From a virus, in the IMG/VR virus record IMGVR_UViG_3300032163_000018, positions 1 through 55,527 of that record: a stretch of 55,527 nt of DNA. The stretch is one strand, 5' to 3'. Numbering within the stretch: the stretch's first letter is position 1; every line of letters starts with the position of its first letter. This document shows positions 1 through 55,527 of this stretch, piece by piece. Below the pieces are notes generated by a model, which worked only from the letters and a program-made list of their open reading frames with translations, was not told the origin of the DNA and did no database searches. Both the position numbers and the translations under genes were made by a program.

Positions 1-1264
1 GACTATAAACGCTACTACCTTAACCACAACAGTAACTGGTGGATCTGGAGCTAACTTATCAATAACTCTAGCGGATCGTCGCACAATAAAAGATTTAGCT
101 GATTTTATAAATAGTCAAACAGGATACTCAGCTTCTGTTTCTACCGGATCTACTCAACTTCCTCCTTCAGCACTTGATCAAGTTTCTGCTTTAGGAATAT
201 GTTCTACCGGGTCTGATTTAGAACCAGGAAGAATTAAAAAATCATTATCAAATTTCGAGAACGCACTTAGTCAAAGCATTGCTGTAGATTTTACCGCAAC
301 AGCTACTAAAGGTCTTCCAGATGAGATGGCTTTTGTTGCTTATTTAAGCGGTGGAACATTAGGGGCTACTTTAGCTGCCGATGTTATCACTGCAATAGAT
401 AAAATGGAATCAATTAATACAAATTTCATAGTTCCTCTTTTTTCTAGAGATGCTTCTGAAGACATAACAGATGGATTAACAGATAGCTCATCTACTTATA
501 CTATTGCTGCTACTAATGCAGCAGTTAAGAGTCACGTTCTAAAAATGTCAACTTCTAAATTAAAAAAACATAGAAGCGCAATTTGTAGTATCTGGGGATC
601 ATATTCTGATGCGGCGGCTCAAGCTTCTAGCTTAGCAAACGCTAGAATTTCTCTTTGTATGCAGAAATCTTCTCAAGTTGATAGCTCTGGAACAATAGTT
701 AATCATTTTCCTTGGCACACATCGTGTATTGCTGCTGGTATGCAAGCTGCTGGATTCTACAAAGCAATTGTTAACAAACTTGCTAACGTAATAAGTTTTG
801 AAGATCCGTCAGGATTTGACTCTGGTAATCCAGGAGATGTTTCTGCCGCTATAGATGCAGGATTATTGTTCTTAGAACAAGCAATCGTAGGTAATAAATG
901 GATCTCAGATCAAACTACTTATGGAGTAGATACTAACTTTGTATATAACAGTATTCAAGCCATGTACGATGTAGATTTAGTTTCTTTAGATTTAAGTAAT
1001 AGTTTTCAGGTAGCTTTCGTTGGTAAATCACTTGCAGACGTAGATGCCAGTACTGCTCTTTCTTTCTTAGCTTCTAAGATGGAGAGTTATAAAAAACAAA
1101 AACTAATCGCAGCTTCTGACGATGCTCCATTAGGATTTAAAAATGCAAAAGTTAGTATAAATGGACCTATTTTAGAATTATCGCTAGAGATAAAACCAGC
1201 TTCTGCAATATATTTTATAGCTATCTCTATAGAGGTTTCTCAAGTACAGAGTAGTGCAGGTTAA
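1..1264 (+). CDS. Tail sheath protein, C-terminal part (5' end outside window)
   Basis: The reading frame is open from base 2 with no start in the window, so this is the C-terminal part (about 420 residues) of a longer protein. It ends in a beta-rich segment containing IYFIAISIEVSQVQSS, which resembles the C-terminus of contractile-tail sheath proteins. The tail tube gene follows after 41 bp with a strong ribosome binding site, the usual sheath-tube order. The sheath would polymerise around the tube and contract to drive it through the host envelope. The internal ATG at 326 has no good ribosome binding site and is not the start. Confidence 0.85.
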   Translation, partial: TINATTLTTTVTGGSGANLSITLADRRTIKDLADFINSQTGYSASVSTGSTQLPPSALDQVSALGICSTGSDLEPGRIKKSLSNFENALSQSIAVDFTATATKGLPDEMAFVAYLSGGTLGATLAADVITAIDKMESINTNFIVPLFSRDASEDITDGLTDSSSTYTIAATNAAVKSHVLKMSTSKLKKHRSAICSIWGSYSDAAAQASSLANARISLCMQKSSQVDSSGTIVNHFPWHTSCIAAGMQAAGFYKAIVNKLANVISFEDPSGFDSGNPGDVSAAIDAGLLFLEQAIVGNKWISDQTTYGVDTNFVYNSIQAMYDVDLVSLDLSNSFQVAFVGKSLADVDASTALSFLASKMESYKKQKLIAASDDAPLGFKNAKVSINGPILELSLEIKPASAIYFIAISIEVSQVQSSAG

Positions 1265-1305
1265 GAATAATGACAATTAATAAAATTATATTAAGGAGAT
1301 AATAT

Positions 1306-1764
1306 ATGGCTAAGGCAAAAGTATACACAGGTGCGAAAGCGAAAATTTTCGTAGACAACGTTTTAGTAGGAATATTTGATAGTTGCAGTTACTCTGTAAA
1401 CGTAGGAGCAGAACCTATTCATATTTTAGGTAGATTTGGTCCTGCTGAAATTACTCCAACTTCTGCTGAAGCAGTTACGGTATCTTGTACTGGTTTTAGA
1501 ATTATCGGAAATGGCGGACACGTTTTACCTAAATTCCCTAAACTTCAAGATCTTTTGCAATTAGAATCTGTTAGGTTAGATGTGATCACAAGAGATGGAT
1601 CTGCAACTCTACCTATTATGTCCGTATTCAATTGTATCCCTGTATCTTACAGTACGGGTGTTAATGCTAAATCAACTTCAAGAATTAATATTTCATACCT
1701 TGGAACGAATTCTAGCGATGAGAGTGGAGCATCGGATGAAGGGGATGCGGTTAATTTACCATAA
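1306..1764 (+). CDS. Tail tube protein
   Basis: A 152-residue protein beginning MAKAKVYTGAKAKIFVDN, preceded by AAGGAGATAATAT. It is beta-rich and of the size typical of myovirus tube proteins, and it lies directly after the sheath gene. It probably stacks in rings to form the inner tail tube. The acidic Ser/Asp/Glu tail (about residues 135-152) is likely exposed or flexible. The call rests on size, fold-like composition and position; no single diagnostic motif is visible. Confidence 0.75.
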   Translation: MAKAKVYTGAKAKIFVDNVLVGIFDSCSYSVNVGAEPIHILGRFGPAEITPTSAEAVTVSCTGFRIIGNGGHVLPKFPKLQDLLQLESVRLDVITRDGSATLPIMSVFNCIPVSYSTGVNAKSTSRINISYLGTNSSDESGASDEGDAVNLP

Positions 1765-1790
1765 TCTAATTACTATAATAGAGTTGTGTC

Positions 1791-2129
1791 ATGGATAATC
1801 AAGAAATTATATACGATCTTCTTAAAGAAATTAGGGAAGATCAAAAAGATCTAGCTGAAAAAAGCAGTAGCCATAGAGAAGAAACTATAAGATGGCAGAC
1901 AGAAGCTGGCTTTAGATTAGGTAACATAGAAGTCGATTTAAGAGAACACAAGGAAGGTGTTATCCAAAATAGGGAAGCTCTTGAACTACTACATAAAAGA
2001 GTTGAAAAATTAGAAGAACCGACCAAAGTCAGCAAATACTTAAATAAAAAAATAATGAAAATAGGTGCGGTTTTAATACTTATAATAGGCGTTATAGCTA
2101 AAGCTATAAAATTAATAAAAGGTCTGTAA
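1791..2129 (+). CDS. Coiled-coil protein with C-terminal membrane segment (XhlA-like architecture)
   Basis: 112 residues. The first 80 or so are heptad-rich and charged, predicted coiled coil; the last 25 contain a hydrophobic helix (IGAVLILIIGVIAKAI) flanked by lysines. This coiled coil plus C-terminal anchor layout is that of XhlA-type haemolysin/holin-associated proteins. It is embedded in tail genes rather than a lysis cassette, so a role in lysis or in membrane contact is only inferred. Confidence 0.6.
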   Translation: MDNQEIIYDLLKEIREDQKDLAEKSSSHREETIRWQTEAGFRLGNIEVDLREHKEGVIQNREALELLHKRVEKLEEPTKVSKYLNKKIMKIGAVLILIIGVIAKAIKLIKGL

Positions 2130-2178
2130 AGACCATTACCTGAAGGGTCAGGTAATTAGGTAAAGGTAAGGGAATAGT

Positions 2179-2763
2179 ATGGCTCTAGAGCGTAACTGGT
2201 CAGCCATTTCTGCACGTCCTTTAACCTCAGACGGAACCGATTCCGGTAAAGTCACAATCTCTTCCACTAAAAATTTCAAAGTAAAACAACAAGTTTTAAT
2301 CAAAGCCACTACTCAACCAGATTTATTGGTTGAAGTAAAAAGAGTTATTTCCTCTACAGAATTGCTTGTAGGACCCAAAGGGAGTATCAAGCTAAGAACA
2401 AACATATCCTCTTACACTACAGCCTTATCTGCCTCTATATCAGCTCCAGAACAAGAAAGACCGAGTATCTCGCCTGCTGATTATGAAAGATTCGTAATAG
2501 AAGAAGAACCAACTTTAGCTAAAAGAGTAATATTAGTTGATTCTTTAGGTAATAAAATTGATGATGATGACGGTGCAATAGATGTAAACATTGTTAATAA
2601 ATTATTTAAGAAAAAGAAAAATAAAATAACAATGACTTATGATCCAATCACTCAAGACATGGCTACTATAACAACTTTATTAAATGGGATTCCTCAAGAA
2701 ATAGGGACCTTAACTTACGATTCTTTGTCTAATTTGATTGACATAGAAGTAGTGGACGCATAA
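2179..2763 (+). CDS. Small virion structural protein (unknown)
   Basis: 194 residues, beta-rich and Ser/Thr-rich in the N-terminal half, with an acidic stretch (IDDDDGAID, about residues 135-143) and a lysine run (KKKKNK) in the C-terminal half. The gene is 2 bp from the next small gene and sits just upstream of the fibre, which suggests a tail or fibre-attachment component. No family is recognised with certainty. Confidence 0.6.
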   Translation: MALERNWSAISARPLTSDGTDSGKVTISSTKNFKVKQQVLIKATTQPDLLVEVKRVISSTELLVGPKGSIKLRTNISSYTTALSASISAPEQERPSISPADYERFVIEEEPTLAKRVILVDSLGNKIDDDDGAIDVNIVNKLFKKKKNKITMTYDPITQDMATITTLLNGIPQEIGTLTYDSLSNLIDIEVVDA

Positions 2764-2764
2764 T

Positions 2765-2971
2765 ATGGCACAAAATAGAATAAAACCAATGTACAATCCT
2801 ATCGAAGATGAGATTCAATTCATAAATGATTTGGAAATGGGTTGGACTGTAAAAAATATACCAAAAGCATCATTTAAAGTATTAAATGGTTATACAAGAG
2901 TTTATCCAAATTTAACTATTCCAGACGGAATGATTATTGAAGTTGAAGATGGTGGGGAGTTGATCGTCTAG
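2765..2971 (+). CDS. Small beta-rich protein upstream of the tail fibre
   Basis: 68 residues; the C-terminal half (RVYPNLTIPDGMIIEVEDGGELIV) reads like a short beta-roll of the kind used to cap or trimerise fibres. Its stop TAG overlaps the GTG start of the fibre by one base (TAGTG), so the two are translationally coupled. A fibre-associated role is inferred from position. Confidence 0.6.
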   Translation: MAQNRIKPMYNPIEDEIQFINDLEMGWTVKNIPKASFKVLNGYTRVYPNLTIPDGMIIEVEDGGELIV

Positions 2972-5900
2972 TGAGTATTTTAAGAACTAATGAAATAAAG
3001 CCAGTATCTGCACCAGGAATTGGAATAGGTGCGCCTAATATTCAACCCAGTGCTTTAATAAATATACAAAGTACTGAACAAGGTGTTGCATTACCTAGAA
3101 TGACTACAGCACAACGAAATGCTATAGTTTCTCCTATTGAAGGTTTATTGGTTTATAATCTAGACGATGGTAGATTAGAACAATATACTAGCGGTCAATG
3201 GACCGTTGCTGGTAACGGATTATCTCCAGTAAAAAATGTATTAAGGGTAATAAAAAATACAGTTTTAAACGAAAATGATTTTTCTTCCATAAATGATGCA
3301 TTAGCTTCTATTTCTGATAACTCTCCAACAAATCAATATTCTATTGAGATTGGTCCTGGAGTCTTCGTAGAAAATCCTATTCACATGAAGCCTTATGTAT
3401 ATGTTAAAGGTCAAGATTTTGATTCAACTGTTATTGAGGCAAATGATCCTACTGAACATCTAATATTCGCATGTGAATTCTCTTCTATTAGCGATTGTTT
3501 ACTAACAGGATCTACTTTATCAGGCAAAGCATTAATCTATTATGCAAGCACCACTGGTACATTACAAACTGCATTTTGGGCTGAAGATGTAAGATTCGGA
3601 CACGCAGATACATTAGCTATTGCCAATGGAACCTTAGCTCATTCTAATCTTTTTGTAAATAGTTGTAGATGGGGTGGAATATATCAATTCAATACTGGTT
3701 TTATAGCAAAATCATCTGGTATTCCTTTAGGAAGAATTATATTAAGAAATTCTACTAGTTCTAAATTATCTACACCTTTTCCTACTGATATGTTTGTTGT
3801 AGATGGAGTTGGATGCGAATTACATCTTAATTCTATAATATCTAGAACTGGAGAAGTTGGTTTAGGTGGAACAGGAATAAGAGTTAGGAATGGCGGTTTT
3901 CTTAGAATTCTCTCAGCCGATATGGATGGATGGACTAAAGGTCTTTGGGTTGAAGATATAGGAGCAGCGTGTACTGTTATTGGCGGTGTTTTAACTCTTG
4001 TAAATAATACAATTGATGTACAAGTAGATCCTTCTACTTTAACAGGTGGATTAATAGTTGCAGACGGTGATGATACAAAAATCATTCTTAATAGTGCCTT
4101 AACAAATTTTGGATTTATTAGTTTAAGCTTAGAAAATGGAAATATAGTTGTTAGTGGTAAATTAGAACAAATACAACCAGACGGAACGTTTACCGATATT
4201 AGTACATTGGCATCCAATTCTTCTCCTATGGGAATTTTAAGTGATGGAGATATAACTATTCCTATCAGCGGAACTACTGTAACTGTAACTTCTGGAAGTG
4301 GATATTTACAAAAATCAGACGGTAGTTTAAGAAAAATAATCTGGGTAGATACTCCAATAACTCTTCCTAATCATAGTACAAATTATTTATACTTTGATGA
4401 AAATGGTGTATTACAACACAATCCTGTCGTTCCTAATTTTATACAAAATATAATAGTAGGTCGAGTCGTAACTAACAATGGAGATATTCTTATAACGGAA
4501 GAATCTGGGTTATTAGCTACTCATAATTCCAATAATATTGGTGAAGCTTTAAGAAAAGGATTAGGACCTATATATGCTAGTGGGTCTACAATATCAGAAA
4601 CTGGTACAAGAAATTTAACGGCTACTACTGGATCTTATTTTTATGGAGAAAGAAATTTTTTATTGAATGGTGGAAGTCCAATTTCTTTTGATACTTTTTA
4701 TCAAGATGGAAGTGGTGATTATGTAGTAACTGAGAATGATACTCAAATAGATAATACCAAATGGGATGATGGTACTGGTACTTTAGCTTCCTTAACTGCT
4801 AGTTATTATGCTAAACATTCATTATATGCTTTAGGAGATTCTACTGGAGATTATGATAACGAAGTATATTTTACTGTTTATTCACAAGCAGAATATTCCG
4901 TATTAACACTAGCACAACAAGGAGATCTTCCAACTCCTCCGCCTTATTTATCAGAAGCTGTAGTTTTAATTGCTTCAATAATTGTTCGGCAAGGAACTGC
5001 AAATATAATAGAGATTAGAGATGAAAGACCAAGGGTTGGTTTTAAGTCTAGTGGTGTTTCTGCTGCTACTTTTCATAGCGGTCTTCTAGGATTAATAGCA
5101 CCTACTGATGATCATACTCAATATATACACATTGATGGTCGCAGAGCTATGACTGGAGATTTAAGTTTAGGTACACATAACTTAACTAATATTGGTACGG
5201 CTAATGGCGTTACTATAGAGAATCATCATGCGAGGCATCAAACTGGTGGAGCAGACGCTATTCCAACAGTAACCACCTCTATTGATGGGTTAATGTCTGC
5301 TTCTGATAAAACAAAATTAGATGGAATTCCAGCATCAGCAGTTCCTACTTCTCGCACTATAATAGCTGGAGCTGGACTAACTGGTGGAGGAGATTTAAGT
5401 ACAGATAGAACGCTGGATGTGGTAGCTAATGCAGATGGATCAATAATTGTTAATGCAAATGATATTCAAGTAGGAATTCTAGCTACAGATGTTCAACACG
5501 GCAATAGAGGTGGGGGTGGACTACATTCAGTAGCTACAACTTCAGTTGCCGGATTTATAAGTGCTTCTGATAAAACAAAATTAGATACCTTATTAAATGA
5601 AATATTAGTGACTCAAGGAGCAGGATTAACAGCAAATTATTCTGCCGGATCAGTCAGAATAAACGGAACTACCTATACACTTACCGCAAGCTCTATAACA
5701 GTTGCTACAGGAGCAACCAATGGTAGAATTTATGTTGACGTAGATGGAGTAGTAAAATCTACAACTTCCACATCAACTCCAGCAAATGCAGTACCACTAG
5801 CAATCTTTTCAAGTAGCGGTGCAGCTATTACTGCTCTTTCCGATAATAGAACTTTTATTAACAATAATATAACATTTGGTGCGTCAGGAGATATGACTAC

Positions 5901-6807
5901 GATTACTCCAAGTCAAAGTGCAGCCGCAGGTTCTACTAATAAATATGCAGATGCAGGACATACACATTCTTCCGCAACAGGGACTCCTTCTACTATTAGT
6001 GGTAATGCTAATGCTCAAGGAGCATCTTCTAGTATTCCAAGATTAGATCATACTCATCAACTTACTGCTACAACAGCTTTAAACGATCACGTTCCACAAT
6101 TTGATGGATCAAACTGGCAAAACATTTATCCAGAAGCTCTTAGAAATTCTTCACATGCTTGGATGAAGTTTGATGATTTTTTTACTGGTAATGATAATAG
6201 CACGGATAAAAATATTTCTGGTGATTTAAACTGGTTTTTTGATAAAAATGGTGCAGGCGGTACGGGAGATGTGAGTTCTACATTAGTAGATGGTAATCAC
6301 CCTGGTATTATTAGATTACAAAGTGCAGCCGGAGGCGGTAACTATGTATCAATGGTATTAGGATTTCTTGCATTAGGCGGTGGAAATTTAGAAATAGAAT
6401 ATTTAATTCAATTAGAAACGCTTGCTACGGTGACTAATGATTATGTTATAAGATTAGGGTTAGGAGATACAGTAGGTGCGGATCAAGTAAACGGAGTATA
6501 TTTTGAATATAATAGGGCTACAAGTGCGAATTGGTTAATAAGAACTGCTAATGCAAGTACAAGAACTACCACAACTACAAGTACTGCGGTCGCTACCGGA
6601 TCATGGATAAAATTGCATATATCTATAAATGCAGCAGCAAGTAGCATTACATATTCTATTAACGGATCAAGCGTAGGAACTATTGCGACAAATATTCCAA
6701 CAGCAGTTGTTCAATTTTTTATGCATCAAACAAGAGCGGTTGGAACTCCTGTTGGATTTAATGTTGACTATTTCAGTGCTTATCAAAGATTTACTAGTGC
6801 GAGATAG
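2971..6807 (+). CDS. Large tail fibre/tailspike-like protein (1278 aa)
   Basis: Starts at GTG, overlapping the previous stop. Near residues 40-70 it carries the fibre-type motif TTAQRNAI followed by EGLLVYNLDDGRLEQY. Residues about 90-400 have the turn-rich, repetitive character of a right-handed beta-helix. Residues about 700-880 contain two related units, each with DKTKLD, the first preceded by HHARHQTGGADAI. A third His/Gly/Ala-rich unit near residues 1000-1030 has paired HTH motifs. The last 200 residues look like a lectin-type beta-sandwich. It probably forms a trimeric host-recognition fibre. No catalytic residues are evident to me. Confidence 0.85.
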   Translation: MSILRTNEIKPVSAPGIGIGAPNIQPSALINIQSTEQGVALPRMTTAQRNAIVSPIEGLLVYNLDDGRLEQYTSGQWTVAGNGLSPVKNVLRVIKNTVLNENDFSSINDALASISDNSPTNQYSIEIGPGVFVENPIHMKPYVYVKGQDFDSTVIEANDPTEHLIFACEFSSISDCLLTGSTLSGKALIYYASTTGTLQTAFWAEDVRFGHADTLAIANGTLAHSNLFVNSCRWGGIYQFNTGFIAKSSGIPLGRIILRNSTSSKLSTPFPTDMFVVDGVGCELHLNSIISRTGEVGLGGTGIRVRNGGFLRILSADMDGWTKGLWVEDIGAACTVIGGVLTLVNNTIDVQVDPSTLTGGLIVADGDDTKIILNSALTNFGFISLSLENGNIVVSGKLEQIQPDGTFTDISTLASNSSPMGILSDGDITIPISGTTVTVTSGSGYLQKSDGSLRKIIWVDTPITLPNHSTNYLYFDENGVLQHNPVVPNFIQNIIVGRVVTNNGDILITEESGLLATHNSNNIGEALRKGLGPIYASGSTISETGTRNLTATTGSYFYGERNFLLNGGSPISFDTFYQDGSGDYVVTENDTQIDNTKWDDGTGTLASLTASYYAKHSLYALGDSTGDYDNEVYFTVYSQAEYSVLTLAQQGDLPTPPPYLSEAVVLIASIIVRQGTANIIEIRDERPRVGFKSSGVSAATFHSGLLGLIAPTDDHTQYIHIDGRRAMTGDLSLGTHNLTNIGTANGVTIENHHARHQTGGADAIPTVTTSIDGLMSASDKTKLDGIPASAVPTSRTIIAGAGLTGGGDLSTDRTLDVVANADGSIIVNANDIQVGILATDVQHGNRGGGGLHSVATTSVAGFISASDKTKLDTLLNEILVTQGAGLTANYSAGSVRINGTTYTLTASSITVATGATNGRIYVDVDGVVKSTTSTSTPANAVPLAIFSSSGAAITALSDNRTFINNNITFGASGDMTTITPSQSAAAGSTNKYADAGHTHSSATGTPSTISGNANAQGASSSIPRLDHTHQLTATTALNDHVPQFDGSNWQNIYPEALRNSSHAWMKFDDFFTGNDNSTDKNISGDLNWFFDKNGAGGTGDVSSTLVDGNHPGIIRLQSAAGGGNYVSMVLGFLALGGGNLEIEYLIQLETLATVTNDYVIRLGLGDTVGADQVNGVYFEYNRATSANWLIRTANASTRTTTTTSTAVATGSWIKLHISINAAASSITYSINGSSVGTIATNIPTAVVQFFMHQTRAVGTPVGFNVDYFSAYQRFTSAR

Positions 6808-6809
6808 AT

Positions 6810-7328
6810 ATGAATTTAGCAGTAAGATTATACTCCAGCATAGATTCCAATAGTAAGCCCTCTGGAATTCCCGACAATTGGGTATCAGACGTAATAGAAT
6901 TATCCATAGACGATATAAGATTACCGGATAATTTATCTGCAAATGACGGTTGGATGTTTATGACAGATTCTCAATTATCAGACTATAAAATTCAATACAA
7001 ATCTGAATACGATATTTGGTATTCTGCAATGAAAGCTCCTTCACTACAAAATAAAATTACTAATAGAATTCTTCAAGCAATGGAATTTGGGAAACAGATA
7101 ATGGCAGAATACGCAGCAGAGAACGTATTAGCTGGACTCACTATACCTCAAATACAAGATATTCTATTAAGAACAGCAAAAATACAATCTGATCTCATGA
7201 CTGGATCTTTATATACAGCACTAGTTGAAATAGATTTGGTTCAAACAGATGACACGGTAATTACGCCAACTAAAGTTAAAGAATTTAGAAATAAAATACA
7301 AACCTATTTAGGGTTACCATTAAGTTAG
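6810..7328 (+). CDS. Fibre-adjacent protein (unknown, possible fibre chaperone or distal tail part)
   Basis: 172 residues, mostly helical in the second half (FGKQIMAEYAAENVLAGL). It starts 2 bp after the fibre stop, the position where many phages encode fibre assembly or attachment proteins. No diagnostic motif is visible. Function inferred from context only. Confidence 0.55.
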   Translation: MNLAVRLYSSIDSNSKPSGIPDNWVSDVIELSIDDIRLPDNLSANDGWMFMTDSQLSDYKIQYKSEYDIWYSAMKAPSLQNKITNRILQAMEFGKQIMAEYAAENVLAGLTIPQIQDILLRTAKIQSDLMTGSLYTALVEIDLVQTDDTVITPTKVKEFRNKIQTYLGLPLS

Positions 7329-7334
7329 GAATAT

Positions 7335-7835
7335 ATGAACAACATAATAATAGGTTTTTCTAAACCAAAAAAATGGAAATTATTTGCTTGGTTAATAATG
7401 AAGGGTTATAATATACCTTATGACCATGTATATGTGAAATTTCATTCAAGTAGATATGATCGAGATTTAATATATCAAGCAAGCGGAACTATGGTTAATT
7501 TTATGAGTTCCTCTGTATTTTATAATAATAACGATGTTATAAAAGAATTTTCTATAGAAACTAACGATGAAGGTAAAATAAAAGTCATGCAGTTTGCAAT
7601 AGACAATGCAGGAAAACCTTACGGTATAAAAGAAGCTTTTGGTTTAGCATTAGTTAGAATATTAGATATGATCAGCATTACTATAAAAAATCCATTCGCT
7701 GATGGCGGATTTACTTATGTTTGTTCAGAGATGGGTTGGTATATACTAGAAAAAATAAGAAATAATATTAAGATAGACAAAGATCCAGATGACATAACTC
7801 CATTAGATCTATATAATATATTATCTAATTTATAG
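7335..7835 (+). CDS. Permuted papain-like (NlpC/P60, YiiX-type) cysteine hydrolase
   Basis: 166 residues with a candidate catalytic His early (YDHVYVKF, about residue 30) and Cys late (YVCSEMGW, about residue 133). This order is that of permuted NlpC/P60 (YaeF/YiiX/LRAT) hydrolases. IDNAGKPYGIKEAFG is also typical of the YiiX group. Such enzymes cleave amide or ester bonds; in this place, at the end of the fibre operon, it may act on cell-wall peptides or lipids at entry or lysis. Substrate unknown. Confidence 0.6.
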   Translation: MNNIIIGFSKPKKWKLFAWLIMKGYNIPYDHVYVKFHSSRYDRDLIYQASGTMVNFMSSSVFYNNNDVIKEFSIETNDEGKIKVMQFAIDNAGKPYGIKEAFGLALVRILDMISITIKNPFADGGFTYVCSEMGWYILEKIRNNIKIDKDPDDITPLDLYNILSNL

Positions 7836-7916
7836 CCCTATATCTATCTTTTTGATATTTTTTAATTCTCTCTGAATTTTTTCTGTAATATCCTTTTTAA
7901 ATATCTTTATTTTGAA
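7836..7916. terminator. Convergent intergenic gap with weak T-rich hairpin
   Basis: This 81-bp gap separates the plus-strand fibre operon from converging minus-strand genes. It contains AATTC-TCTCT-GAATT followed by a T run, a weak intrinsic-terminator shape. The stem is only 5 bp and AT-rich, so the call is tentative. Confidence 0.3.
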
Positions 7917-8351
7917 TTAACGCCTAATAGAACCAGCGGCAAAAACAGCTAAAACCGTCACCGCTATTCCCGAGGCAAAAAAAAAGTAATTTTCATATCT
8001 CGATAATCTTTGTTCTTTATTTAAAGAACTATTTTGACTATAAGATTCTTCTCGCCATTTTGAAGTTCTCTCGTCCGCTTTATCTAAAGCTAAATCTTTG
8101 AGAGTTATGGTTTTTCTTAAATGAGTGGATTCATCATTTTTAGCAGCAACAGCCTTATTTAAATCATCAATCTGCTGTTTTTGTTGTTTATTTTCTTTTA
8201 CTAAACGACCAACCTCAATATGACAGTCTTTATTATAAATATAATTATCGCCCTGTTGCTGTATAGTTGATACGTCACAATTACCGACATATTCAGCAAG
8301 AACGCTATTGCTAAATGTAAGTAAGATTATTAAAGCTATTATTTTTTTCAT
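7917..8351 (-). CDS. Secreted coiled-coil protein with C-terminal membrane helix
   Basis: 144 residues with an N-terminal signal peptide (KKIIALIILLTFSNSVLA, likely cut after VLA). A long polar, Gln/Lys-rich coiled coil follows, then a C-terminal hydrophobic helix (FFFASGIAVTVLAVFAAG) ending RR. It would span the periplasm and be anchored at its C-terminus. Its start overlaps the stop of the upstream membrane/coiled-coil gene (ATGA), suggesting a two-protein envelope complex. A spanin-like role is conceivable, but no lipobox is present, so this is inference. Confidence 0.6.
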   Translation of the reverse strand: MKKIIALIILLTFSNSVLAEYVGNCDVSTIQQQGDNYIYNKDCHIEVGRLVKENKQQKQQIDDLNKAVAAKNDESTHLRKTITLKDLALDKADERTSKWREESYSQNSSLNKEQRLSRYENYFFFASGIAVTVLAVFAAGSIRR

Positions 8352-8680
8352 TTTTTATTCCAATCTGTATTAACATCATCTTTTTGTTCTGATGTGTTTT
8401 TAGCATCTTCTATGTGTTTATCTGCTTCATTTTTGGCTTCGTTTGCTTTAGCAAGTTCATCATTAGCTTGTTTATTTAGTTTATCTTGATCTTCCTGTAG
8501 TTTATTATCGTCTATCTGAGTTTTCTTTAAGTCATCATTAGCTTTAGAAACATTTGAATTCATTAAGAATTTTAAAACAATAAAGATTAAGGCTAACGGA
8601 GCTAAAATATAGAATAATATTTTACGCAGTAAACTAGGATTGTTTTTTAAAGCATTAATTTTGTCTAAAATATAGTTCAT
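8348..8680 (-). CDS. N-terminally anchored coiled-coil membrane protein
   Basis: 110 residues: a short cytoplasmic start, one transmembrane helix (about residues 20-40, LFYILAPLALIFIVLKF), then about 65 very charged, Ala/Asp/Lys/Asn-rich residues predicted as coiled coil. This is the topology of an inner-membrane spanin subunit. It overlaps the next gene by ATGA. The lysis link is an inference from topology and pairing. Confidence 0.55.
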   Translation of the reverse strand: MNYILDKINALKNNPSLLRKILFYILAPLALIFIVLKFLMNSNVSKANDDLKKTQIDDNKLQEDQDKLNKQANDELAKANEAKNEADKHIEDAKNTSEQKDDVNTDWNKK

Positions 8681-8736
8681 ATTCCCTAACTAATGTTTTT
8701 ATAGATATTAACGAAATTGTTAACATGACTAAAAAC

Positions 8737-8937
8737 TTAAGCAGCTTTTTTCATAGAAACGGTGTCATTTTCTGACACTTTTTTACTCAACTCAGATTTG
8801 AGTTGAGTAACCTTGGACATTTGAAGTAACCTATCTGCTTCAAAAATATAGGTCTTCCAAGAGCTTATGTTATTTTCCTTAAGAACCTGAGCCAACATAA
8901 GATATGTTCTAAATTGATCTAAACATATATTTTTCAC
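8737..8937 (-). CDS. Small helical protein (66 aa), GTG start
   Basis: The likely start is GTG at 8937, preceded by GGAGA; a longer TTG-started version (8961) would run through the ribosome binding site. The product is helical and charged, with ELSKKVSENDTVSMKK at the C-terminus. Function unknown. A TATAAT box lies at 8955-8950, only 12 bp upstream of the start, so the leader, if transcribed from there, is very short. Confidence 0.55.
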   Translation of the reverse strand: MKNICLDQFRTYLMLAQVLKENNISSWKTYIFEADRLLQMSKVTQLKSELSKKVSENDTVSMKKAA

Positions 8938-8964
8938 ACATTCTCCTATATTATACCACAACTT

Positions 8965-9060
8965 TTATTTTTTAGAATAATAAGCTATGATACAAAGCTG
9001 ATAAACAATAGTTAAAGCAAACAATCCTTCTAAAATCAAGTTCTGTGTAGTCATTAACAT
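8965..9060 (-). CDS. 31-residue single-span membrane peptide
   Basis: ATG at 9060 is preceded by AAAGGAGACTTT, a near-perfect ribosome binding site, and by a consensus sigma70 promoter about 30 bp upstream (9087-9115). The peptide is almost entirely one hydrophobic helix (LFALTIVYQLCIIAYY) ending in SKK and stopping at TAA. Phage membrane microproteins of this type often act on host membrane complexes or as holin-like peptides. The specific role is unknown. Confidence 0.6.
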   Translation of the reverse strand: MLMTTQNLILEGLFALTIVYQLCIIAYYSKK

Positions 9061-9086
9061 AAAGTCTCCTTTGTTTTGTTACTTAT

Positions 9087-9115
9087 ATTATAACACATTT
9101 TGAGGATCATGTCAA
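9087..9115 (-). promoter_or_regulatory. Consensus sigma70 promoter
   Basis: On the minus strand TTGACA (9115-9110), 17-bp spacer with TGTGT before the -10, and TATAAT (9092-9087). It reads into the 31-residue membrane peptide gene at 9060, and lies just after the stop of the unknown gene that ends at 9120. Confidence 0.75.
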
Positions 9116-9119
9116 TAGT

Positions 9120-9695
9120 CTAAGTATATGAAATTAAAGAGATATATTCTTCAGACCTTAACTTATACATTCCCTTAAGTAGTTGATTTTTAAACTCAGT
9201 CTGTAACTGACTTTTAATTCTATGTGCTTCCAATGATAATGATTCTGTCCAATCATTCAAGAATTTTTGTTTAGTCCAAGCTACTAAGATATCGTTTTTA
9301 GGCATGTGTTCTCTATCGCCATAGGTCGGTTTTTTTACTACATTATAACTAAGTTTTTGATCTGGAATGTTAGGAATTACATGGTTTTCCCTGTTATTTT
9401 CTTGATTTAGAGGATAATATTCAAGCATAAGCATATCATAGTCACCACTTACGTTCTCTTTCCAACCTTTATGTTTACCCGTTCCCTTAGATCCCTCTAA
9501 AGTTACTAAAAATTTAATAACATTAGTCTTAAAATATCGAGCTTCTACTTTATCTATATTAGATTTCCTAAACAGATCAAAAAGTTCTCGTAAGATTTCC
9601 TTCCTGATCATTTTTTGGAATTTAGCTTTACCATATTCTTTTTGAATATTATTTTTCCAATAACTAAAAATTACATTTGATTCAGAATCAGTCAT
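9120..9695 (-). CDS. Hypothetical protein (191 aa)
   Basis: A charged, mixed alpha/beta protein with no motif I recognise. Its N-terminus overlaps the end of the upstream 9688-10263 gene by 8 bp (ATGACTGA), so the two are probably co-translated and may work together. No membrane segment or signal peptide. Confidence 0.55.
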   Translation of the reverse strand: MTDSESNVIFSYWKNNIQKEYGKAKFQKMIRKEILRELFDLFRKSNIDKVEARYFKTNVIKFLVTLEGSKGTGKHKGWKENVSGDYDMLMLEYYPLNQENNRENHVIPNIPDQKLSYNVVKKPTYGDREHMPKNDILVAWTKQKFLNDWTESLSLEAHRIKSQLQTEFKNQLLKGMYKLRSEEYISLISYT

Positions 9696-10263
9696 TTTTC
9701 ATTTCCCTGTATTTTTGTTTTTCTTCTGGCGATAACTTATCGAATTTATTAGATATCCATCCTCTTTCATATTTTATATCTTCTCCTATTCCATATTCAT
9801 CATAAGCTCTAATTACAGCTTCTTCTTGTAAAGAAAAGAAATCAGCACCATGTAAGGTATATAGTATTTGAGTTATAATGGGTTTTATCACTTTATAAAC
9901 ACCCGATTTTGTTTTAGGTAAATCTTTAGTCGGTTCTCTAAGTTTGATAAAATCACCACATTTTAACATAGTATGAACTAAAAGTTTATATTCTGCTTCG
10001 TTTATAGATTTATATTCAGTATTTATATCTGAAGCAAATAATTTAACCAAACCTCCTCTGCTAAACATAAATGTTTGATGCCTGTGTGTTAAAATAGAGT
10101 TAACTATAGTTCCCATTCTTATAATGTTGGGATTATCATGGCTATATAAATAGTCTAATATTTCCCTACTTTCTCCTTTAAAAACATCTATTTTACTAGT
10201 ATTTTTAAGAATAAAATCATCTTTAAGGGTATTCCAAGCATCGAACATTTCTTTTTTATCCAT
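9688..10263 (-). CDS. Hypothetical protein (191 aa)
   Basis: The start is ATG at 10263, preceded by CAAGGAGAATTT; the 63-bp upstream open extension would run through the promoter and is not used. The middle contains a helical block (LVHTMLKCGDFIKL) resembling a winged-helix element followed by LPKTKSGVYKVIKP. A DNA-binding or regulatory role would fit a first gene next to a control region, but this is inference. Confidence 0.55.
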   Translation of the reverse strand: MDKKEMFDAWNTLKDDFILKNTSKIDVFKGESREILDYLYSHDNPNIIRMGTIVNSILTHRHQTFMFSRGGLVKLFASDINTEYKSINEAEYKLLVHTMLKCGDFIKLREPTKDLPKTKSGVYKVIKPIITQILYTLHGADFFSLQEEAVIRAYDEYGIGEDIKYERGWISNKFDKLSPEEKQKYREMKND

Positions 10264-10279
10264 AAATTCTCCTTGAAAT

Positions 10280-10309
10280 AATATACCATAATATTTGATA
10301 AAAATGCAA
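10280..10309 (-). promoter_or_regulatory. Minus-strand promoter for 9688-10263
   Basis: TTGCAT (10309-10304), 18-bp spacer ending ATGG, TATATT (10285-10280), with an extended -10 (TGGTATATT). It lies 16 bp upstream of the ATG with a strong ribosome binding site between. Confidence 0.55.
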
Positions 10310-10785
10310 TAATTTAAAAAATACATAAAAAAATCCCGTCAAAATTTAAAAAAAGCCTGTATTAGTATTTGTATTAATAGTTATATTAATGTTAATATTG
10401 GTATTTATATTCGTCTGGAATCCAACTTTAACTTCTTTTTTAAATCTAAATCCTAAAACCAAATCCAAAAACCTTAATTCTGAGGAATACTTTTCTTACT
10501 TGAAAAGAACATTCGTGAGACATTCAAGTGACGCCGCTTTTTTAACCGCTTAAAAAATAAAGATAAGGAAAATTGAAAAGAGCTTTTTCTTTCTTTTTTG
10601 TTTTCCCTATCTTTATTGTAGCTCAATTTGAACCTAGCTTATGGTTGTTTTGAACCTAGTGCATGGGTCATGAGTCTATATTTGATCTAATACGGAATAA
10701 AAAGACCAAATATGGATTTATTGCTTAAATAACCACAAAAGACTAAAATACATATTTTTATGGTATTATAGGCAAAGGAGATCAA
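10310..10785. promoter_or_regulatory. Divergent non-coding control region
   Basis: About 475 bp without a credible gene. It holds a TA-rich low-complexity stretch (10356-10420), an inverted repeat ACTTGAA (10498-10504)/TTCAAGT (10523-10529), and a long dyad with 17-bp arms and one mismatch (10556-10572 and 10601-10617). Direct repeats TTTGAACCTAG occur at 10627-10637 and 10649-10659, with a degenerate third copy near 10682. An extended -10 (TGGTATTAT, ending at 10769) precedes the chaperone gene, with AAAGGAG at 10774-10780. This is probably the switch region between the minus-strand genes and the plus-strand tail operon. Confidence 0.5.
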
Positions 10786-11277
10786 ATGTCAGAAAAAATA
10801 CAACTTAATGGATCAACAGCTTCATTTAGTATCAATGAGATAGGAGAGTCATCGGGACAAACCTATATGGGTAACTTTAAAGTAAGGTGTATCCTATCGC
10901 CCATAGATAGGCTAAATATTGATAAAACTTATCGTGAATTGATTGGTAAAGATAATCCATATATGGCGGCTCAGGAAGCTTTAGACATTGCTTTTGCGCT
11001 TTCTCAGTTAAAATACAGGATAATTGATTTTCCGGCGTTCTGGCAGGGTTTCCCTATTGATGGAGGACACGTAGACCTTAACATAGTTATGAACGTTTTA
11101 AATCAATCTGTGGATGCGGAGGAGGCATTTAAAAAAGAACATACAGAACGTTTAAAGCAAATCCAAGAGAAATTAACAGAAAAGATCAAAAAAAGAGAAA
11201 TAGTTCCAGAGGTTGAAGAAAAAGAAGAATCTGAAGTAAATGAAGAAGAAATTCCAACATTAAACCTGGATGAATAG
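10786..11277 (+). CDS. Tail assembly chaperone-like protein (first of two)
   Basis: 163 residues with an acidic, Glu-rich C-terminal tail (about residues 120-163). It is located two genes before the tape measure, the place of lambda gpG/gpT-like chaperones that coat the tape measure during tail assembly. The stop overlaps the GTG start of the next gene (TAGTG). The next gene is in the -1 frame, but in-frame stops rule out a classical programmed fusion. Confidence 0.55.
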   Translation: MSEKIQLNGSTASFSINEIGESSGQTYMGNFKVRCILSPIDRLNIDKTYRELIGKDNPYMAAQEALDIAFALSQLKYRIIDFPAFWQGFPIDGGHVDLNIVMNVLNQSVDAEEAFKKEHTERLKQIQEKLTEKIKKREIVPEVEEKEESEVNEEEIPTLNLDE

Positions 11278-11726
11278 TGAAAGATTTTGATATTTATCTT
11301 TTAAAACAAACCGAGGCTATTTCTGATCGGTTAAATAATTCAGATATATTATTTTATCGTAAAATATGTCGTTGGTATAGTCGTACATTTTTTACTCCGC
11401 TCCATATGGTTATGGATGGTCAGACCATTCCTTGGGATATAGTCTTACAACATTACTATGATAATAACATAGAAAGATTATCTTACAATGAAGTTTTAGA
11501 ACTAGCTAAAAGAGAATACTTGCCCGGTTTAAAAGAAGAAGTAGAGAAAGAAGATGAAGAGTTGGATAAAGAATTAGAAAAAGAACAGGAAGAAAATATA
11601 AAGAAACATAAACCCAAACAAAAACAAATAGTTACAAATGATACAGAAATATCGCAATCTTTAAATGACAATGAAAGTCAACCTTTAAATGAACCAAAAG
11701 AGATGCGACTTAATTTTGAAGATTAA
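11277..11726 (+). CDS. Tail assembly chaperone-like protein (second of two)
   Basis: 149 residues, GTG start overlapping the previous stop. The N-terminal half is helical with conserved-looking FYRKICRWYSRTFF; residues about 85-125 are an extreme Glu/Lys run and probably coiled coil. Its position immediately before the tape measure and its pairing with the first chaperone suggest it is the second tail assembly chaperone, made here as a separate protein. Confidence 0.5.
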   Translation: MKDFDIYLLKQTEAISDRLNNSDILFYRKICRWYSRTFFTPLHMVMDGQTIPWDIVLQHYYDNNIERLSYNEVLELAKREYLPGLKEEVEKEDEELDKELEKEQEENIKKHKPKQKQIVTNDTEISQSLNDNESQPLNEPKEMRLNFED

Positions 11727-11834
11727 TGATATCAAACTCTAACTAGTCCAAAAGACATGAGTAAGATATTGTCAGTAAGATTTTTATCCTAAATAATCCA
11801 GAAAAAACATCATGAAATAAACTAAGGCAAGCCT

Positions 11835-14339
11835 TTGGCAGATAATAAAGAAATCAGGATCAAGGCTATCATAGATACGGCAGACCTTGACGCACAAATA
11901 AGTCGTATCAAGCAAAAGATGACTCAAGCCACCTCAAGCGCACAAACGCTTCAAAGAGGTCAATCTATCGGTGCGTTTTCTCCTCAAACTCAAGCTTTGT
12001 TCGCCGGACAAGCTCAAAAATCATTCCATCAGTTACGTGAAGAATTCAACCTTTCCGAAAGACAATCAAGAAACATGGAAAAAGACATTAGAAATATAAC
12101 TTCTAGGGCTAATTCCATGAAAGACATAGCCACTAAAGAAAAAGAAGTTAATAAACTATTAGAAGATCGTGAAAAAATAGAAAATAGATTGATGCATATT
12201 AAAAAAGCTCAGGTTGGGTTTTTAGAACAAGCCAAGACTATTGATCCTAACTTATCTGGTTTTAGGATGGCTGGTGGAACACAGGGTCCAGAAGCCTTAG
12301 CTGGTGGAGGTAACTTTAACATAGGTAGGATGCAAAACTATCGTGGTTTTAGAGGCATGGGATTTGGTCAGGGTTTATCTAGGTTGTTAAGTTCAATGGG
12401 CGGTCCCATTGGCGTTTTAGGAGGTTTAGGAGCAGTTGCTAGTACTGGTGCTAACATAGGAATGTCAGTAGCAGATGAACTAGCTGAAAGACAGAGAAAC
12501 ATAGCTATGGCGCAAGGTTCTGCTATGAGTATGGCTGCTACGCCGTTAAGACAACAAATGGCTGGTAGAGGATATGAAGCTGCTATTTTTGCACCTGAAA
12601 GAGAAAGGGCGTTTGACACCGTTGGTAAGGAAATGGAGAGTAGGAGAGCTAGAGATATAACCAGAGGATTAAAAGATGCAGTTTCCGAAGGACTCTCCCA
12701 AGGTTTTAAATTCGCAATAGCCGGAGCGGCTGGTGGAGCCTTAGCTGGTGGAGTTGGAGCAGGTCCTGGAGCTATCGGCGGTGGATTACTAGGTTTTGGT
12801 ATGGGTGCCTTTGGTAAGATGGCTGATAAAGGTTTCCGTGGTGCTTTATTTAACACACAAGAATATAAAGCAGGATTAACAAGAGAAGGATTTGAAAAAC
12901 AACAACAACTAGAACAAGCTTACAAACTCTTAAACATGGATAAAACTTTAGGTTTTGAAGAGTTACAGCAAAATATGGAATTTTACAAAGGATTTGGTAG
13001 AACTTTTGGAACAAGTAGACCGACCACTAGAGGTGGATTGTTAGGCGGCATATTAGGTGCTGGTGTTAGCAGAGAAAGCGGTACGGATATTGCTACTCAG
13101 ATGATGGGCGCATCAGGTATGACAACAGGTCCCGGTCAAGTTGGTGATATAAAACAAGCTTTTATGTTAGGACAGGGCGGAATGACAAATGCCGGTACTG
13201 TTGTTGGTCGTATGCGTGGGTTAATGGGCGGCATGACAACTCAAGGTATTGACGAGGCGATGAGGCGACTTTTTTCTGAAGCTATGAAAGCAGGGATCAA
13301 CGATTCTAAAATGGTTGAGGAAATGCGTAAATTTACAGACGTCACCTCAGACTTAGCTTATAGACAAGGTGGATCTGACATAGCTAACGTTGCGTCAGAG
13401 TTTGGAAGAGGAATGATAGGAACTGGCGGTAGAGATATACAAGCAGCAGGAGCTGCCTATCAGATGAGAAATCAAGAAACTGGAAAATTAGGTGGATTGG
13501 AAGGAGCAATGAAATTCGCTTTTTCCGGTTCTACAGAAGGTAAGGAGATATTAGGAGGATTGTCGGGAAACTTTGAAGACACTTCTGCTTTTTTAGGATT
13601 AAACGTAGCAAATCTAGACCCAGGAAATCCACAAGTTAAGTATTTAATGAGTAAGATGGGAATAACTGATTTTGGGGAGTTTAAGGGTAGATGGCGTAAA
13701 GCACAAACATCTTCAACTAGTCCGAGAGGTGGAACTAGAGAGTTAATGACAAAACTTGGCGGATTAACGAGTGGACAAGATTTCGAAGCAGCGGTTGGAG
13801 GCGGCGGAGAAGCTCAAGACGTTTACGGACAATTAATTGGAGCGTTGGGAGTTGAAAGAGGCGAAGGATTTAGAACGTTAGGTCAACGTGAACAAGAATC
13901 TTACATCCGTTCTTTAGTAACCGGAGAAACTCCAGCAGATCAAGTTGGCGGAGCCGGATTAAAATCGGCTTTTGAACAACGTGGTGCAGAGAGTCCGTTT
14001 ACTAAATTAGAAGCAGCTACCGCAGCGGATCAGCGAGAATCAATGGGAAGATTAGATGATAATATCGACCAATTTGCTAAGGCTGCTGAAAATTCAGCGA
14101 GAGGTGCTGGCGAAGTTAACAAAGCTATGGAATTATTTAAAGGATCAATAGGACTCGGAGTGGAGTCTATGAATATATTAAGAGACGCAATGGTAGCTAT
14201 TCGTGAATACTCGCAAGGAGGAGATAAAGCTTCTCTTGACGCTAAATTAAAAGCCTTACAAAGCAAGATGACGGATCAACCTATAACTACTGGTAATAGT
14301 TCTTCATCTATATTCCAGAGAAGAATGTCAGGTAGATAA
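11835..14339 (+). CDS. Tape measure protein (834 aa)
   Basis: TTG start giving MADNKEIRIKAIIDTADLDA, a typical tape-measure opening, with AAGG just upstream. Residues about 10-140 are helical and coiled-coil rich. Glycine-rich hydrophobic segments occur near residues 185-215 and 290-330, as in tape measures that insert in the host membrane. The rest is Gly/Ala/Met-rich helix. By the usual rule of about 1.5 angstrom per residue, it would set a tail of roughly 125 nm. The stop overlaps the next start (TAATG). Confidence 0.8.
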   Translation: MADNKEIRIKAIIDTADLDAQISRIKQKMTQATSSAQTLQRGQSIGAFSPQTQALFAGQAQKSFHQLREEFNLSERQSRNMEKDIRNITSRANSMKDIATKEKEVNKLLEDREKIENRLMHIKKAQVGFLEQAKTIDPNLSGFRMAGGTQGPEALAGGGNFNIGRMQNYRGFRGMGFGQGLSRLLSSMGGPIGVLGGLGAVASTGANIGMSVADELAERQRNIAMAQGSAMSMAATPLRQQMAGRGYEAAIFAPERERAFDTVGKEMESRRARDITRGLKDAVSEGLSQGFKFAIAGAAGGALAGGVGAGPGAIGGGLLGFGMGAFGKMADKGFRGALFNTQEYKAGLTREGFEKQQQLEQAYKLLNMDKTLGFEELQQNMEFYKGFGRTFGTSRPTTRGGLLGGILGAGVSRESGTDIATQMMGASGMTTGPGQVGDIKQAFMLGQGGMTNAGTVVGRMRGLMGGMTTQGIDEAMRRLFSEAMKAGINDSKMVEEMRKFTDVTSDLAYRQGGSDIANVASEFGRGMIGTGGRDIQAAGAAYQMRNQETGKLGGLEGAMKFAFSGSTEGKEILGGLSGNFEDTSAFLGLNVANLDPGNPQVKYLMSKMGITDFGEFKGRWRKAQTSSTSPRGGTRELMTKLGGLTSGQDFEAAVGGGGEAQDVYGQLIGALGVERGEGFRTLGQREQESYIRSLVTGETPADQVGGAGLKSAFEQRGAESPFTKLEAATAADQRESMGRLDDNIDQFAKAAENSARGAGEVNKAMELFKGSIGLGVESMNILRDAMVAIREYSQGGDKASLDAKLKALQSKMTDQPITTGNSSSSIFQRRMSGR

Positions 14340-16258
14340 TGTCTGATTCACCATTTACACAATCAATTAGAAAAAACACAGAAGATTCGCATCAAGCGAG
14401 TCCGGCATATGTTATTACTTTTGTTAGATGGGCAAATAGAGATCCGGTAAATTATCAAGATCCACAAAACCCAAACACAGACCCAACACAACAAGTTAGA
14501 GAACCCTTAGTTGTTATAAACGATTGTATCAGTTTAAACGCAGGTAATTCTAAATCAGGATTAAGTTCTAGTTGTACAGCAACTTTGTTAGCTGGTGAGA
14601 TTAATTATTCTACCGCCGTTCATCCGGGCGATTACATGATAGTTAATATGTTAAACTATGAATCAGATGCGGTTAAGGTAGCTCAAAAAGCTTTAGCACA
14701 ACATCCGATAAATAAATACGAAGATGGCTTTAAGGGTGTCTATAAGATACAGAAAGTTAGAAGACGTTTAGTCGTTAATCCAGAGAGCGGCGTTAAACAG
14801 GTAGCTTATACTGTTCACGCTTTTGGCTTTACAGAGTTAAACACTGTAATATATTACAATCCAGCCATATCTGAAAAATTTGCTAATTCTGATGTTCTAT
14901 TTATAGCACAGTTTGCTGATTTTTGGAATCAATTCGCTACTTCTAAAGATAACACTAGGAAAGTACAAATAGTGTTGAAATACTTAATTCAGGCTATATT
15001 AGGCAAAGGAATAAATAGAAACGATTTTACTATTCCAGCTACGCAAAATAATCAATTCATAATTCCTCAATTGTTAGGTAAATTACTTAACCGACCAATA
15101 TCTAAAGTTGCTACTGATATTTACAATTTCTATTTTGGTATATGGAGTTTGGCAACCGGATCTACAAACGAAACCCCAGGACAAAACTTTAACAGTATGT
15201 TTGAACAGTGGGATCAAGATAGTAATTTTTACAGAGTTAAGGGCAATAGAGAAATGCAAGGATGGCGTTTATTAGCTGCTGAGAATTGGAACTTTAAGCA
15301 GATATGGTCTATATTAAGTTCTTACCTTAACGGTGCGATAAATGAAATGTACACAACTTATAGAGTTGGTCCTGACAATTTTGTTTATCCATCTATAATA
15401 GCCAGACAAAAGCCTTTTAGCTCGGATCACTTTTTAAATCCAAATAGAATTAATAACGTAGATAATTTACCAGCAGTTAACACAACTCATACTAAATTTT
15501 CTTCTTTACCTAGATGGAGGATTTCTCCTGATTTATTGTATGATATTGACTTAGGTAAAGACGAAGCATCTAGAGTTAATTTTGTACAAGTTTTTGGTCG
15601 CAGTATAGCGGCTTCTGATCAAGAGAATCAAGCATCTCAGATAGGGCTTGGTAACTTTTTCTTTAATCCTATAGACGTTAAAAGACACGGATTAAAACCT
15701 TCAGTTATAACAACTGAGTTTGATTTCCCTGGCGGAACTGGTGAAAACGTCAAACAATCAAGAGCTTGGGCTTACTTGTTGTTTGATATGATGTATGCTG
15801 GAGAGTTAAGAGAATCTGGGACTTTAACTTTTTACGGGATACAAGATCCTATTTCTGTTGGCGATAATATAGAATTTGACAATAACATATATCACATAGA
15901 ATCAATAAACCATATATTTCAAATAGCACCAGACGGCAAGAAGTTTTTTAGAACTTCATTAACTTTATCTTTTGGCACTAGTCTTGATAGTGATGATACG
16001 GCTCCTGTTTATCCTCAAATGGAAAACACATTTGCAGACAACGAAAGAGCTGATGATTACACTAACGAAAGAATATTGCCAGGGAATTCAGACACTCAAG
16101 ATATTCCATATGATTCTACTAGAAAATATGGTGAAAAAATTAGAGACGGTGTTGATAAATCGTTTACGTTGGATGAAAACGTTAAGCCTAGAATTTCTAG
16201 TATAGAATATCAAGATGACGGAAGCAGCGATAATAAGAAAAAGAAAGGTAAGAAGTAA
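14339..16258 (+). CDS. Baseplate hub-like virion protein (639 aa)
   Basis: A large soluble protein immediately after the tape measure and before the spike, the usual position of the hub. It has beta-rich segments with GDYMIVNML and GTLTFYGIQDPISVGDNI, the latter resembling late-domain hub strands. The C-terminus is a charged lysine tail (KKKKGKK). It probably closes the tube and carries the spike. The assignment rests on position and composition. Confidence 0.6.
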   Translation: MSDSPFTQSIRKNTEDSHQASPAYVITFVRWANRDPVNYQDPQNPNTDPTQQVREPLVVINDCISLNAGNSKSGLSSSCTATLLAGEINYSTAVHPGDYMIVNMLNYESDAVKVAQKALAQHPINKYEDGFKGVYKIQKVRRRLVVNPESGVKQVAYTVHAFGFTELNTVIYYNPAISEKFANSDVLFIAQFADFWNQFATSKDNTRKVQIVLKYLIQAILGKGINRNDFTIPATQNNQFIIPQLLGKLLNRPISKVATDIYNFYFGIWSLATGSTNETPGQNFNSMFEQWDQDSNFYRVKGNREMQGWRLLAAENWNFKQIWSILSSYLNGAINEMYTTYRVGPDNFVYPSIIARQKPFSSDHFLNPNRINNVDNLPAVNTTHTKFSSLPRWRISPDLLYDIDLGKDEASRVNFVQVFGRSIAASDQENQASQIGLGNFFFNPIDVKRHGLKPSVITTEFDFPGGTGENVKQSRAWAYLLFDMMYAGELRESGTLTFYGIQDPISVGDNIEFDNNIYHIESINHIFQIAPDGKKFFRTSLTLSFGTSLDSDDTAPVYPQMENTFADNERADDYTNERILPGNSDTQDIPYDSTRKYGEKIRDGVDKSFTLDENVKPRISSIEYQDDGSSDNKKKKGKK

Positions 16259-17310
16259 TGTTTGATAACGACGATTATAATCCAATACTGCCTTCTTCTT
16301 TGTTAGCCTTCGATCATGACGGAGTTACAGATGCTTATAAAAATTCTAAGAGTAATTTCTCACTAAAAACTGGCGTTATAATAAAGAGTTATGATATAAA
16401 CGATTCTCAAAACGTTTCAGGCGTTGCGGTTGAGTATGACGTTCTAACTATTGATCAGAGTAGAGATCATGGAACTTCTGGAGTTATATATAAGAAATGT
16501 CTCTCTGTTGATGGTTTTGGTGGACTCTCCGACTTTATGGAAGCAAAACTAAGACCTGCGTCTGATAAGAAAGTCATAAAAGACGCAGAAATAGGCAATA
16601 GTGATGGCGCAATAGTTATGCTTCTATGTATCAACGGAATAGAGGATAGAGGCGTTATAATAGGCTCACTAAAGCATCCAGGCAGAAAAACAAGATTAGA
16701 TAAGGAAGCTGGACTTCACCTTGAGGGAGAGTATAACGGCTTAAATTGGAAGATAGACAAAGATGGTGCGTTAGCGGTTACTTTTAGATCTGCTACAGAT
16801 TCTAAGGGTAAGGCTTCTGATGAGAAATCGGGTGGATCTAATTTTAAGATAGAGAAAGACGGATCTATAGAATTAAACGATAATAACAAAGAAAAGATAA
16901 GAATTGATAAAACTAATAAAACAGTTACTATAAATGCTGAGAAAGATATATCAAACACTACAGAGGGTAACTTTAACGTAACTGCTAAACAATCAACGAA
17001 TGTAACGACTACAAAAGATATATTAATGGCAGCATCAGGTAATTGTAAACTTACTAGTCAGGGAGATTTTACTGTTGAAGCACAGGCGTCAGGCAACTTA
17101 AAAGCTAGTTCTTGGAACATTAAGGCTGATGATTTTATTGAAGCCAGAGCTGGAAGTATTAGATTAAGTTCATCTCAAGTAATGGTCGGACAAGGTGGAA
17201 CACCAGCGGTTATAAACTCAACGCAAGTTCTTACGTTTGTTCCTCCTGGAATTCCTTCTATTGGGATTATGATTGGACCTTTTAGCGGATCTGTTTTTAT
17301 TGCTTCATAA
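16258..17310 (+). CDS. Baseplate central spike protein (gp5/gpV/VgrG-type)
   Basis: 350 residues. The N-terminal part looks like an OB-fold. From about residue 150 the chain becomes a regular repeat of short strands (for example GSIELNDNNKEKIRI, then TEGNFNVTAKQS, then GDFTVEAQASG), the signature of a trimeric beta-helix spike. No lysozyme domain is present. The start overlaps the previous stop (TAATG). It is the last gene of this tail block and would form the membrane-piercing tip. Confidence 0.75.
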   Translation: MFDNDDYNPILPSSLLAFDHDGVTDAYKNSKSNFSLKTGVIIKSYDINDSQNVSGVAVEYDVLTIDQSRDHGTSGVIYKKCLSVDGFGGLSDFMEAKLRPASDKKVIKDAEIGNSDGAIVMLLCINGIEDRGVIIGSLKHPGRKTRLDKEAGLHLEGEYNGLNWKIDKDGALAVTFRSATDSKGKASDEKSGGSNFKIEKDGSIELNDNNKEKIRIDKTNKTVTINAEKDISNTTEGNFNVTAKQSTNVTTTKDILMAASGNCKLTSQGDFTVEAQASGNLKASSWNIKADDFIEARAGSIRLSSSQVMVGQGGTPAVINSTQVLTFVPPGIPSIGIMIGPFSGSVFIAS

Positions 17311-17333
17311 TAGATTGTCATTATATTCCACCC

Positions 17334-17352
17334 ACATAAATATATGTTTTTC
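17334..17352 (+). terminator. Candidate intrinsic terminator after the spike gene
   Basis: ACATA-AATA-TATGT stem-loop followed by five T, 24 bp after the spike stop codon. The stem is short and AT-rich, so termination may be partial. Confidence 0.4.
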
Positions 17353-17378
17353 TAATAAATGTAGGATATCTAATTACA

Positions 17379-17454
17379 CAATAAAATGCGAGATAAATAG
17401 GTCATCTATGGTCCCTCGCAGCTTTCCGCCCAGAGTTAAAACCTAACGGTGCGC
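17379..17454 (-). ncRNA. Candidate minus-strand small RNA with own promoter and terminator
   Basis: The promoter at 17489-17461 would start a transcript near 17454. It is GC-rich for this genome (begins GCGCACCGTTAGG) and ends in a hairpin whose outer arms are TGCGAG (17420-17415) and CTCGCA (17392-17387). An inner ATAG/CTAT pair is present, followed by TTTTATT. No good open frame with a ribosome binding site lies in it. The features are those of a 70-80 nt regulatory RNA, possibly antisense to the end of the tail operon. Unproven. Confidence 0.45.
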
Positions 17455-17460
17455 AAATTA

Positions 17461-17489
17461 AGTATATCACACATTAAAATAAAAGTAAA
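17461..17489 (-). promoter_or_regulatory. Promoter for the candidate small RNA
   Basis: TTTACT (17489-17484), 17-bp spacer, TATACT (17466-17461) with an extended -10 TGTGA directly upstream. No gene starts within 150 bp downstream on this strand, which argues for a non-coding transcript. Confidence 0.5.
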
Positions 17490-17652
17490 ATAAAGCAGGC
17501 TTTCCACCCGCATCGCTGGTTTGTCGGCTCTATAAACGTAGCCGCACCGTCTTTTAAGCTGTTTTACAGCACCATTACTGGCAAGTTTCCACAGACTATT
17601 GACTACATGGCATGACATAGAGGATTGGCGTGATAACCTTAGCCATGTAACC
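17490..17652. other. GC-rich, hairpin-rich intergenic block
   Basis: Clearly richer in GC than the phage background. Hairpins include CGGCT/AGCCG around a 10-base loop (near 17526-17545) and GCTGT/ACAGC with a 3-base loop (near 17559-17571). A 60-codon minus-strand frame (17436-17618) runs through it but lacks a good start context. The block looks like a structured RNA or a transferred regulatory segment rather than a gene. I have a weak impression of similarity to C4/P4-type phage antisense RNA regions and cannot confirm it. Confidence 0.35.
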
Positions 17653-18006
17653 TCATTTTATGTATTCACTTATTCCAACTAATCTACCATAACACCTAGT
17701 TGAGCATAATGGATAATTACCAGCAAATTGAACGTCTTCCTCTTTCATTTCCTTACCACACTCTTCACAATAAACAATACCATCAAATTCTACATATTCA
17801 CCAGTAATTCCTCCTGAAGGAAACTGTTTAGCTGTTGGATCAATTATATCACCATTTTTATTAACTGTCCACCAATGCCCTTGTTCACCCCAAAAAGGAC
17901 AATAATAAAATCCTCTAACAAGTCTTAAGGTAGGATCATTCTTAACAAGTTCTTCGCTCATTTCCTTACACTTGCCACGATATTTCATATAGTTAGATTG
18001 AGTCAT
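17653..18006 (-). CDS. Phage protein with treble-clef-like zinc motif (117 aa)
   Basis: The middle has the motif WGEQGHWWTV followed by GDIIDPTAKQFPSG, a pattern I associate with a conserved phage protein family. The C-terminal part carries CEECGKEM and, 19 residues later, CSTRC, a likely Cys4 zinc site. Last gene of a minus-strand operon of tightly packed genes. Function unknown. Confidence 0.65.
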   Translation of the reverse strand: MTQSNYMKYRGKCKEMSEELVKNDPTLRLVRGFYYCPFWGEQGHWWTVNKNGDIIDPTAKQFPSGGITGEYVEFDGIVYCEECGKEMKEEDVQFAGNYPLCSTRCYGRLVGISEYIK

Positions 18007-18008
18007 AG

Positions 18009-18221
18009 TTAATTCTTCTCTAAAGCTTTTTCTAATGTTTTCATAGCTTCGTTCACACCATACAGGGACTCATGAAGATTCTTTATAACTAGATGATGAT
18101 TGCTACTTTGGTTTACTCTTAAGATCCTAGCATAAACATCCATAAGTTCTTTAAGTTCTTCTTTGTCTTTTTCCTTTTCTTTGTCTTTTTCCTTTTCTTT
18201 GTCTGTTAAGTGTAGACTCAT
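18009..18221 (-). CDS. Small Lys/Glu repeat protein (70 aa)
   Basis: After MSLHLTD comes a strictly alternating KEKDKEKEK run (residues 8-22) encoded by an 18-bp tandem repeat. The rest is a helical domain. The start overlaps the upstream stop by ATGA. Probably an extended charged helix; function unknown. Confidence 0.55.
   Translation of the reverse strand: MSLHLTDKEKEKDKEKEKDKEELKELMDVYARILRVNQSSNHHLVIKNLHESLYGVNEAMKTLEKALEKN
18161..18203. repeat. Short tandem repeat, about 18-bp unit
   Basis: About 2.4 copies of a CTTTTTCCTTTTCTTTGT-like unit inside the Lys/Glu repeat gene. Copy number changes would stay in frame, lengthening or shortening the charged helix by six residues per unit. Confidence 0.6.
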
Positions 18222-18628
18222 TTTTTTTCCATATATCTATATTGTGTGGTTCTAGCATAATATTTGTCGTCTTTTTGAAAGAATGAATTTTGTGAGCTAA
18301 AATAATTATTAACACTCCAGCCCGGCTCAGCAGCCAATGAAGCATACTTTAAAGCATCTATTATTCGTTGTTCGCCATAGTTAGATTTTGGCATTTCAAA
18401 CACTAACTCTTTTTGCTCTTTAATCTTACCAACATTATCTAATCCTCTTATTTCAAATTCTATTGGTATGCAGGCTTGACCTGTGATTGCCCTAGTGAAA
18501 TCTTCTAAAGATAAACTAAGTTCTAAAAATTTGATATCAGAATTTTCATCTTGTATTTCAATATTCATTCTAGAAACGCCATAACAGATAGGTTTGCTTA
18601 TTGAAATATTTCCCTCAAGTTTTTTCAT
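18218..18628 (-). CDS. Conserved phage hypothetical protein (136 aa)
   Basis: A beta-rich N-terminus with FLELSLSLEDFTRAITGQA resembles a small phage protein family found beside early genes in many phages. No catalytic motif visible. Overlaps the next gene by ATGA and is preceded by AGGAG. Confidence 0.6.
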   Translation of the reverse strand: MKKLEGNISISKPICYGVSRMNIEIQDENSDIKFLELSLSLEDFTRAITGQACIPIEFEIRGLDNVGKIKEQKELVFEMPKSNYGEQRIIDALKYASLAAEPGWSVNNYFSSQNSFFQKDDKYYARTTQYRYMEKK

Positions 18629-18638
18629 AACATTTCTC

Positions 18639-19361
18639 CTAGTTACAGTTAATCGTTCTTTTAGAAACGATAGTGTTATTGTTAACTAATATAGCACCTG
18701 AGTAAACAGTTATAGTAAACTTAATATTACCAGAACTTACTAATTGCAGTCTAATATCTGTTCTTCTAGATCCAGTTAGCAATGTACCGCCATTATCTAA
18801 TAGATTCTGAGCCGCTGCATAAGTGTAATTTCTAGGGTTTAAGATCACATCGCCATTTTGTACCAATAAATCTACATCTGTGATAGATAGATGGGTTGTT
18901 AAAGAATTATCATAGTTGTTAACAGAAGTAAGGAACTGTCCAGAACTGTCAAAGCTAACTCTCCCAGCGTGATCAACTAATAACTCAACCTGACCGCCGT
19001 TATCACATCGCCAGAATCCTTCCAGGCTTTGTGGAGTTTCTACTGTGGTAGGTCTATCAACGTATTGAACGTCTGTTTTGTTACAAGCCATAAGAAACGC
19101 CGCTAAGAACAATATAATCAATTTCATCAATTTCATCAATTTCATATATTCTCCTATTGTGTTTTGTCTTTTTTTAGACAAAACAAGTCCGTTATCTTTG
19201 ATAAATGATAGTAATTCATCGGAAAAATCTTCTGATACATATATTTCGCCTTGATATCCAGCGGTAATTAAGTCATAATCGTTTTCAAGACCAAATATAC
19301 CTTGAGATCTATCTTTCATAAACTCATCAATTATTTTTAGAAATTTTTCTTCAGCAGTCAT
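18639..19361 (-). CDS. In-frame fusion: small N-terminal domain plus internal lipoprotein
   Basis: The 240-codon frame starts at ATG 19361 with a perfect AAGGAGG. Residues 1-72 form a small acidic domain. Residue 73 (ATG 19145) is a second credible start, preceded by AGGAGA, that opens a lipoprotein (signal LIILFLAAFLMAC, Cys after LMA). From that Met the product is a 168-residue beta-rich lipoprotein. No stop codon separates the two. Either two nested products are made, or a stop was lost and the signal peptide is now buried. The triple MKLMKLMK comes from a 9-bp tandem repeat. Confidence 0.65.
   Translation of the reverse strand: MTAEEKFLKIIDEFMKDRSQGIFGLENDYDLITAGYQGEIYVSEDFSDELLSFIKDNGLVLSKKRQNTIGEYMKLMKLMKLIILFLAAFLMACNKTDVQYVDRPTTVETPQSLEGFWRCDNGGQVELLVDHAGRVSFDSSGQFLTSVNNYDNSLTTHLSITDVDLLVQNGDVILNPRNYTYAAAQNLLDNGGTLLTGSRRTDIRLQLVSSGNIKFTITVYSGAILVNNNTIVSKRTINCN
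19145..19155 (-). promoter_or_regulatory. Internal ribosome binding site and start of the lipoprotein
   Basis: AGGAGAATAT precedes ATG at 19145 inside the longer frame. Just upstream on the minus strand is a perfect 9-bp hairpin, GTTTTGTCT/AGACAAAAC, which could shape access to this start or processing of the message. Confidence 0.55.
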
Positions 19362-19371
19362 TTTATCCTCC

Positions 19372-19668
19372 TTATTTTAACTCAATTGTTACGGTTCCTT
19401 TTCTAAAATCACTACTATTGATAGTTCCGTCTAATTCTCTCTTTTCTTCTATAGTCATTCTTGTCCACTTTGAAATATATCCAGCATCTTTATGAATACC
19501 GATAGGATATTTTCTTTCCATTTCTCCTACAGTGTAACCATTGTCTCTCGCCCAATTCATAGCATCATAATAGGCAGAAAAGGTTGTATTGTTGCCTGTA
19601 AATATGATCTTTTTGTCTTCTATCGTAACGTCGCCTACATAGAACCCTACTTTTCTTGAATTATTCAT
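19372..19668 (-). CDS. Conserved phage hypothetical protein (98 aa)
   Basis: Contains AYYDAMNWARDNGYTVG and, near the C-terminus, MTIEEKRELDGTINSSDFR, an arrangement of a small phage protein family I have seen repeatedly without an assigned function. It overlaps the preceding 50-residue gene (ATGAATAA). Confidence 0.6.
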   Translation of the reverse strand: MNNSRKVGFYVGDVTIEDKKIIFTGNNTTFSAYYDAMNWARDNGYTVGEMERKYPIGIHKDAGYISKWTRMTIEEKRELDGTINSSDFRKGTVTIELK

Positions 19669-19813
19669 ACACTATCTCCCTTGCTTGTTTTAAAAGCTCC
19701 ATATTAGTTGGATATACATCTGAGTCAAAGTCTAAAAGATCCAAAACCTCATCTTTAGTTACGCCTTCTTTTTTGAGATTTCTAAACCATAAAATCAATT
19801 CTTGTAAATTCAT
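19661..19813 (-). CDS. Small helical protein (50 aa)
   Basis: ATG at 19813 preceded by AGGAGAATAT; product MNLQELILWFRNLKKEGVTK and on to TAA at 19661, which overlaps the next start. First gene of the operon behind the promoter at 19830-19857. Amphipathic helices; unknown function. Confidence 0.65.
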   Translation of the reverse strand: MNLQELILWFRNLKKEGVTKDEVLDLLDFDSDVYPTNMELLKQAREIVYE

Positions 19814-19829
19814 ATATTCTCCTAAAATC

Positions 19830-19857
19830 AGTATATCACATCCAAAAATAATGTCAA
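19830..19857 (-). promoter_or_regulatory. Sigma70 promoter (repeat copy 1)
   Basis: TTGACA (19857-19852), 16-bp spacer, TATACT (19835-19830), with TGTGA as extended -10. It drives the operon 19813 to 17653. It lies within the first copy of a 40-bp repeat also found at 20587-20626. Confidence 0.7.
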
Positions 19858-19871
19858 CTTCAACAAAATGT
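19832..19871. repeat. 40-bp direct repeat, copy 1 (promoter module)
   Basis: Identical over 40 bases to 20587-20626. It carries the minus-strand -35 element and spacer, so two operons share one promoter and probably one regulator. Confidence 0.8.
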
Positions 19872-19967
19872 GTTTATATACAACTTTTAATTCTTGGTCA
19901 TTGTGATTTGTCTAACTTTCAATTTTTCTACCCATTTGAAATTCCTCTTGTAATACTTAATTAGTTT
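19872..19967. other. Short gap with no gene
   Basis: AT-rich spacer between the promoter repeat and the end of the next minus-strand gene. A 102-codon plus-strand frame crosses it, but this is antisense to real genes and is not called. Confidence 0.4.
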
Positions 19968-20213
19968 TTATACTTCCTCAACATCGACCTTTTTTAGTGA
20001 TCTTACAACTTGTAGTTGTGATTTCAGTTCCGAAATATCATTTAAAATATCACTAATACATGCTCTTTTAGCTTCTTGAAATGTGTTAAATGCTTCATAG
20101 CGCCCCATGTTTAAAAAATGATTGTATTTCATATCTACACCAATTAAAGATTTGTAAACATTGTAATCAGCCCCTTGTTGATAAACAGAATAATATTTCA
20201 TTTTCATTTTCAT
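19968..20213 (-). CDS. Small hypothetical protein (81 aa)
   Basis: MKMKMKYYSVYQQGADYN opening; mixed alpha/beta with a charged C-terminal helix (ISELKSQLQVVRSLKKVDVEEV). Overlaps the upstream gene by ATGA. Last gene of the operon behind promoter copy 2. Confidence 0.6.
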   Translation of the reverse strand: MKMKMKYYSVYQQGADYNVYKSLIGVDMKYNHFLNMGRYEAFNTFQEAKRACISDILNDISELKSQLQVVRSLKKVDVEEV

Positions 20214-20428
20214 TTTTTACTCCTAGATTTTAAAAGCATTTTAATTATCCTGTTGTGAAAGACATCTATAGCATGACTTATTTCTTTTTGTTCTTGTTGT
20301 GTCATTGCATGCCATTCATGACTATATCTTTCATAGTAGTAATCAGTTATATTATCTAGATCACTGTATAACATTTCTACGGCCCACTGTTTAGGTGTTA
20401 ACTTTTTATCCATATATTTAATTGTCAT
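20210..20428 (-). CDS. Small hypothetical protein (72 aa)
   Basis: Helical, aromatic-rich (YYYERYSHEWHAMTQQEQKE), basic C-terminus. Overlapping stop/start with both neighbours. Function unknown. Confidence 0.6.
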   Translation of the reverse strand: MTIKYMDKKLTPKQWAVEMLYSDLDNITDYYYERYSHEWHAMTQQEQKEISHAIDVFHNRIIKMLLKSRSKK

Positions 20429-20544
20429 AGTTTGCTCTCTTTTAATAATTCCAAAAATTTACTAGAAAATAACGGTTTGAATCTTGTACTCCTTGTTTCA
20501 TCTTCCCAATAGAAGCCATGCGTTATTTTTTCTAAGTCAATCAT
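20425..20544 (-). CDS. Small protein (39 aa)
   Basis: Start ATG at 20544, preceded by GGAGG six bases upstream (an ATG at 20550 abuts the Shine-Dalgarno and is unlikely). Product MIDLEKITHGFYWEDETRST continuing to a basic C-terminus. ATGA overlap with the next gene. First gene behind promoter copy 2. Function unknown. Confidence 0.6.
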   Translation of the reverse strand: MIDLEKITHGFYWEDETRSTRFKPLFSSKFLELLKESKL

Positions 20545-20584
20545 AAACATCCTCCTTTGTCTAATCAAACAATCCTATTTCATA

Positions 20585-20612
20585 ATTATATCACATCCAA
20601 AAATAATGTCAA
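20585..20612 (-). promoter_or_regulatory. Sigma70 promoter (repeat copy 2)
   Basis: TTGACA (20612-20607), 16-bp spacer, TATAAT (20590-20585). Drives 20544 to 19968. Confidence 0.75.
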
Positions 20613-20626
20613 CTTCAACAAAATGT
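20587..20626. repeat. 40-bp direct repeat, copy 2 (promoter module)
   Basis: Identical to 19832-19871. The flanks diverge at once on both sides, so the repeat is limited to the promoter. Confidence 0.8.
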
Positions 20627-20740
20627 ATTTAATAATAATATCGCAACACGTTTTAATAAGTCCATATTTGGCACGTTACCTATGCTTATTATGTAGTTGA
20701 GTTGACGATAATGTCAATTCAGATGCTTAATGAATTCATG

Positions 20741-21175
20741 TTAAATATGTGACGCAAGTTCTTGATAATAGTAGCCTTTGTTATAAATGTAACAGCCAGA
20801 TGACCCAAACGTAGTTGGATACATTATACTTAAAGGGCATCCATTCATGCTTTTACCTGTATTATGTCCAAGTCCTAACACACAGTGACCAAGTTCGTGC
20901 ATTATTAGTATCTCTTTTTGATCATCGCTAGCCATAGACCAGTAAACAGGATCTATTTGAATTACTCTAACGCCGTTCCCATAAGTTAAGCATTGACCTA
21001 TTGTAGGTAATGGTAATACTTCAAATTCAGCACCGATATTAACTGGGTTTACTCCTATATAATTATGAAATCTATTAAAATATTCATCAAACTCTGGATC
21101 AACAGAAATTGAATGTTGTTCCATGTAAGTTTGTTTACCACATGCGACTAACAATAATAGTATTATAAATCTCAT
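20741..21175 (-). CDS. Lipoprotein zinc metallopeptidase, paralogue 1
   Basis: 144 residues. The lipoprotein signal is MRFIILLLLVAC (Cys12). The zinc site is HELGHCVLGLGH (H93, E94, H97, H104), followed by CPLSIMYP. This is the HExxH zincin signature with a third His eleven residues after the first. Lipidation places it in the envelope. A second lipoprotein with the same pattern lies at 44763-45371. Target unknown; a role at the host envelope during infection or lysis is inferred. It reads from its own promoter at 21181-21208. Confidence 0.8.
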   Translation of the reverse strand: MRFIILLLLVACGKQTYMEQHSISVDPEFDEYFNRFHNYIGVNPVNIGAEFEVLPLPTIGQCLTYGNGVRVIQIDPVYWSMASDDQKEILIMHELGHCVLGLGHNTGKSMNGCPLSIMYPTTFGSSGCYIYNKGYYYQELASHI

Positions 21176-21180
21176 AATTT

Positions 21181-21208
21181 ATTATACCATATTTAGACAA
21201 ATTATCAA
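21181..21208 (-). promoter_or_regulatory. Minus-strand promoter of the metallopeptidase
   Basis: TTGATA (21208-21203), 16-bp spacer, TATAAT (21186-21181) with extended -10 (TATGGTATAAT). The -10 ends 5 bp before the start codon, so the leader is almost absent. Confidence 0.65.
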
Positions 21209-21223
21209 CTTTTATGGTAATAT
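21194..21223 (+). promoter_or_regulatory. Divergent plus-strand promoter
   Basis: TAGACA (21194-21199), 18-bp spacer, TAATAT (21218-21223) with TATGG upstream. It interleaves with the minus-strand promoter, so one bound protein could affect both. ATG at 21229 is about at the expected start of transcription. Confidence 0.5.
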
Positions 21224-21228
21224 GATGT

Positions 21229-21408
21229 ATGGCGAAAAATCAATCACTTACATTATTAGGATATGTCAATTTTTTAGTCATTAGATGGATAAAAATACAA
21301 TATATGAATAAGATTACAGAAGCTCACATATTAACCTTACCACACTGGGACATAGCTCAATCAATGTATAAGGGTCTTGTCTTATATATAAAGGAATCGT
21401 ATGCTTAA
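21229..21408 (+). CDS. Small protein (59 aa), possible leaderless gene
   Basis: MAKNQSLTLLGYVNFLVIRW opening, a basic amphipathic or membrane-associated first half, then a helical second half. No ribosome binding site precedes the ATG, but a -10 box lies 5 bp upstream, consistent with a leaderless message. The end overlaps the CPBP gene by 8 bp (ATGCTTAA). Confidence 0.45.
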   Translation: MAKNQSLTLLGYVNFLVIRWIKIQYMNKITEAHILTLPHWDIAQSMYKGLVLYIKESYA

Positions 21409-21955
21409 TAAAATTGTAGAACTGCTAATCGCTTTTATGCCCCTAATCCTATCCTTTGTCTTTATAGGTATAGCTTACGTTAAGAATAAAAACTTAATGA
21501 GAATAGACTGGGCAACTGTTAAGAAAGTAACTTTAATAGTTTTATTAGCTAAACTAGTGAATATAGGCATAATAGATCTACAAGTACATCTGGGGTTAGT
21601 TAGTAAGATCCAATTATTGGAAGGCACTCAGATGCCAATGCCGTTTTGGTGGTTTTTCATGGTCTTTTGGGAAGACGGGTTTTATGGCTTAGTTATCTAT
21701 TATTTAATGGAAGTTGATAAAATATTGCCTAAGTTTGTTAAAAAAATCATTATATTTGGTATTTGCTTTAACTTTATGTTAGGACATTTGTATCAAGGAG
21801 CTATAGGAATGTTGGCAATCCTGTATCCTTTTTATATTAGTTATAAATACGGTAAAAAGAACGGATTCGGTACTGTAATGATTTGTCATATTTTGTTTGA
21901 CTTAATAAGTTACATGATGTATAGTTTCTATGTGAAGGTAATTTTATGGGGATAA
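21401..21955 (+). CDS. CPBP/ABI-type intramembrane protease-like protein
   Basis: 184 residues, about five or six membrane helices. The three CPBP landmarks are visible in order: an acidic pair in FWEDGFYG (E91, D92), FMLGH (F125, H129) and HILFD (H163, D167). The family holds Rce1-like glutamic intramembrane proteases, some linked to immunity. The first motif is ED rather than the usual EE with a following Arg, so catalysis is not certain. It starts the accessory plus-strand cassette. Confidence 0.65.
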   Translation: MLNKIVELLIAFMPLILSFVFIGIAYVKNKNLMRIDWATVKKVTLIVLLAKLVNIGIIDLQVHLGLVSKIQLLEGTQMPMPFWWFFMVFWEDGFYGLVIYYLMEVDKILPKFVKKIIIFGICFNFMLGHLYQGAIGMLAILYPFYISYKYGKKNGFGTVMICHILFDLISYMMYSFYVKVILWG

Positions 21956-21996
21956 AATAAACAACGCATCTTGTAAATTAATAAAGGATATGTAAA

Positions 21997-22143
21997 ATGG
22001 ACAAGTTACAATTAATAAATACAATCGTTAGCGGACTATTGTCTATGCTTTTAAGTAAGACGGGCATTGTTAATATAGCATTTAAAGTCTTATTTATGGT
22101 ATTATTTGTATATAATGTACTTAGATTAGCAGGAAGAGTATAA
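21997..22143 (+). CDS. Small membrane protein (48 aa)
   Basis: AAAGGATATGTAAA precedes ATG. One clear hydrophobic segment (VNIAFKVLFMVLFVYNVL) and a shorter one before it. Between the protease-like gene and the ligase-like fragment. Function unknown. Confidence 0.55.
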   Translation: MDKLQLINTIVSGLLSMLLSKTGIVNIAFKVLFMVLFVYNVLRLAGRV

Positions 22144-22148
22144 AAAGT

Positions 22149-22364
22149 ATGACTAAAAAAGAATTTGAACAACTAGGCAAAAATATTCTTAAATGGAAAC
22201 GTGAGTACTATAAACTAGGTAACCCATCTATTTCTGACGTAACTTATGATTATCAAGAATATCTATATGCTCAAGAAGCTACTAAGAGAAAGATCGAGAA
22301 GAATGAATTAGGTCAAATGGAAGATGGGAAGTTTTATATTAACGTTGGATATGTAGGAGAATAA
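22149..22364 (+). CDS. Small protein resembling domain Ia of NAD-dependent DNA ligase
   Basis: 71 residues. The segment YYKLGNPSISDVTYDY matches the pattern of the helical Ia subdomain of LigA (YYxxxxPxxSDxxYD), which binds NMN. No adenylation domain is present. It may be a degenerate piece or a domesticated Ia-like domain that binds a nucleotide. Intact ligase activity is not expected. Confidence 0.5.
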   Translation: MTKKEFEQLGKNILKWKREYYKLGNPSISDVTYDYQEYLYAQEATKRKIEKNELGQMEDGKFYINVGYVGE

Positions 22365-22365
22365 A

Positions 22366-22566
22366 ATGAATACGCCAACCCTAGACCCATACAAGTTTGA
22401 CTATGATGATGTTATCGAATGGGTTGTTGACTCACTACAAAGAAAGTGTCTATCAACCAAATTCCTATATAGGGTGTATAGAAATGGGGAGTATAAGACA
22501 TGGACACAGGTTTTAAGCTATGAAATGGTTAAAGTTGATTTATTTACAATGAGGTACAAGTGCTAA
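22366..22566 (+). CDS. Small hypothetical protein (66 aa)
   Basis: MNTPTLDPYKFDYDDVIEWV opening, mixed helix and strands, ends in MRYKC. The 40-residue gene downstream overlaps its end. Function unknown. Confidence 0.55.
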   Translation: MNTPTLDPYKFDYDDVIEWVVDSLQRKCLSTKFLYRVYRNGEYKTWTQVLSYEMVKVDLFTMRYKC

Positions 22567-22682
22567 AACAAAACAAAGATTCTCACGACCAATTCAAAAC
22601 ACAACAAGAAATTTGGGAATTTTTATCTGCTAATGAAAATAATAAAATTATTCAAAATTGTGATTTTAGGGATACAAAATGA
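22560..22682 (+). CDS. Small protein (40 aa), GTG start
   Basis: GTG at 22560 preceded by GAGGT. Product has QQEIWEFLSANENNKIIQN and ends in TGA that overlaps the next ATG (ATGA). Overlaps and spacing support it as a real coupled gene. Function unknown. Confidence 0.5.
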   Translation: MLKQNKDSHDQFKTQQEIWEFLSANENNKIIQNCDFRDTK

Positions 22683-22978
22683 AACTCGAACCAATTGTAA
22701 AAAATTCAGATGGCACAATTCACCACATGACTCATTATGAGGCATTAGAATATTGTGCGAAAAACAATTGTCGATTGCCAACACTCGATGAATTAATTAA
22801 TTTTTATAGCGATGAGGATTATATTAAAAATGAAGATGATAAAAATTTGTTTTGGTCGTCGTCAGTCAATCCTAATGATCCTTACGTCGCCTACGTCTTC
22901 TATGGCTTCAATGGTGTCATCTACTACGTCAGCCGCTACTTCAAAGATGCGGTCCGCTGCGTGGAAGAAAATAAATGA
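22679..22978 (+). CDS. DUF1566-like protein with DGR-type variable C-terminus
   Basis: 99 residues. RLPTLDEL, then FWSSS and a terminal VRCV, follow the layout of DUF1566/C-type-lectin-fold proteins that are classic targets of diversity-generating retroelements. In residues 69-88 nearly every codon is NNC (TAC, GTC, GCC, TTC, GGC, ATC, AGC, CGC), which is foreign to this AT-ending genome. Such codons are expected if AAC codons of a template were mutated at adenines. The local GC jump stops at the gene's end. Likely a small binding protein whose surface varies; no reverse transcriptase is in the window. Confidence 0.7.
   Translation: MKLEPIVKNSDGTIHHMTHYEALEYCAKNNCRLPTLDELINFYSDEDYIKNEDDKNLFWSSSVNPNDPYVAYVFYGFNGVIYYVSRYFKDAVRCVEENK
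22862..22963 (+). other. Putative DGR variable repeat
   Basis: From TCA (Ser62) to GTG (Val95). Of the 20 codons at 22883-22942, 17 end in C, including four TAC for Tyr plus TAC-like V, A, F, G, I, S and R codons that all differ from AAC only at the two A positions. Codons kept as TAT, AAT and GGT interrupt the run, as expected for sites not encoded as AAC in the template. Neither template repeat nor reverse transcriptase was found here. Confidence 0.6.
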
Positions 22979-23184
22979 AAATCGAATTGACCACTGTGTA
23001 TGAAAATGTGGATGATGATTTTTTAAAATATTATATTGAACAGATTATGCCTGTAGTCCCTATAAATTATTACGCCTTTAAACAAGGTGTTCTATGCATA
23101 TTCAAAAGCAGAGATCCTGATACAAAAAGTAAAGTCACAGTCACTACAACTTATAAACTAACAAAGGATAAATTAAATGAGTGA
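22975..23184 (+). CDS. Small hypothetical protein (69 aa)
   Basis: Starts within the end of the DUF1566-like gene (ATGA), so is coupled to it. Beta-rich (MKIELTTVYENVDDD, KVTVTTTYKLTK). An accessory subunit of the variable protein is possible but not shown. Confidence 0.5.
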   Translation: MKIELTTVYENVDDDFLKYYIEQIMPVVPINYYAFKQGVLCIFKSRDPDTKSKVTVTTTYKLTKDKLNE

Positions 23185-23218
23185 ACAAAAAGAGAGTTTT
23201 GAGGAATGGCAAAACTAA
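23177..23218 (+). pseudogene. Truncated copy of the start of the 23630 gene
   Basis: A 13-codon frame (MSEQKESFEEWQN, then TAA) contains a 17-bp exact match (TTTGAGGAATGGCAAAA) to the start of the gene at 23630. It looks like a remnant of a duplication or recombination junction. Confidence 0.35.
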
Positions 23219-23231
23219 CAAAGGAAAATAT

Positions 23232-23615
23232 ATGACTCAAGAACAGAAGCAAAAGTCTATGATTAAGAAATTTAGGAAGGAACCAATTGTTATAGAAGCT
23301 GCACAATGGTTCAAAAATGGGGACCACCCAAATGATGATTGTGAAATTTTTATTGACGATGAAACAAAATTGCCTTTTTTGGGTGAGGGCAAAATTGTTC
23401 GCTACTTTAGACATCCTGATATAAGTGGTGAATTAATCTGTGTAAGTTCTATGTCTTGTGGACATGCTATGCATTTACATGGTTGGATTGACACTCCAGA
23501 AGGTGGGCATAATGTATGCCCAGGTGATTGGATCATCACTGGTATTGCTGGGGAAAATTACCCATGTAAACCAGTCATTTTCGCAAAAACGTATAAAGAA
23601 GTTGAATTAACTTAA
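23232..23615 (+). CDS. Conserved phage hypothetical protein (127 aa)
   Basis: Start at ATG 23232 behind AAAGGA; an upstream GTG (23181) would extend it through a remnant and is less likely. Core motif PGDWIITGIAGENYPCKP followed by FAKTYKEVE belongs to a widespread phage family of unknown function. CGHAMHLHGWIDT in the middle is His/Cys-rich and could bind a metal. Confidence 0.65.
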   Translation: MTQEQKQKSMIKKFRKEPIVIEAAQWFKNGDHPNDDCEIFIDDETKLPFLGEGKIVRYFRHPDISGELICVSSMSCGHAMHLHGWIDTPEGGHNVCPGDWIITGIAGENYPCKPVIFAKTYKEVELT

Positions 23616-23629
23616 TAAAGGGATAATAA

Positions 23630-23932
23630 ATGAAATTTGAGGAATGGCAAAATAAAGAAGCATTAAAATTTACTTTTGTGGATTTTTTATCTATGATGGA
23701 TAGTGGTAGAAGATATGCAAAATTAGCATGGGATTATCAGCAATCCCGCATTGAGGAATTGGAAAAGGAACAGGTAGACCACATTGAAATTTTATCTAAT
23801 GAATATTATAAAAAATATGAAAAACTACAAGTAGAAAATGCTCAGTTAAGAGAGGCACTTAAACTCTATGTCAATGATTTTGGCGGCAAAAGTGCTCATG
23901 TAGTATTAGCAAAATCGGATAAGAAAGAATGA
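23630..23932 (+). CDS. Coiled-coil protein (100 aa)
   Basis: Residues 35-85 form a long charged helix (IEELEKEQVDHIEIL, KLQVENAQLREAL). AGGGATAATAA precedes the start. ATGA overlap with the next gene. Function unknown. Confidence 0.55.
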   Translation: MKFEEWQNKEALKFTFVDFLSMMDSGRRYAKLAWDYQQSRIEELEKEQVDHIEILSNEYYKKYEKLQVENAQLREALKLYVNDFGGKSAHVVLAKSDKKE

Positions 23933-24240
23933 AAACAATTAAATCAATAACCTCTGCCGCTATTTTAGAGCTAACGCTTGCTCAATTAAACTTTATAGAT
24001 GGCTTATATTGGAATGATGAAAAATTATCTATACAAGAAAAGATTGAAAATTTTATGGTTGGATGTGTTGTAAGTTTTAATGACCCAGAAGAAGTATTAA
24101 AATCCGTTAAAATAGCAGATCTAGCAGATCTAGATGATGTGGATGATCTTTTAGAAACGGCAAAATCTCTAGACTTATATTTCGGACCTAGCATAGAAGT
24201 ATTGGAATATTTTAAAAGAGAATTGGAGAATAAGAAATGA
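23929..24240 (+). CDS. Hypothetical acidic helical protein (103 aa)
   Basis: Helix-rich with an Asp/Leu run (ADLADLDDVDDLLE). ATGA overlaps at both ends. Function unknown. Confidence 0.55.
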   Translation: MKTIKSITSAAILELTLAQLNFIDGLYWNDEKLSIQEKIENFMVGCVVSFNDPEEVLKSVKIADLADLDDVDDLLETAKSLDLYFGPSIEVLEYFKRELENKK

Positions 24241-24617
24241 AATTTGACGATAAAATTAAAGAAATAAAAAAAGCTCTTCTAGAAAATAAATTCGTTATTT
24301 CCCTAAGAAACTCTGGGAAAACATCTGCTTTGGCTGAAATTTTAATAGAAAATAGACGTGCTATCGTGATCACTCCTAACTATAGACAAAAACAACGACT
24401 TATCGAATTGTTACGCTCTAAATATAATGCTATGAGTAAACAAATCGAAAGGAGAATAGTTCCGAGTTACATAGCGAACGATAGAAACTATTTTATTGGG
24501 TTGGAAAGAGATATTTTAGATAATATATACGTAGATGAATATTTTATAAGTTCTTATAGGGGTCCGTATAAAAGTGCAGTTAGTTCACTTCCATATAATA
24601 CAAAAGAGATTAAATAA
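24237..24617 (+). CDS. Small P-loop NTPase-like protein (126 aa)
   Basis: A degenerate Walker A (SLRNSGKTSAL, residues about 22-32) and a Walker B-like NIYVDEY near residue 97 give a minimal P-loop core, like the first half of a terminase or helicase ATPase. Much shorter than those families. A second small P-loop protein occurs at 39317. Role unknown, possibly nucleotide binding or interference with an ATPase. Confidence 0.5.
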   Translation: MKFDDKIKEIKKALLENKFVISLRNSGKTSALAEILIENRRAIVITPNYRQKQRLIELLRSKYNAMSKQIERRIVPSYIANDRNYFIGLERDILDNIYVDEYFISSYRGPYKSAVSSLPYNTKEIK

Positions 24618-24618
24618 C

Positions 24619-25044
24619 ATGAAAATTAAAGTACTTATACTAGATGACAACTATGTAGATAGAAATAACTCTATTATGCCAACTAACGCAGATATATTAT
24701 TTTTTGAAGATATTACTCTAACTACTGATTTTAGTAAACCAATAGGTAACGCTAAGTTATCTAGAGAAGGTAATGAGTTTTATATACAAAAAATTCAATT
24801 AATTGATGAGTTTAAAGAACAGATGCTTCTCTTAGTTCCTGCCGTAGGCGGTTCTTTATTAGAAAGAAAGGGCAACGTGTATACAAAATTTAAGATAAAT
24901 ATCGTAAATTTACAGATTAATCCAAATGCTGATGATAGAATCCTATCAATAGGAGAACAATTGAATTTACAGAAAAAGAAGGGCTTGACAGATAATGAGG
25001 AATATGATAAACTACCTACAGACAAAGAAGATATAGAGGAATAA
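24619..25044 (+). CDS. Hypothetical protein (141 aa)
   Basis: Start at ATG 24619, just after the previous stop; the 45-bp longer frame overlaps that gene. VLILDDNYVD opening, beta-rich middle, acidic C-terminus. Function unknown. Confidence 0.5.
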   Translation: MKIKVLILDDNYVDRNNSIMPTNADILFFEDITLTTDFSKPIGNAKLSREGNEFYIQKIQLIDEFKEQMLLLVPAVGGSLLERKGNVYTKFKINIVNLQINPNADDRILSIGEQLNLQKKKGLTDNEEYDKLPTDKEDIEE

Positions 25045-25065
25045 CATGGAAACAAGGGGGATAAA

Positions 25066-25563
25066 ATGAAACCATTGCTAAAAATTGACTATCAAAGAAT
25101 CGGCGAGAAGAGTTTACTAACTAAACCTGTTTATATTGATGAGAAAGTTAGAGAATATTTAAAAAGTAAAGAGCGGAGATTATGTTTACATGAAGATATA
25201 AAAATAGGGCAAGGACACTCTGATATTGTTTTAAGTATAGGTTATCGTAGGATTTATGCTGGTGCTGAAAATGCCGAAACTTTCGATAATGTAAAAGAAA
25301 GAGAAGATTTTATTCTCGGTCTTGATTATGTTAATTCTGAGTTTATTAGTTTGCCAGAAGAAAAAGGTAAGGAGACATATTCTGAATCGTTTCCTCTGTT
25401 AACACAAGAAGATGTAGAAGCAGCAATATCAGCAGTGGCGGCCATTAATGGCAGCGAAAAAGGCACAGCAGAAGAACATAGTGCCCCCTATAGGGCAAGA
25501 TCTCAGTCGGATATAATGCGTTATTTAATCAACCAGATAGGACCTAAGAACGATGAACTTTAA
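25066..25563 (+). CDS. Hypothetical protein (165 aa)
   Basis: GGGGGATAAA precedes ATG. Alpha/beta N-terminal half, Ala-rich helix (VEAAISAVAAI) then a polar tail. Overlaps the next gene by 11 bp. Function unknown. Confidence 0.5.
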   Translation: MKPLLKIDYQRIGEKSLLTKPVYIDEKVREYLKSKERRLCLHEDIKIGQGHSDIVLSIGYRRIYAGAENAETFDNVKEREDFILGLDYVNSEFISLPEEKGKETYSESFPLLTQEDVEAAISAVAAINGSEKGTAEEHSAPYRARSQSDIMRYLINQIGPKNDEL

Positions 25564-25771
25564 AAAAATACTACAGCTCATGCTGGATACCAGTAATACT
25601 AGAGACTATGAGACTATAGAAAATGCCTTTTTCCTTGGTGCAAGTGCTATGATGATTGAGATGAAGAAGGCTTATGAAACTGGTAACATGGAAATATTAG
25701 AAGAGATTGAAGAGTCGCTTCAAGAAAGGCTTGTTGATTTAAACAATAAACCCAAGATAAACGTACATTAG
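25553..25771 (+). CDS. Small helical protein (72 aa)
   Basis: FFLGASAMMIEMKKAYETGN and an acidic helix follow; short and soluble. Function unknown. Confidence 0.5.
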   Translation: MNFKKILQLMLDTSNTRDYETIENAFFLGASAMMIEMKKAYETGNMEILEEIEESLQERLVDLNNKPKINVH

Positions 25772-25781
25772 TAGAACTAGT

Positions 25782-25994
25782 ATGAAAGTAAAAGAATTGA
25801 TTGAAAAATTACAAAATTTACCACAAGATCATGAGGTTTATCTTAGGAAATCAATAATGAAAAATGAAGATCTTGATAGTAACCTTGATGTTAAGGTCAA
25901 TAGGGTGTTTGTAGGAAACGCCTTAATTAAATATTTAGATAGTCAAGATGGACTCGATATGGCTGAATATGTAAGAGCTGTTTTGGTGGAATAA
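25782..25994 (+). CDS. Small conserved-type protein (70 aa)
   Basis: The opening MKVKELIEKLQNLPQDHEVYL is a pattern of a common small phage/bacterial protein family of unknown function (leading helix, LPxD, then strands). The last gene before a regulatory gap. Confidence 0.6.
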   Translation: MKVKELIEKLQNLPQDHEVYLRKSIMKNEDLDSNLDVKVNRVFVGNALIKYLDSQDGLDMAEYVRAVLVE

Positions 25995-26009
25995 ACAGAT
26001 TAATCCACA

Positions 26010-26085
26010 TGATTTGTGCCAGAAACAATCTAAAAAAGACAGTTACTGGCACAAATCACGTTTATAGCTCTAAAAAGGACAGTTA
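26010..26085. promoter_or_regulatory. Inverted and direct repeats upstream of alanine-repeat gene 1
   Basis: Perfect 13-bp arms TGATTTGTGCCAG (26010-26022) and CTGGCACAAATCA (26046-26058) with a 23-bp loop. A direct repeat CTAAAAARGACAGTTA occurs at 26030-26045 and 26070-26085. No U-tract follows the stem, so an operator or RNA switch fits better than a terminator. A strong promoter follows at 26108. Confidence 0.55.
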
Positions 26086-26107
26086 TCAGAACTTACAGTA
26101 CTGAAAC

Positions 26108-26136
26108 TTGACATAATATAAACTATGTGTTATACT
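26108..26136 (+). promoter_or_regulatory. Sigma70 promoter of alanine-repeat gene 1
   Basis: TTGACA (26108-26113), 17-bp spacer, TATACT (26131-26136), 17 bp before the start codon with GAGG between. Confidence 0.8.
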
Positions 26137-26153
26137 AACTTTAGAGGTATAAA

Positions 26154-26789
26154 ATGCAAATTAACAGAGAAATACTTAAGAATTTTAATCCATGTCTTGA
26201 TCGTTACAAAAATTATCTTGAAAATTATCCTAATTTCGACGGATCATTTGATGAATTTCTTGATTTAAATAATATTACATATAATGATAAAATATGGGTT
26301 GCTCAAAGAGTCTTGAATAAAAATCAATTAATTCGTTTTGCACTTCTTTGTGCCGAAAGCGTTTTACATATCTTTGAGGAAAAATACCCAGAAGATAAAA
26401 GACCAAGAGATTGTATTGAATATTTGATGAAGATTGATGATTTTTCAAATTTAACAGATGAACAAAGAGAAGAGATTTTAAAACATAAAAATGCTGCTTC
26501 TTCTGCTTCTTCTGCTGCTTATGCTGCTGCTTATGCTGCTTCTTCTGCTGCTGCTTATGCTGCTACTTATGCTGCTGCTGATGCTGCTGATGCTGCTGCT
26601 TATGCTGCTGCTGATGCTGCTAATGCTGCTGCTGCTAATGCTGCTTATGCTTATGCTGCTGCTTATGCTGCTGATGCTTATGCTGCTGCTGATGCTGCTG
26701 CTTATGCTGCTGCTTATGCTGCTGCTGCTGCTAGATTAGATCAACAGAATCTTAATATTCAGTTTCTCAAAATGGCAGCTAGTTTGTAA
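26154..26789 (+). CDS. Alanine-repeat protein 1 (putative Imm5-like phage protein)
   Basis: 211 residues. A conserved N-terminal domain (about 1-110, with VLHIFEEKYPEDKRPRDCIEY) resembles the putative-immunity/Imm5-like phage family. It is followed by about 85 residues of almost pure Ala with periodic Tyr, Asp, Asn and Ser. The repeat uses only GCT for Ala and NNT for the others. The C-terminus QNLNIQFLKMAASL is shared with paralogue 2. The repeat is likely a long helix or helical stack with variable length. Function not known. Confidence 0.65.
   Translation: MQINREILKNFNPCLDRYKNYLENYPNFDGSFDEFLDLNNITYNDKIWVAQRVLNKNQLIRFALLCAESVLHIFEEKYPEDKRPRDCIEYLMKIDDFSNLTDEQREEILKHKNAASSASSAAYAAAYAASSAAAYAATYAAADAADAAAYAAADAANAAAANAAYAYAAAYAADAYAAADAAAYAAAYAAAAARLDQQNLNIQFLKMAASL
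26491..26730 (+). repeat. GCT-based trinucleotide repeat, gene 1
   Basis: About 240 bp of GCT units interrupted by TAT, GAT, AAT, ACT and TCT. It is prone to slippage in steps of three. The +1-type frame reads almost pure Leu/Met, so any out-of-frame slip would create a very hydrophobic tail. Confidence 0.8.
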
Positions 26790-26804
26790 TAAAAGAGGTA
26801 TAAA

Positions 26805-27014
26805 ATGACTAAAAAGAAACTTTTTGACGTTAAAACTGAGAAATTTGGTAACTTTGAAACAGTTTTTGTCTTAGAATTCAACAAGTTAGGACCTCAAAAG
26901 TTTGCATACGAGATTCTTACTGATAAGAAGGGTGAGGTTGTGGGCTTTAAGGGTTATATCAAGAAAGAAACAGCTAAGAAGTTGGCTAGCAAGATTCTTA
27001 GAGAGAGTAAATAA
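26805..27014 (+). CDS. Small basic protein (69 aa)
   Basis: MTKKKLFDVKTEKFGNFETV; beta-strand pattern with lysine-rich helical end. One-base overlap with the next start. Function unknown. Confidence 0.5.
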   Translation: MTKKKLFDVKTEKFGNFETVFVLEFNKLGPQKFAYEILTDKKGEVVGFKGYIKKETAKKLASKILRESK

Positions 27015-27226
27015 TGAAGACTAGAAAGCTAATTCAAAAGGGTATTAAATTTAAAAATACTAAGGTTAAGGGTTCTCAAAAGCATGGATCGAAAAAACAT
27101 AGAATTTTTCAATTTAAGGGTGACGAATCCTACTATGTTGAAGAAAGACTCTTAATAGACTCAAGAGTTTATTATAGATACCTAAGAACAAGTTCCTATA
27201 TTGATGATAGTATTAAGATCAATTAA
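27014..27226 (+). CDS. Small very basic protein (70 aa)
   Basis: Lys/Arg/His-rich N-terminus (KVKGSQKHGSKKHRIFQFKG), likely nucleic-acid binding by charge; C-terminal half with YYVEERLLIDSRVYYRY. Function unknown. Confidence 0.5.
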   Translation: MKTRKLIQKGIKFKNTKVKGSQKHGSKKHRIFQFKGDESYYVEERLLIDSRVYYRYLRTSSYIDDSIKIN

Positions 27227-27250
27227 TACTACGCCTATGGAGAAATTTCA

Positions 27251-27454
27251 ATGAAAACCTACCTAACTCTAGGAATATTATTCTGGTTTCCGCTCACTTT
27301 TTGCAGATCCCACCTTTATAAGGATAAAAACTTTTTCGTCATACTAACTGACATCGCTCTCGGTGTGCTATCTTACCCATTAATTATATTGTATCTGTTG
27401 GTCTCTGTAATTAAGGGTTTAAGAAAGGGAAAAAATGAACATAAAGATACTTAA
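27251..27454 (+). CDS. Small membrane protein (67 aa)
   Basis: Two hydrophobic segments (LGILFWFPLTF and VLSYPLIILYLLVSVIKGL) and a charged C-terminus. The end overlaps the nucleotidyltransferase start by 20 bp. Confidence 0.55.
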   Translation: MKTYLTLGILFWFPLTFCRSHLYKDKNFFVILTDIALGVLSYPLIILYLLVSVIKGLRKGKNEHKDT

Positions 27455-27956
27455 ACCCTTGCCGGAACATCTAATAACAGGAACATTTCCTTTTGGTTCT
27501 AGAGTCTACGGCAATCACATTGATGAGTCTGACTTTGACTTCCTTAAGATAGTTAATTTTGACACGGGTGAGGTTATTTTACAGTATAAAGATGGTGATA
27601 TTGATTATGTTTACACTGGCTTGAGAAGTTTTCTTAGGGATCTAGAAAAAGGTGCTAGTCAAATAAATTTTGAAGTGCTACATACAGAAGAGTTTCAGTC
27701 TAATTTTAAGATTGACCCTATAGTATTTTATACAGAAACAAATGCCAAAGCTTTTGTAGGTTTTGCTAGAAGAGATTTGGAATATCCTCAAAGAGTTTTT
27801 CATATAAATCGCTGTATTTACATAGCTGAAAAGATAATGAAAAAAGAGTTGATAAAGCTCGAAGATATTGGTAAGATAGTTATCGAGAACGATATGGAAA
27901 AATTGACAAATAGAGTTACAGAGCTTAGGAATATGTTGAGGCATGGAGGTAGATAG
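27435..27956 (+). CDS. Nucleotidyltransferase (RlaP/COG3541-like)
   Basis: 173 residues. PFGSRVYGNHIDESDFDFL has the G-S...YG...SD.D pattern of the polymerase-beta superfamily catalytic loop, most like the predicted RlaP family that accompanies RNA-repair enzymes. The distance between the Gly-Ser and Asp-x-Asp fits. It probably transfers a nucleotide to an RNA end or protein. A polynucleotide kinase sits 10 kb downstream. Start with AAAGGGAAAAA upstream. Confidence 0.65.
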   Translation: MNIKILKPLPEHLITGTFPFGSRVYGNHIDESDFDFLKIVNFDTGEVILQYKDGDIDYVYTGLRSFLRDLEKGASQINFEVLHTEEFQSNFKIDPIVFYTETNAKAFVGFARRDLEYPQRVFHINRCIYIAEKIMKKELIKLEDIGKIVIENDMEKLTNRVTELRNMLRHGGR

Positions 27957-28189
27957 TGAATTTTGAAAACATGACAGATGAAGAAATAGAACAAATGTGC
28001 GAAATTGCCGCTAAAAATGCTTTAAATTTTGGCGCACCAGAAGATTTAGCTATTCCTGGATACGGATGGATTATAAGAAAGGGTGAAGTTACAGAAGCTG
28101 GCAAGATATGGTTTGAAGATAATAAAGAATATTTTGAATCAAAATCCACTAAAGATGTAAAGAAAAAAGATGAAAAAAAGAAAGACTAA
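27956..28189 (+). CDS. Small acidic/basic protein (77 aa), GTG start
   Basis: GTG overlaps the previous stop (TAGTG). Helical start (MTDEEIEQMCEIAAKNAL) and a lysine-rich end (KKKDEKKKD). The next gene overlaps this lysine tail. Function unknown. Confidence 0.5.
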   Translation: MNFENMTDEEIEQMCEIAAKNALNFGAPEDLAIPGYGWIIRKGEVTEAGKIWFEDNKEYFESKSTKDVKKKDEKKKD

Positions 28190-28424
28190 ACGATTAGATT
28201 CAATATCTATAAAATGGTCAAAATTCCATGATGGGTTAGCGTATAAGGCTACTGATAATCTATATGAAGCCGGGAAAATATATGACAGATTTATGGGAGG
28301 ATACTCTAAGCCAGGTCTTTTTTCTGATTGGGGTCAAGATGTACCTAGTTTAGTCAAGGAACTTGAAAGATTAGGATATGATATAACAACGCTTAGGTTC
28401 TCAGTAAAGAAGAAGAATAAATGA
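28170..28424 (+). CDS. Small basic protein (84 aa)
   Basis: Contains LVKELERLGYDITTLRFSVKKK; N-terminal lysine patch. Starts within the end of the previous gene and overlaps the next by ATGA. Function unknown. Confidence 0.5.
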   Translation: MKKRKTKRLDSISIKWSKFHDGLAYKATDNLYEAGKIYDRFMGGYSKPGLFSDWGQDVPSLVKELERLGYDITTLRFSVKKKNK

Positions 28425-28630
28425 ATAATCAATCTCATAAAGCTGCATTATATCTTGTTAGAGTTAATCCTAAAAGATATAAATTTATATCAGAAGATGA
28501 CTGGGTTCATTTAATAGATATTTATTCAGAAAAAAGACATCATACAAGAAGGGCATTTGAATATTGCGAAGTCTCTTATTATAAACAGATACCATTATAT
28601 TCATATTATTGTCCCGTTTGGCTATTATAA
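28421..28630 (+). CDS. Small hypothetical protein (69 aa)
   Basis: Basic, aromatic-rich, with Tyr/Trp-rich C-terminus (YYKQIPLYSYYCPVWLL). Function unknown. Confidence 0.5.
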   Translation: MNNQSHKAALYLVRVNPKRYKFISEDDWVHLIDIYSEKRHHTRRAFEYCEVSYYKQIPLYSYYCPVWLL

Positions 28631-28669
28631 TATATAAAAATGAATAATTCATCATTACAATGAGGTTTT

Positions 28670-29131
28670 ATGATTAGTAATAAATTTCTTTATGGAACAC
28701 ATGTAATAGATACAAGAGATAATATGACAGGAATAATCGTACCATCTAATTGGGTATGGGGTGAGAACTGTAGCACAGCAGAAGAATTTGATTATAGCCT
28801 TCAAACTTCAGATCTAACTGTTTATTATTATAATGAAAGAGACAAAACAGTTTATGCAATTCTCGAAAAATATGTTGCCGCCGATCCGATTTTTTCTTCC
28901 AGGTTAAAATATTCAACATATTTTTTTACTAATATTAATGATGAATTTAGAAATCATTCAAATTATGATCTCTTTCCTGATATGAGATACATGGCATATA
29001 GCTATGGGAGATTAAATAAAGAATTCATTAAGAATAAACAGAGTAAATGTCCTCATTTTAATAGAAAACCAATTTTATTACTAAATTCAGTAGTCTATAA
29101 CTGTGCAGACTGTGGAGAGGCTTTAGAGTGA
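28670..29131 (+). CDS. Hypothetical protein with C-terminal zinc-binding motif (153 aa)
   Basis: Beta-rich N-terminus; the C-terminus has CPHF and 20 residues on CADCG, a possible zinc ribbon. A short palindrome ATGAATAATTCAT lies 18 bp upstream of the start. Overlaps the next gene's GTG. Confidence 0.5.
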   Translation: MISNKFLYGTHVIDTRDNMTGIIVPSNWVWGENCSTAEEFDYSLQTSDLTVYYYNERDKTVYAILEKYVAADPIFSSRLKYSTYFFTNINDEFRNHSNYDLFPDMRYMAYSYGRLNKEFIKNKQSKCPHFNRKPILLLNSVVYNCADCGEALE

Positions 29132-29598
29132 AAATAGATGAAATGTTAGTGGCTAATCACGCTCAACATTCGTTAGAGAATGAATTAATAAAATTCATAG
29201 GTACACCCATAAATAAAGAAGACATTGAAAAAGCCATAATAAATAATTTAAACTATCTTAAAGACAAGGGACTTATAATAGATTTAGATACTGATTCGAT
29301 CAAGATAGAGCAGCTATGGAAGTCATGGAACTGTAGACAAAAATTAAAATGGTTATTCTATAATAAGATTCCTTTAATTAAAGACATGTCTAACGAGATA
29401 AGGAGAAATGTAGAAGATTACAATGAAGTTTTGCGTAGGATTAATCATGAAGATATTGATTTATTTAGCGAGAAAGAACTTCCTCCACATCTAATCTCAG
29501 ATCCAAAAAGTATATATATTAATGATGTGAAGATACAATTAAACCAATCTATTGAATATTTGAATATAGAAGTAGTATTGAGTGGAGATAATATTTAA
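29128..29598 (+). CDS. Hypothetical protein (156 aa), GTG start
   Basis: Helical, with WKSWNCRQKLKWLF in the middle; soluble and charged. Starts at GTG inside the previous stop region. One-base overlap with the next. Function unknown. Confidence 0.5.
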   Translation: MKIDEMLVANHAQHSLENELIKFIGTPINKEDIEKAIINNLNYLKDKGLIIDLDTDSIKIEQLWKSWNCRQKLKWLFYNKIPLIKDMSNEIRRNVEDYNEVLRRINHEDIDLFSEKELPPHLISDPKSIYINDVKIQLNQSIEYLNIEVVLSGDNI

Positions 29599-29792
29599 TG
29601 AAAAAAAATATAGTAAGCGGCACTATTTTAGATGCTCGTAAAGTTGAAGACGTATTGCATGTTGTTTTAACTAACGGTTCTAAGACTGAAATATCTTTAA
29701 GTAAAGAATTTATGAAATTGTTCGAGGATTTATATTTTAAAAATGGCAACGATATACACATAGAAATTTATGAAAAAAATAATAATGAGTGA
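29598..29792 (+). CDS. Small hypothetical protein (64 aa)
   Basis: Strand-rich (IVSGTILDARKVEDVLHVVL), then helix; small beta-barrel-like pattern. Function unknown. Confidence 0.5.
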   Translation: MKKNIVSGTILDARKVEDVLHVVLTNGSKTEISLSKEFMKLFEDLYFKNGNDIHIEIYEKNNNE

Positions 29793-30015
29793 AATGAAAA
29801 TTATACCATTAACTAGGAAGAGGATAACTATTGATTTAATTGTTCCAGAAGAAGTACTCTTAGCCATGTTAGATGATATATTTAATAAGGGTTTAGAAGA
29901 TTATCTAATCCCTACTGCCCTTGGATACGTGAAGTTTAAATCAAGTTGTCCAGAACAAGAAAGTAAAGAGAAACCTATGTTTATTTTTGATATTAATAGT
30001 GATATAATAAACTAG
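29785..30015 (+). CDS. Small hypothetical protein (76 aa)
   Basis: Start taken at ATG 29785 inside the previous stop (ATGAGTGA); ATG 29770 is an alternative adding five residues, and neither has a clear ribosome binding site. Contains IPLTRKRITIDLIVPEEVL. Function unknown. Confidence 0.5.
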   Translation: MSEMKIIPLTRKRITIDLIVPEEVLLAMLDDIFNKGLEDYLIPTALGYVKFKSSCPEQESKEKPMFIFDINSDIIN

Positions 30016-30016
30016 T

Positions 30017-30577
30017 ATGAGGCGTAAGATGGAAATGGAATCTGAGGATAAATACTCTGTTGGAGAGTATGTTCATGACGACCTTACTGGAAATAGAGTA
30101 ATGATTTTAAAGATAGAAGATGAAATATTGAAAACCGATACTGGAGTTTTCTTTAAGGAAAGCATAAAAGTAGATAGTGAATATTTAGATGGCAAAAGAT
30201 ATGTTTGGGAAATAAGTAAAATTAAGGTTGAAGTGAAAAATAAGAAGAGTGCTGATCTTAAAGACGCAGTTATAAGTGAAGAGCCTTTAGAAAAAACGAA
30301 GAAAGATCTTAAGGAAACAGCCCTAGCTCTTGATAAGAAACTTTATCCTAGAAAGAAGAATAATAAGGGAAAAATCTTTTGCCCATATTGTATGGATTAT
30401 AGAAAAGTTAAATTAAAGAATATTGAAGATGATTTTGATTTTAAGAATGAAAAGATAAAAACAACTACGAAATTAATAGAGTGTCAAAAATGTGGAGAAG
30501 TTTTTCCTACTAAAAAATATCCAGACACGGCATTAGAAAGTCTTTATAAAGAATACGAGAGACGAATAAAAAAATGA
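30017..30577 (+). CDS. Hypothetical protein with zinc-ribbon C-terminus (186 aa)
   Basis: The N-terminal strand pattern (GEYVHDDLTGNRVMIL) is SH3-like. A charged linker leads to CPYC and, about 45 residues later, CQKCGE, a zinc ribbon. Such a layout suits a small regulator binding nucleic acid or RNA polymerase; this is inference. ATGA overlap with next. Confidence 0.5.
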   Translation: MRRKMEMESEDKYSVGEYVHDDLTGNRVMILKIEDEILKTDTGVFFKESIKVDSEYLDGKRYVWEISKIKVEVKNKKSADLKDAVISEEPLEKTKKDLKETALALDKKLYPRKKNNKGKIFCPYCMDYRKVKLKNIEDDFDFKNEKIKTTTKLIECQKCGEVFPTKKYPDTALESLYKEYERRIKK

Positions 30578-30858
30578 CTAAACTATTAATTTTATTAACA
30601 TTAATCTCTTGCTCTCAAAAAGACCCTAAGTATAAAGTAGGTCAATCCGTTGTTTTTAACGATGAGATTCATTCTTACTGTATAAACAGAGGAATTATTA
30701 CAAATTACGACGAAGACGGTTACACTGTAACTACGATGCAAAGAAGTAATAACTGTCCTTCTATTTATAAAATGGCTGAAGAAGATATAATAGAGGTTAT
30801 TGACGAACGAATGGTACACATAACGGCAGACCCAAGCAAATGGGTAAGGGAGAAATAA
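30574..30858 (+). CDS. Small lipoprotein (94 aa)
   Basis: MTKLLILLTLISC is a short lipoprotein signal with Cys13 lipidation. The mature part is a beta-rich domain (KVGQSVVFND, GIITNYDEDGYTVTTM), SH3-like. It would sit at the inner face of the outer membrane or in the periplasm. Superinfection exclusion or envelope modulation is possible. Confidence 0.55.
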   Translation: MTKLLILLTLISCSQKDPKYKVGQSVVFNDEIHSYCINRGIITNYDEDGYTVTTMQRSNNCPSIYKMAEEDIIEVIDERMVHITADPSKWVREK

Positions 30859-30859
30859 T

Positions 30860-31102
30860 ATGTCTAAGTTTATTTTTAGGAAAGTTAAGAACCCACACAA
30901 TTTGTTTGAAACAACGGTAGATCTTACCTTGGAATCAGATGCAAAGCTATTGCCTGAGATCTTAGAAGATTTTGCTAGTTTTCTTCGTGGTAGTGGATAT
31001 GTTATTGACGGAACTTTAGAAGTAGTCCCAGAAGATCTCGTTCTTCCTAGGTCTAGATCCGAGATTGATGGTCAATCAACTAAAGAATTAAGCAAATTAT
31101 GA
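30860..31102 (+). CDS. Conserved phage hypothetical protein (80 aa)
   Basis: LPEILEDFASFLRGSGYVIDGTLE is a motif of a very common small phage protein of unknown function. Confidence 0.65.
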   Translation: MSKFIFRKVKNPHNLFETTVDLTLESDAKLLPEILEDFASFLRGSGYVIDGTLEVVPEDLVLPRSRSEIDGQSTKELSKL

Positions 31103-31117
31103 AATAGGAGATCACAA

Positions 31118-31330
31118 ATGAAAAATTTTATTATTGTAGTTAAAGAAACCGTAACCATGGAATATCTTGTTAAAGCAAAGAATGAGAAAGAAGCTAGGAA
31201 TAAATTTGATAACGGCGAAGCAGTTGACGGTTATGATATAGATTGTCAGATAGACGAAATTTTAAGCATTAAAGAATATAAAGAAGATCAATCGTACAAA
31301 TCCCAAGGCGACGGGCATATTGGAGAGTAA
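31118..31330 (+). CDS. DpnD/PcfM-like protein (70 aa)
   Basis: TVTMEYLVKAKNEKEARNKF gives the beta-strand then helix pattern of the DpnD/PcfM family, small proteins in plasmid and phage gene clusters. Function not settled. AGGAG precedes the start. Confidence 0.55.
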   Translation: MKNFIIVVKETVTMEYLVKAKNEKEARNKFDNGEAVDGYDIDCQIDEILSIKEYKEDQSYKSQGDGHIGE

Positions 31331-31477
31331 TGTAACTGCCATGTCATTGCACCCAGTTACATAAGATAATCTTATAACTATTTGATTTTATTGAATTGTT
31401 ATAGCCCATACTACTTAATAATCACATAACAGTTACATAAACAAATCACTAAAATGTCACAAAATAGGGAATTAATA
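31331..31477. promoter_or_regulatory. Operator-like repeat cluster
   Basis: CAGTTACA occurs at 31354-31361 and 31430-31437, and its complement TGTAACTG at 31331-31338. The first two pair into an 8-bp hairpin. A 15-bp palindrome ATAAGATAATCTTAT follows at 31361-31375. It lies directly upstream of a consensus promoter and has no open frame of note. Confidence 0.55.
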
Positions 31478-31506
31478 TTGACTTCCTTTTAGATTTATGC
31501 TATAAT
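31478..31506 (+). promoter_or_regulatory. Consensus sigma70 promoter
   Basis: TTGACT (31478-31483), 17-bp spacer ending TATGC, TATAAT (31501-31506). Good ribosome binding site GGAGG before ATG 31525. Confidence 0.85.
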
Positions 31507-31524
31507 AATTGAAATGGAGGTTTT

Positions 31525-31725
31525 ATGCTTTACAAGAATAAACAAGGTGAAGAAATAGAGCTAGAACTATACGGAAAATACGATGACGATATCCAGGTAA
31601 GTAATGCTTACTATGCAGATAAAGAAGGCGAAGTTTCTGACGATGAAATTGAATACATAATGGAATACTATTCTTCAGAAATATATGAGCAATGGTATCA
31701 AAATAAGGTTGGAGAATCTGAATAA
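31525..31725 (+). CDS. Small very acidic protein (66 aa)
   Basis: Asp/Glu/Tyr-rich throughout (YGKYDDDIQVSNAYY), net charge strongly negative, like DNA-mimic proteins. First gene after the operator cluster and promoter, so probably strongly expressed. DNA mimicry is speculative. Confidence 0.55.
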   Translation: MLYKNKQGEEIELELYGKYDDDIQVSNAYYADKEGEVSDDEIEYIMEYYSSEIYEQWYQNKVGESE

Positions 31726-31743
31726 AATCTTTAAGGAGAGTCT

Positions 31744-32082
31744 ATGTGTATTCCTAGTTCATTTAAAACAGAAGTTGATATCGACATATTTCTTAAACAT
31801 GACAAAGATAAGTCATTAGAGACTAAAACAATTATCCTTGAATGGAGCCTTGAGCTGGAAGTTAGAAAGTTTGGCATAAAGTCTTTTGTAGTAGTAGTTC
31901 CAGATCAGAAGATAGAGGTTGATTTCACAGAATATAGAGAAAATTCAGACGAAGATGTCATTACTACTGAAACAGTGATGGTTAAGAACGTTTCGGTTGA
32001 TATGAGCGAATCTAAATCATTATATGGATTAAGTCCTAAGTCACTAATATTTCATGATAACGAATGGAAACTGGAGTTTTAA
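31744..32082 (+). CDS. Hypothetical beta-rich protein (112 aa)
   Basis: AAGGAGAG precedes ATG. Alternating strands (FVVVVPDQKIEVDF, ETVMVKNVSVDM), no helix of note, no signal peptide. Function unknown. Confidence 0.5.
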   Translation: MCIPSSFKTEVDIDIFLKHDKDKSLETKTIILEWSLELEVRKFGIKSFVVVVPDQKIEVDFTEYRENSDEDVITTETVMVKNVSVDMSESKSLYGLSPKSLIFHDNEWKLEF

Positions 32083-32304
32083 ATGAAAAAATTTAAAATA
32101 CTGAAAGATGTGGAAGTAACTAGGGAAGAGTACGTTGATAAACAGTTAAAAAGAATTAGGTTATATGACGACGATAGAGTTAAGGAAACGAAAAGACATT
32201 TACGGGCTTTGGCTAAAATTAATCAAACGCAAGACAGGATACGAAAAGACATAAGAGAGGCTATAGGTGGAGATCTACAGGAATCTGATAATGTTGGATA
32301 TTGA
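32083..32304 (+). CDS. Small basic coiled-coil protein (73 aa)
   Basis: Lys/Arg-rich helix (YVDKQLKRIRLYDDDRV, KRHLRALAKI). Immediately after the previous stop. Function unknown. Confidence 0.5.
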   Translation: MKKFKILKDVEVTREEYVDKQLKRIRLYDDDRVKETKRHLRALAKINQTQDRIRKDIREAIGGDLQESDNVGY

Positions 32305-32315
32305 GGAATATAATG

Positions 32316-32536
32316 GGATTTAGAAGATTCGGAAGCTCACTAATAAATAATGACAAACCGGTATTTATACTGTAACCTATGTTGGTGATTTCACTTTAGA
32401 AATGATCATGAATCTTGTTAATTGGATATTAACCAATATGGATATTGACTTGGAAAAATATTCATGGGATATTGTTGGTAAAGAAACAGACAAAAACGGA
32501 ACTAAACTTAATGTGAGGGTTTATGAAAGAAATTGA
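32316..32536 (+). pseudogene. Frameshifted small gene
   Basis: Frame A: ATG 32316, MGFRRFGSSLINNDKP, reaching a stop at 32378. Frame B (shifted -1) is open from 32354 (GIYTVTYVGDFTLEMIMNLV onward) to TGA at 32536 but has no start until 32402. Joined near 32360 they give one plausible protein of about 70 residues. No canonical slippery site is seen. Either an indel (biological or assembly) or a decayed gene. Confidence 0.45.
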
Positions 32537-33092
32537 AAAACTAAAACAAGAGTTTAACAATTATAAGATTACCGTGATTGAAAATACGCCTAACGTACAA
32601 GTATTTTTAGCTAAGATGCCTAATACCTCATCTTTTTCTTTTCAGGTAGTCATAGCCTCTAACATGATAGCTATGAGCGGCGATATATACAATCTTATGA
32701 TTAATCCTGGGTATGGACGTGGAATTGGATGGCTTAGAAGCTCTATAAACTCTCCTATATACGTGCGTGAGAAGATGCCACGTCAATTCTATAGTGACAG
32801 AGAATGGGAATCTGAAGATGCTAAAAAGGCTTTAAAAGAATACTTAGATCAAAAAACTCAGGATGATCCTGAAACTAAAGAAAAAAATGATGAGATCTTA
32901 GAAGAATGTAAATATTACGTCGGTATTGATCAACTGTTCTATAGTTTTTGCACTAATAATGGCATAGATGAACCTTATGATATTTATAAAGGAAATATTA
33001 GTCATCAGCAGATATTTCAACTAGCTGCATTAACTTGGTTCTGCGAGGAGCTTGATAGGATGGAATTTAAAGTGAAGGAAGGCGAGAGTTGA
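32523..33092 (+). CDS. Conserved phage hypothetical protein (189 aa)
   Basis: Contains MIAMSGDIYNLMINPGYGRG followed by WLRSS, a pattern of a widespread phage family of unknown function. Helical C-terminal half with CEELDRMEFK. Promoter-like TTGAGA-17-TATATT lies at its end for the next gene. Confidence 0.6.
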   Translation: MKEIEKLKQEFNNYKITVIENTPNVQVFLAKMPNTSSFSFQVVIASNMIAMSGDIYNLMINPGYGRGIGWLRSSINSPIYVREKMPRQFYSDREWESEDAKKALKEYLDQKTQDDPETKEKNDEILEECKYYVGIDQLFYSFCTNNGIDEPYDIYKGNISHQQIFQLAALTWFCEELDRMEFKVKEGES

Positions 33093-33117
33093 GATAGATG
33101 AATAAATGCGCTATATT
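33089..33117 (+). promoter_or_regulatory. Candidate promoter upstream of the C39-like peptidase
   Basis: TTGAGA (33089-33094), 17-bp spacer, TATATT (33112-33117), then GGAG and ATG 33135. Confidence 0.55.
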
Positions 33118-33134
33118 AAAATCTGGAGATATTT

Positions 33135-33632
33135 ATGTACGTATTGAATAATTTTCCGTATATCAAACAATCCGCCAACAGTTCTTGTTGCGGCGCATAT
33201 TCTATCTGGATGGTAGATCAGTATCTAAGATTTAAGCTAAAAACTCCTAAGAAGTTTGATGAGATGCTGGATAGATATATTGGCATCACACCTCAGCAGC
33301 TAATAAAGAAATGTAAAGTTTCTAAGAAATGGGGTACTGAAACTAAGGATCTTGTTAGGGTTCTAAAAGAACTTGGCTATACTATTAATAAATTAACTAA
33401 AAACAGAAGATATGATATAAAAGATATAAAGAAGTCCGTAGATAATGGATTTCCAGTAATAGTAGTAGTACATACCGAAGCCACTTGTTCTCACTGGTGT
33501 GTTATAAAAGGTTATACGGATAATGCTTTTATATTCGCCGATAGCTATTATGGTGATGGAGCTATAAGGTATTTTGATGAGTTAAACTATAGAATGGATG
33601 AAATTTATAGTATAACAGTAGGAGAGTTATGA
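33135..33632 (+). CDS. C39-like papain-fold cysteine peptidase
   Basis: 165 residues. SCCGAYSIWM provides the catalytic Cys near the N-terminus (residue 18 or 19). About 100 residues later SHWCVIKGYTDNAFIFADS gives the His and the following Asp of the C39 family. These enzymes cleave after double glycine or act on other peptides. No membrane segment, so cytoplasmic. Target in the host is unknown. Confidence 0.65.
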   Translation: MYVLNNFPYIKQSANSSCCGAYSIWMVDQYLRFKLKTPKKFDEMLDRYIGITPQQLIKKCKVSKKWGTETKDLVRVLKELGYTINKLTKNRRYDIKDIKKSVDNGFPVIVVVHTEATCSHWCVIKGYTDNAFIFADSYYGDGAIRYFDELNYRMDEIYSITVGEL

Positions 33633-33856
33633 ATAAAATACAAAAACTTAAAGACGGTAGGGAATTTTTAACTAAGAACGGTACTTTTATTCCAGAGGAA
33701 GGCGAAGGTTTCTACTATATTTTTCTCACATCCGGCTATGTGAAAGTTTTACCTGCAACAGCTATCTTTGATTACGAAGATTCTTTCAACAACTTTAAAA
33801 CCAAAGAAGATGCAGAGAAAGCGGCAGTAATTATAAGGGCGGCTTTGGGTGAATAA
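33629..33856 (+). CDS. Small hypothetical protein (75 aa)
   Basis: ATGA overlap with the peptidase gene, hence coupled to it. FYYIFLTSGYVKVLPA strands then a helix with EDAEKAAVIIRAALGE. An inhibitor or partner of the peptidase is possible but not shown. Confidence 0.5.
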   Translation: MNKIQKLKDGREFLTKNGTFIPEEGEGFYYIFLTSGYVKVLPATAIFDYEDSFNNFKTKEDAEKAAVIIRAALGE

Positions 33857-33918
33857 AATAAATAATAATAAATTAGATTGCGAACCTATAACTTTGTTTA
33901 TTCTATTTTGGAGGAACC

Positions 33919-34203
33919 GTGTCAAGATTCGAGTATATCCAGTATGACCAAAAGTCTTATGAAACTCACAAAAAGATTCTGGAATCTGTTAAAGAATTAG
34001 AGAATTTAATAGAAACTTTAATTCCAGAACATAAAAGAGGAACGTTTGATGGTTTTATTTTGGAAAACACGAATAAATCAAAAGATTACGCTCTAGCCAG
34101 ACTAGAAGAGGTTTTCGTGCACGTTGGTAAGGCTATTAAATACGATCAAACCATTATCAGGAATGTTCCGGTAACTAAATTAGAGAAAAGGGAGAAAGAA
34201 TGA
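33919..34203 (+). CDS. Acb2/Tad1-hairpin-like phage protein
   Basis: GTG start behind GGAGG. 94 residues, two helices. MSRFEYIQYD at the N-terminus, then ALARLEEVFVHVGKAIKYDQ, match the pattern of a phage family (MxxFxYxxYD ... LxxLEExxMWxGKAIRDDQ) related to the Acb2/Tad1 cyclic-nucleotide sponge hairpin. If right, it may bind CBASS or Thoeris signalling nucleotides. The motif MW is changed to VH, so ligand binding is not assured. Confidence 0.5.
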   Translation: MSRFEYIQYDQKSYETHKKILESVKELENLIETLIPEHKRGTFDGFILENTNKSKDYALARLEEVFVHVGKAIKYDQTIIRNVPVTKLEKREKE

Positions 34204-34385
34204 AAATAAAAATAGAATTAACAGAAGCAGACTTAAAAAAACTAGTTATGAATCATATAGACGCTACCCTTGGAGGAGTTTCTGTTAGAGAAATTGACGT
34301 AGAAATAATGGTAAAAACTAATCAAAACTATAAGGATGAGTGGGAAAAGGGTGCTTTTAAGGCTATAGTAGAGAAGATAGTATGA
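34200..34385 (+). CDS. Small hypothetical protein (61 aa)
   Basis: Beta-alpha pattern, MKIKIELTEADLKKLVMNHI. ATGA coupling with both neighbours. Function unknown. Confidence 0.5.
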   Translation: MKIKIELTEADLKKLVMNHIDATLGGVSVREIDVEIMVKTNQNYKDEWEKGAFKAIVEKIV

Positions 34386-34633
34386 TGAATAAACTTAAAT
34401 ACTTATATTACAAATTGTATAGAAATTATACAGGACTTCCCCATAGAAAGCATTGTTTAGAAGCTAGAGAAACTTTTTTAAAACAATGGAAGGAATGTGA
34501 AGCACTTATAAACGGTAGAGTTCCTGGGATATTATTTAGTTATGGTCACGGAAAGAGTTTAATGGAAATAGCTAAAACGGAGAATGTGACTAGCGAAAGA
34601 ATCAGACAAATAATTAGGAAGTATACGAGATAA
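34382..34633 (+). CDS. Sigma-region-4-like HTH protein (83 aa)
   Basis: The C-terminus SLMEIAKTENVTSERIRQI follows the helix-turn-helix pattern of sigma70 region 4 (usual form SLxEIGxxLGVTRERVRQI), which contacts the -35 element. The N-terminal half is basic. It may bind -35 DNA or RNA polymerase and alter promoter choice. Confidence 0.55.
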   Translation: MMNKLKYLYYKLYRNYTGLPHRKHCLEARETFLKQWKECEALINGRVPGILFSYGHGKSLMEIAKTENVTSERIRQIIRKYTR

Positions 34634-34638
34634 TATGG

Positions 34639-34644
34639 TATAAT
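34639..34644 (+). promoter_or_regulatory. Extended -10 promoter abutting a start codon
   Basis: TATGGTATAAT ends 6 bp before ATG 34651, which places the expected transcription start at the ATG itself. No -35 of note. Confidence 0.5.
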
Positions 34645-34650
34645 GATTTT

Positions 34651-34752
34651 ATGAGAAATATTGTAATGGTTATATTATCAAGAATAGCATTAACTTTAAT
34701 AGTAGCTTATTTATTAAGTCTACTACTCAGAAATGCTATTTTAATTAAATAA
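34651..34752 (+). CDS. 33-residue membrane peptide, probable leaderless gene
   Basis: MRNIVMVILSRIALTLIVAY followed by LLSLLLRNAILIK: a single hydrophobic helix with basic ends. No ribosome binding site; the -10 box position predicts a leaderless message. Function unknown. Confidence 0.5.
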   Translation: MRNIVMVILSRIALTLIVAYLLSLLLRNAILIK

Positions 34753-34765
34753 ATGAGTTTAGAAA

Positions 34766-35026
34766 ATGAACTACGTAACATCAGCTACTTACCCGCCTAA
34801 ATGCTGGTATAAATACTATTTTTATTTTCAAAAATATAGACTCTATGGTATGTATAATAGTAGTAGCGGATGCTTTGATATGCTTGAACATAGTTCTGAA
34901 TGGACATTAACGCCTCAACATATTTATGAAGAAATGTATAAGATCAAGATTCATAGGGTTATATGTATACATAGTGAAGATAAGCCCGAAGACGATACAT
35001 GGGAGCGTGCATGGTGGAATTTTTAG
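34766..35026 (+). CDS. Small hypothetical protein (86 aa)
   Basis: Tyr/Trp-rich (PKCWYKYYFYFQKYRLYGMY). The end overlaps the next gene start. Function unknown. Confidence 0.5.
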   Translation: MNYVTSATYPPKCWYKYYFYFQKYRLYGMYNSSSGCFDMLEHSSEWTLTPQHIYEEMYKIKIHRVICIHSEDKPEDDTWERAWWNF

Positions 35027-35328
35027 AAAATCTTTTTAAACTTTTTCTTCTGTTTGCAATACCGTCTATTTTAATATTAACGGTAGGGTTTGTTATTTTA
35101 TGGTCAGATAAGATAGGAAAGAAGAAAAAGAATAAAAAGAAGAAAGATCATGTCCGCTTAGCGCCAGGAACTTATAGTATAAGTTCCACCGCAAAACCCA
35201 CGCTTTTACCTACAGATACTCAAATTATTAAAATCAACGAAGGATTAGAAGATATTAAAAATGGTAATTATGCTTATAAGGTTATAACTACGCCGAAGAA
35301 AAATAAAAAACCAAGGAAAAAGAAATGA
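35011..35328 (+). CDS. Membrane protein with basic tail (105 aa)
   Basis: Start taken at ATG 35011 behind GGAG; ATG 34999 would add four residues. One hydrophobic helix (LFLLFAIPSILILTVGFVIL) then a lysine-rich cytoplasmic tail. ATGA overlap with the KTSC-oxygenase gene. Confidence 0.5.
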   Translation: MVEFLENLFKLFLLFAIPSILILTVGFVILWSDKIGKKKKNKKKKDHVRLAPGTYSISSTAKPTLLPTDTQIIKINEGLEDIKNGNYAYKVITTPKKNKKPRKKK

Positions 35329-36419
35329 AAATTCAAGTACAAAAGGTTAAATCAAGTAATATTGAATCTGTAGGTTATAATTCAATTACTAAGGATCTTT
35401 TGGTAGTTTTTAAGGGAAATAATGAATATCTATATAATAATGTTCCTCAAGAGCATTATGAAAAAATGATAGATTCTACGATTTCTCCGGGTTCATATTT
35501 AGCTAAAAGTATTAAGGGTCATTTTGAATATTCTAAAGTAAAAGATGTGGCTACTACGGAACCATTGCTCAAAAATGACGGAACCGCTGCCCAAAAACAA
35601 TCAATTAAAACAATGAGTCTTAAGGGTTTGGAATTTAAAGCAAAAGAACTGGTTGAGAATCTTAAAGAAAGTGGTTTTGTATTGATTACGGGTCATGATC
35701 TAACCAAAGAAGATATAGACTTATTTTATTCCGAATGGGAAAATTTCTTTAATTCTGATGAAAAGAATTTTTATCTATACAACGAAGATCAATCTGGATA
35801 TTTCCCTATGGAATCTGAAAAAGCTAAGTATAGCGACATTCCTGACTTAAAAGAATTTTATCAATATTACGAAGGTTTAAGCATAGATCCAATAATGGGA
35901 CTGACCAAGCATATTAGACAGGATTTGAACCAATTAGGTCATTTTCTTCTTCTTCAAATCTTTAAAGGACTGCCCGAAGAAATTAGAAACTCTACTAGCG
36001 AACCAATCCCAAACATGGTTTTGGATTCTAAGGGTGCTATGTTTAGGATTATTAATTATCCTCCAATGACTAATATTCCAGTTGGAGCGGTTAGATCTGC
36101 TGCTCACGAAGATATAAATCTTATCACTTTACTCCCAATGTCTACGGCGGAAGGGTTACAGATTCTTGGAAATAATGGTGAATGGATTGATGTTGGTGGA
36201 GATCCTCATGCTATTATAGTAAATGTTGGAGATATGCTATCTGCGGCTACTAAGGGCTATTTAAAATCAACAACTCATCGTGTAGTTAATAAGAACATGG
36301 ATAAACCTAGGCTTTCAGCTCCTTTGTTTATTCATCCAAGACCGGAAGTTGTTTTGTCTGAAGGATTAACTGCTGGACAGTATTTAGAAGAAAGACTTAA
36401 GCAGATAAGGGCAAAATGA
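35325..36419 (+). CDS. KTSC domain fused to 2OG-Fe(II) oxygenase (IPNS-like)
   Basis: 364 residues. Residues about 10-72 form a KTSC domain (SVGYNSITKDLLVVF, then KSIKGHF). The rest is an isopenicillin-N-synthase-type 2-oxoglutarate oxygenase: Fe ligands HED (H261, D263) and H318, 2OG-binding RLS (R329, S331). Such enzymes hydroxylate or desaturate small molecules, proteins or nucleobases. KTSC is linked to nucleic-acid handling proteins. A nucleic-acid or nucleotide modification role is inferred, not proved. Confidence 0.75.
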   Translation: MKIQVQKVKSSNIESVGYNSITKDLLVVFKGNNEYLYNNVPQEHYEKMIDSTISPGSYLAKSIKGHFEYSKVKDVATTEPLLKNDGTAAQKQSIKTMSLKGLEFKAKELVENLKESGFVLITGHDLTKEDIDLFYSEWENFFNSDEKNFYLYNEDQSGYFPMESEKAKYSDIPDLKEFYQYYEGLSIDPIMGLTKHIRQDLNQLGHFLLLQIFKGLPEEIRNSTSEPIPNMVLDSKGAMFRIINYPPMTNIPVGAVRSAAHEDINLITLLPMSTAEGLQILGNNGEWIDVGGDPHAIIVNVGDMLSAATKGYLKSTTHRVVNKNMDKPRLSAPLFIHPRPEVVLSEGLTAGQYLEERLKQIRAK

Positions 36420-36670
36420 AAAACCTTATTATAACTTCTGTAATCGGTATACTTATTTTTATAGTAATTGGACTAGCTTCTATCCTTAAGAATATATCTG
36501 AAAGTTATGATTATAACATGTTAGTTTATTGTAGAACTGGCTATTTGGGAGCCATAAGCAAATATTGGGATAAATCTGGAGAGAATCCAGATACTGTTTT
36601 AAAGATAGCTAATAAATTTTGTGTAGATTCTATGCCTTTTATTAAAGAAAGATTGCAAAATCAAAAGTAG
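36416..36670 (+). CDS. Membrane-anchored small protein (84 aa)
   Basis: N-terminal hydrophobic helix (IITSVIGILIFIVIGLASIL) then a soluble domain with two Cys (YCRTGYLG and FCVDS), likely periplasmic with a disulphide. ATGA coupled to the oxygenase. Confidence 0.5.
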   Translation: MKNLIITSVIGILIFIVIGLASILKNISESYDYNMLVYCRTGYLGAISKYWDKSGENPDTVLKIANKFCVDSMPFIKERLQNQK

Positions 36671-36678
36671 GAGGATTT

Positions 36679-36894
36679 ATGGGGCTTGGATTTAACAAAC
36701 ACAAATGCTCTGAATGTGAGTTAGAATTTAATTCTATGTGGAATTCAGTTACGATGGAGTTCTGGGATGGTAGATGTCCATCTTGTAGGTCAACAGATGT
36801 TTTCACTATAAAAGAACCATGTCCTGAGATAGAATCTATAACCATAACTAATGGTAAGGGTTTTTTGTTTATAAAGGCTAATGATGACACCTGA
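36679..36894 (+). CDS. Zinc-ribbon protein (71 aa)
   Basis: CSEC near residue 10 and CPSC near residue 37 form a zinc ribbon. AGGAGG precedes ATG. Function unknown. Confidence 0.5.
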   Translation: MGLGFNKHKCSECELEFNSMWNSVTMEFWDGRCPSCRSTDVFTIKEPCPEIESITITNGKGFLFIKANDDT

Positions 36895-37117
36895 GATGTT
36901 AGAATATAAAAAAGAAGTCATTAAGGCTATGGAAGAATATCTTAAAGCTAAAGGATATCCAGATAATTTCAGTAATGAACAGATAATGACCGATCTTTCT
37001 AATATTTACAGGCACTTAGAAGATAAGGGTCTTGTAAGGTATGGCTTAAATTATGCTTTCTTTAGACAAATAGCGGAGCAACAGTTTTTTATTAATTTAA
37101 TGAATTCAAGATCTTAA
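36881..37117 (+). CDS. Small helical protein (78 aa)
   Basis: Starts inside the previous gene (14 bp overlap). Helical with MEEYLKAKGYPDN and a C-terminal aromatic segment. Function unknown. Confidence 0.5.
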   Translation: MMTPEMLEYKKEVIKAMEEYLKAKGYPDNFSNEQIMTDLSNIYRHLEDKGLVRYGLNYAFFRQIAEQQFFINLMNSRS

Positions 37118-37142
37118 TTATCTATTGACCGCTAGATCTTGA
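37106..37142. promoter_or_regulatory. Inverted repeat around the promoter of alanine-repeat gene 2
   Basis: TCAAGATCT (37106-37114) and AGATCTTGA (37134-37142), 9-bp perfect arms flanking the -35 box. No T tract follows, so an operator is more likely than a terminator. Confidence 0.5.
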
Positions 37143-37153
37143 TATGGTATACT
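37125..37153 (+). promoter_or_regulatory. Sigma70 promoter of alanine-repeat gene 2
   Basis: TTGACC (37125-37130), 17-bp spacer ending TATGG, TATACT (37148-37153). Ribosome binding site AAAGGAG follows. Same type as the promoter of paralogue 1. Confidence 0.8.
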
Positions 37154-37170
37154 CAATTTAAAGGAGCTTT

Positions 37171-37896
37171 ATGCAAATTAACAAAGAAGTATTAAAAAGT
37201 CTCGACCCGTGTTCAGATCGTTACAAAAACTATCTTGAAAATTATCCTAATTTCGACGGATCATTTGATGAATTTCTTGATCTTGAAAACATTACTCATA
37301 ATGATAAAATTTGGGTTGCTAAAAGAGTATTAAATACAAATCAAATAGTACATTTTGGATTATTATGTGCCCAAAGTGTTTTACATATCTTTGAGGAAAA
37401 ATATCCAGAAGATAAAAGACCAAGAAATTGTATTGAATATTTAATAAAAATTGATGATTTTTCAAAAGTAACAGATGAACAAAGAGAAGAAATTTTAAAG
37501 CATAGAGACGCTGCTGCCGATTCTTATGCTGTTTATGCTGCTGCTAATGCTGCTGTTTATACTGCTGCTAATGCTGCTGTTTATGCTGCTGATACTGCTG
37601 CTAATGCTGCTGTTTATGCTGCTGATGCTGATGCTGCTGCTGTTTATGCTGCTGCTAATGCTGCTGTTTATGCTGCTGATACTGCTGCTAATGCTGCTGT
37701 TTATGCTGCTGATGCTGATGCTGCTGTTTATGCTGCTGCTAATGCTGCTGTTTATGCTGCTGATACTGCTGATACTGCTGCTAATGCTGCTGTTTATACT
37801 GCTGTTTATGCTGCTGATGCTGATGCTGATGCTGCTGCTCGATTAAACCAGCAAAATCTTAATATTCAGTTTTTAAAAATGGCGGCTAGTTTGTAA
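37171..37896 (+). CDS. Alanine-repeat protein 2 (paralogue of 26154)
   Basis: 241 residues. The N-terminal domain (about 1-112) is closely similar to paralogue 1, including long identical DNA runs. The repeat is longer (about 110 residues) with periodic Val-Tyr, Asp, Asn and Thr, and the C-terminus QNLNIQFLKMAASL is the same. Both genes have their own strong promoter. A recent duplication with independent repeat growth is indicated. Confidence 0.65.
   Translation: MQINKEVLKSLDPCSDRYKNYLENYPNFDGSFDEFLDLENITHNDKIWVAKRVLNTNQIVHFGLLCAQSVLHIFEEKYPEDKRPRNCIEYLIKIDDFSKVTDEQREEILKHRDAAADSYAVYAAANAAVYTAANAAVYAADTAANAAVYAADADAAAVYAAANAAVYAADTAANAAVYAADADAAVYAAANAAVYAADTADTAANAAVYTAVYAADADADAAARLNQQNLNIQFLKMAASL
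37510..37842 (+). repeat. GCT-based repeat with 84-bp higher-order unit, gene 2
   Basis: Trinucleotide repeat in which 37642-37725 and the sequence from 37726 share an 84-bp (28-codon) unit, with a 9-bp internal duplication in the second copy. The frame-shifted reading is again Leu/Met only. Confidence 0.75.
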
Positions 37897-37897
37897 T

Positions 37898-38131
37898 ATG
37901 CTTCCATTACAGGCAAATACTGTTATTACTTGTCATAAGTGTGGTATAATAATAGCAGTAATTACGGATAATATACCGATACAGTTTTTTACAAAGGTTG
38001 ATTATTCTAAATTGCATTTTATTGAAAAAGAATGTGGAGAAAAAATTGATTTTGGCTGTAGTAAATGCACAGGGACATGGTATGATGCAATAAGAGGCTT
38101 CCACACTCTTAGTAGAGGATGGGTTGGATGA
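37898..38131 (+). CDS. Small zinc-binding protein (77 aa)
   Basis: TCHKCG near residue 11 and CSKCTG near residue 54 form a Cys4 site. It follows the alanine-repeat gene at once. A TGTGGTATAAT box inside it could start transcription of downstream genes. ATGA overlap with the HD-kinase gene. Confidence 0.5.
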   Translation: MLPLQANTVITCHKCGIIIAVITDNIPIQFFTKVDYSKLHFIEKECGEKIDFGCSKCTGTWYDAIRGFHTLSRGWVG

Positions 38132-39207
38132 AAAACGTACACGATTTAGTTGAATGGTTTCAAAAGAAATATCCTCAATTAGTTGTTGAAATGAAAAATT
38201 CCGATCATCATTATAATTATGGCAGAAATGACCAAAGCTTAAATCCATACCATTTAGAAGGTAGTGTTTTTTGTCACACACTCCTAGTTCTTAAAGTGAT
38301 GGAAATTAGAAATAGAGGTAAAGATTTTAATTCCATGTTAAATCTGTACTTGGCAGCCTTATTACATGACGTTGCAAAACCAGATGTTAGAATGGAAAAA
38401 CATAAGGATAGGAAAGTAAGTTTTTATAATCATGAACCCTTGTCCGCTCTACTATCTGTAGATTTTGTACATGATTTTATACAGGATTTTCCCTTGTTAC
38501 TCGGTTATATCAATCTTAGAAGAATATTTGAATTAATAGCTCTACATACTGAAGTTTTTAAGTTAGATTCAAAAGAAATTAATAAAAGAATGATTAATAA
38601 TCCACAATTAGCTCAAGATTTAGAAGAGTTGTCTTATGCAGACAGGCATGGTAGATTTTTTCATGTGGGAGGAGAAGAAATAAAAATAGAATCTCTCGTA
38701 AGGCAATTCAAAGAAAAATATGATAATCACATAACTCTTATGGTAGGGCTACCAGGATCTGGGAAATCTCATTTGTTAAAAAATAGAGACGATGTTGATA
38801 ATTACGTACTAGGAGAGGTTGTATCTAGAGATGATATGGTTATGTCTCAATTTAACAACGAAAAAACATACGACGAAGCATTTAAACTAGCAGATCATAA
38901 GAAGATAGATAAAGACTTAGACAATAAAATCAGACAATTGGTAAAAGAAAAGAAGAATTTTACTGTTGACATGACTAATTTAAGTAGGAAGTCTAGGAGA
39001 AATAAACTAGGGATAGTCGCCAAACATAACTACATGAAAACAGCTATAGTTGTTTTACCCAATCTAGCTGATTGGGTAGATAGGCTTGAGGAAAGAAAAA
39101 AAGAAGGTAAGACCATATCAGAAGAAGTTATGGAAAGAATGGCATCGTCTTTCTATCCACCACTTTTCGATGAATTTGACGAGATAGAGTATAGGATAGG
39201 CTTATGA
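38128..39207 (+). CDS. HD-Pnk type RNA-end-healing enzyme
   Basis: 359 residues from ATG 38128 (a 9-bp longer start is possible). The N-terminal part is an HD phosphohydrolase domain (H42/H50, HD at 80-81, H102). The C-terminal half is a 5'-hydroxyl polynucleotide kinase: GLPGSGKS (207-214), SRDD (233-236) and VDMTNLSRKSRR. Together they match the domain order of bacterial HD-Pnk proteins, which have phosphatase and kinase activities on nucleic-acid ends. It would prepare broken RNA, for example cleaved tRNA, for sealing. No RNA ligase is in the window. Confidence 0.8.
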   Translation: MKNVHDLVEWFQKKYPQLVVEMKNSDHHYNYGRNDQSLNPYHLEGSVFCHTLLVLKVMEIRNRGKDFNSMLNLYLAALLHDVAKPDVRMEKHKDRKVSFYNHEPLSALLSVDFVHDFIQDFPLLLGYINLRRIFELIALHTEVFKLDSKEINKRMINNPQLAQDLEELSYADRHGRFFHVGGEEIKIESLVRQFKEKYDNHITLMVGLPGSGKSHLLKNRDDVDNYVLGEVVSRDDMVMSQFNNEKTYDEAFKLADHKKIDKDLDNKIRQLVKEKKNFTVDMTNLSRKSRRNKLGIVAKHNYMKTAIVVLPNLADWVDRLEERKKEGKTISEEVMERMASSFYPPLFDEFDEIEYRIGL

Positions 39208-39320
39208 TGGCATTAATATATAGTTTAACTAAAAATTGGAGATTGGCATTGACTTTAGGTCCTATACTTGATATATTGATCATAATTGTTCTTGTTAATT
39301 TTTTAAAAGGACATCAATGA
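39204..39320 (+). CDS. 38-residue membrane peptide
   Basis: ATGA overlaps at both ends. MMALIYSLTKNWRLALTLGP, then a hydrophobic stretch LDILIIIVLVNFL. Probable inner-membrane microprotein. Unknown role. Confidence 0.5.
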   Translation: MMALIYSLTKNWRLALTLGPILDILIIIVLVNFLKGHQ

Positions 39321-39751
39321 GTAAGATAGATGATTTATTCTTAAGGAATAGGAATATTTTAGTTGGAGCTAGGGCTTCTGGTAAAACCAAAGAAGTCTTA
39401 GAACTATCATATTCTAAATTACTGGAAGGACAAGGCGTTCTCTTCGTATCTGGATATGGACTAGACGCATCAAAAAGAGCATTTTTAAGAATGAAAGAGT
39501 TGATTGATAGTAAAATTAGAGGACAGAAGATAAGGAATGTGTTGCTTTTTCTTAAACCTCCAGTTTATAATCATCTTAATTTAACCCTTGATTATGGTGG
39601 AAGTATGAATTTTATAACTTTAGAATTTTATAAAACTCCTCATTATAAATCACATCTATACGATAAACATTTTAAAATATTAGATAATATTGATGCTAAT
39701 ATAGAATTTGATGTTGCAACTATTTCTGGAACACCAGAGGAGATAAAATAA
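39317..39751 (+). CDS. Small P-loop protein (144 aa)
   Basis: NILVGARASGKTKEVLELSY has a Walker A like GARxSGKT, with no obvious Walker B. Helicase/terminase-like beginning. Resembles 24237 in size and motif place. ATG overlap with previous and next. Confidence 0.5.
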   Translation: MSKIDDLFLRNRNILVGARASGKTKEVLELSYSKLLEGQGVLFVSGYGLDASKRAFLRMKELIDSKIRGQKIRNVLLFLKPPVYNHLNLTLDYGGSMNFITLEFYKTPHYKSHLYDKHFKILDNIDANIEFDVATISGTPEEIK

Positions 39752-39942
39752 TGTGTACCGTGTGTGTTGAGATAATGAAAGATAGAATGACTTTAAAAGA
39801 AGCTAGAAGAGCTTTATTTGAACTTATTGGAACCGAGGAAGATCTTGATAAGTTTTCTCATTATTCGGAGATGTATGAGGCTGTGATAGATGATCTTAAG
39901 AAACAGAATCAAACCGAAGGCTCTGACAAGGTTGTAGTTTAA
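39751..39942 (+). CDS. Small CxxC protein (63 aa)
   Basis: MCTVCVEIMKDRMTLKEARR: an N-terminal CxxC and helices, a common small phage layout. Stop overlaps next ATG (TAATG). Function unknown. Confidence 0.5.
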   Translation: MCTVCVEIMKDRMTLKEARRALFELIGTEEDLDKFSHYSEMYEAVIDDLKKQNQTEGSDKVVV

Positions 39943-40088
39943 TGCGTATATTATTTCTATTAACAGGATTCATATTACTTACTGAAGGTTACTTGCTATC
40001 TATAATTCATGAGCCATTTTTATCCATGGCAAGCTACCTTCTTGGCGGATGTCTCTTCGTTACAACCATATTAGGAAAATTTGCATGA
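39942..40088 (+). CDS. 48-residue membrane protein
   Basis: Two short hydrophobic segments (RILFLLTGFILLT; SYLLGGCLFVTTIL). ATGA overlap with the phosphatase gene. Function unknown. Confidence 0.5.
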   Translation: MRILFLLTGFILLTEGYLLSIIHEPFLSMASYLLGGCLFVTTILGKFA

Positions 40089-40879
40089 TAGTAATAGGCG
40101 ACCCACACGGGAACTATAAAACATTATTGGCATTATTAGATAAGATTCCTCAAGAGGAAAAAGATAAGGGAGTTGTCATAGCTGGCGATTTAATGGATAG
40201 AGGTCCTGGCTCAAAGCAGGTTATTCAGTATTGTATTGATAATAAGATACTGGTTGTTCTAGGTAATCATGAACAGATGATGATAGATGAGTTGGAATGG
40301 GCTTTGATAGCCTTTGATGAAATAGGGTACTTGTCTAAACAGGGACTTTGGGTTCTTAACGGTGGATATCAAACCCTAGAATCTTATACTTTTACTTCTT
40401 ATGATCTTGTTGATGATAGAGGAATTCCTAAACTTCAGATAGATAAAGAATTGTTAAGAAAACACGTTGAGTATTTAAAAACCCTACCTGTTTATTTAGA
40501 ATTTAAAGACATCGAAAACAATAGCGGTAGACATCTAGTAGTTAGTCATAGTTTAATAAATAATCTATGGCACTTAAGAAATGAAGGCGGAAACTCTGCA
40601 CGAATTTTTAAAGAACAAGTGTTATGGAACAGAAATTTTCATAAGATAAAGATTGTTCCTGGTATTTACAATGTTATAGGTCATACTCCCCAACCAAACG
40701 GTCCTAGGATAAGAAAAACCTATGCTTGTATAGATACCGGATGTTTTTATAATGAAATCGGATTTTTTAAGTTGACAGCTCTTCAATTTCCTGAGATGAT
40801 CATATACGATCAGAATAATATAGATATGCCAGATAATAGACATTTGAATTATCCGCATTTTCCTAAGGATAGGGCGTGA
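40085..40879 (+). CDS. PPP-type metallophosphoesterase
   Basis: 264 residues from ATG 40085; an in-frame TTG further up is not needed. The metal ligands are GDPHGN, GDLMDRGPGS, GNHEQM, a later His in VVSHS and GHTPQ. This is the serine/threonine phosphatase (lambda/PrpA) or ApaH class. It may dephosphorylate proteins or Np4N-type dinucleotides. Cytoplasmic. Confidence 0.8.
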   Translation: MIVIGDPHGNYKTLLALLDKIPQEEKDKGVVIAGDLMDRGPGSKQVIQYCIDNKILVVLGNHEQMMIDELEWALIAFDEIGYLSKQGLWVLNGGYQTLESYTFTSYDLVDDRGIPKLQIDKELLRKHVEYLKTLPVYLEFKDIENNSGRHLVVSHSLINNLWHLRNEGGNSARIFKEQVLWNRNFHKIKIVPGIYNVIGHTPQPNGPRIRKTYACIDTGCFYNEIGFFKLTALQFPEMIIYDQNNIDMPDNRHLNYPHFPKDRA

Positions 40880-41070
40880 AACTTATTAAGGGAATATTTT
40901 CATTTTTAAAAGAAACCATTGTAATGCTTTTTTGTATATTATTTTTTATAATATCGGTAATTTCCTTATTGGCGTTTGTGATGTTCTTCTCTAGTCTTTT
41001 TATGAGTATTATTTTAGTAGCTATATTGGTATTTTTAATCGCAGGGCATATGGATAGAAGAAAAAAATGA
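40876..41070 (+). CDS. Two-helix membrane protein (64 aa)
   Basis: GTG start overlapping the previous stop. Long hydrophobic segments with Phe/Ile, then HMDRRKK. ATGA overlap with the CYTH gene. Function unknown. Confidence 0.5.
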   Translation: MKLIKGIFSFLKETIVMLFCILFFIISVISLLAFVMFFSSLFMSIILVAILVFLIAGHMDRRKK

Positions 41071-41726
41071 GTGAAGAAAACAATAAGACCCTAGGATTTC
41101 ATGAATTTGAAGTAAAATTCAGAGTCGAAGGAGATTTAGTATATGAATTTAAAAAACTTGTAGGTAATCTTCAAGATCTTAAAGATTTCATATATATAGA
41201 ATCTGACGATGTTTATTATATTAAAGATGAAGATTTTTTAAGACATCGTTTTTCTAATTCTAAGAAAGATAAGAGAAGTGAACTTACCTTTAAAAAGAAG
41301 TTGAATGATGGCAATAACATAAAGAGAATAGAGTATAATGTAAGGGTAGATAATAATAGTGTAGAGAATATTGCAGGATTTGTTGAGGCTTTAGGGTTTA
41401 AAAGAGGCTTTAGAATAGGGAAATTAGTGCATATTTACCGATTTAAAGACGCTACATTACCATTTTATACAGTTATAGATGAATTAGGTAAGATAGCCCA
41501 TTTTATTGAAATAGAAGTAGACGAGGAATCTCTACATGATATGACTGAAGAACAGGCTTGGGCTGTTATACAGAAATATGAAGCCATATTGGCTCCGTTA
41601 GGGATAACTCCTCAGAAGAGACTTAGGAAGAGTTTATTTGAAATGTATAGGAATAAAAATGATAAGAAAGATAATGCGATTGTTGAAGATAAGCAATCTG
41701 TTACATTACTTAGCGAAAAAGTCTAA
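41067..41726 (+). CDS. CYTH-domain protein
   Basis: 219 residues. EFEVKF carries the ExExK motif at the start; then basic and acidic strands (RSELTFKKKL, RIEYNVRV, YTVIDELGKIAHFIEIEVDE) build a tunnel domain. Members are class IV adenylyl cyclases, thiamine triphosphatases or polyphosphatases. The choice cannot be made from sequence here. Confidence 0.7.
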   Translation: MSEENNKTLGFHEFEVKFRVEGDLVYEFKKLVGNLQDLKDFIYIESDDVYYIKDEDFLRHRFSNSKKDKRSELTFKKKLNDGNNIKRIEYNVRVDNNSVENIAGFVEALGFKRGFRIGKLVHIYRFKDATLPFYTVIDELGKIAHFIEIEVDEESLHDMTEEQAWAVIQKYEAILAPLGITPQKRLRKSLFEMYRNKNDKKDNAIVEDKQSVTLLSEKV

Positions 41727-42105
41727 AAGACATTTTTTTGTTGAAGATGGTCCTTCAGCTCATTTCGATGTTGACGATACGCTTGTTTGTTGGTACGATA
41801 TCCCAGAAGATTGTCCTGAAGATGAAATTGTTAATGTGACTTATAGAAATTTAACAGATAGATTGAGGATAAATAAATATAATGTAAATCTTTTAAAAAA
41901 ACTTTCTATACGACATCACAAGATATGCGTGTGGTCGAAAGGCGGAAGTGGTTGGTCGAGGGCTGTTGTTAAGGCATTGAATCTAGAAGATTATGTAGAT
42001 GTTATTATGTCAAAGCCAACTTACTATATAGATGATTTAAAAGATCCTAAAGAATGGATAGGAAAATATCAGTATTATGACATAAATGGTAAAAGACATA
42101 TTTAA
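41659..42105 (+). CDS. HAD-like phosphatase-type protein (148 aa)
   Basis: Start at ATG 41659, behind AGGA, inside the CYTH gene's end. FDVDDTLVCW is the HAD motif I (DxDxT). Motif-II-like VWSKGGSGWS follows, and YYIDD could be motif IV. It is short and possibly a nucleotide or protein phosphatase. Confidence 0.65.
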   Translation: MIRKIMRLLKISNLLHYLAKKSKRHFFVEDGPSAHFDVDDTLVCWYDIPEDCPEDEIVNVTYRNLTDRLRINKYNVNLLKKLSIRHHKICVWSKGGSGWSRAVVKALNLEDYVDVIMSKPTYYIDDLKDPKEWIGKYQYYDINGKRHI

Positions 42106-42157
42106 TTATCCGCCATTTGAATTTTACAAACTTTATTGGCGTATAAACGGAGGTTAT

Positions 42158-42814
42158 ATGAAAATTGTTATTGGACTTGTAGGTGTTAAGACTAGTGGAA
42201 AATCAACCGTAGCTAGGATGATCAATGAATTTTTTGCTAATGTACGTGAAGCGGCTATAGCGGATAAACTTAAGAATGTATCTGCTGATGTTTTTGGTCT
42301 TAATAGAGAACAGTTTGATAGGCAGGATCTTAAGGAAATTCCTTTTGAGACTCCTATTGTTTTAACTCAAAAATACATTAGTCTTGTATTGAGTGGATTT
42401 AATATTGATTATTCTAATGAGCTTCAGGATAAACTACATAAACTAGAAGGTTTAGAGTTAACTAGTCCTAGACATATTGCTCAAATTGTTGGAACGGAAA
42501 TTTTACGATCTTCGGGCGACGCCGATATCCATCTTAAAAATACTCCATTAAAAGATGGAATAAACGTAGTTTCCGATATTAGATTTAAGAATGAACTGGA
42601 ATATTTTACTAAATTAGAAGGTGTTAAGTTCTTACCTCTTTATATTAGCAGACAAGTAGCTGAAGATAAGATTGCGCCTAATTCTCACGTTTCTGAAACA
42701 GAACTCTTTACTTTTAAGGATTCTTGTACTAGAATTGATAATAACGGTAGTTTTTTAGATACAGAAAGACAAGTTAAAACCGCTATAGATAAATTTTTGC
42801 TGGGAGTGAAATAA
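42158..42814 (+). CDS. Deoxynucleoside monophosphate kinase-like protein
   Basis: Start at ATG 42158 behind GGAGG, not the longer upstream frame. 218 residues. P-loop GVKTSGKST at residues 9-17, and NVVSDIRFKNEL resembles the later strand of phage dNMP kinases (T4 gp1 family). Would turn dNMPs into dNDPs for phage DNA synthesis. Confidence 0.7.
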   Translation: MKIVIGLVGVKTSGKSTVARMINEFFANVREAAIADKLKNVSADVFGLNREQFDRQDLKEIPFETPIVLTQKYISLVLSGFNIDYSNELQDKLHKLEGLELTSPRHIAQIVGTEILRSSGDADIHLKNTPLKDGINVVSDIRFKNELEYFTKLEGVKFLPLYISRQVAEDKIAPNSHVSETELFTFKDSCTRIDNNGSFLDTERQVKTAIDKFLLGVK

Positions 42815-43023
42815 TGGATGATAAAGGTAACTTGTATGAATTTTTACAAGAAGTTGATAAAAAAGTTAAGGTTAAAAATTTAGATACCGGAGAAGAAAAG
42901 ATTTTTCCTAAACACACCTTAGATAAAATGGCTCAGTTAGATGAGAAATTAGCTGAAGTAGCTAAAAAGATGAGTAGAAACGAACGTAGACAATTGTTTA
43001 AAAAATTGAAGGAGAATAAATAA
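42814..43023 (+). CDS. Small charged protein (69 aa)
   Basis: TAATG overlap. MDDKGNLYEFLQEVDKKVKV with a basic helix (MSRNERRQLFKKLKENK). Function unknown. Confidence 0.5.
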   Translation: MDDKGNLYEFLQEVDKKVKVKNLDTGEEKIFPKHTLDKMAQLDEKLAEVAKKMSRNERRQLFKKLKENK

Positions 43024-43466
43024 TGGATTCAAAAACTTATCAAAAATTAGCGCCTAGAACTAATAATCCAGATATTAGAAAAATAGCCGAAAGACTTTTA
43101 GGTACTGATGAAAGTTATACACCTCATGACGGTGCGCTGGAAGTTGTAACATCAGAGGAAGATGCTAAGAAAAAAATTGATCTACTTCATGCTGCTATGG
43201 GGTTAGTGACTGAATCTGGTGAATTCATGGATATGCTTAAGAAACATTTATTTTATGGAAAACCACTAGATGAAGTAAATCTTCTTGAGGAAATCGGAGA
43301 TGCAAGTTGGTATTTAGCAATAGCTTTAAATGCATTGGGATCTTCTTTTGAAGAAGTTATGGCTAGAAATATTGAAAAACTTCAAGCTAGATATCCAGAT
43401 AAATTTACGGAACAGGCTGCTTTAGTTAGAAATTTAGATAAAGAACGAGAAATTCTCGAAAAGTAA
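43023..43466 (+). CDS. MazG-like nucleotide pyrophosphohydrolase
   Basis: 147 residues, all helical. LVTESGEFMDMLKKH and LLEEIGDASWYLA are the E..E and E..D metal-binding helices of all-alpha NTP pyrophosphatases. May clear dUTP or modified nucleotides, or lower alarmones. It overlaps the previous gene (TAATG). Confidence 0.75.
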   Translation: MDSKTYQKLAPRTNNPDIRKIAERLLGTDESYTPHDGALEVVTSEEDAKKKIDLLHAAMGLVTESGEFMDMLKKHLFYGKPLDEVNLLEEIGDASWYLAIALNALGSSFEEVMARNIEKLQARYPDKFTEQAALVRNLDKEREILEK

Positions 43467-43476
43467 TCTTTAATAT

Positions 43477-44778
43477 ATGCCGTTTACACAAGACGAAAGA
43501 ATTGCATTATCTAAAAGGATCACAAAGATACCTACGGATATCGCTACAGCTAACGTAGTAAAAGATCAGCTTCAGGTTGAGAAAAATAAAGCTCAAAATC
43601 TTGATAATGCTCACTCCAGTTTAATATCTGATCTAAACTTTTATGTTCACGGCTATGGTGATGAATATTCTTTTATAGATGGGAATCAAAGAAGGCACGT
43701 ACTAGAACAGGATCAGATTGATGCCGTTAAGAAAGTTTTTAAAAATGGATTTTTCCCTAATGATCCCTTAGTAGCTCCTCCCGGGGTTCCAGATGGAGTT
43801 TGGAAGTTTTTTCCTCCATATAACGGAGCTTATGCCATAGGGAAAAAATACGACGGAACTTATACTATAATAGACGGAGAACAGCCTCTTTACGCTTCAA
43901 TAGCAAGCACTATAGCTACTATTGAAACTCATACTGACATTAATAGAGTAACTGGTCAGGTTTGTGCGTCGAATATTATATCTACTGATTCTGTTATCCA
44001 CGGACTTCTTGATGATCTTAAGGATTTGGTTCAAAGATACGAAGATACACTTAATTCAGAATATTCAGCGATAATAACAGATCCAGATTCTGGAAGAAAT
44101 ACACAGAACTTGGCAGCAAAAAATGATATAACGGTCAATATTTTACCAGCAATCAATACCTGGCAAGCCTATGTGGATTTTAATACAGCACACGGAGAGG
44201 TTACTTGTGTTGGTTTTAATGGTCACGATCCAAACTCTTTGGGGTCTACAAAACTCCGTGAGACGGAATTAGATGCCTTAAAAGCCGCTTTATTAGCTAG
44301 ACAGACCTTTTTATCTGTAACTAGGGTGCCTCAGTTAATCGTTAATTTGGGAACTCCAGGACAGAACTTAACTACTGGAGAGTTAGACGGAAGTGGATCT
44401 GGTTTCTTTGACAATAGGTTTAAGATATTCGATCTAAGATTAAACGTCATAGGCGGAAGTTTATCCAAAGTCATAGGGTTACAAGCCGGAATAGATACTC
44501 AAGATCAATTAATAGCAAATAGTGCGGCTGCACAAAACACTTATTCTACAATTATGTTAGCTGTAAGGTTTCGCTCTCCTTCGGTAGGAGTAAACATAGT
44601 GCATATTCTAGACTCTACTGGATTTTCTGTATCTGATGCTGTTTATATAGTTGCCGACGACCAGAGTGAAATACTAACCGTCATTACTGCTATTTCTGGA
44701 AATACAGTGACGTTGACAAACAATATACCGCAAAAATATACAAAAGAAAATTTTAGTAGAATCTATAAGGTCTTATAA
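43477..44778 (+). CDS. Virion structural protein (433 aa)
   Basis: A large mixed protein; the first 60 residues are coiled coil (TDIATANVVKDQLQVEKNK), later parts are beta strands (NIVHILDSTGFSVSDAVYIV) like other tail proteins of this phage. Start of the second structural block. No family recognised. Confidence 0.6.
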   Translation: MPFTQDERIALSKRITKIPTDIATANVVKDQLQVEKNKAQNLDNAHSSLISDLNFYVHGYGDEYSFIDGNQRRHVLEQDQIDAVKKVFKNGFFPNDPLVAPPGVPDGVWKFFPPYNGAYAIGKKYDGTYTIIDGEQPLYASIASTIATIETHTDINRVTGQVCASNIISTDSVIHGLLDDLKDLVQRYEDTLNSEYSAIITDPDSGRNTQNLAAKNDITVNILPAINTWQAYVDFNTAHGEVTCVGFNGHDPNSLGSTKLRETELDALKAALLARQTFLSVTRVPQLIVNLGTPGQNLTTGELDGSGSGFFDNRFKIFDLRLNVIGGSLSKVIGLQAGIDTQDQLIANSAAAQNTYSTIMLAVRFRSPSVGVNIVHILDSTGFSVSDAVYIVADDQSEILTVITAISGNTVTLTNNIPQKYTKENFSRIYKVL

Positions 44779-45371
44779 CAAGAATCTGCTTTATTTGGAA
44801 TTAATGTAAAAGGCGACGGCTTAAGGTAATCTTCATTAAATAACTCGGTTTCATAATACCTCCAATGTTTTTCTAGACAGTAGAGAGAAGGAGCTGACGG
44901 ATGCATTAAAGATGACGGACAAAGATCGTCTAAGTATCCTTTATTTTTTCTCAATCCTAATTTAAACATTAAATTTTCAAAGAAAGATATAAATCCCGTA
45001 ATTTCTCTGTTAGGCGAAGTGTGTTCTCTATTTAAGATACAATGTGCCAGTTCATGTTGTATTAATTCAGCACGAATCATATAGACATTATTTTGCTCCC
45101 AATATTTTCGATCAATTGTTATTCTTTTATAGATGCCATTAGTGTTACATCGTCCTATTATTTGACTATTTTCATCAAAATTGCCGAATTTAATAGAAAC
45201 TGATCCAAAATCTTCTGGCTTAACCTTCCCTTCAGAAAGATATATAAATTCTTCTACGTAGGGTTCAAAATCTTTTTCTATTTTCGGTAGTGAATTATCA
45301 AATTTTTTAGTTGATGTACAGGAAGATATTATCAATATTAATAGACTATTCCTTAGTATTTTTTTTATCAT
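44763..45371 (-). CDS. Lipoprotein zinc metallopeptidase, paralogue 2
   Basis: Start at ATG 45371, inside the end of the upstream gene. Lipoprotein signal LRNSLLILIISSC (Cys18). HELAHCILNREH has the same spacing as paralogue 1 (20741), and CPSSLMHP matches its CPLSIMYP. The 202-residue size includes extra N- and C-terminal parts. It overlaps the end of the plus-strand 43477 gene by 16 bp. Envelope protease of unknown target. Confidence 0.75.
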   Translation of the reverse strand: MIKKILRNSLLILIISSCTSTKKFDNSLPKIEKDFEPYVEEFIYLSEGKVKPEDFGSVSIKFGNFDENSQIIGRCNTNGIYKRITIDRKYWEQNNVYMIRAELIQHELAHCILNREHTSPNREITGFISFFENLMFKLGLRKNKGYLDDLCPSSLMHPSAPSLYCLEKHWRYYETELFNEDYLKPSPFTLIPNKADSCYKTL

Positions 45372-45696
45372 ATTTTTGTAACTTAGTTCTTTTTTTGCAA
45401 TTTTGACAAAATCTATAATAAAACTCTCCATCTCTTCTATGTAAGATCGTGAGTTTTAATACGTCTTTCTTACAATCCCAGCATAACCATTTGTTTTTAT
45501 CCAAACCGTCGGTTTTTTCAATTTTTATATCTTCTTCGTATTGTTTTTGAACTAATTCTTTTAGGTTTTCGTATCTATCTATATCTAGTCTACTTATTTG
45601 CTTTCTTAATGCGGCTAATTCTCTTTTAAGTCTCTTATTCTCTTCTTTGGTTTTCTGTAACAGATCAAATTCTCTATCGCAGTATTTTCTAGTCAT
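45346..45696 (-). CDS. Coiled-coil zinc-ribbon protein (116 aa)
   Basis: First half is a charged coiled coil (LLQKTKEENKRLKRELAAL); second half has CWDC and CQNC. AAGGATAAAA precedes ATG 45696. It overlaps the peptidase gene by 26 bp. Function unknown. Confidence 0.55.
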   Translation of the reverse strand: MTRKYCDREFDLLQKTKEENKRLKRELAALRKQISRLDIDRYENLKELVQKQYEEDIKIEKTDGLDKNKWLCWDCKKDVLKLTILHRRDGEFYYRFCQNCKKRTKLQKYDKKNTKE

Positions 45697-45705
45697 TTTT
45701 ATCCT

Positions 45706-45873
45706 TTATTCATGAAAGTTTATAACTTTATCCTTAATCCCCCCTCTTATTAGTCTAATATTTTTCCTACGTTTTATGTGTTTCCATGCTTTGTATTTTT
45801 TAATAGATAGGGTTATTAATACGCCTAAAACTATTATTTGGATCGAACATATGAAAATTAAGGTAGAATTCAT
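45706..45873 (-). CDS. Small membrane protein with basic tail (55 aa)
   Basis: Hydrophobic helix (LIFICSIQIIVLGVLITLSI), then HIKRRKNIRLIRGGIK. A weak ribosome binding site. First gene of the minus-strand group. Confidence 0.5.
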   Translation of the reverse strand: MNSTLIFICSIQIIVLGVLITLSIKKYKAWKHIKRRKNIRLIRGGIKDKVINFHE

Positions 45874-46027
45874 GAACCGTCTTTGGTAAAATTTGTAGAT
45901 TTATTTAATAATTTCAAGTATTTAGACATTTAATATTCTTATTTAAAGATTGTTATAAATTGCAATCTTTATTAATAGTACCACATAATCCATTCTTTTA
46001 GTAAAAATCCAAGGAAATTAAGTAGTT
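45874..46027. promoter_or_regulatory. Divergent gap with 9-bp dyad
   Basis: TAAAGATTG (45944-45952) and CAATCTTTA (45963-45971) form a perfect dyad with a 10-bp centre, a likely operator between the minus-strand group and the baseplate operon. AAGGAAATTAAG precedes ATG 46028. No gene seen. Confidence 0.45.
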
Positions 46028-48544
46028 ATGTCTTCTAACGATATTATACCAGATGGTCGCCCTCCATTAGACGATAATAAAGAAAATCCTCAAAATTTCG
46101 ATGTATTCCCTTGGTCCATAGATCCAAGAGGAGAGGCTTTTTTTGCTCCATTAAAAGTGGATTGGGAAAGATGGGATAAGTTCTATCCATATAGATTATT
46201 GGTCATCAATGCAAGAACTAAAGAAACCATAGTTAGAAGCGGTCAGGGTAGAGAATCGGTACATACTTTACTGGGCGCTAAAGAAGCCGGATTTGAATAT
46301 GTCTTAACGCAAAATTTTTCAGAAAATAGTTGGGAATTGAATCTTCCCATAACTCCTCAACAATTAAGGATTACGGATTCTTTTGCGATAAATACATCCG
46401 CCACAGCTAGAGGCGTAATAGAAGAACACGGTGGAGTTAGATTTAAGAATATAATAGCTTCGGGTACTTGTGGCATATGGGCAAGAAGAGATACTAGGGC
46501 GGTGACGCCAATTCAGTCCACTTCGCTAGAATCAATATTTTCCGGTACGATAGATAATTTAAAAAATTTAAAAAAGATAGGAACTCAGCTTTTTTCAAAA
46601 GGTGGATATCCTGCTTCAACGTCTCCGGCGGTTAAACCAGAAAAAAGCAGTGGTGGAAAATTTTCTACTGGTTATTTTCAAGCCCTTTATTTGGGTCAAT
46701 TTTTAGAAAGATATGCACAAGAAAAGAAAAAACCAGAAAATAGGCATTGGAGACTCGTTTTCCATATGCCTAAAAATAACGACGCTTATATAGTAACTCC
46801 TGTATCATTTGTAGGAGATAGAAATGCCAATAGACCTCAAGAATATATGTGGTCTATGCAACTTAAAGCCTGGAAAAGAATAGAATTAGATTCTCCGAAA
46901 CCTATACAAGGAACTATTCCTACTTTAGATGCGAATACATTTCAAAGAGTATTAAATACTATAAGTGGAACTAGAAGTTTACTGGCTAGTGCTACTAATA
47001 CCGTAAAAGCCATTAGAAGTGATTTTGCTAGAACTTTTAATGTACTAAGACAAACTGCGTTAGCCGTTAAAGATACTGCTGGATTTATTAGAACAGTAGC
47101 GGATCTACCTAGTCAAGTCATAAGTGATGCTAAAAGTTCTATAGAAGATGCTCTGTCTATAACTAACAGTTCTTTTAAAAAAGATCTATTTAGTGAGGGG
47201 TTAAGCTCAAACGCAGTAGCAGCCGGAGCATTAGGCTTAGGAGCTATACAATTACAACAATTAAGTGCTAATAATTCAATATTTGAGAATCCAGAAGAAA
47301 ATTTTGATCTTTTAGATACCGTTCCCGTTGATAGCCTAGCTTTAACACCAGAACAATTAAATGCAATAGACGATGAGCAAGAAAGTATATCTCTACTTAC
47401 AACAGATGATTTTGTTCAATTTAGAAGTGAATTATTGAGTTTGGCTTTAGATATAAGTAATAATTTTGGTGCCGGAAGTGAACAATATTCTCAAACCTAT
47501 GGTAGACCTGTTCCTAAAACTAGAGTTACACCTATAACCTTGGAAGAAAATGATATATTAATTTCTCTTTATGAGACGATACAGGCTTACGATCTTTTGA
47601 CTGTTAAAAAGACATTTGATGATTTTAAATCAGTTAATAGTTTAGATTACGTTGGCGGATTAGCTGATCAATCAGGTATATCTTTTGATATCGCTACTTC
47701 AAAATTTATGGTTCCTGTTCCTTTTGGATTAACCATAGAAGAATTAGCGGCTAGATATTTGAGTGATTCTAATAAATGGGTAGAAATAGTGACAATAAAT
47801 AATCTTAAACCTCCGTATATAGATGAAATTGGTTTTTTTTATGATATGATTTCTAATGCAGAGGGTAGGCAGTTAAATGTTGACGATAATCAAGGAAAGC
47901 TTTATGTTGGTCAAAAAATAATCATATCAAGCGATACAGTTCCTGCTTTTACTAGAAAGATAATTTCTATAGAGAAAATTGATGATGACAATTTTCTTAT
48001 AAACGTTGATGGTTTAGCTAATTTAGATAATTTAACTATAGTTGATAATGCAAAAATACACGCTTATTTACCGGGAACGGTTAATAGCCAGAATCAAATA
48101 TATATACCTATTAACGTCCCATCTCAAGCCGACGACAGGATAAGAACACCTAGTCATCTTGATGAAGACGCCTTGACTAGAATTTCTGGGATAGATTTTC
48201 TATTGACCGATGACGGAGATATTGCTATTAATTCAGTTGGTGATTTTAGATTAGCAAACGGATTAACTAATTTAGTACAAGCATTGAAATTAAAAATTAA
48301 AACCAAAAAAGGTACGTTGTTAAGGCATTTAGATTTTGGATTAGGGATTAGTCCTGGGATTTCTGCTGCCGATATAAATAACGGAACGCTATTTTTAGAA
48401 ATGAATAAGATAATACAAGATGATTCTAGGTTTTCTGGAATTGATAGATTAACAATAAAAATGAATGGACCTATTATGCTCATAGATATGGCTGTAAAGA
48501 TATCTAATGGGTCTGGGATAGTTCCTATAACGTTTGAAGTTTAA
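46028..48544 (+). CDS. Baseplate protein with LysM-like and C-terminal gpW/gp25 domains (838 aa)
   Basis: The C-terminal 130 residues (from SGIDFLLTDDGDIAINSVGD) have the layout of the gpW/gp25 wedge family, with VQALKLKIKTKKGTLL. Before it PFGLTIEELAARYLSDS and then KWVEIVTINNLKPP form a LysM-like unit. The first 150 residues, with LPITPQQLRITD and GVIEEHGGVRFKNI, resemble a tail protein found near the gp53-like baseplate. Three parts usually made as separate proteins appear fused here. Confidence 0.7.
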   Translation: MSSNDIIPDGRPPLDDNKENPQNFDVFPWSIDPRGEAFFAPLKVDWERWDKFYPYRLLVINARTKETIVRSGQGRESVHTLLGAKEAGFEYVLTQNFSENSWELNLPITPQQLRITDSFAINTSATARGVIEEHGGVRFKNIIASGTCGIWARRDTRAVTPIQSTSLESIFSGTIDNLKNLKKIGTQLFSKGGYPASTSPAVKPEKSSGGKFSTGYFQALYLGQFLERYAQEKKKPENRHWRLVFHMPKNNDAYIVTPVSFVGDRNANRPQEYMWSMQLKAWKRIELDSPKPIQGTIPTLDANTFQRVLNTISGTRSLLASATNTVKAIRSDFARTFNVLRQTALAVKDTAGFIRTVADLPSQVISDAKSSIEDALSITNSSFKKDLFSEGLSSNAVAAGALGLGAIQLQQLSANNSIFENPEENFDLLDTVPVDSLALTPEQLNAIDDEQESISLLTTDDFVQFRSELLSLALDISNNFGAGSEQYSQTYGRPVPKTRVTPITLEENDILISLYETIQAYDLLTVKKTFDDFKSVNSLDYVGGLADQSGISFDIATSKFMVPVPFGLTIEELAARYLSDSNKWVEIVTINNLKPPYIDEIGFFYDMISNAEGRQLNVDDNQGKLYVGQKIIISSDTVPAFTRKIISIEKIDDDNFLINVDGLANLDNLTIVDNAKIHAYLPGTVNSQNQIYIPINVPSQADDRIRTPSHLDEDALTRISGIDFLLTDDGDIAINSVGDFRLANGLTNLVQALKLKIKTKKGTLLRHLDFGLGISPGISAADINNGTLFLEMNKIIQDDSRFSGIDRLTIKMNGPIMLIDMAVKISNGSGIVPITFEV

Positions 48545-48556
48545 AAGAGGAAGATT

Positions 48557-51500
48557 ATGGCAAGTCCAATAGTTAAAAGTTATGAGAATATTTTAGGCGA
48601 TCTCATCTCTACTTACATATCTAAAGTTAAAGTAAACGACCTTAATACGGGTTCTGCTGTTCTCTCATTTTTTGAAGCGATTTCTCAACAAATATATTTA
48701 GCTAACGCAAGTAATTTTTCCATATTAAGAGACTTTAATATTGATAGAGCTACTGGAGAAGTGCTGAAAAAAATAGCTAAGGAAGAAAACGTAAAAACAG
48801 AAGAAGCCAGAGTTACTACTGGCAAGGTAACTGTTAGAGATTCTTCTTTTGATAAAATATCTACAAAAATATATGCAGGAGCAAATCCACCCAACGTTGG
48901 GTCAACGGTTATAAAAGTTTCAGACGCTTCAGATTTTTCTAGTTCTGGTAATTTATACATAGGTAGAGGAACTCCTAACGTAGAAGGACCCTTGCCGTTT
49001 TCTGGAATTGTTCAAACTGGTGGTTTTTGGGAAATTACATTAACTTCTCCTACAGCTAAATTTCATAATCTTTCCGAATCCGTAATTCTAGCTCAAGGTG
49101 GAGTTAGAACTATATCTGTTGGATCTGTCGTTAGATCTCCGGCTTCTGGTAACGAGGCTGATATAAATTTTACAGTAACTCAATCCGCCACCATATTAGA
49201 CGGTGAAAATCAAATAACAAACGTTCCTGTAGCCGCTCAACAACCTGGAAGTGACGGAAATGTTTCTAAGGGAGCTATAAAAGAATTTGTTTCAAATCCT
49301 TTTTCTGGATCAACTGTTACAAACGATAGTCCTTTTGTTTCCGGTAAAGATGCAGATACAGATGACGATATTAGAAATAAAATTAAAAGATCTAGAATTT
49401 CTAAAGGATTAGGAACTGTTTTGGCTATTAAAAATGCTACATTAGGAGCTAGAGCTAACGATGAAAACTCAATAGTAACATCTAATGAAATATTTTCTGA
49501 CGATACTGAAACTATTTTGTATGTAGACGATGGCACTGGTTACGAGGAAAAGACAAATGGAATCGGACTTGAACCTATAGTTGATTCCGCATTAGGCGGA
49601 GAAACTCATTTTCAATTAGCTACGGCTGGAACTCAAACATCTATAGCCAAAGCTTTTCTAGATTCCTCCCTATCTTCTCCTTTTGATATTTCTCCCAATG
49701 ATAAGCTAGCAATACTAGTGGGTGGAATCTTAAGTGAACATACTTTTAATGACGGAGATTTTAGATCTAATGGATTTGCTACCGCTTACGAAGTAGTTTC
49801 ATCTATAAACTCAAACTCTGACTTGGATTTCTCAGCAAGAACGATTGGAAGCGGAACTAAAGTAGTTGTAGAAGCAAAAGCTGAAGATAATGAATATTTG
49901 CAAATAACAACACCGACTTCTGGTAATGATGCTGCCACAGCGTTAGGATTAACATCGAATGAAGTTCAAACTCTTTTGCTATATAAAAATAAACAAATTT
50001 TAAGTAAAAACGGCAGATTTTCTAGGGTTGAATCAGAAGATCGGGCGGATTGGTCTAACACTATAGCTACGGGCGATACTTTAAAAATAGCCGTAGACGG
50101 AACATCTCAAATAACGTACACATTTCTTGACGCAGATTTTATAGCCGAAGGAACATATACTACTGTTTCTAAAAATAATAGCTTAGCTTCTTGGATTAGT
50201 GTAATAAATACAAAAATAGTAGGCGTTACTGCTACTATTAATGGTAATAGGCTTGTTCTAACTTCAAACCTAGGAACTAACTCTAGAGCTATGATAGAAG
50301 TAGACAATACCTCTACTTTAGTAACTAAGGGTATGTTTGGGTCTGATATAGGATTATCATCTACGGGAGCTGGTGCAGATTACAATTTATCGAGAAACAC
50401 AGCTCAAATAAAATTATTGAATCCGTTAGAACCGGGAGATGTTTTAAGCGCAGGTAATGAATTTACTAAAGGGTTCGTAGAAAGTGGTAGAATTTTAGGA
50501 GGAAGTGTAACTCTTTCCACAGATGCTTTAATGTGGTTATTAATTGACAATAAAGATGCAGAAATAATCAATACGGGGATAGTTGCTAATACTTTTATTA
50601 CTGTGACGAAACCTTCGGCAAATATAGTTAGATACACCTCTAGCGATACTTCTGCTTTAACAAACGTAGAAGTTGGCGATTACGTAATTGTATGGTCTGA
50701 AGAATTAAGTTCGGGTAATAGATTAGAAGGTAGGATTAACGCAGTTACGGCTAGTTCTTTTGATTTAAAAGTCACTCCTTCAGAATACGCATCGGCAGTT
50801 GCAGAGAGTTTAATTCTATTCATAGAAGGTATGAAGTTTATAAGAACAGATCGTACTCCACAAAAATTAAGAATTATAGCTGGAGCTTACAACATAAATA
50901 CCATTTCAGATCAAATAGAGACGGATATTTATGGAGTTACTTCGTCCACAAAAGACGATGAGATAATATTAGTAACTACAAAATCTAATGATTTAGACGG
51001 GTTCGTATTAGTAGTTACTCTGAACGATTCAGCCAAATCTTTGAGTTTTACAGAAGGACAGTTTGGCGAATCAACAGATTCTCAAATAGCTTTTTATGAA
51101 AGTCAAAACAAATATAATGATTTTCCATTATTTTTACACTCATCCATATCTGATAATCAATTTGCAGATCCTTTATCTAGTTTTATTGCTAGTTTTGATT
51201 CCAGTGTTAATTTAGATACGGCTGATATCGAACCAAACGTTTTAACTTGTTTTTTAAGTCCATATTTAACTTCTGGATCTAATATAAAAGATGCACAGCC
51301 AGAAAAAGAATGTGTTCAAATTGATTCTTTGTCCGGTGTTACGGTAAGTATAGATGAATCTGGAACAGTTAGAAGATTGAGAGCAAGCGATAGATATTAT
51401 TTAGCCAGCCCTTTTGATTTTAGCTATAATGATTCTCTAGTTATAGTTTTGGACGAAGATCCTTCTAATAAAACCTTTCCTGTTCCTCTTTACAGAAGAG

Positions 51501-54499
51501 CGATAGCCAATACTACCATGTCGGTTGATACTAACAATTTCAGAGCTTACGATACAGAATCTGGAGCTACTGCTAGTTTTTCTCAATATTTTGGAAGTGC
51601 ATATAGTTTTAAAAACTATAAGGCTATGATGAGAGCTAGAAATGTAATAGATCCATTAACGTTAGTTGATGAAGACGCCATTCTTTATAAGTCAGCAGTT
51701 TGGGGAAGTGCTGGGAATAACTATAAAGTTGGATATTTTTATCCAACATCTGCAAGCAGTATCATAACTCATGTAATATCTGTAGATGATAGTACAAAAA
51801 TTTCAATATTCTTAAAATCTGGAGCAGCAGTTCCCAATCAAATAGACGGCACTACTGAATGGGACGTTACGGTAACGCCAAATACACCAGTTGCCGGAGT
51901 AGATGAAGTAACCTATACTTGGAATAGTACGGGAACTAATCCTGCTATGACAACTCTTTCTCCAGGTCATTATGTTACTATAAACTCTAACGGAGAGTTT
52001 AGTTCAGCCAACACGGGAACGTTTAAAATATCTTCCGCTACTGCTACTTCTTTTACGGTTAGAAGACCTAATGGAGTCGCCATAGCAGAAAATAATATAG
52101 CAACGTTAACCACTAATACTATTTTCTTATATCAAGATAGTGACACAACCGCTCAAGACATCGTTACTTATGTGACAGCTAGCTTGTCTGATTTTATAAG
52201 CGCAGAATTAGTGGACGATAATGGAACAACCGGAGCTGGAATAATAGACACTAGTACTTATGAAGATAATAGTTTTGCTTCTCTAACCGAATATATTTTT
52301 TTAGTTGATGGTATAAATTGGATATCTTCTTCTGATTTAGGAGCATCCTCTCCTACTCCTCAGTTTGTTTTTAAGAAATCCTTAGATTTACCTAGTTTTG
52401 ATACAAACACAGTTGGAGCTTATGCTTTTAATAATGGAGAAGAAATTAGATTAATTCCTACCACAGCCGTTCAAGTTAGTGAATTTATATCCGTATTAGC
52501 CGTTTCCGGTTTAACTACTTTAGCAGATGTCTCTACATCGGAAAGAAACGATAAATTACAAATATCAAGTCAAATATTAGGATCTTCTGGATCGGTACTA
52601 GTTTCCGGTGGAACGGGTAATTTAGCTGAAGCGGTAGTTTTATCTCAATCAAGTAAAATAGTCGGAACCGATTTACTAAAAACCACTATAAGTAGAAGTG
52701 CTGCTGCCGGATTTCACGGAAATCAGTTGGTAAAATTAACTTCTTTAAATGCACAGAAAAGAAGTATAGGTATAAGCACTACTACAAATGTAACTGTTGA
52801 CGCAAACACTCCAGTTGCTGGAAAATCTACAGTGACCCTAGGAAACAGAGATAATCAAGATTTATATTTCGGTCAACCAAGGTCTGCGTTTAGAGATTTG
52901 GGGAGAGCATTTCACGTTGAACATCATGGAATATTAACGTGTATTTCTTGGGACGGAGCGACAGGTTCAGATCCTCTATTCATTAAAACAGTAGAAATTA
53001 ACGCTGACGGTGGAAATATTTCTGTAGATTTCGATCCAGATACAGGATTAACGAGTTATATCGTTACTACAGGAACTAGAAATTTTTCTGAAGTTGAGTT
53101 CGGAGATTCTGTAACAATTCAAAATATGTTAGTCGCTTCTAATAATGGAACATTCAGTATTGTAGGAATTTCAGATGATAAGAAAACTATAGTTACAGAT
53201 AATGGAGATGGCGCTGATGCAGTAGCTGCTGCCGTAGCAGCTCCAGACTTTGTTATATCTACAGAAATAATTGAAGGCGATATAGTAGAAGTTGATGCTC
53301 CTTTCACAAATTTAAACAGAGGAAAATTTAGAGTTATAAGAAGATACGCAAATAGTATTTATATTAATAATCCAGTTTCTGTTGAAGAAAGAGTAGTAAT
53401 TACTAGTAATTTAAGAAGCTTAGGTTTTGACGGAACTACTCAGTTTGACATTACCGTTCCTGGTGATATGAGAATAGAATGGAATACGGCTGGAACCGAA
53501 CCTACCTTAGACAATGCCAAGATGGGAGACTATATAACCGTTGGTATTGCTTTTGACATAGATAATCAAGGTATCTTTATGGTTACTTCTTCTGGAGATA
53601 ATTATATTGAATGTGCTAACGCTAAAGCCGTAGTTGAAAGTAATATTTCAGTCGCAAGCGTTGGAGGAGATGTTTTAGAATCCCATCAACCTTCCATGAT
53701 TTTTAATCCATACGAAAATACCAGATCTGAAGATAAATTTGTAGTTTCTGGAAGTGTACTTGGAGTTTCAAGTCAGGGAACTTATGTTGTTGATGAAGTA
53801 TTAAGCAAATACAGCATAATAGTAACAGGATCTATAGACGCTCAAATAGCAACCCCGTTGGCTAATAACTTTACTCAAGTTTATGTGGAAGAAGAATTGC
53901 CTTACGAAGGGTACAAAAAAATTCAGAATATAATAGCAGATCCTTCCAGTATAAATAGATATTTATTAATTTTTGATAGTAATGAGCAATTTAATAAAAT
54001 TAACGATGTTGGAGAAGTATCTATAGGTTCTATATCAAAATTAAATTTTTCCGAAATAGTTAGAAGAGGATCTGATTCATACAGATATCATACTGGATTG
54101 ATAGCCCAATCTAATAGAATAGTTTACGGGAATCCAAGAGATAATATAACTTATCCTGGAGTCGCCGCTGCTGGAGCTGAGATTTTCATTAAAGCACCAT
54201 TGGTTAGAAGAATAACGATTTCCATAAACATAAGAATTAATACTGGGATTCCTTTTACTAAAGTTTCAGAACAGGTTAGAAATAATATAGCAGCTTTAGT
54301 AAATTCATCGCCTATCGGTGAATCTATAGCTATAAGTGATATTATATCTGTAGTTAATTCCATACCAGGAGTAAAAGCTGTTTCTATAACTTCTCCTTCT
54401 TATAGTCCGACAAATGACGTTATAGTTGTTAATCCTTCTGAAAAACCTTTGATATTAGATACTGTTAATGATGTAATTGTCGCAAAAGTGGGTACTTAA
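48557..54499 (+). CDS. Giant baseplate wedge protein (gpJ/gp6-like, 1980 aa)
   Basis: N-terminal and C-terminal segments fit the baseplate J family: the start (residues 1-75), and the end (VRRITISINIRINTGIPFTK, then SDIISVVNSIPGVKAVSI). Between them is a very long insertion of beta domains; several carry a GDYxTI...NxGxFxV unit (near residues 1145, 1515 and 1645). Typical gpJ proteins are several times shorter. Probably forms wedge arms with large surface decorations. Confidence 0.75.
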   Translation: MASPIVKSYENILGDLISTYISKVKVNDLNTGSAVLSFFEAISQQIYLANASNFSILRDFNIDRATGEVLKKIAKEENVKTEEARVTTGKVTVRDSSFDKISTKIYAGANPPNVGSTVIKVSDASDFSSSGNLYIGRGTPNVEGPLPFSGIVQTGGFWEITLTSPTAKFHNLSESVILAQGGVRTISVGSVVRSPASGNEADINFTVTQSATILDGENQITNVPVAAQQPGSDGNVSKGAIKEFVSNPFSGSTVTNDSPFVSGKDADTDDDIRNKIKRSRISKGLGTVLAIKNATLGARANDENSIVTSNEIFSDDTETILYVDDGTGYEEKTNGIGLEPIVDSALGGETHFQLATAGTQTSIAKAFLDSSLSSPFDISPNDKLAILVGGILSEHTFNDGDFRSNGFATAYEVVSSINSNSDLDFSARTIGSGTKVVVEAKAEDNEYLQITTPTSGNDAATALGLTSNEVQTLLLYKNKQILSKNGRFSRVESEDRADWSNTIATGDTLKIAVDGTSQITYTFLDADFIAEGTYTTVSKNNSLASWISVINTKIVGVTATINGNRLVLTSNLGTNSRAMIEVDNTSTLVTKGMFGSDIGLSSTGAGADYNLSRNTAQIKLLNPLEPGDVLSAGNEFTKGFVESGRILGGSVTLSTDALMWLLIDNKDAEIINTGIVANTFITVTKPSANIVRYTSSDTSALTNVEVGDYVIVWSEELSSGNRLEGRINAVTASSFDLKVTPSEYASAVAESLILFIEGMKFIRTDRTPQKLRIIAGAYNINTISDQIETDIYGVTSSTKDDEIILVTTKSNDLDGFVLVVTLNDSAKSLSFTEGQFGESTDSQIAFYESQNKYNDFPLFLHSSISDNQFADPLSSFIASFDSSVNLDTADIEPNVLTCFLSPYLTSGSNIKDAQPEKECVQIDSLSGVTVSIDESGTVRRLRASDRYYLASPFDFSYNDSLVIVLDEDPSNKTFPVPLYRRAIANTTMSVDTNNFRAYDTESGATASFSQYFGSAYSFKNYKAMMRARNVIDPLTLVDEDAILYKSAVWGSAGNNYKVGYFYPTSASSIITHVISVDDSTKISIFLKSGAAVPNQIDGTTEWDVTVTPNTPVAGVDEVTYTWNSTGTNPAMTTLSPGHYVTINSNGEFSSANTGTFKISSATATSFTVRRPNGVAIAENNIATLTTNTIFLYQDSDTTAQDIVTYVTASLSDFISAELVDDNGTTGAGIIDTSTYEDNSFASLTEYIFLVDGINWISSSDLGASSPTPQFVFKKSLDLPSFDTNTVGAYAFNNGEEIRLIPTTAVQVSEFISVLAVSGLTTLADVSTSERNDKLQISSQILGSSGSVLVSGGTGNLAEAVVLSQSSKIVGTDLLKTTISRSAAAGFHGNQLVKLTSLNAQKRSIGISTTTNVTVDANTPVAGKSTVTLGNRDNQDLYFGQPRSAFRDLGRAFHVEHHGILTCISWDGATGSDPLFIKTVEINADGGNISVDFDPDTGLTSYIVTTGTRNFSEVEFGDSVTIQNMLVASNNGTFSIVGISDDKKTIVTDNGDGADAVAAAVAAPDFVISTEIIEGDIVEVDAPFTNLNRGKFRVIRRYANSIYINNPVSVEERVVITSNLRSLGFDGTTQFDITVPGDMRIEWNTAGTEPTLDNAKMGDYITVGIAFDIDNQGIFMVTSSGDNYIECANAKAVVESNISVASVGGDVLESHQPSMIFNPYENTRSEDKFVVSGSVLGVSSQGTYVVDEVLSKYSIIVTGSIDAQIATPLANNFTQVYVEEELPYEGYKKIQNIIADPSSINRYLLIFDSNEQFNKINDVGEVSIGSISKLNFSEIVRRGSDSYRYHTGLIAQSNRIVYGNPRDNITYPGVAAAGAEIFIKAPLVRRITISINIRINTGIPFTKVSEQVRNNIAALVNSSPIGESIAISDIISVVNSIPGVKAVSITSPSYSPTNDVIVVNPSEKPLILDTVNDVIVAKVGT

Positions 54500-54501
54500 A
54501 A

Positions 54502-55527
54502 ATGACAGATCAAACCCAAGAAAAAAAACGTACTAGAAGGTTTTTGAATCCCAGTATTAGGGGTAAAAATACGGATATTATTCTAGAATCAATTGCTCCG
54601 GGAATGGAACATTTGATCAATAACGTTGAAGCTGTTAATGACAGTATATATATTGTTAGCGCAGAAGGACAGTATTTAGAACAATTATTAGCCGGAAGAG
54701 GTATAACTAAACCAGAAAATGTAGGGCTATCTGATGACATTTTTAGAGAAATAGGGATAGAAGTTTCTAACAGAAAACAAGTTAGAGATTTAATAATGAA
54801 TATTCTTAACATCATATATGGTGATGAATTTACTAAATCCACTTCATCTAGCGATGAATTAGAAACCTATAATCTGGAAGATGGCGATACTTTAATAATT
54901 CAATTTGATGACGAAGAATCTTTAGAAGTTGTTTTTAATACAGATCAATTTTCTAATATAAATTCGTCTACTGCACAAGAAGTAGCTGATGCAATAACTA
55001 AAGAAATAAGAAGATTAGGTAGAAAGGGTTCTGCTATACAAAAAGACGACGGGTCTGGCGGATATGTAACTCTAATATCTGGCACTAACGGACCAGCATC
55101 TACAGTTAGAGTTCTCGGAGGAAAAGCTCAAAATAAATTAAAATTTGCTCAAATAAGACCTACAACGGCTTTAGCTGCTACTCAATGGGATCTGTCTTTA
55201 CAATCTGGAGGAGTTGTCAGGGCTACGTGGAGTGGAGGACCAAATCCTTCTGTTGGTAAGGTTAGAACTGGAGATTACGTAAACTTATACGGTACTGCTT
55301 TTGATATAAATAATAGAGGAACGTTTACAGTAACTGCGGTCAATGGCGGATTAGTTGGCGACGCTTATGTAGAGTTTTTAAATGAAACTGGTATAGTAGA
55401 AACTGTAGTTCAAGGAACGGATGAAGCTATATTGTTTTTTTTTCCAGAAAGAAAAATACTTACTAGTAAATTAATGTATGCTGCCGCTTATCAAACAGAA
55501 TCTAGATTATTGGAAATTTTTATCCCG
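54502..55527 (+). CDS. Baseplate-associated protein, N-terminal part (3' end outside window)
   Basis: Starts 2 bp after the gpJ-like stop and is open to the window edge (342 codons seen). The first part is helical (LESIAPGMEHLINNVEAVND); then GDYVNLYGTAFDINNRGTFTV repeats the unit seen in the gpJ-like protein. Position matches the gpI-like place in the gpJ operon, but identity is not established. Confidence 0.6.
   Translation, partial: MTDQTQEKKRTRRFLNPSIRGKNTDIILESIAPGMEHLINNVEAVNDSIYIVSAEGQYLEQLLAGRGITKPENVGLSDDIFREIGIEVSNRKQVRDLIMNILNIIYGDEFTKSTSSSDELETYNLEDGDTLIIQFDDEESLEVVFNTDQFSNINSSTAQEVADAITKEIRRLGRKGSAIQKDDGSGGYVTLISGTNGPASTVRVLGGKAQNKLKFAQIRPTTALAATQWDLSLQSGGVVRATWSGGPNPSVGKVRTGDYVNLYGTAFDINNRGTFTVTAVNGGLVGDAYVEFLNETGIVETVVQGTDEAILFFFPERKILTSKLMYAAAYQTESRLLEIFIP

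Follow-up and report, generated by a model that had tools for sequence, protein, structure and literature searches.

Among described systems, the DGR of Bordetella phage BPP-1 has a C-type-lectin target gene, mtd, whose 3' end is an adenine-directed variable repeat (VR) with a GC-rich constant end; its template repeat (TR), Avd and reverse transcriptase (RT) lie beside mtd, and it requires a GC-rich hairpin downstream of the VR (PMC3240598). Remote targets, set apart from the RT and TR, are known from Thiohalocapsa PB-PSB1 (PMC10907252) and from cyanobacteria (PMC7517822), where they share a genome with the DGR. Epsilon crAss-like phages (PMC11054128) carry a VR-bearing lectin target, their receptor-binding protein, with no working RT, and have sister phages with complete cassettes. 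The ORF at 22679-22978 of the phage DNA analysed here (the window, a linear IMG/VR fragment of 55,527 bases) resembles the BPP-1 target in its adenine-directed 3' VR, lectin-type protein and GC-rich constant end, but the window contains neither TR, Avd and RT nor a hairpin of that kind. It resembles the remote targets in its distance from any RT and TR, but lies on a phage, and it resembles the epsilon crAss-like targets in lacking a working RT, but none of 51 related phage records holds a complete cassette. We conclude that this ORF is very probably a DGR target whose VR belongs to a DGR lineage of the Bdellovibrionota.

Tail sheath and baseplate genes are present in the window, and the baseplate protein encoded there shares 31% identity with its counterpart in Myxococcus phage Mx1 (169,621 bp). 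Related contigs, whose best segments are up to 63% identical to the window, reach 150-177 kb; the window therefore represents only about a third of the phage genome, with about two thirds missing. In the fragment seen, the phage is apparently a large, lytic-type myophage with a DGR target alone. Mx1-like phages form a large metagenomic family (L009-L088, contigs up to 177 kb), for which the INPHARED phage set gave a single match. The target gene belongs to an accessory stretch made up of small genes. About 5 kb separate it from the preceding hub/tail-lysozyme-like gene (16258-17310), and 23 kb from the next baseplate gene (46028). In a synteny comparison, only 4 of 45 phage records contained relatives of a gene neighbouring the target, so the region is accessory and uninformative on when the target arrived. 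Elsewhere in the window, 26154-26789 and 37171-37896 encode two paralogues whose long repeat tails are rich in Ala, Tyr and Asp, the former matching phrog_38757 and the latter Imm5_like (PF21805, 5e-8), and 35325-36419 encodes a fusion of a KTSC domain with a 2OG-Fe(II) oxygenase.

The features of the target gene are as follows.

22679..22978, + strand: target gene, an ORF for a 99-aa stand-alone Lcl_C/DUF1566 protein (predicted C-type lectin fold)
22679..22852, + strand: constant N-terminal part, codons 1-58, with the AT-rich codon usage of the phage at large (GC3 14/58)
22850..22963, + strand: VR, codons 58-95 (FWSSS...AVRCV), placed by an ungapped match to a bacterial TR (L107, below) in a register common to three TRs
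22883..22942, + strand: diversified core, codons 69-88, dominated by NNC (17/20)
22949..22963, + strand: putative IMH-like constant end GCGGTCCGCTGCGTG (AVRCV), matching the L107 TR at 14 of 15 positions

The codon usage of this gene is anomalous within the phage. Only 10.5% of codons phage-wide end in C, in agreement with the earlier note, which had also described codons 69-88 as nearly all NNC. We found 17 C-ending codons among these 20 against 4.1 expected from the phage's own synonymous codon usage (Poisson-binomial P = 4.8e-10), the exceptions being TAT at 75, AAT at 78 and GGT at 79. When all 13,014 windows of 20 codons were ranked by NNC content, the top 24 lay inside this ORF, and the maximum elsewhere, across 52 other scored ORFs, was 8. 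No codon in 69-88 ends in G, and all four Val codons are GTC. GC3 rises from 14/58 in codons 1-58 to 26/37 in codons 59-95 and falls to 0/4 in codons 96-99 (P = 1e-5); with this step at both VR borders, the anomaly coincides with the stretch from WSSS to VRCV. The variable region is thus not confined to codons 69-88, as had been proposed, but runs over about 22850-22963: a VR of 38 codons, flanked on both sides by AT-rich codons and ending 12 nt before the stop codon.

The product matches the Pfam profile Lcl_C (DUF1566, PF07603) with E=3e-6, below the curated cut-off. An AlphaFold2 model (pLDDT 76, pTM 0.71, from a shallow five-row alignment) has as its top Foldseek match in the PDB the C-terminal domain of Legionella Lcl (8q4e, E=9e-5), followed by many C-type lectins, including the C-terminal domain of Bdellovibrio Bd2740, and a search of a viral library matched DUF1566 phage proteins. 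On this predicted fold, the 99-aa protein is a stand-alone lectin-type domain; no export signal was evident by eye. Its VR lies at the 3' end of the coding gene in a protein of predicted C-type-lectin fold, as in DGR targets, and the profile match, the predicted fold and the GC3 borders together bear out the earlier assignment to the DUF1566-type targets with a WSSS start and a VRCV end. No relative of the protein was found by tblastn in phages or plasmids or in the viral_contigs set, and no close relative was found. Among related phages, none of 51 records had an Lcl_C target and none of 48 a VR-like pattern.

Candidate templates were sought with a degenerate pattern derived from the phage VR (NG, NNC codons, VRCV), run over 84,980 species genomes. 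The pattern preselected similarity in codons 78-95 only; codons 59-77 and the TTTTGG start were not part of it. A first pattern returned nothing from genome_contigs; the successful one returned 17 loci, six of which were DUF1566-type targets or templates. The other eleven were chance matches, nine of them rpoB-like by translation. One of the six, on contig JANXMF010000085.1 of Pseudobdellovibrionaceae MAG 336R (hereafter L107), is a complete DGR.

1242-1850: L107 target, with its VR from 1719
1966-2328: L107 Avd (bAvd, PF22296 2e-10)
2528-2641: L107 TR
2675-3946 (-): L107 RT (RVT_1, GNLTSQ motif)

Among 369 genomes of the phylum, 4 contained the pattern when up to 3 mismatches were allowed, and none contained its reversed form. 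Two further loci, L125 (genome G399) and L126 (genome G183), each have an RT, Avd, TR and target, and their RTs are 45-50% identical to that of L107. In all three DGRs the target, Avd, TR and RT fall within about 3-4 kb. An RT tree placed the Bdellovibrionota RTs apart from 79 viral RTs with full support, in a tree weakened by long branches and row choice. In the literature searched, DGRs and Bdellovibrio are mentioned together in two papers, in one of them within the reference list alone.

Several features of these bacterial loci were seen in passing. A similar serine recombinase gene lies near two of the DGRs (L107 4405-5088, L126 5025-5534), hinting that the cassette is mobile. The L126 target (1-1154) stands by an intact TR and RT, and its 3' VR is out of frame (RNTHECGPVRWALG vs RNNTNAVRCVGR), a possible frameshift. 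The L107 VR (1719-1850) is two codons longer than its TR, the difference lying within an AAC run, and may reflect template contraction since the last retrohoming or an assembly collapse. In the deltaproteobacterial MAG Loclat bin-17204 (L105, L109, L111), several DUF1566 targets and template-like copies lie on separate contigs, and remote targets are therefore likely there too.

The phage VR and the three TRs are alike in detail: each spans 37 codons from W to VRCV, aligned ungapped in the same register, with a WSxS start, NG and R anchors and an [AS]VRCV end, and the targets of the three DGRs are lectin-type proteins. They differ in that the bacterial targets have 202-489 aa (that of L126 being cut by the contig end) and stand beside Avd, TR and RT, whereas the phage target has 99 aa and stands alone. 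Homology to the L107 TR starts at TTTTGG and stops at GTG; over the 38 codons of the VR, 86 of 114 bases are identical in an ungapped match, against 52 of 114 at the runner-up place in the window. In codons 59-77, outside the search pattern, 41 of 57 bases agree with L107. The constant end GCGGTCCGCTGCGTG is also present in the L107 VR. A search downstream of the VR found no GC-rich hairpin or cruciform at the 4-34 bp distance of BPP-1-type target sites, and the L107 target likewise lacks one. In a comparison of the phage VR with the 2.07 Mb of fetched loci, all the top places (62-83 of 111) went to TRs and VRs of Bdellovibrionota, and the best of the 80 viral DGR loci included reached 55 of 111. 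All the viral DGR loci found have at least 47% GC.

The differences between the phage VR and these heterologous templates concentrate at template adenines. Over 37 codons the phage VR is identical to the L107 TR at 83 of 111 positions; 15 of the 31 A sites are changed, as against 13 of the 80 non-A sites (P = 0.0008). It differs from all three TRs at 11 of 25 columns that are always A against 3 of 71 that are never A (P = 1.1e-5). For comparison, the L125 TR and its own VR, a positive control, differ at 16 of 28 A and 1 of 83 non-A sites. As in DGRs, the changes fall at first and second codon positions (14 of the 15 A-site changes against L107) and the template third base is kept: third bases of the core equal those of the L107 TR in 19 of 20 codons, the TAT, AAT and GGT exceptions included, and these three codons stand where the L107 and L125 TRs end in T. 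The proposal that the NNC codons are AAC altered at its A positions needs amending for GCC 71, GGC 76 and CGC 86, which are probably fixed template codons, because related TRs have identical codons there. The DGR reading itself is strengthened by three real TRs in register over 37 codons and by changes concentrated at their adenines. None of L107, L125 and L126 holds the phage's cognate TR, which was not found; even the closest TR departs from the VR at 13 of 80 non-A sites. The search beyond the window that the earlier note had called for thus yielded a template and RT in the probable host lineage, the Bdellovibrionota, and neither the exact cognate TR nor the host itself.

The window holds none of the parts of a complete cassette (RT, TR, Avd), as the earlier note had observed of the RT and TR. 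No DGR-type RT was detected in its 55.5 kb, either with RVT_1 or with a profile of the relevant RT lineage, and PF22296 gave no Avd. The best candidate TR for the phage VR had 23 non-A mismatches in 102, and no TR/VR pair of any kind was found with a criterion that does recover pairs from most of the scanned viral DGR loci. A retroelement located elsewhere, as had been suggested, is consistent with all these findings. Where it would lie divides the readings; those that follow, in trans, in cis or no longer active, are shares of the main claim and not additions to it.

The reading we favour, tentatively, is that the phage target is diversified in trans by a chromosomal DGR of a Bdellovibrionota host. 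We prefer it because the searches found TRs of the L107 kind in bacterial genomes alone, with none in viral contigs, because RTs are missing from the phage family, and because trans action within one genome has been described (PMC10907252). The host would be Bdellovibrio-like, judging solely from the kinship of the templates and from the single isolate in the phage family, which came from Myxococcus.

Rather less probable is a complete DGR of the same lineage (RT, Avd and TR) in the ~100 kb of unsequenced phage genome, with 22679-22978 as its remote target. The window is a linear fragment from a family whose members attain 150-177 kb, and remote targets inside one genome are known (PMC10907252, PMC7517822), but RVT_1 was found in 0 of 51 related phage records (fragments and near-complete contigs, several near full length). 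The TR pattern had 0 matches in 2.9 million viral contigs (viral_contigs), a set from which records near the window were possibly left out; two VR patterns returned nothing or junk from the same set, and an exact 18-mer of the constant end had one match there, unrelated and due to chance. The bacterial DGRs of this lineage are, moreover, compact, whereas the phage target is flanked on either side by over 22 kb free of DGR parts.

We consider it unlikely that the VR or the whole target was captured from a bacterial DGR by recombination and is no longer diversified, although the target is alone in the window with no machinery, and several epsilon crAss-like phages retain a target with the RT broken or missing (PMC11054128). 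The sequence after GTG that is common to the L107 TR and VR (TCGGGTCGCTAGGC) is missing from the phage, which also speaks somewhat for such a relic. Capture should have brought flanking homology, but homology ends at the VR borders; and template third bases in the core of a gene whose codons are otherwise AT-rich and phage-like suggest rewriting after the gene had adapted. That the tract is not the work of a DGR, but a GC-rich patch recombined from a GC-rich DUF1566 gene (such genes occur in many bacteria, and GC-rich donor codons also end in G or C) or a chance codon bias, is highly improbable given a core with no G-ending codon and Val as GTC in 4 of 4 cases, TR differences concentrated at adenines (P=1e-5) and a chance probability for the NNC tract of P=5e-10.

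With a host DGR acting in trans, the TR of a Bdellovibrionota cassette (target-Avd-TR-RT) would be copied by adenine-mutagenic reverse transcription into the phage VR, 38 codons ending at VRCV. The phage gene would supply a small C-type-lectin scaffold in which the VR recodes about a dozen residues, presumably varying a binding surface. As the target stands alone in the sequenced third, a DGR located elsewhere would have done the rewriting. Its likeliest site is the chromosome of a Bdellovibrio-like host, from which it would act in trans during infection; a cassette in the phage's unsequenced part is less likely. Phage-like codons in the rest of the gene, with template third bases in the VR, suggest that rewriting followed the gene's adaptation or is ongoing. 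We infer each of these elements, namely retrohoming and its timing, the host, trans action and the binding role. The 99-aa protein may serve as an adhesin on the virion, as a decoy for a lectin-type sensor of the host or as some other binder; a role as antigen sensors has been proposed for bacterial DGR targets (PMC10907252).

Metagenome surveys of DGRs seek an RT beside the target, and a target-only phage would escape them; one large survey states its inability to see remote targets (PMC8144416). Our results offer a concrete pairing, of a phage target with one DGR lineage of the Bdellovibrionota. If trans action is true, a virus can use its host's hypermutation system, across replicons.
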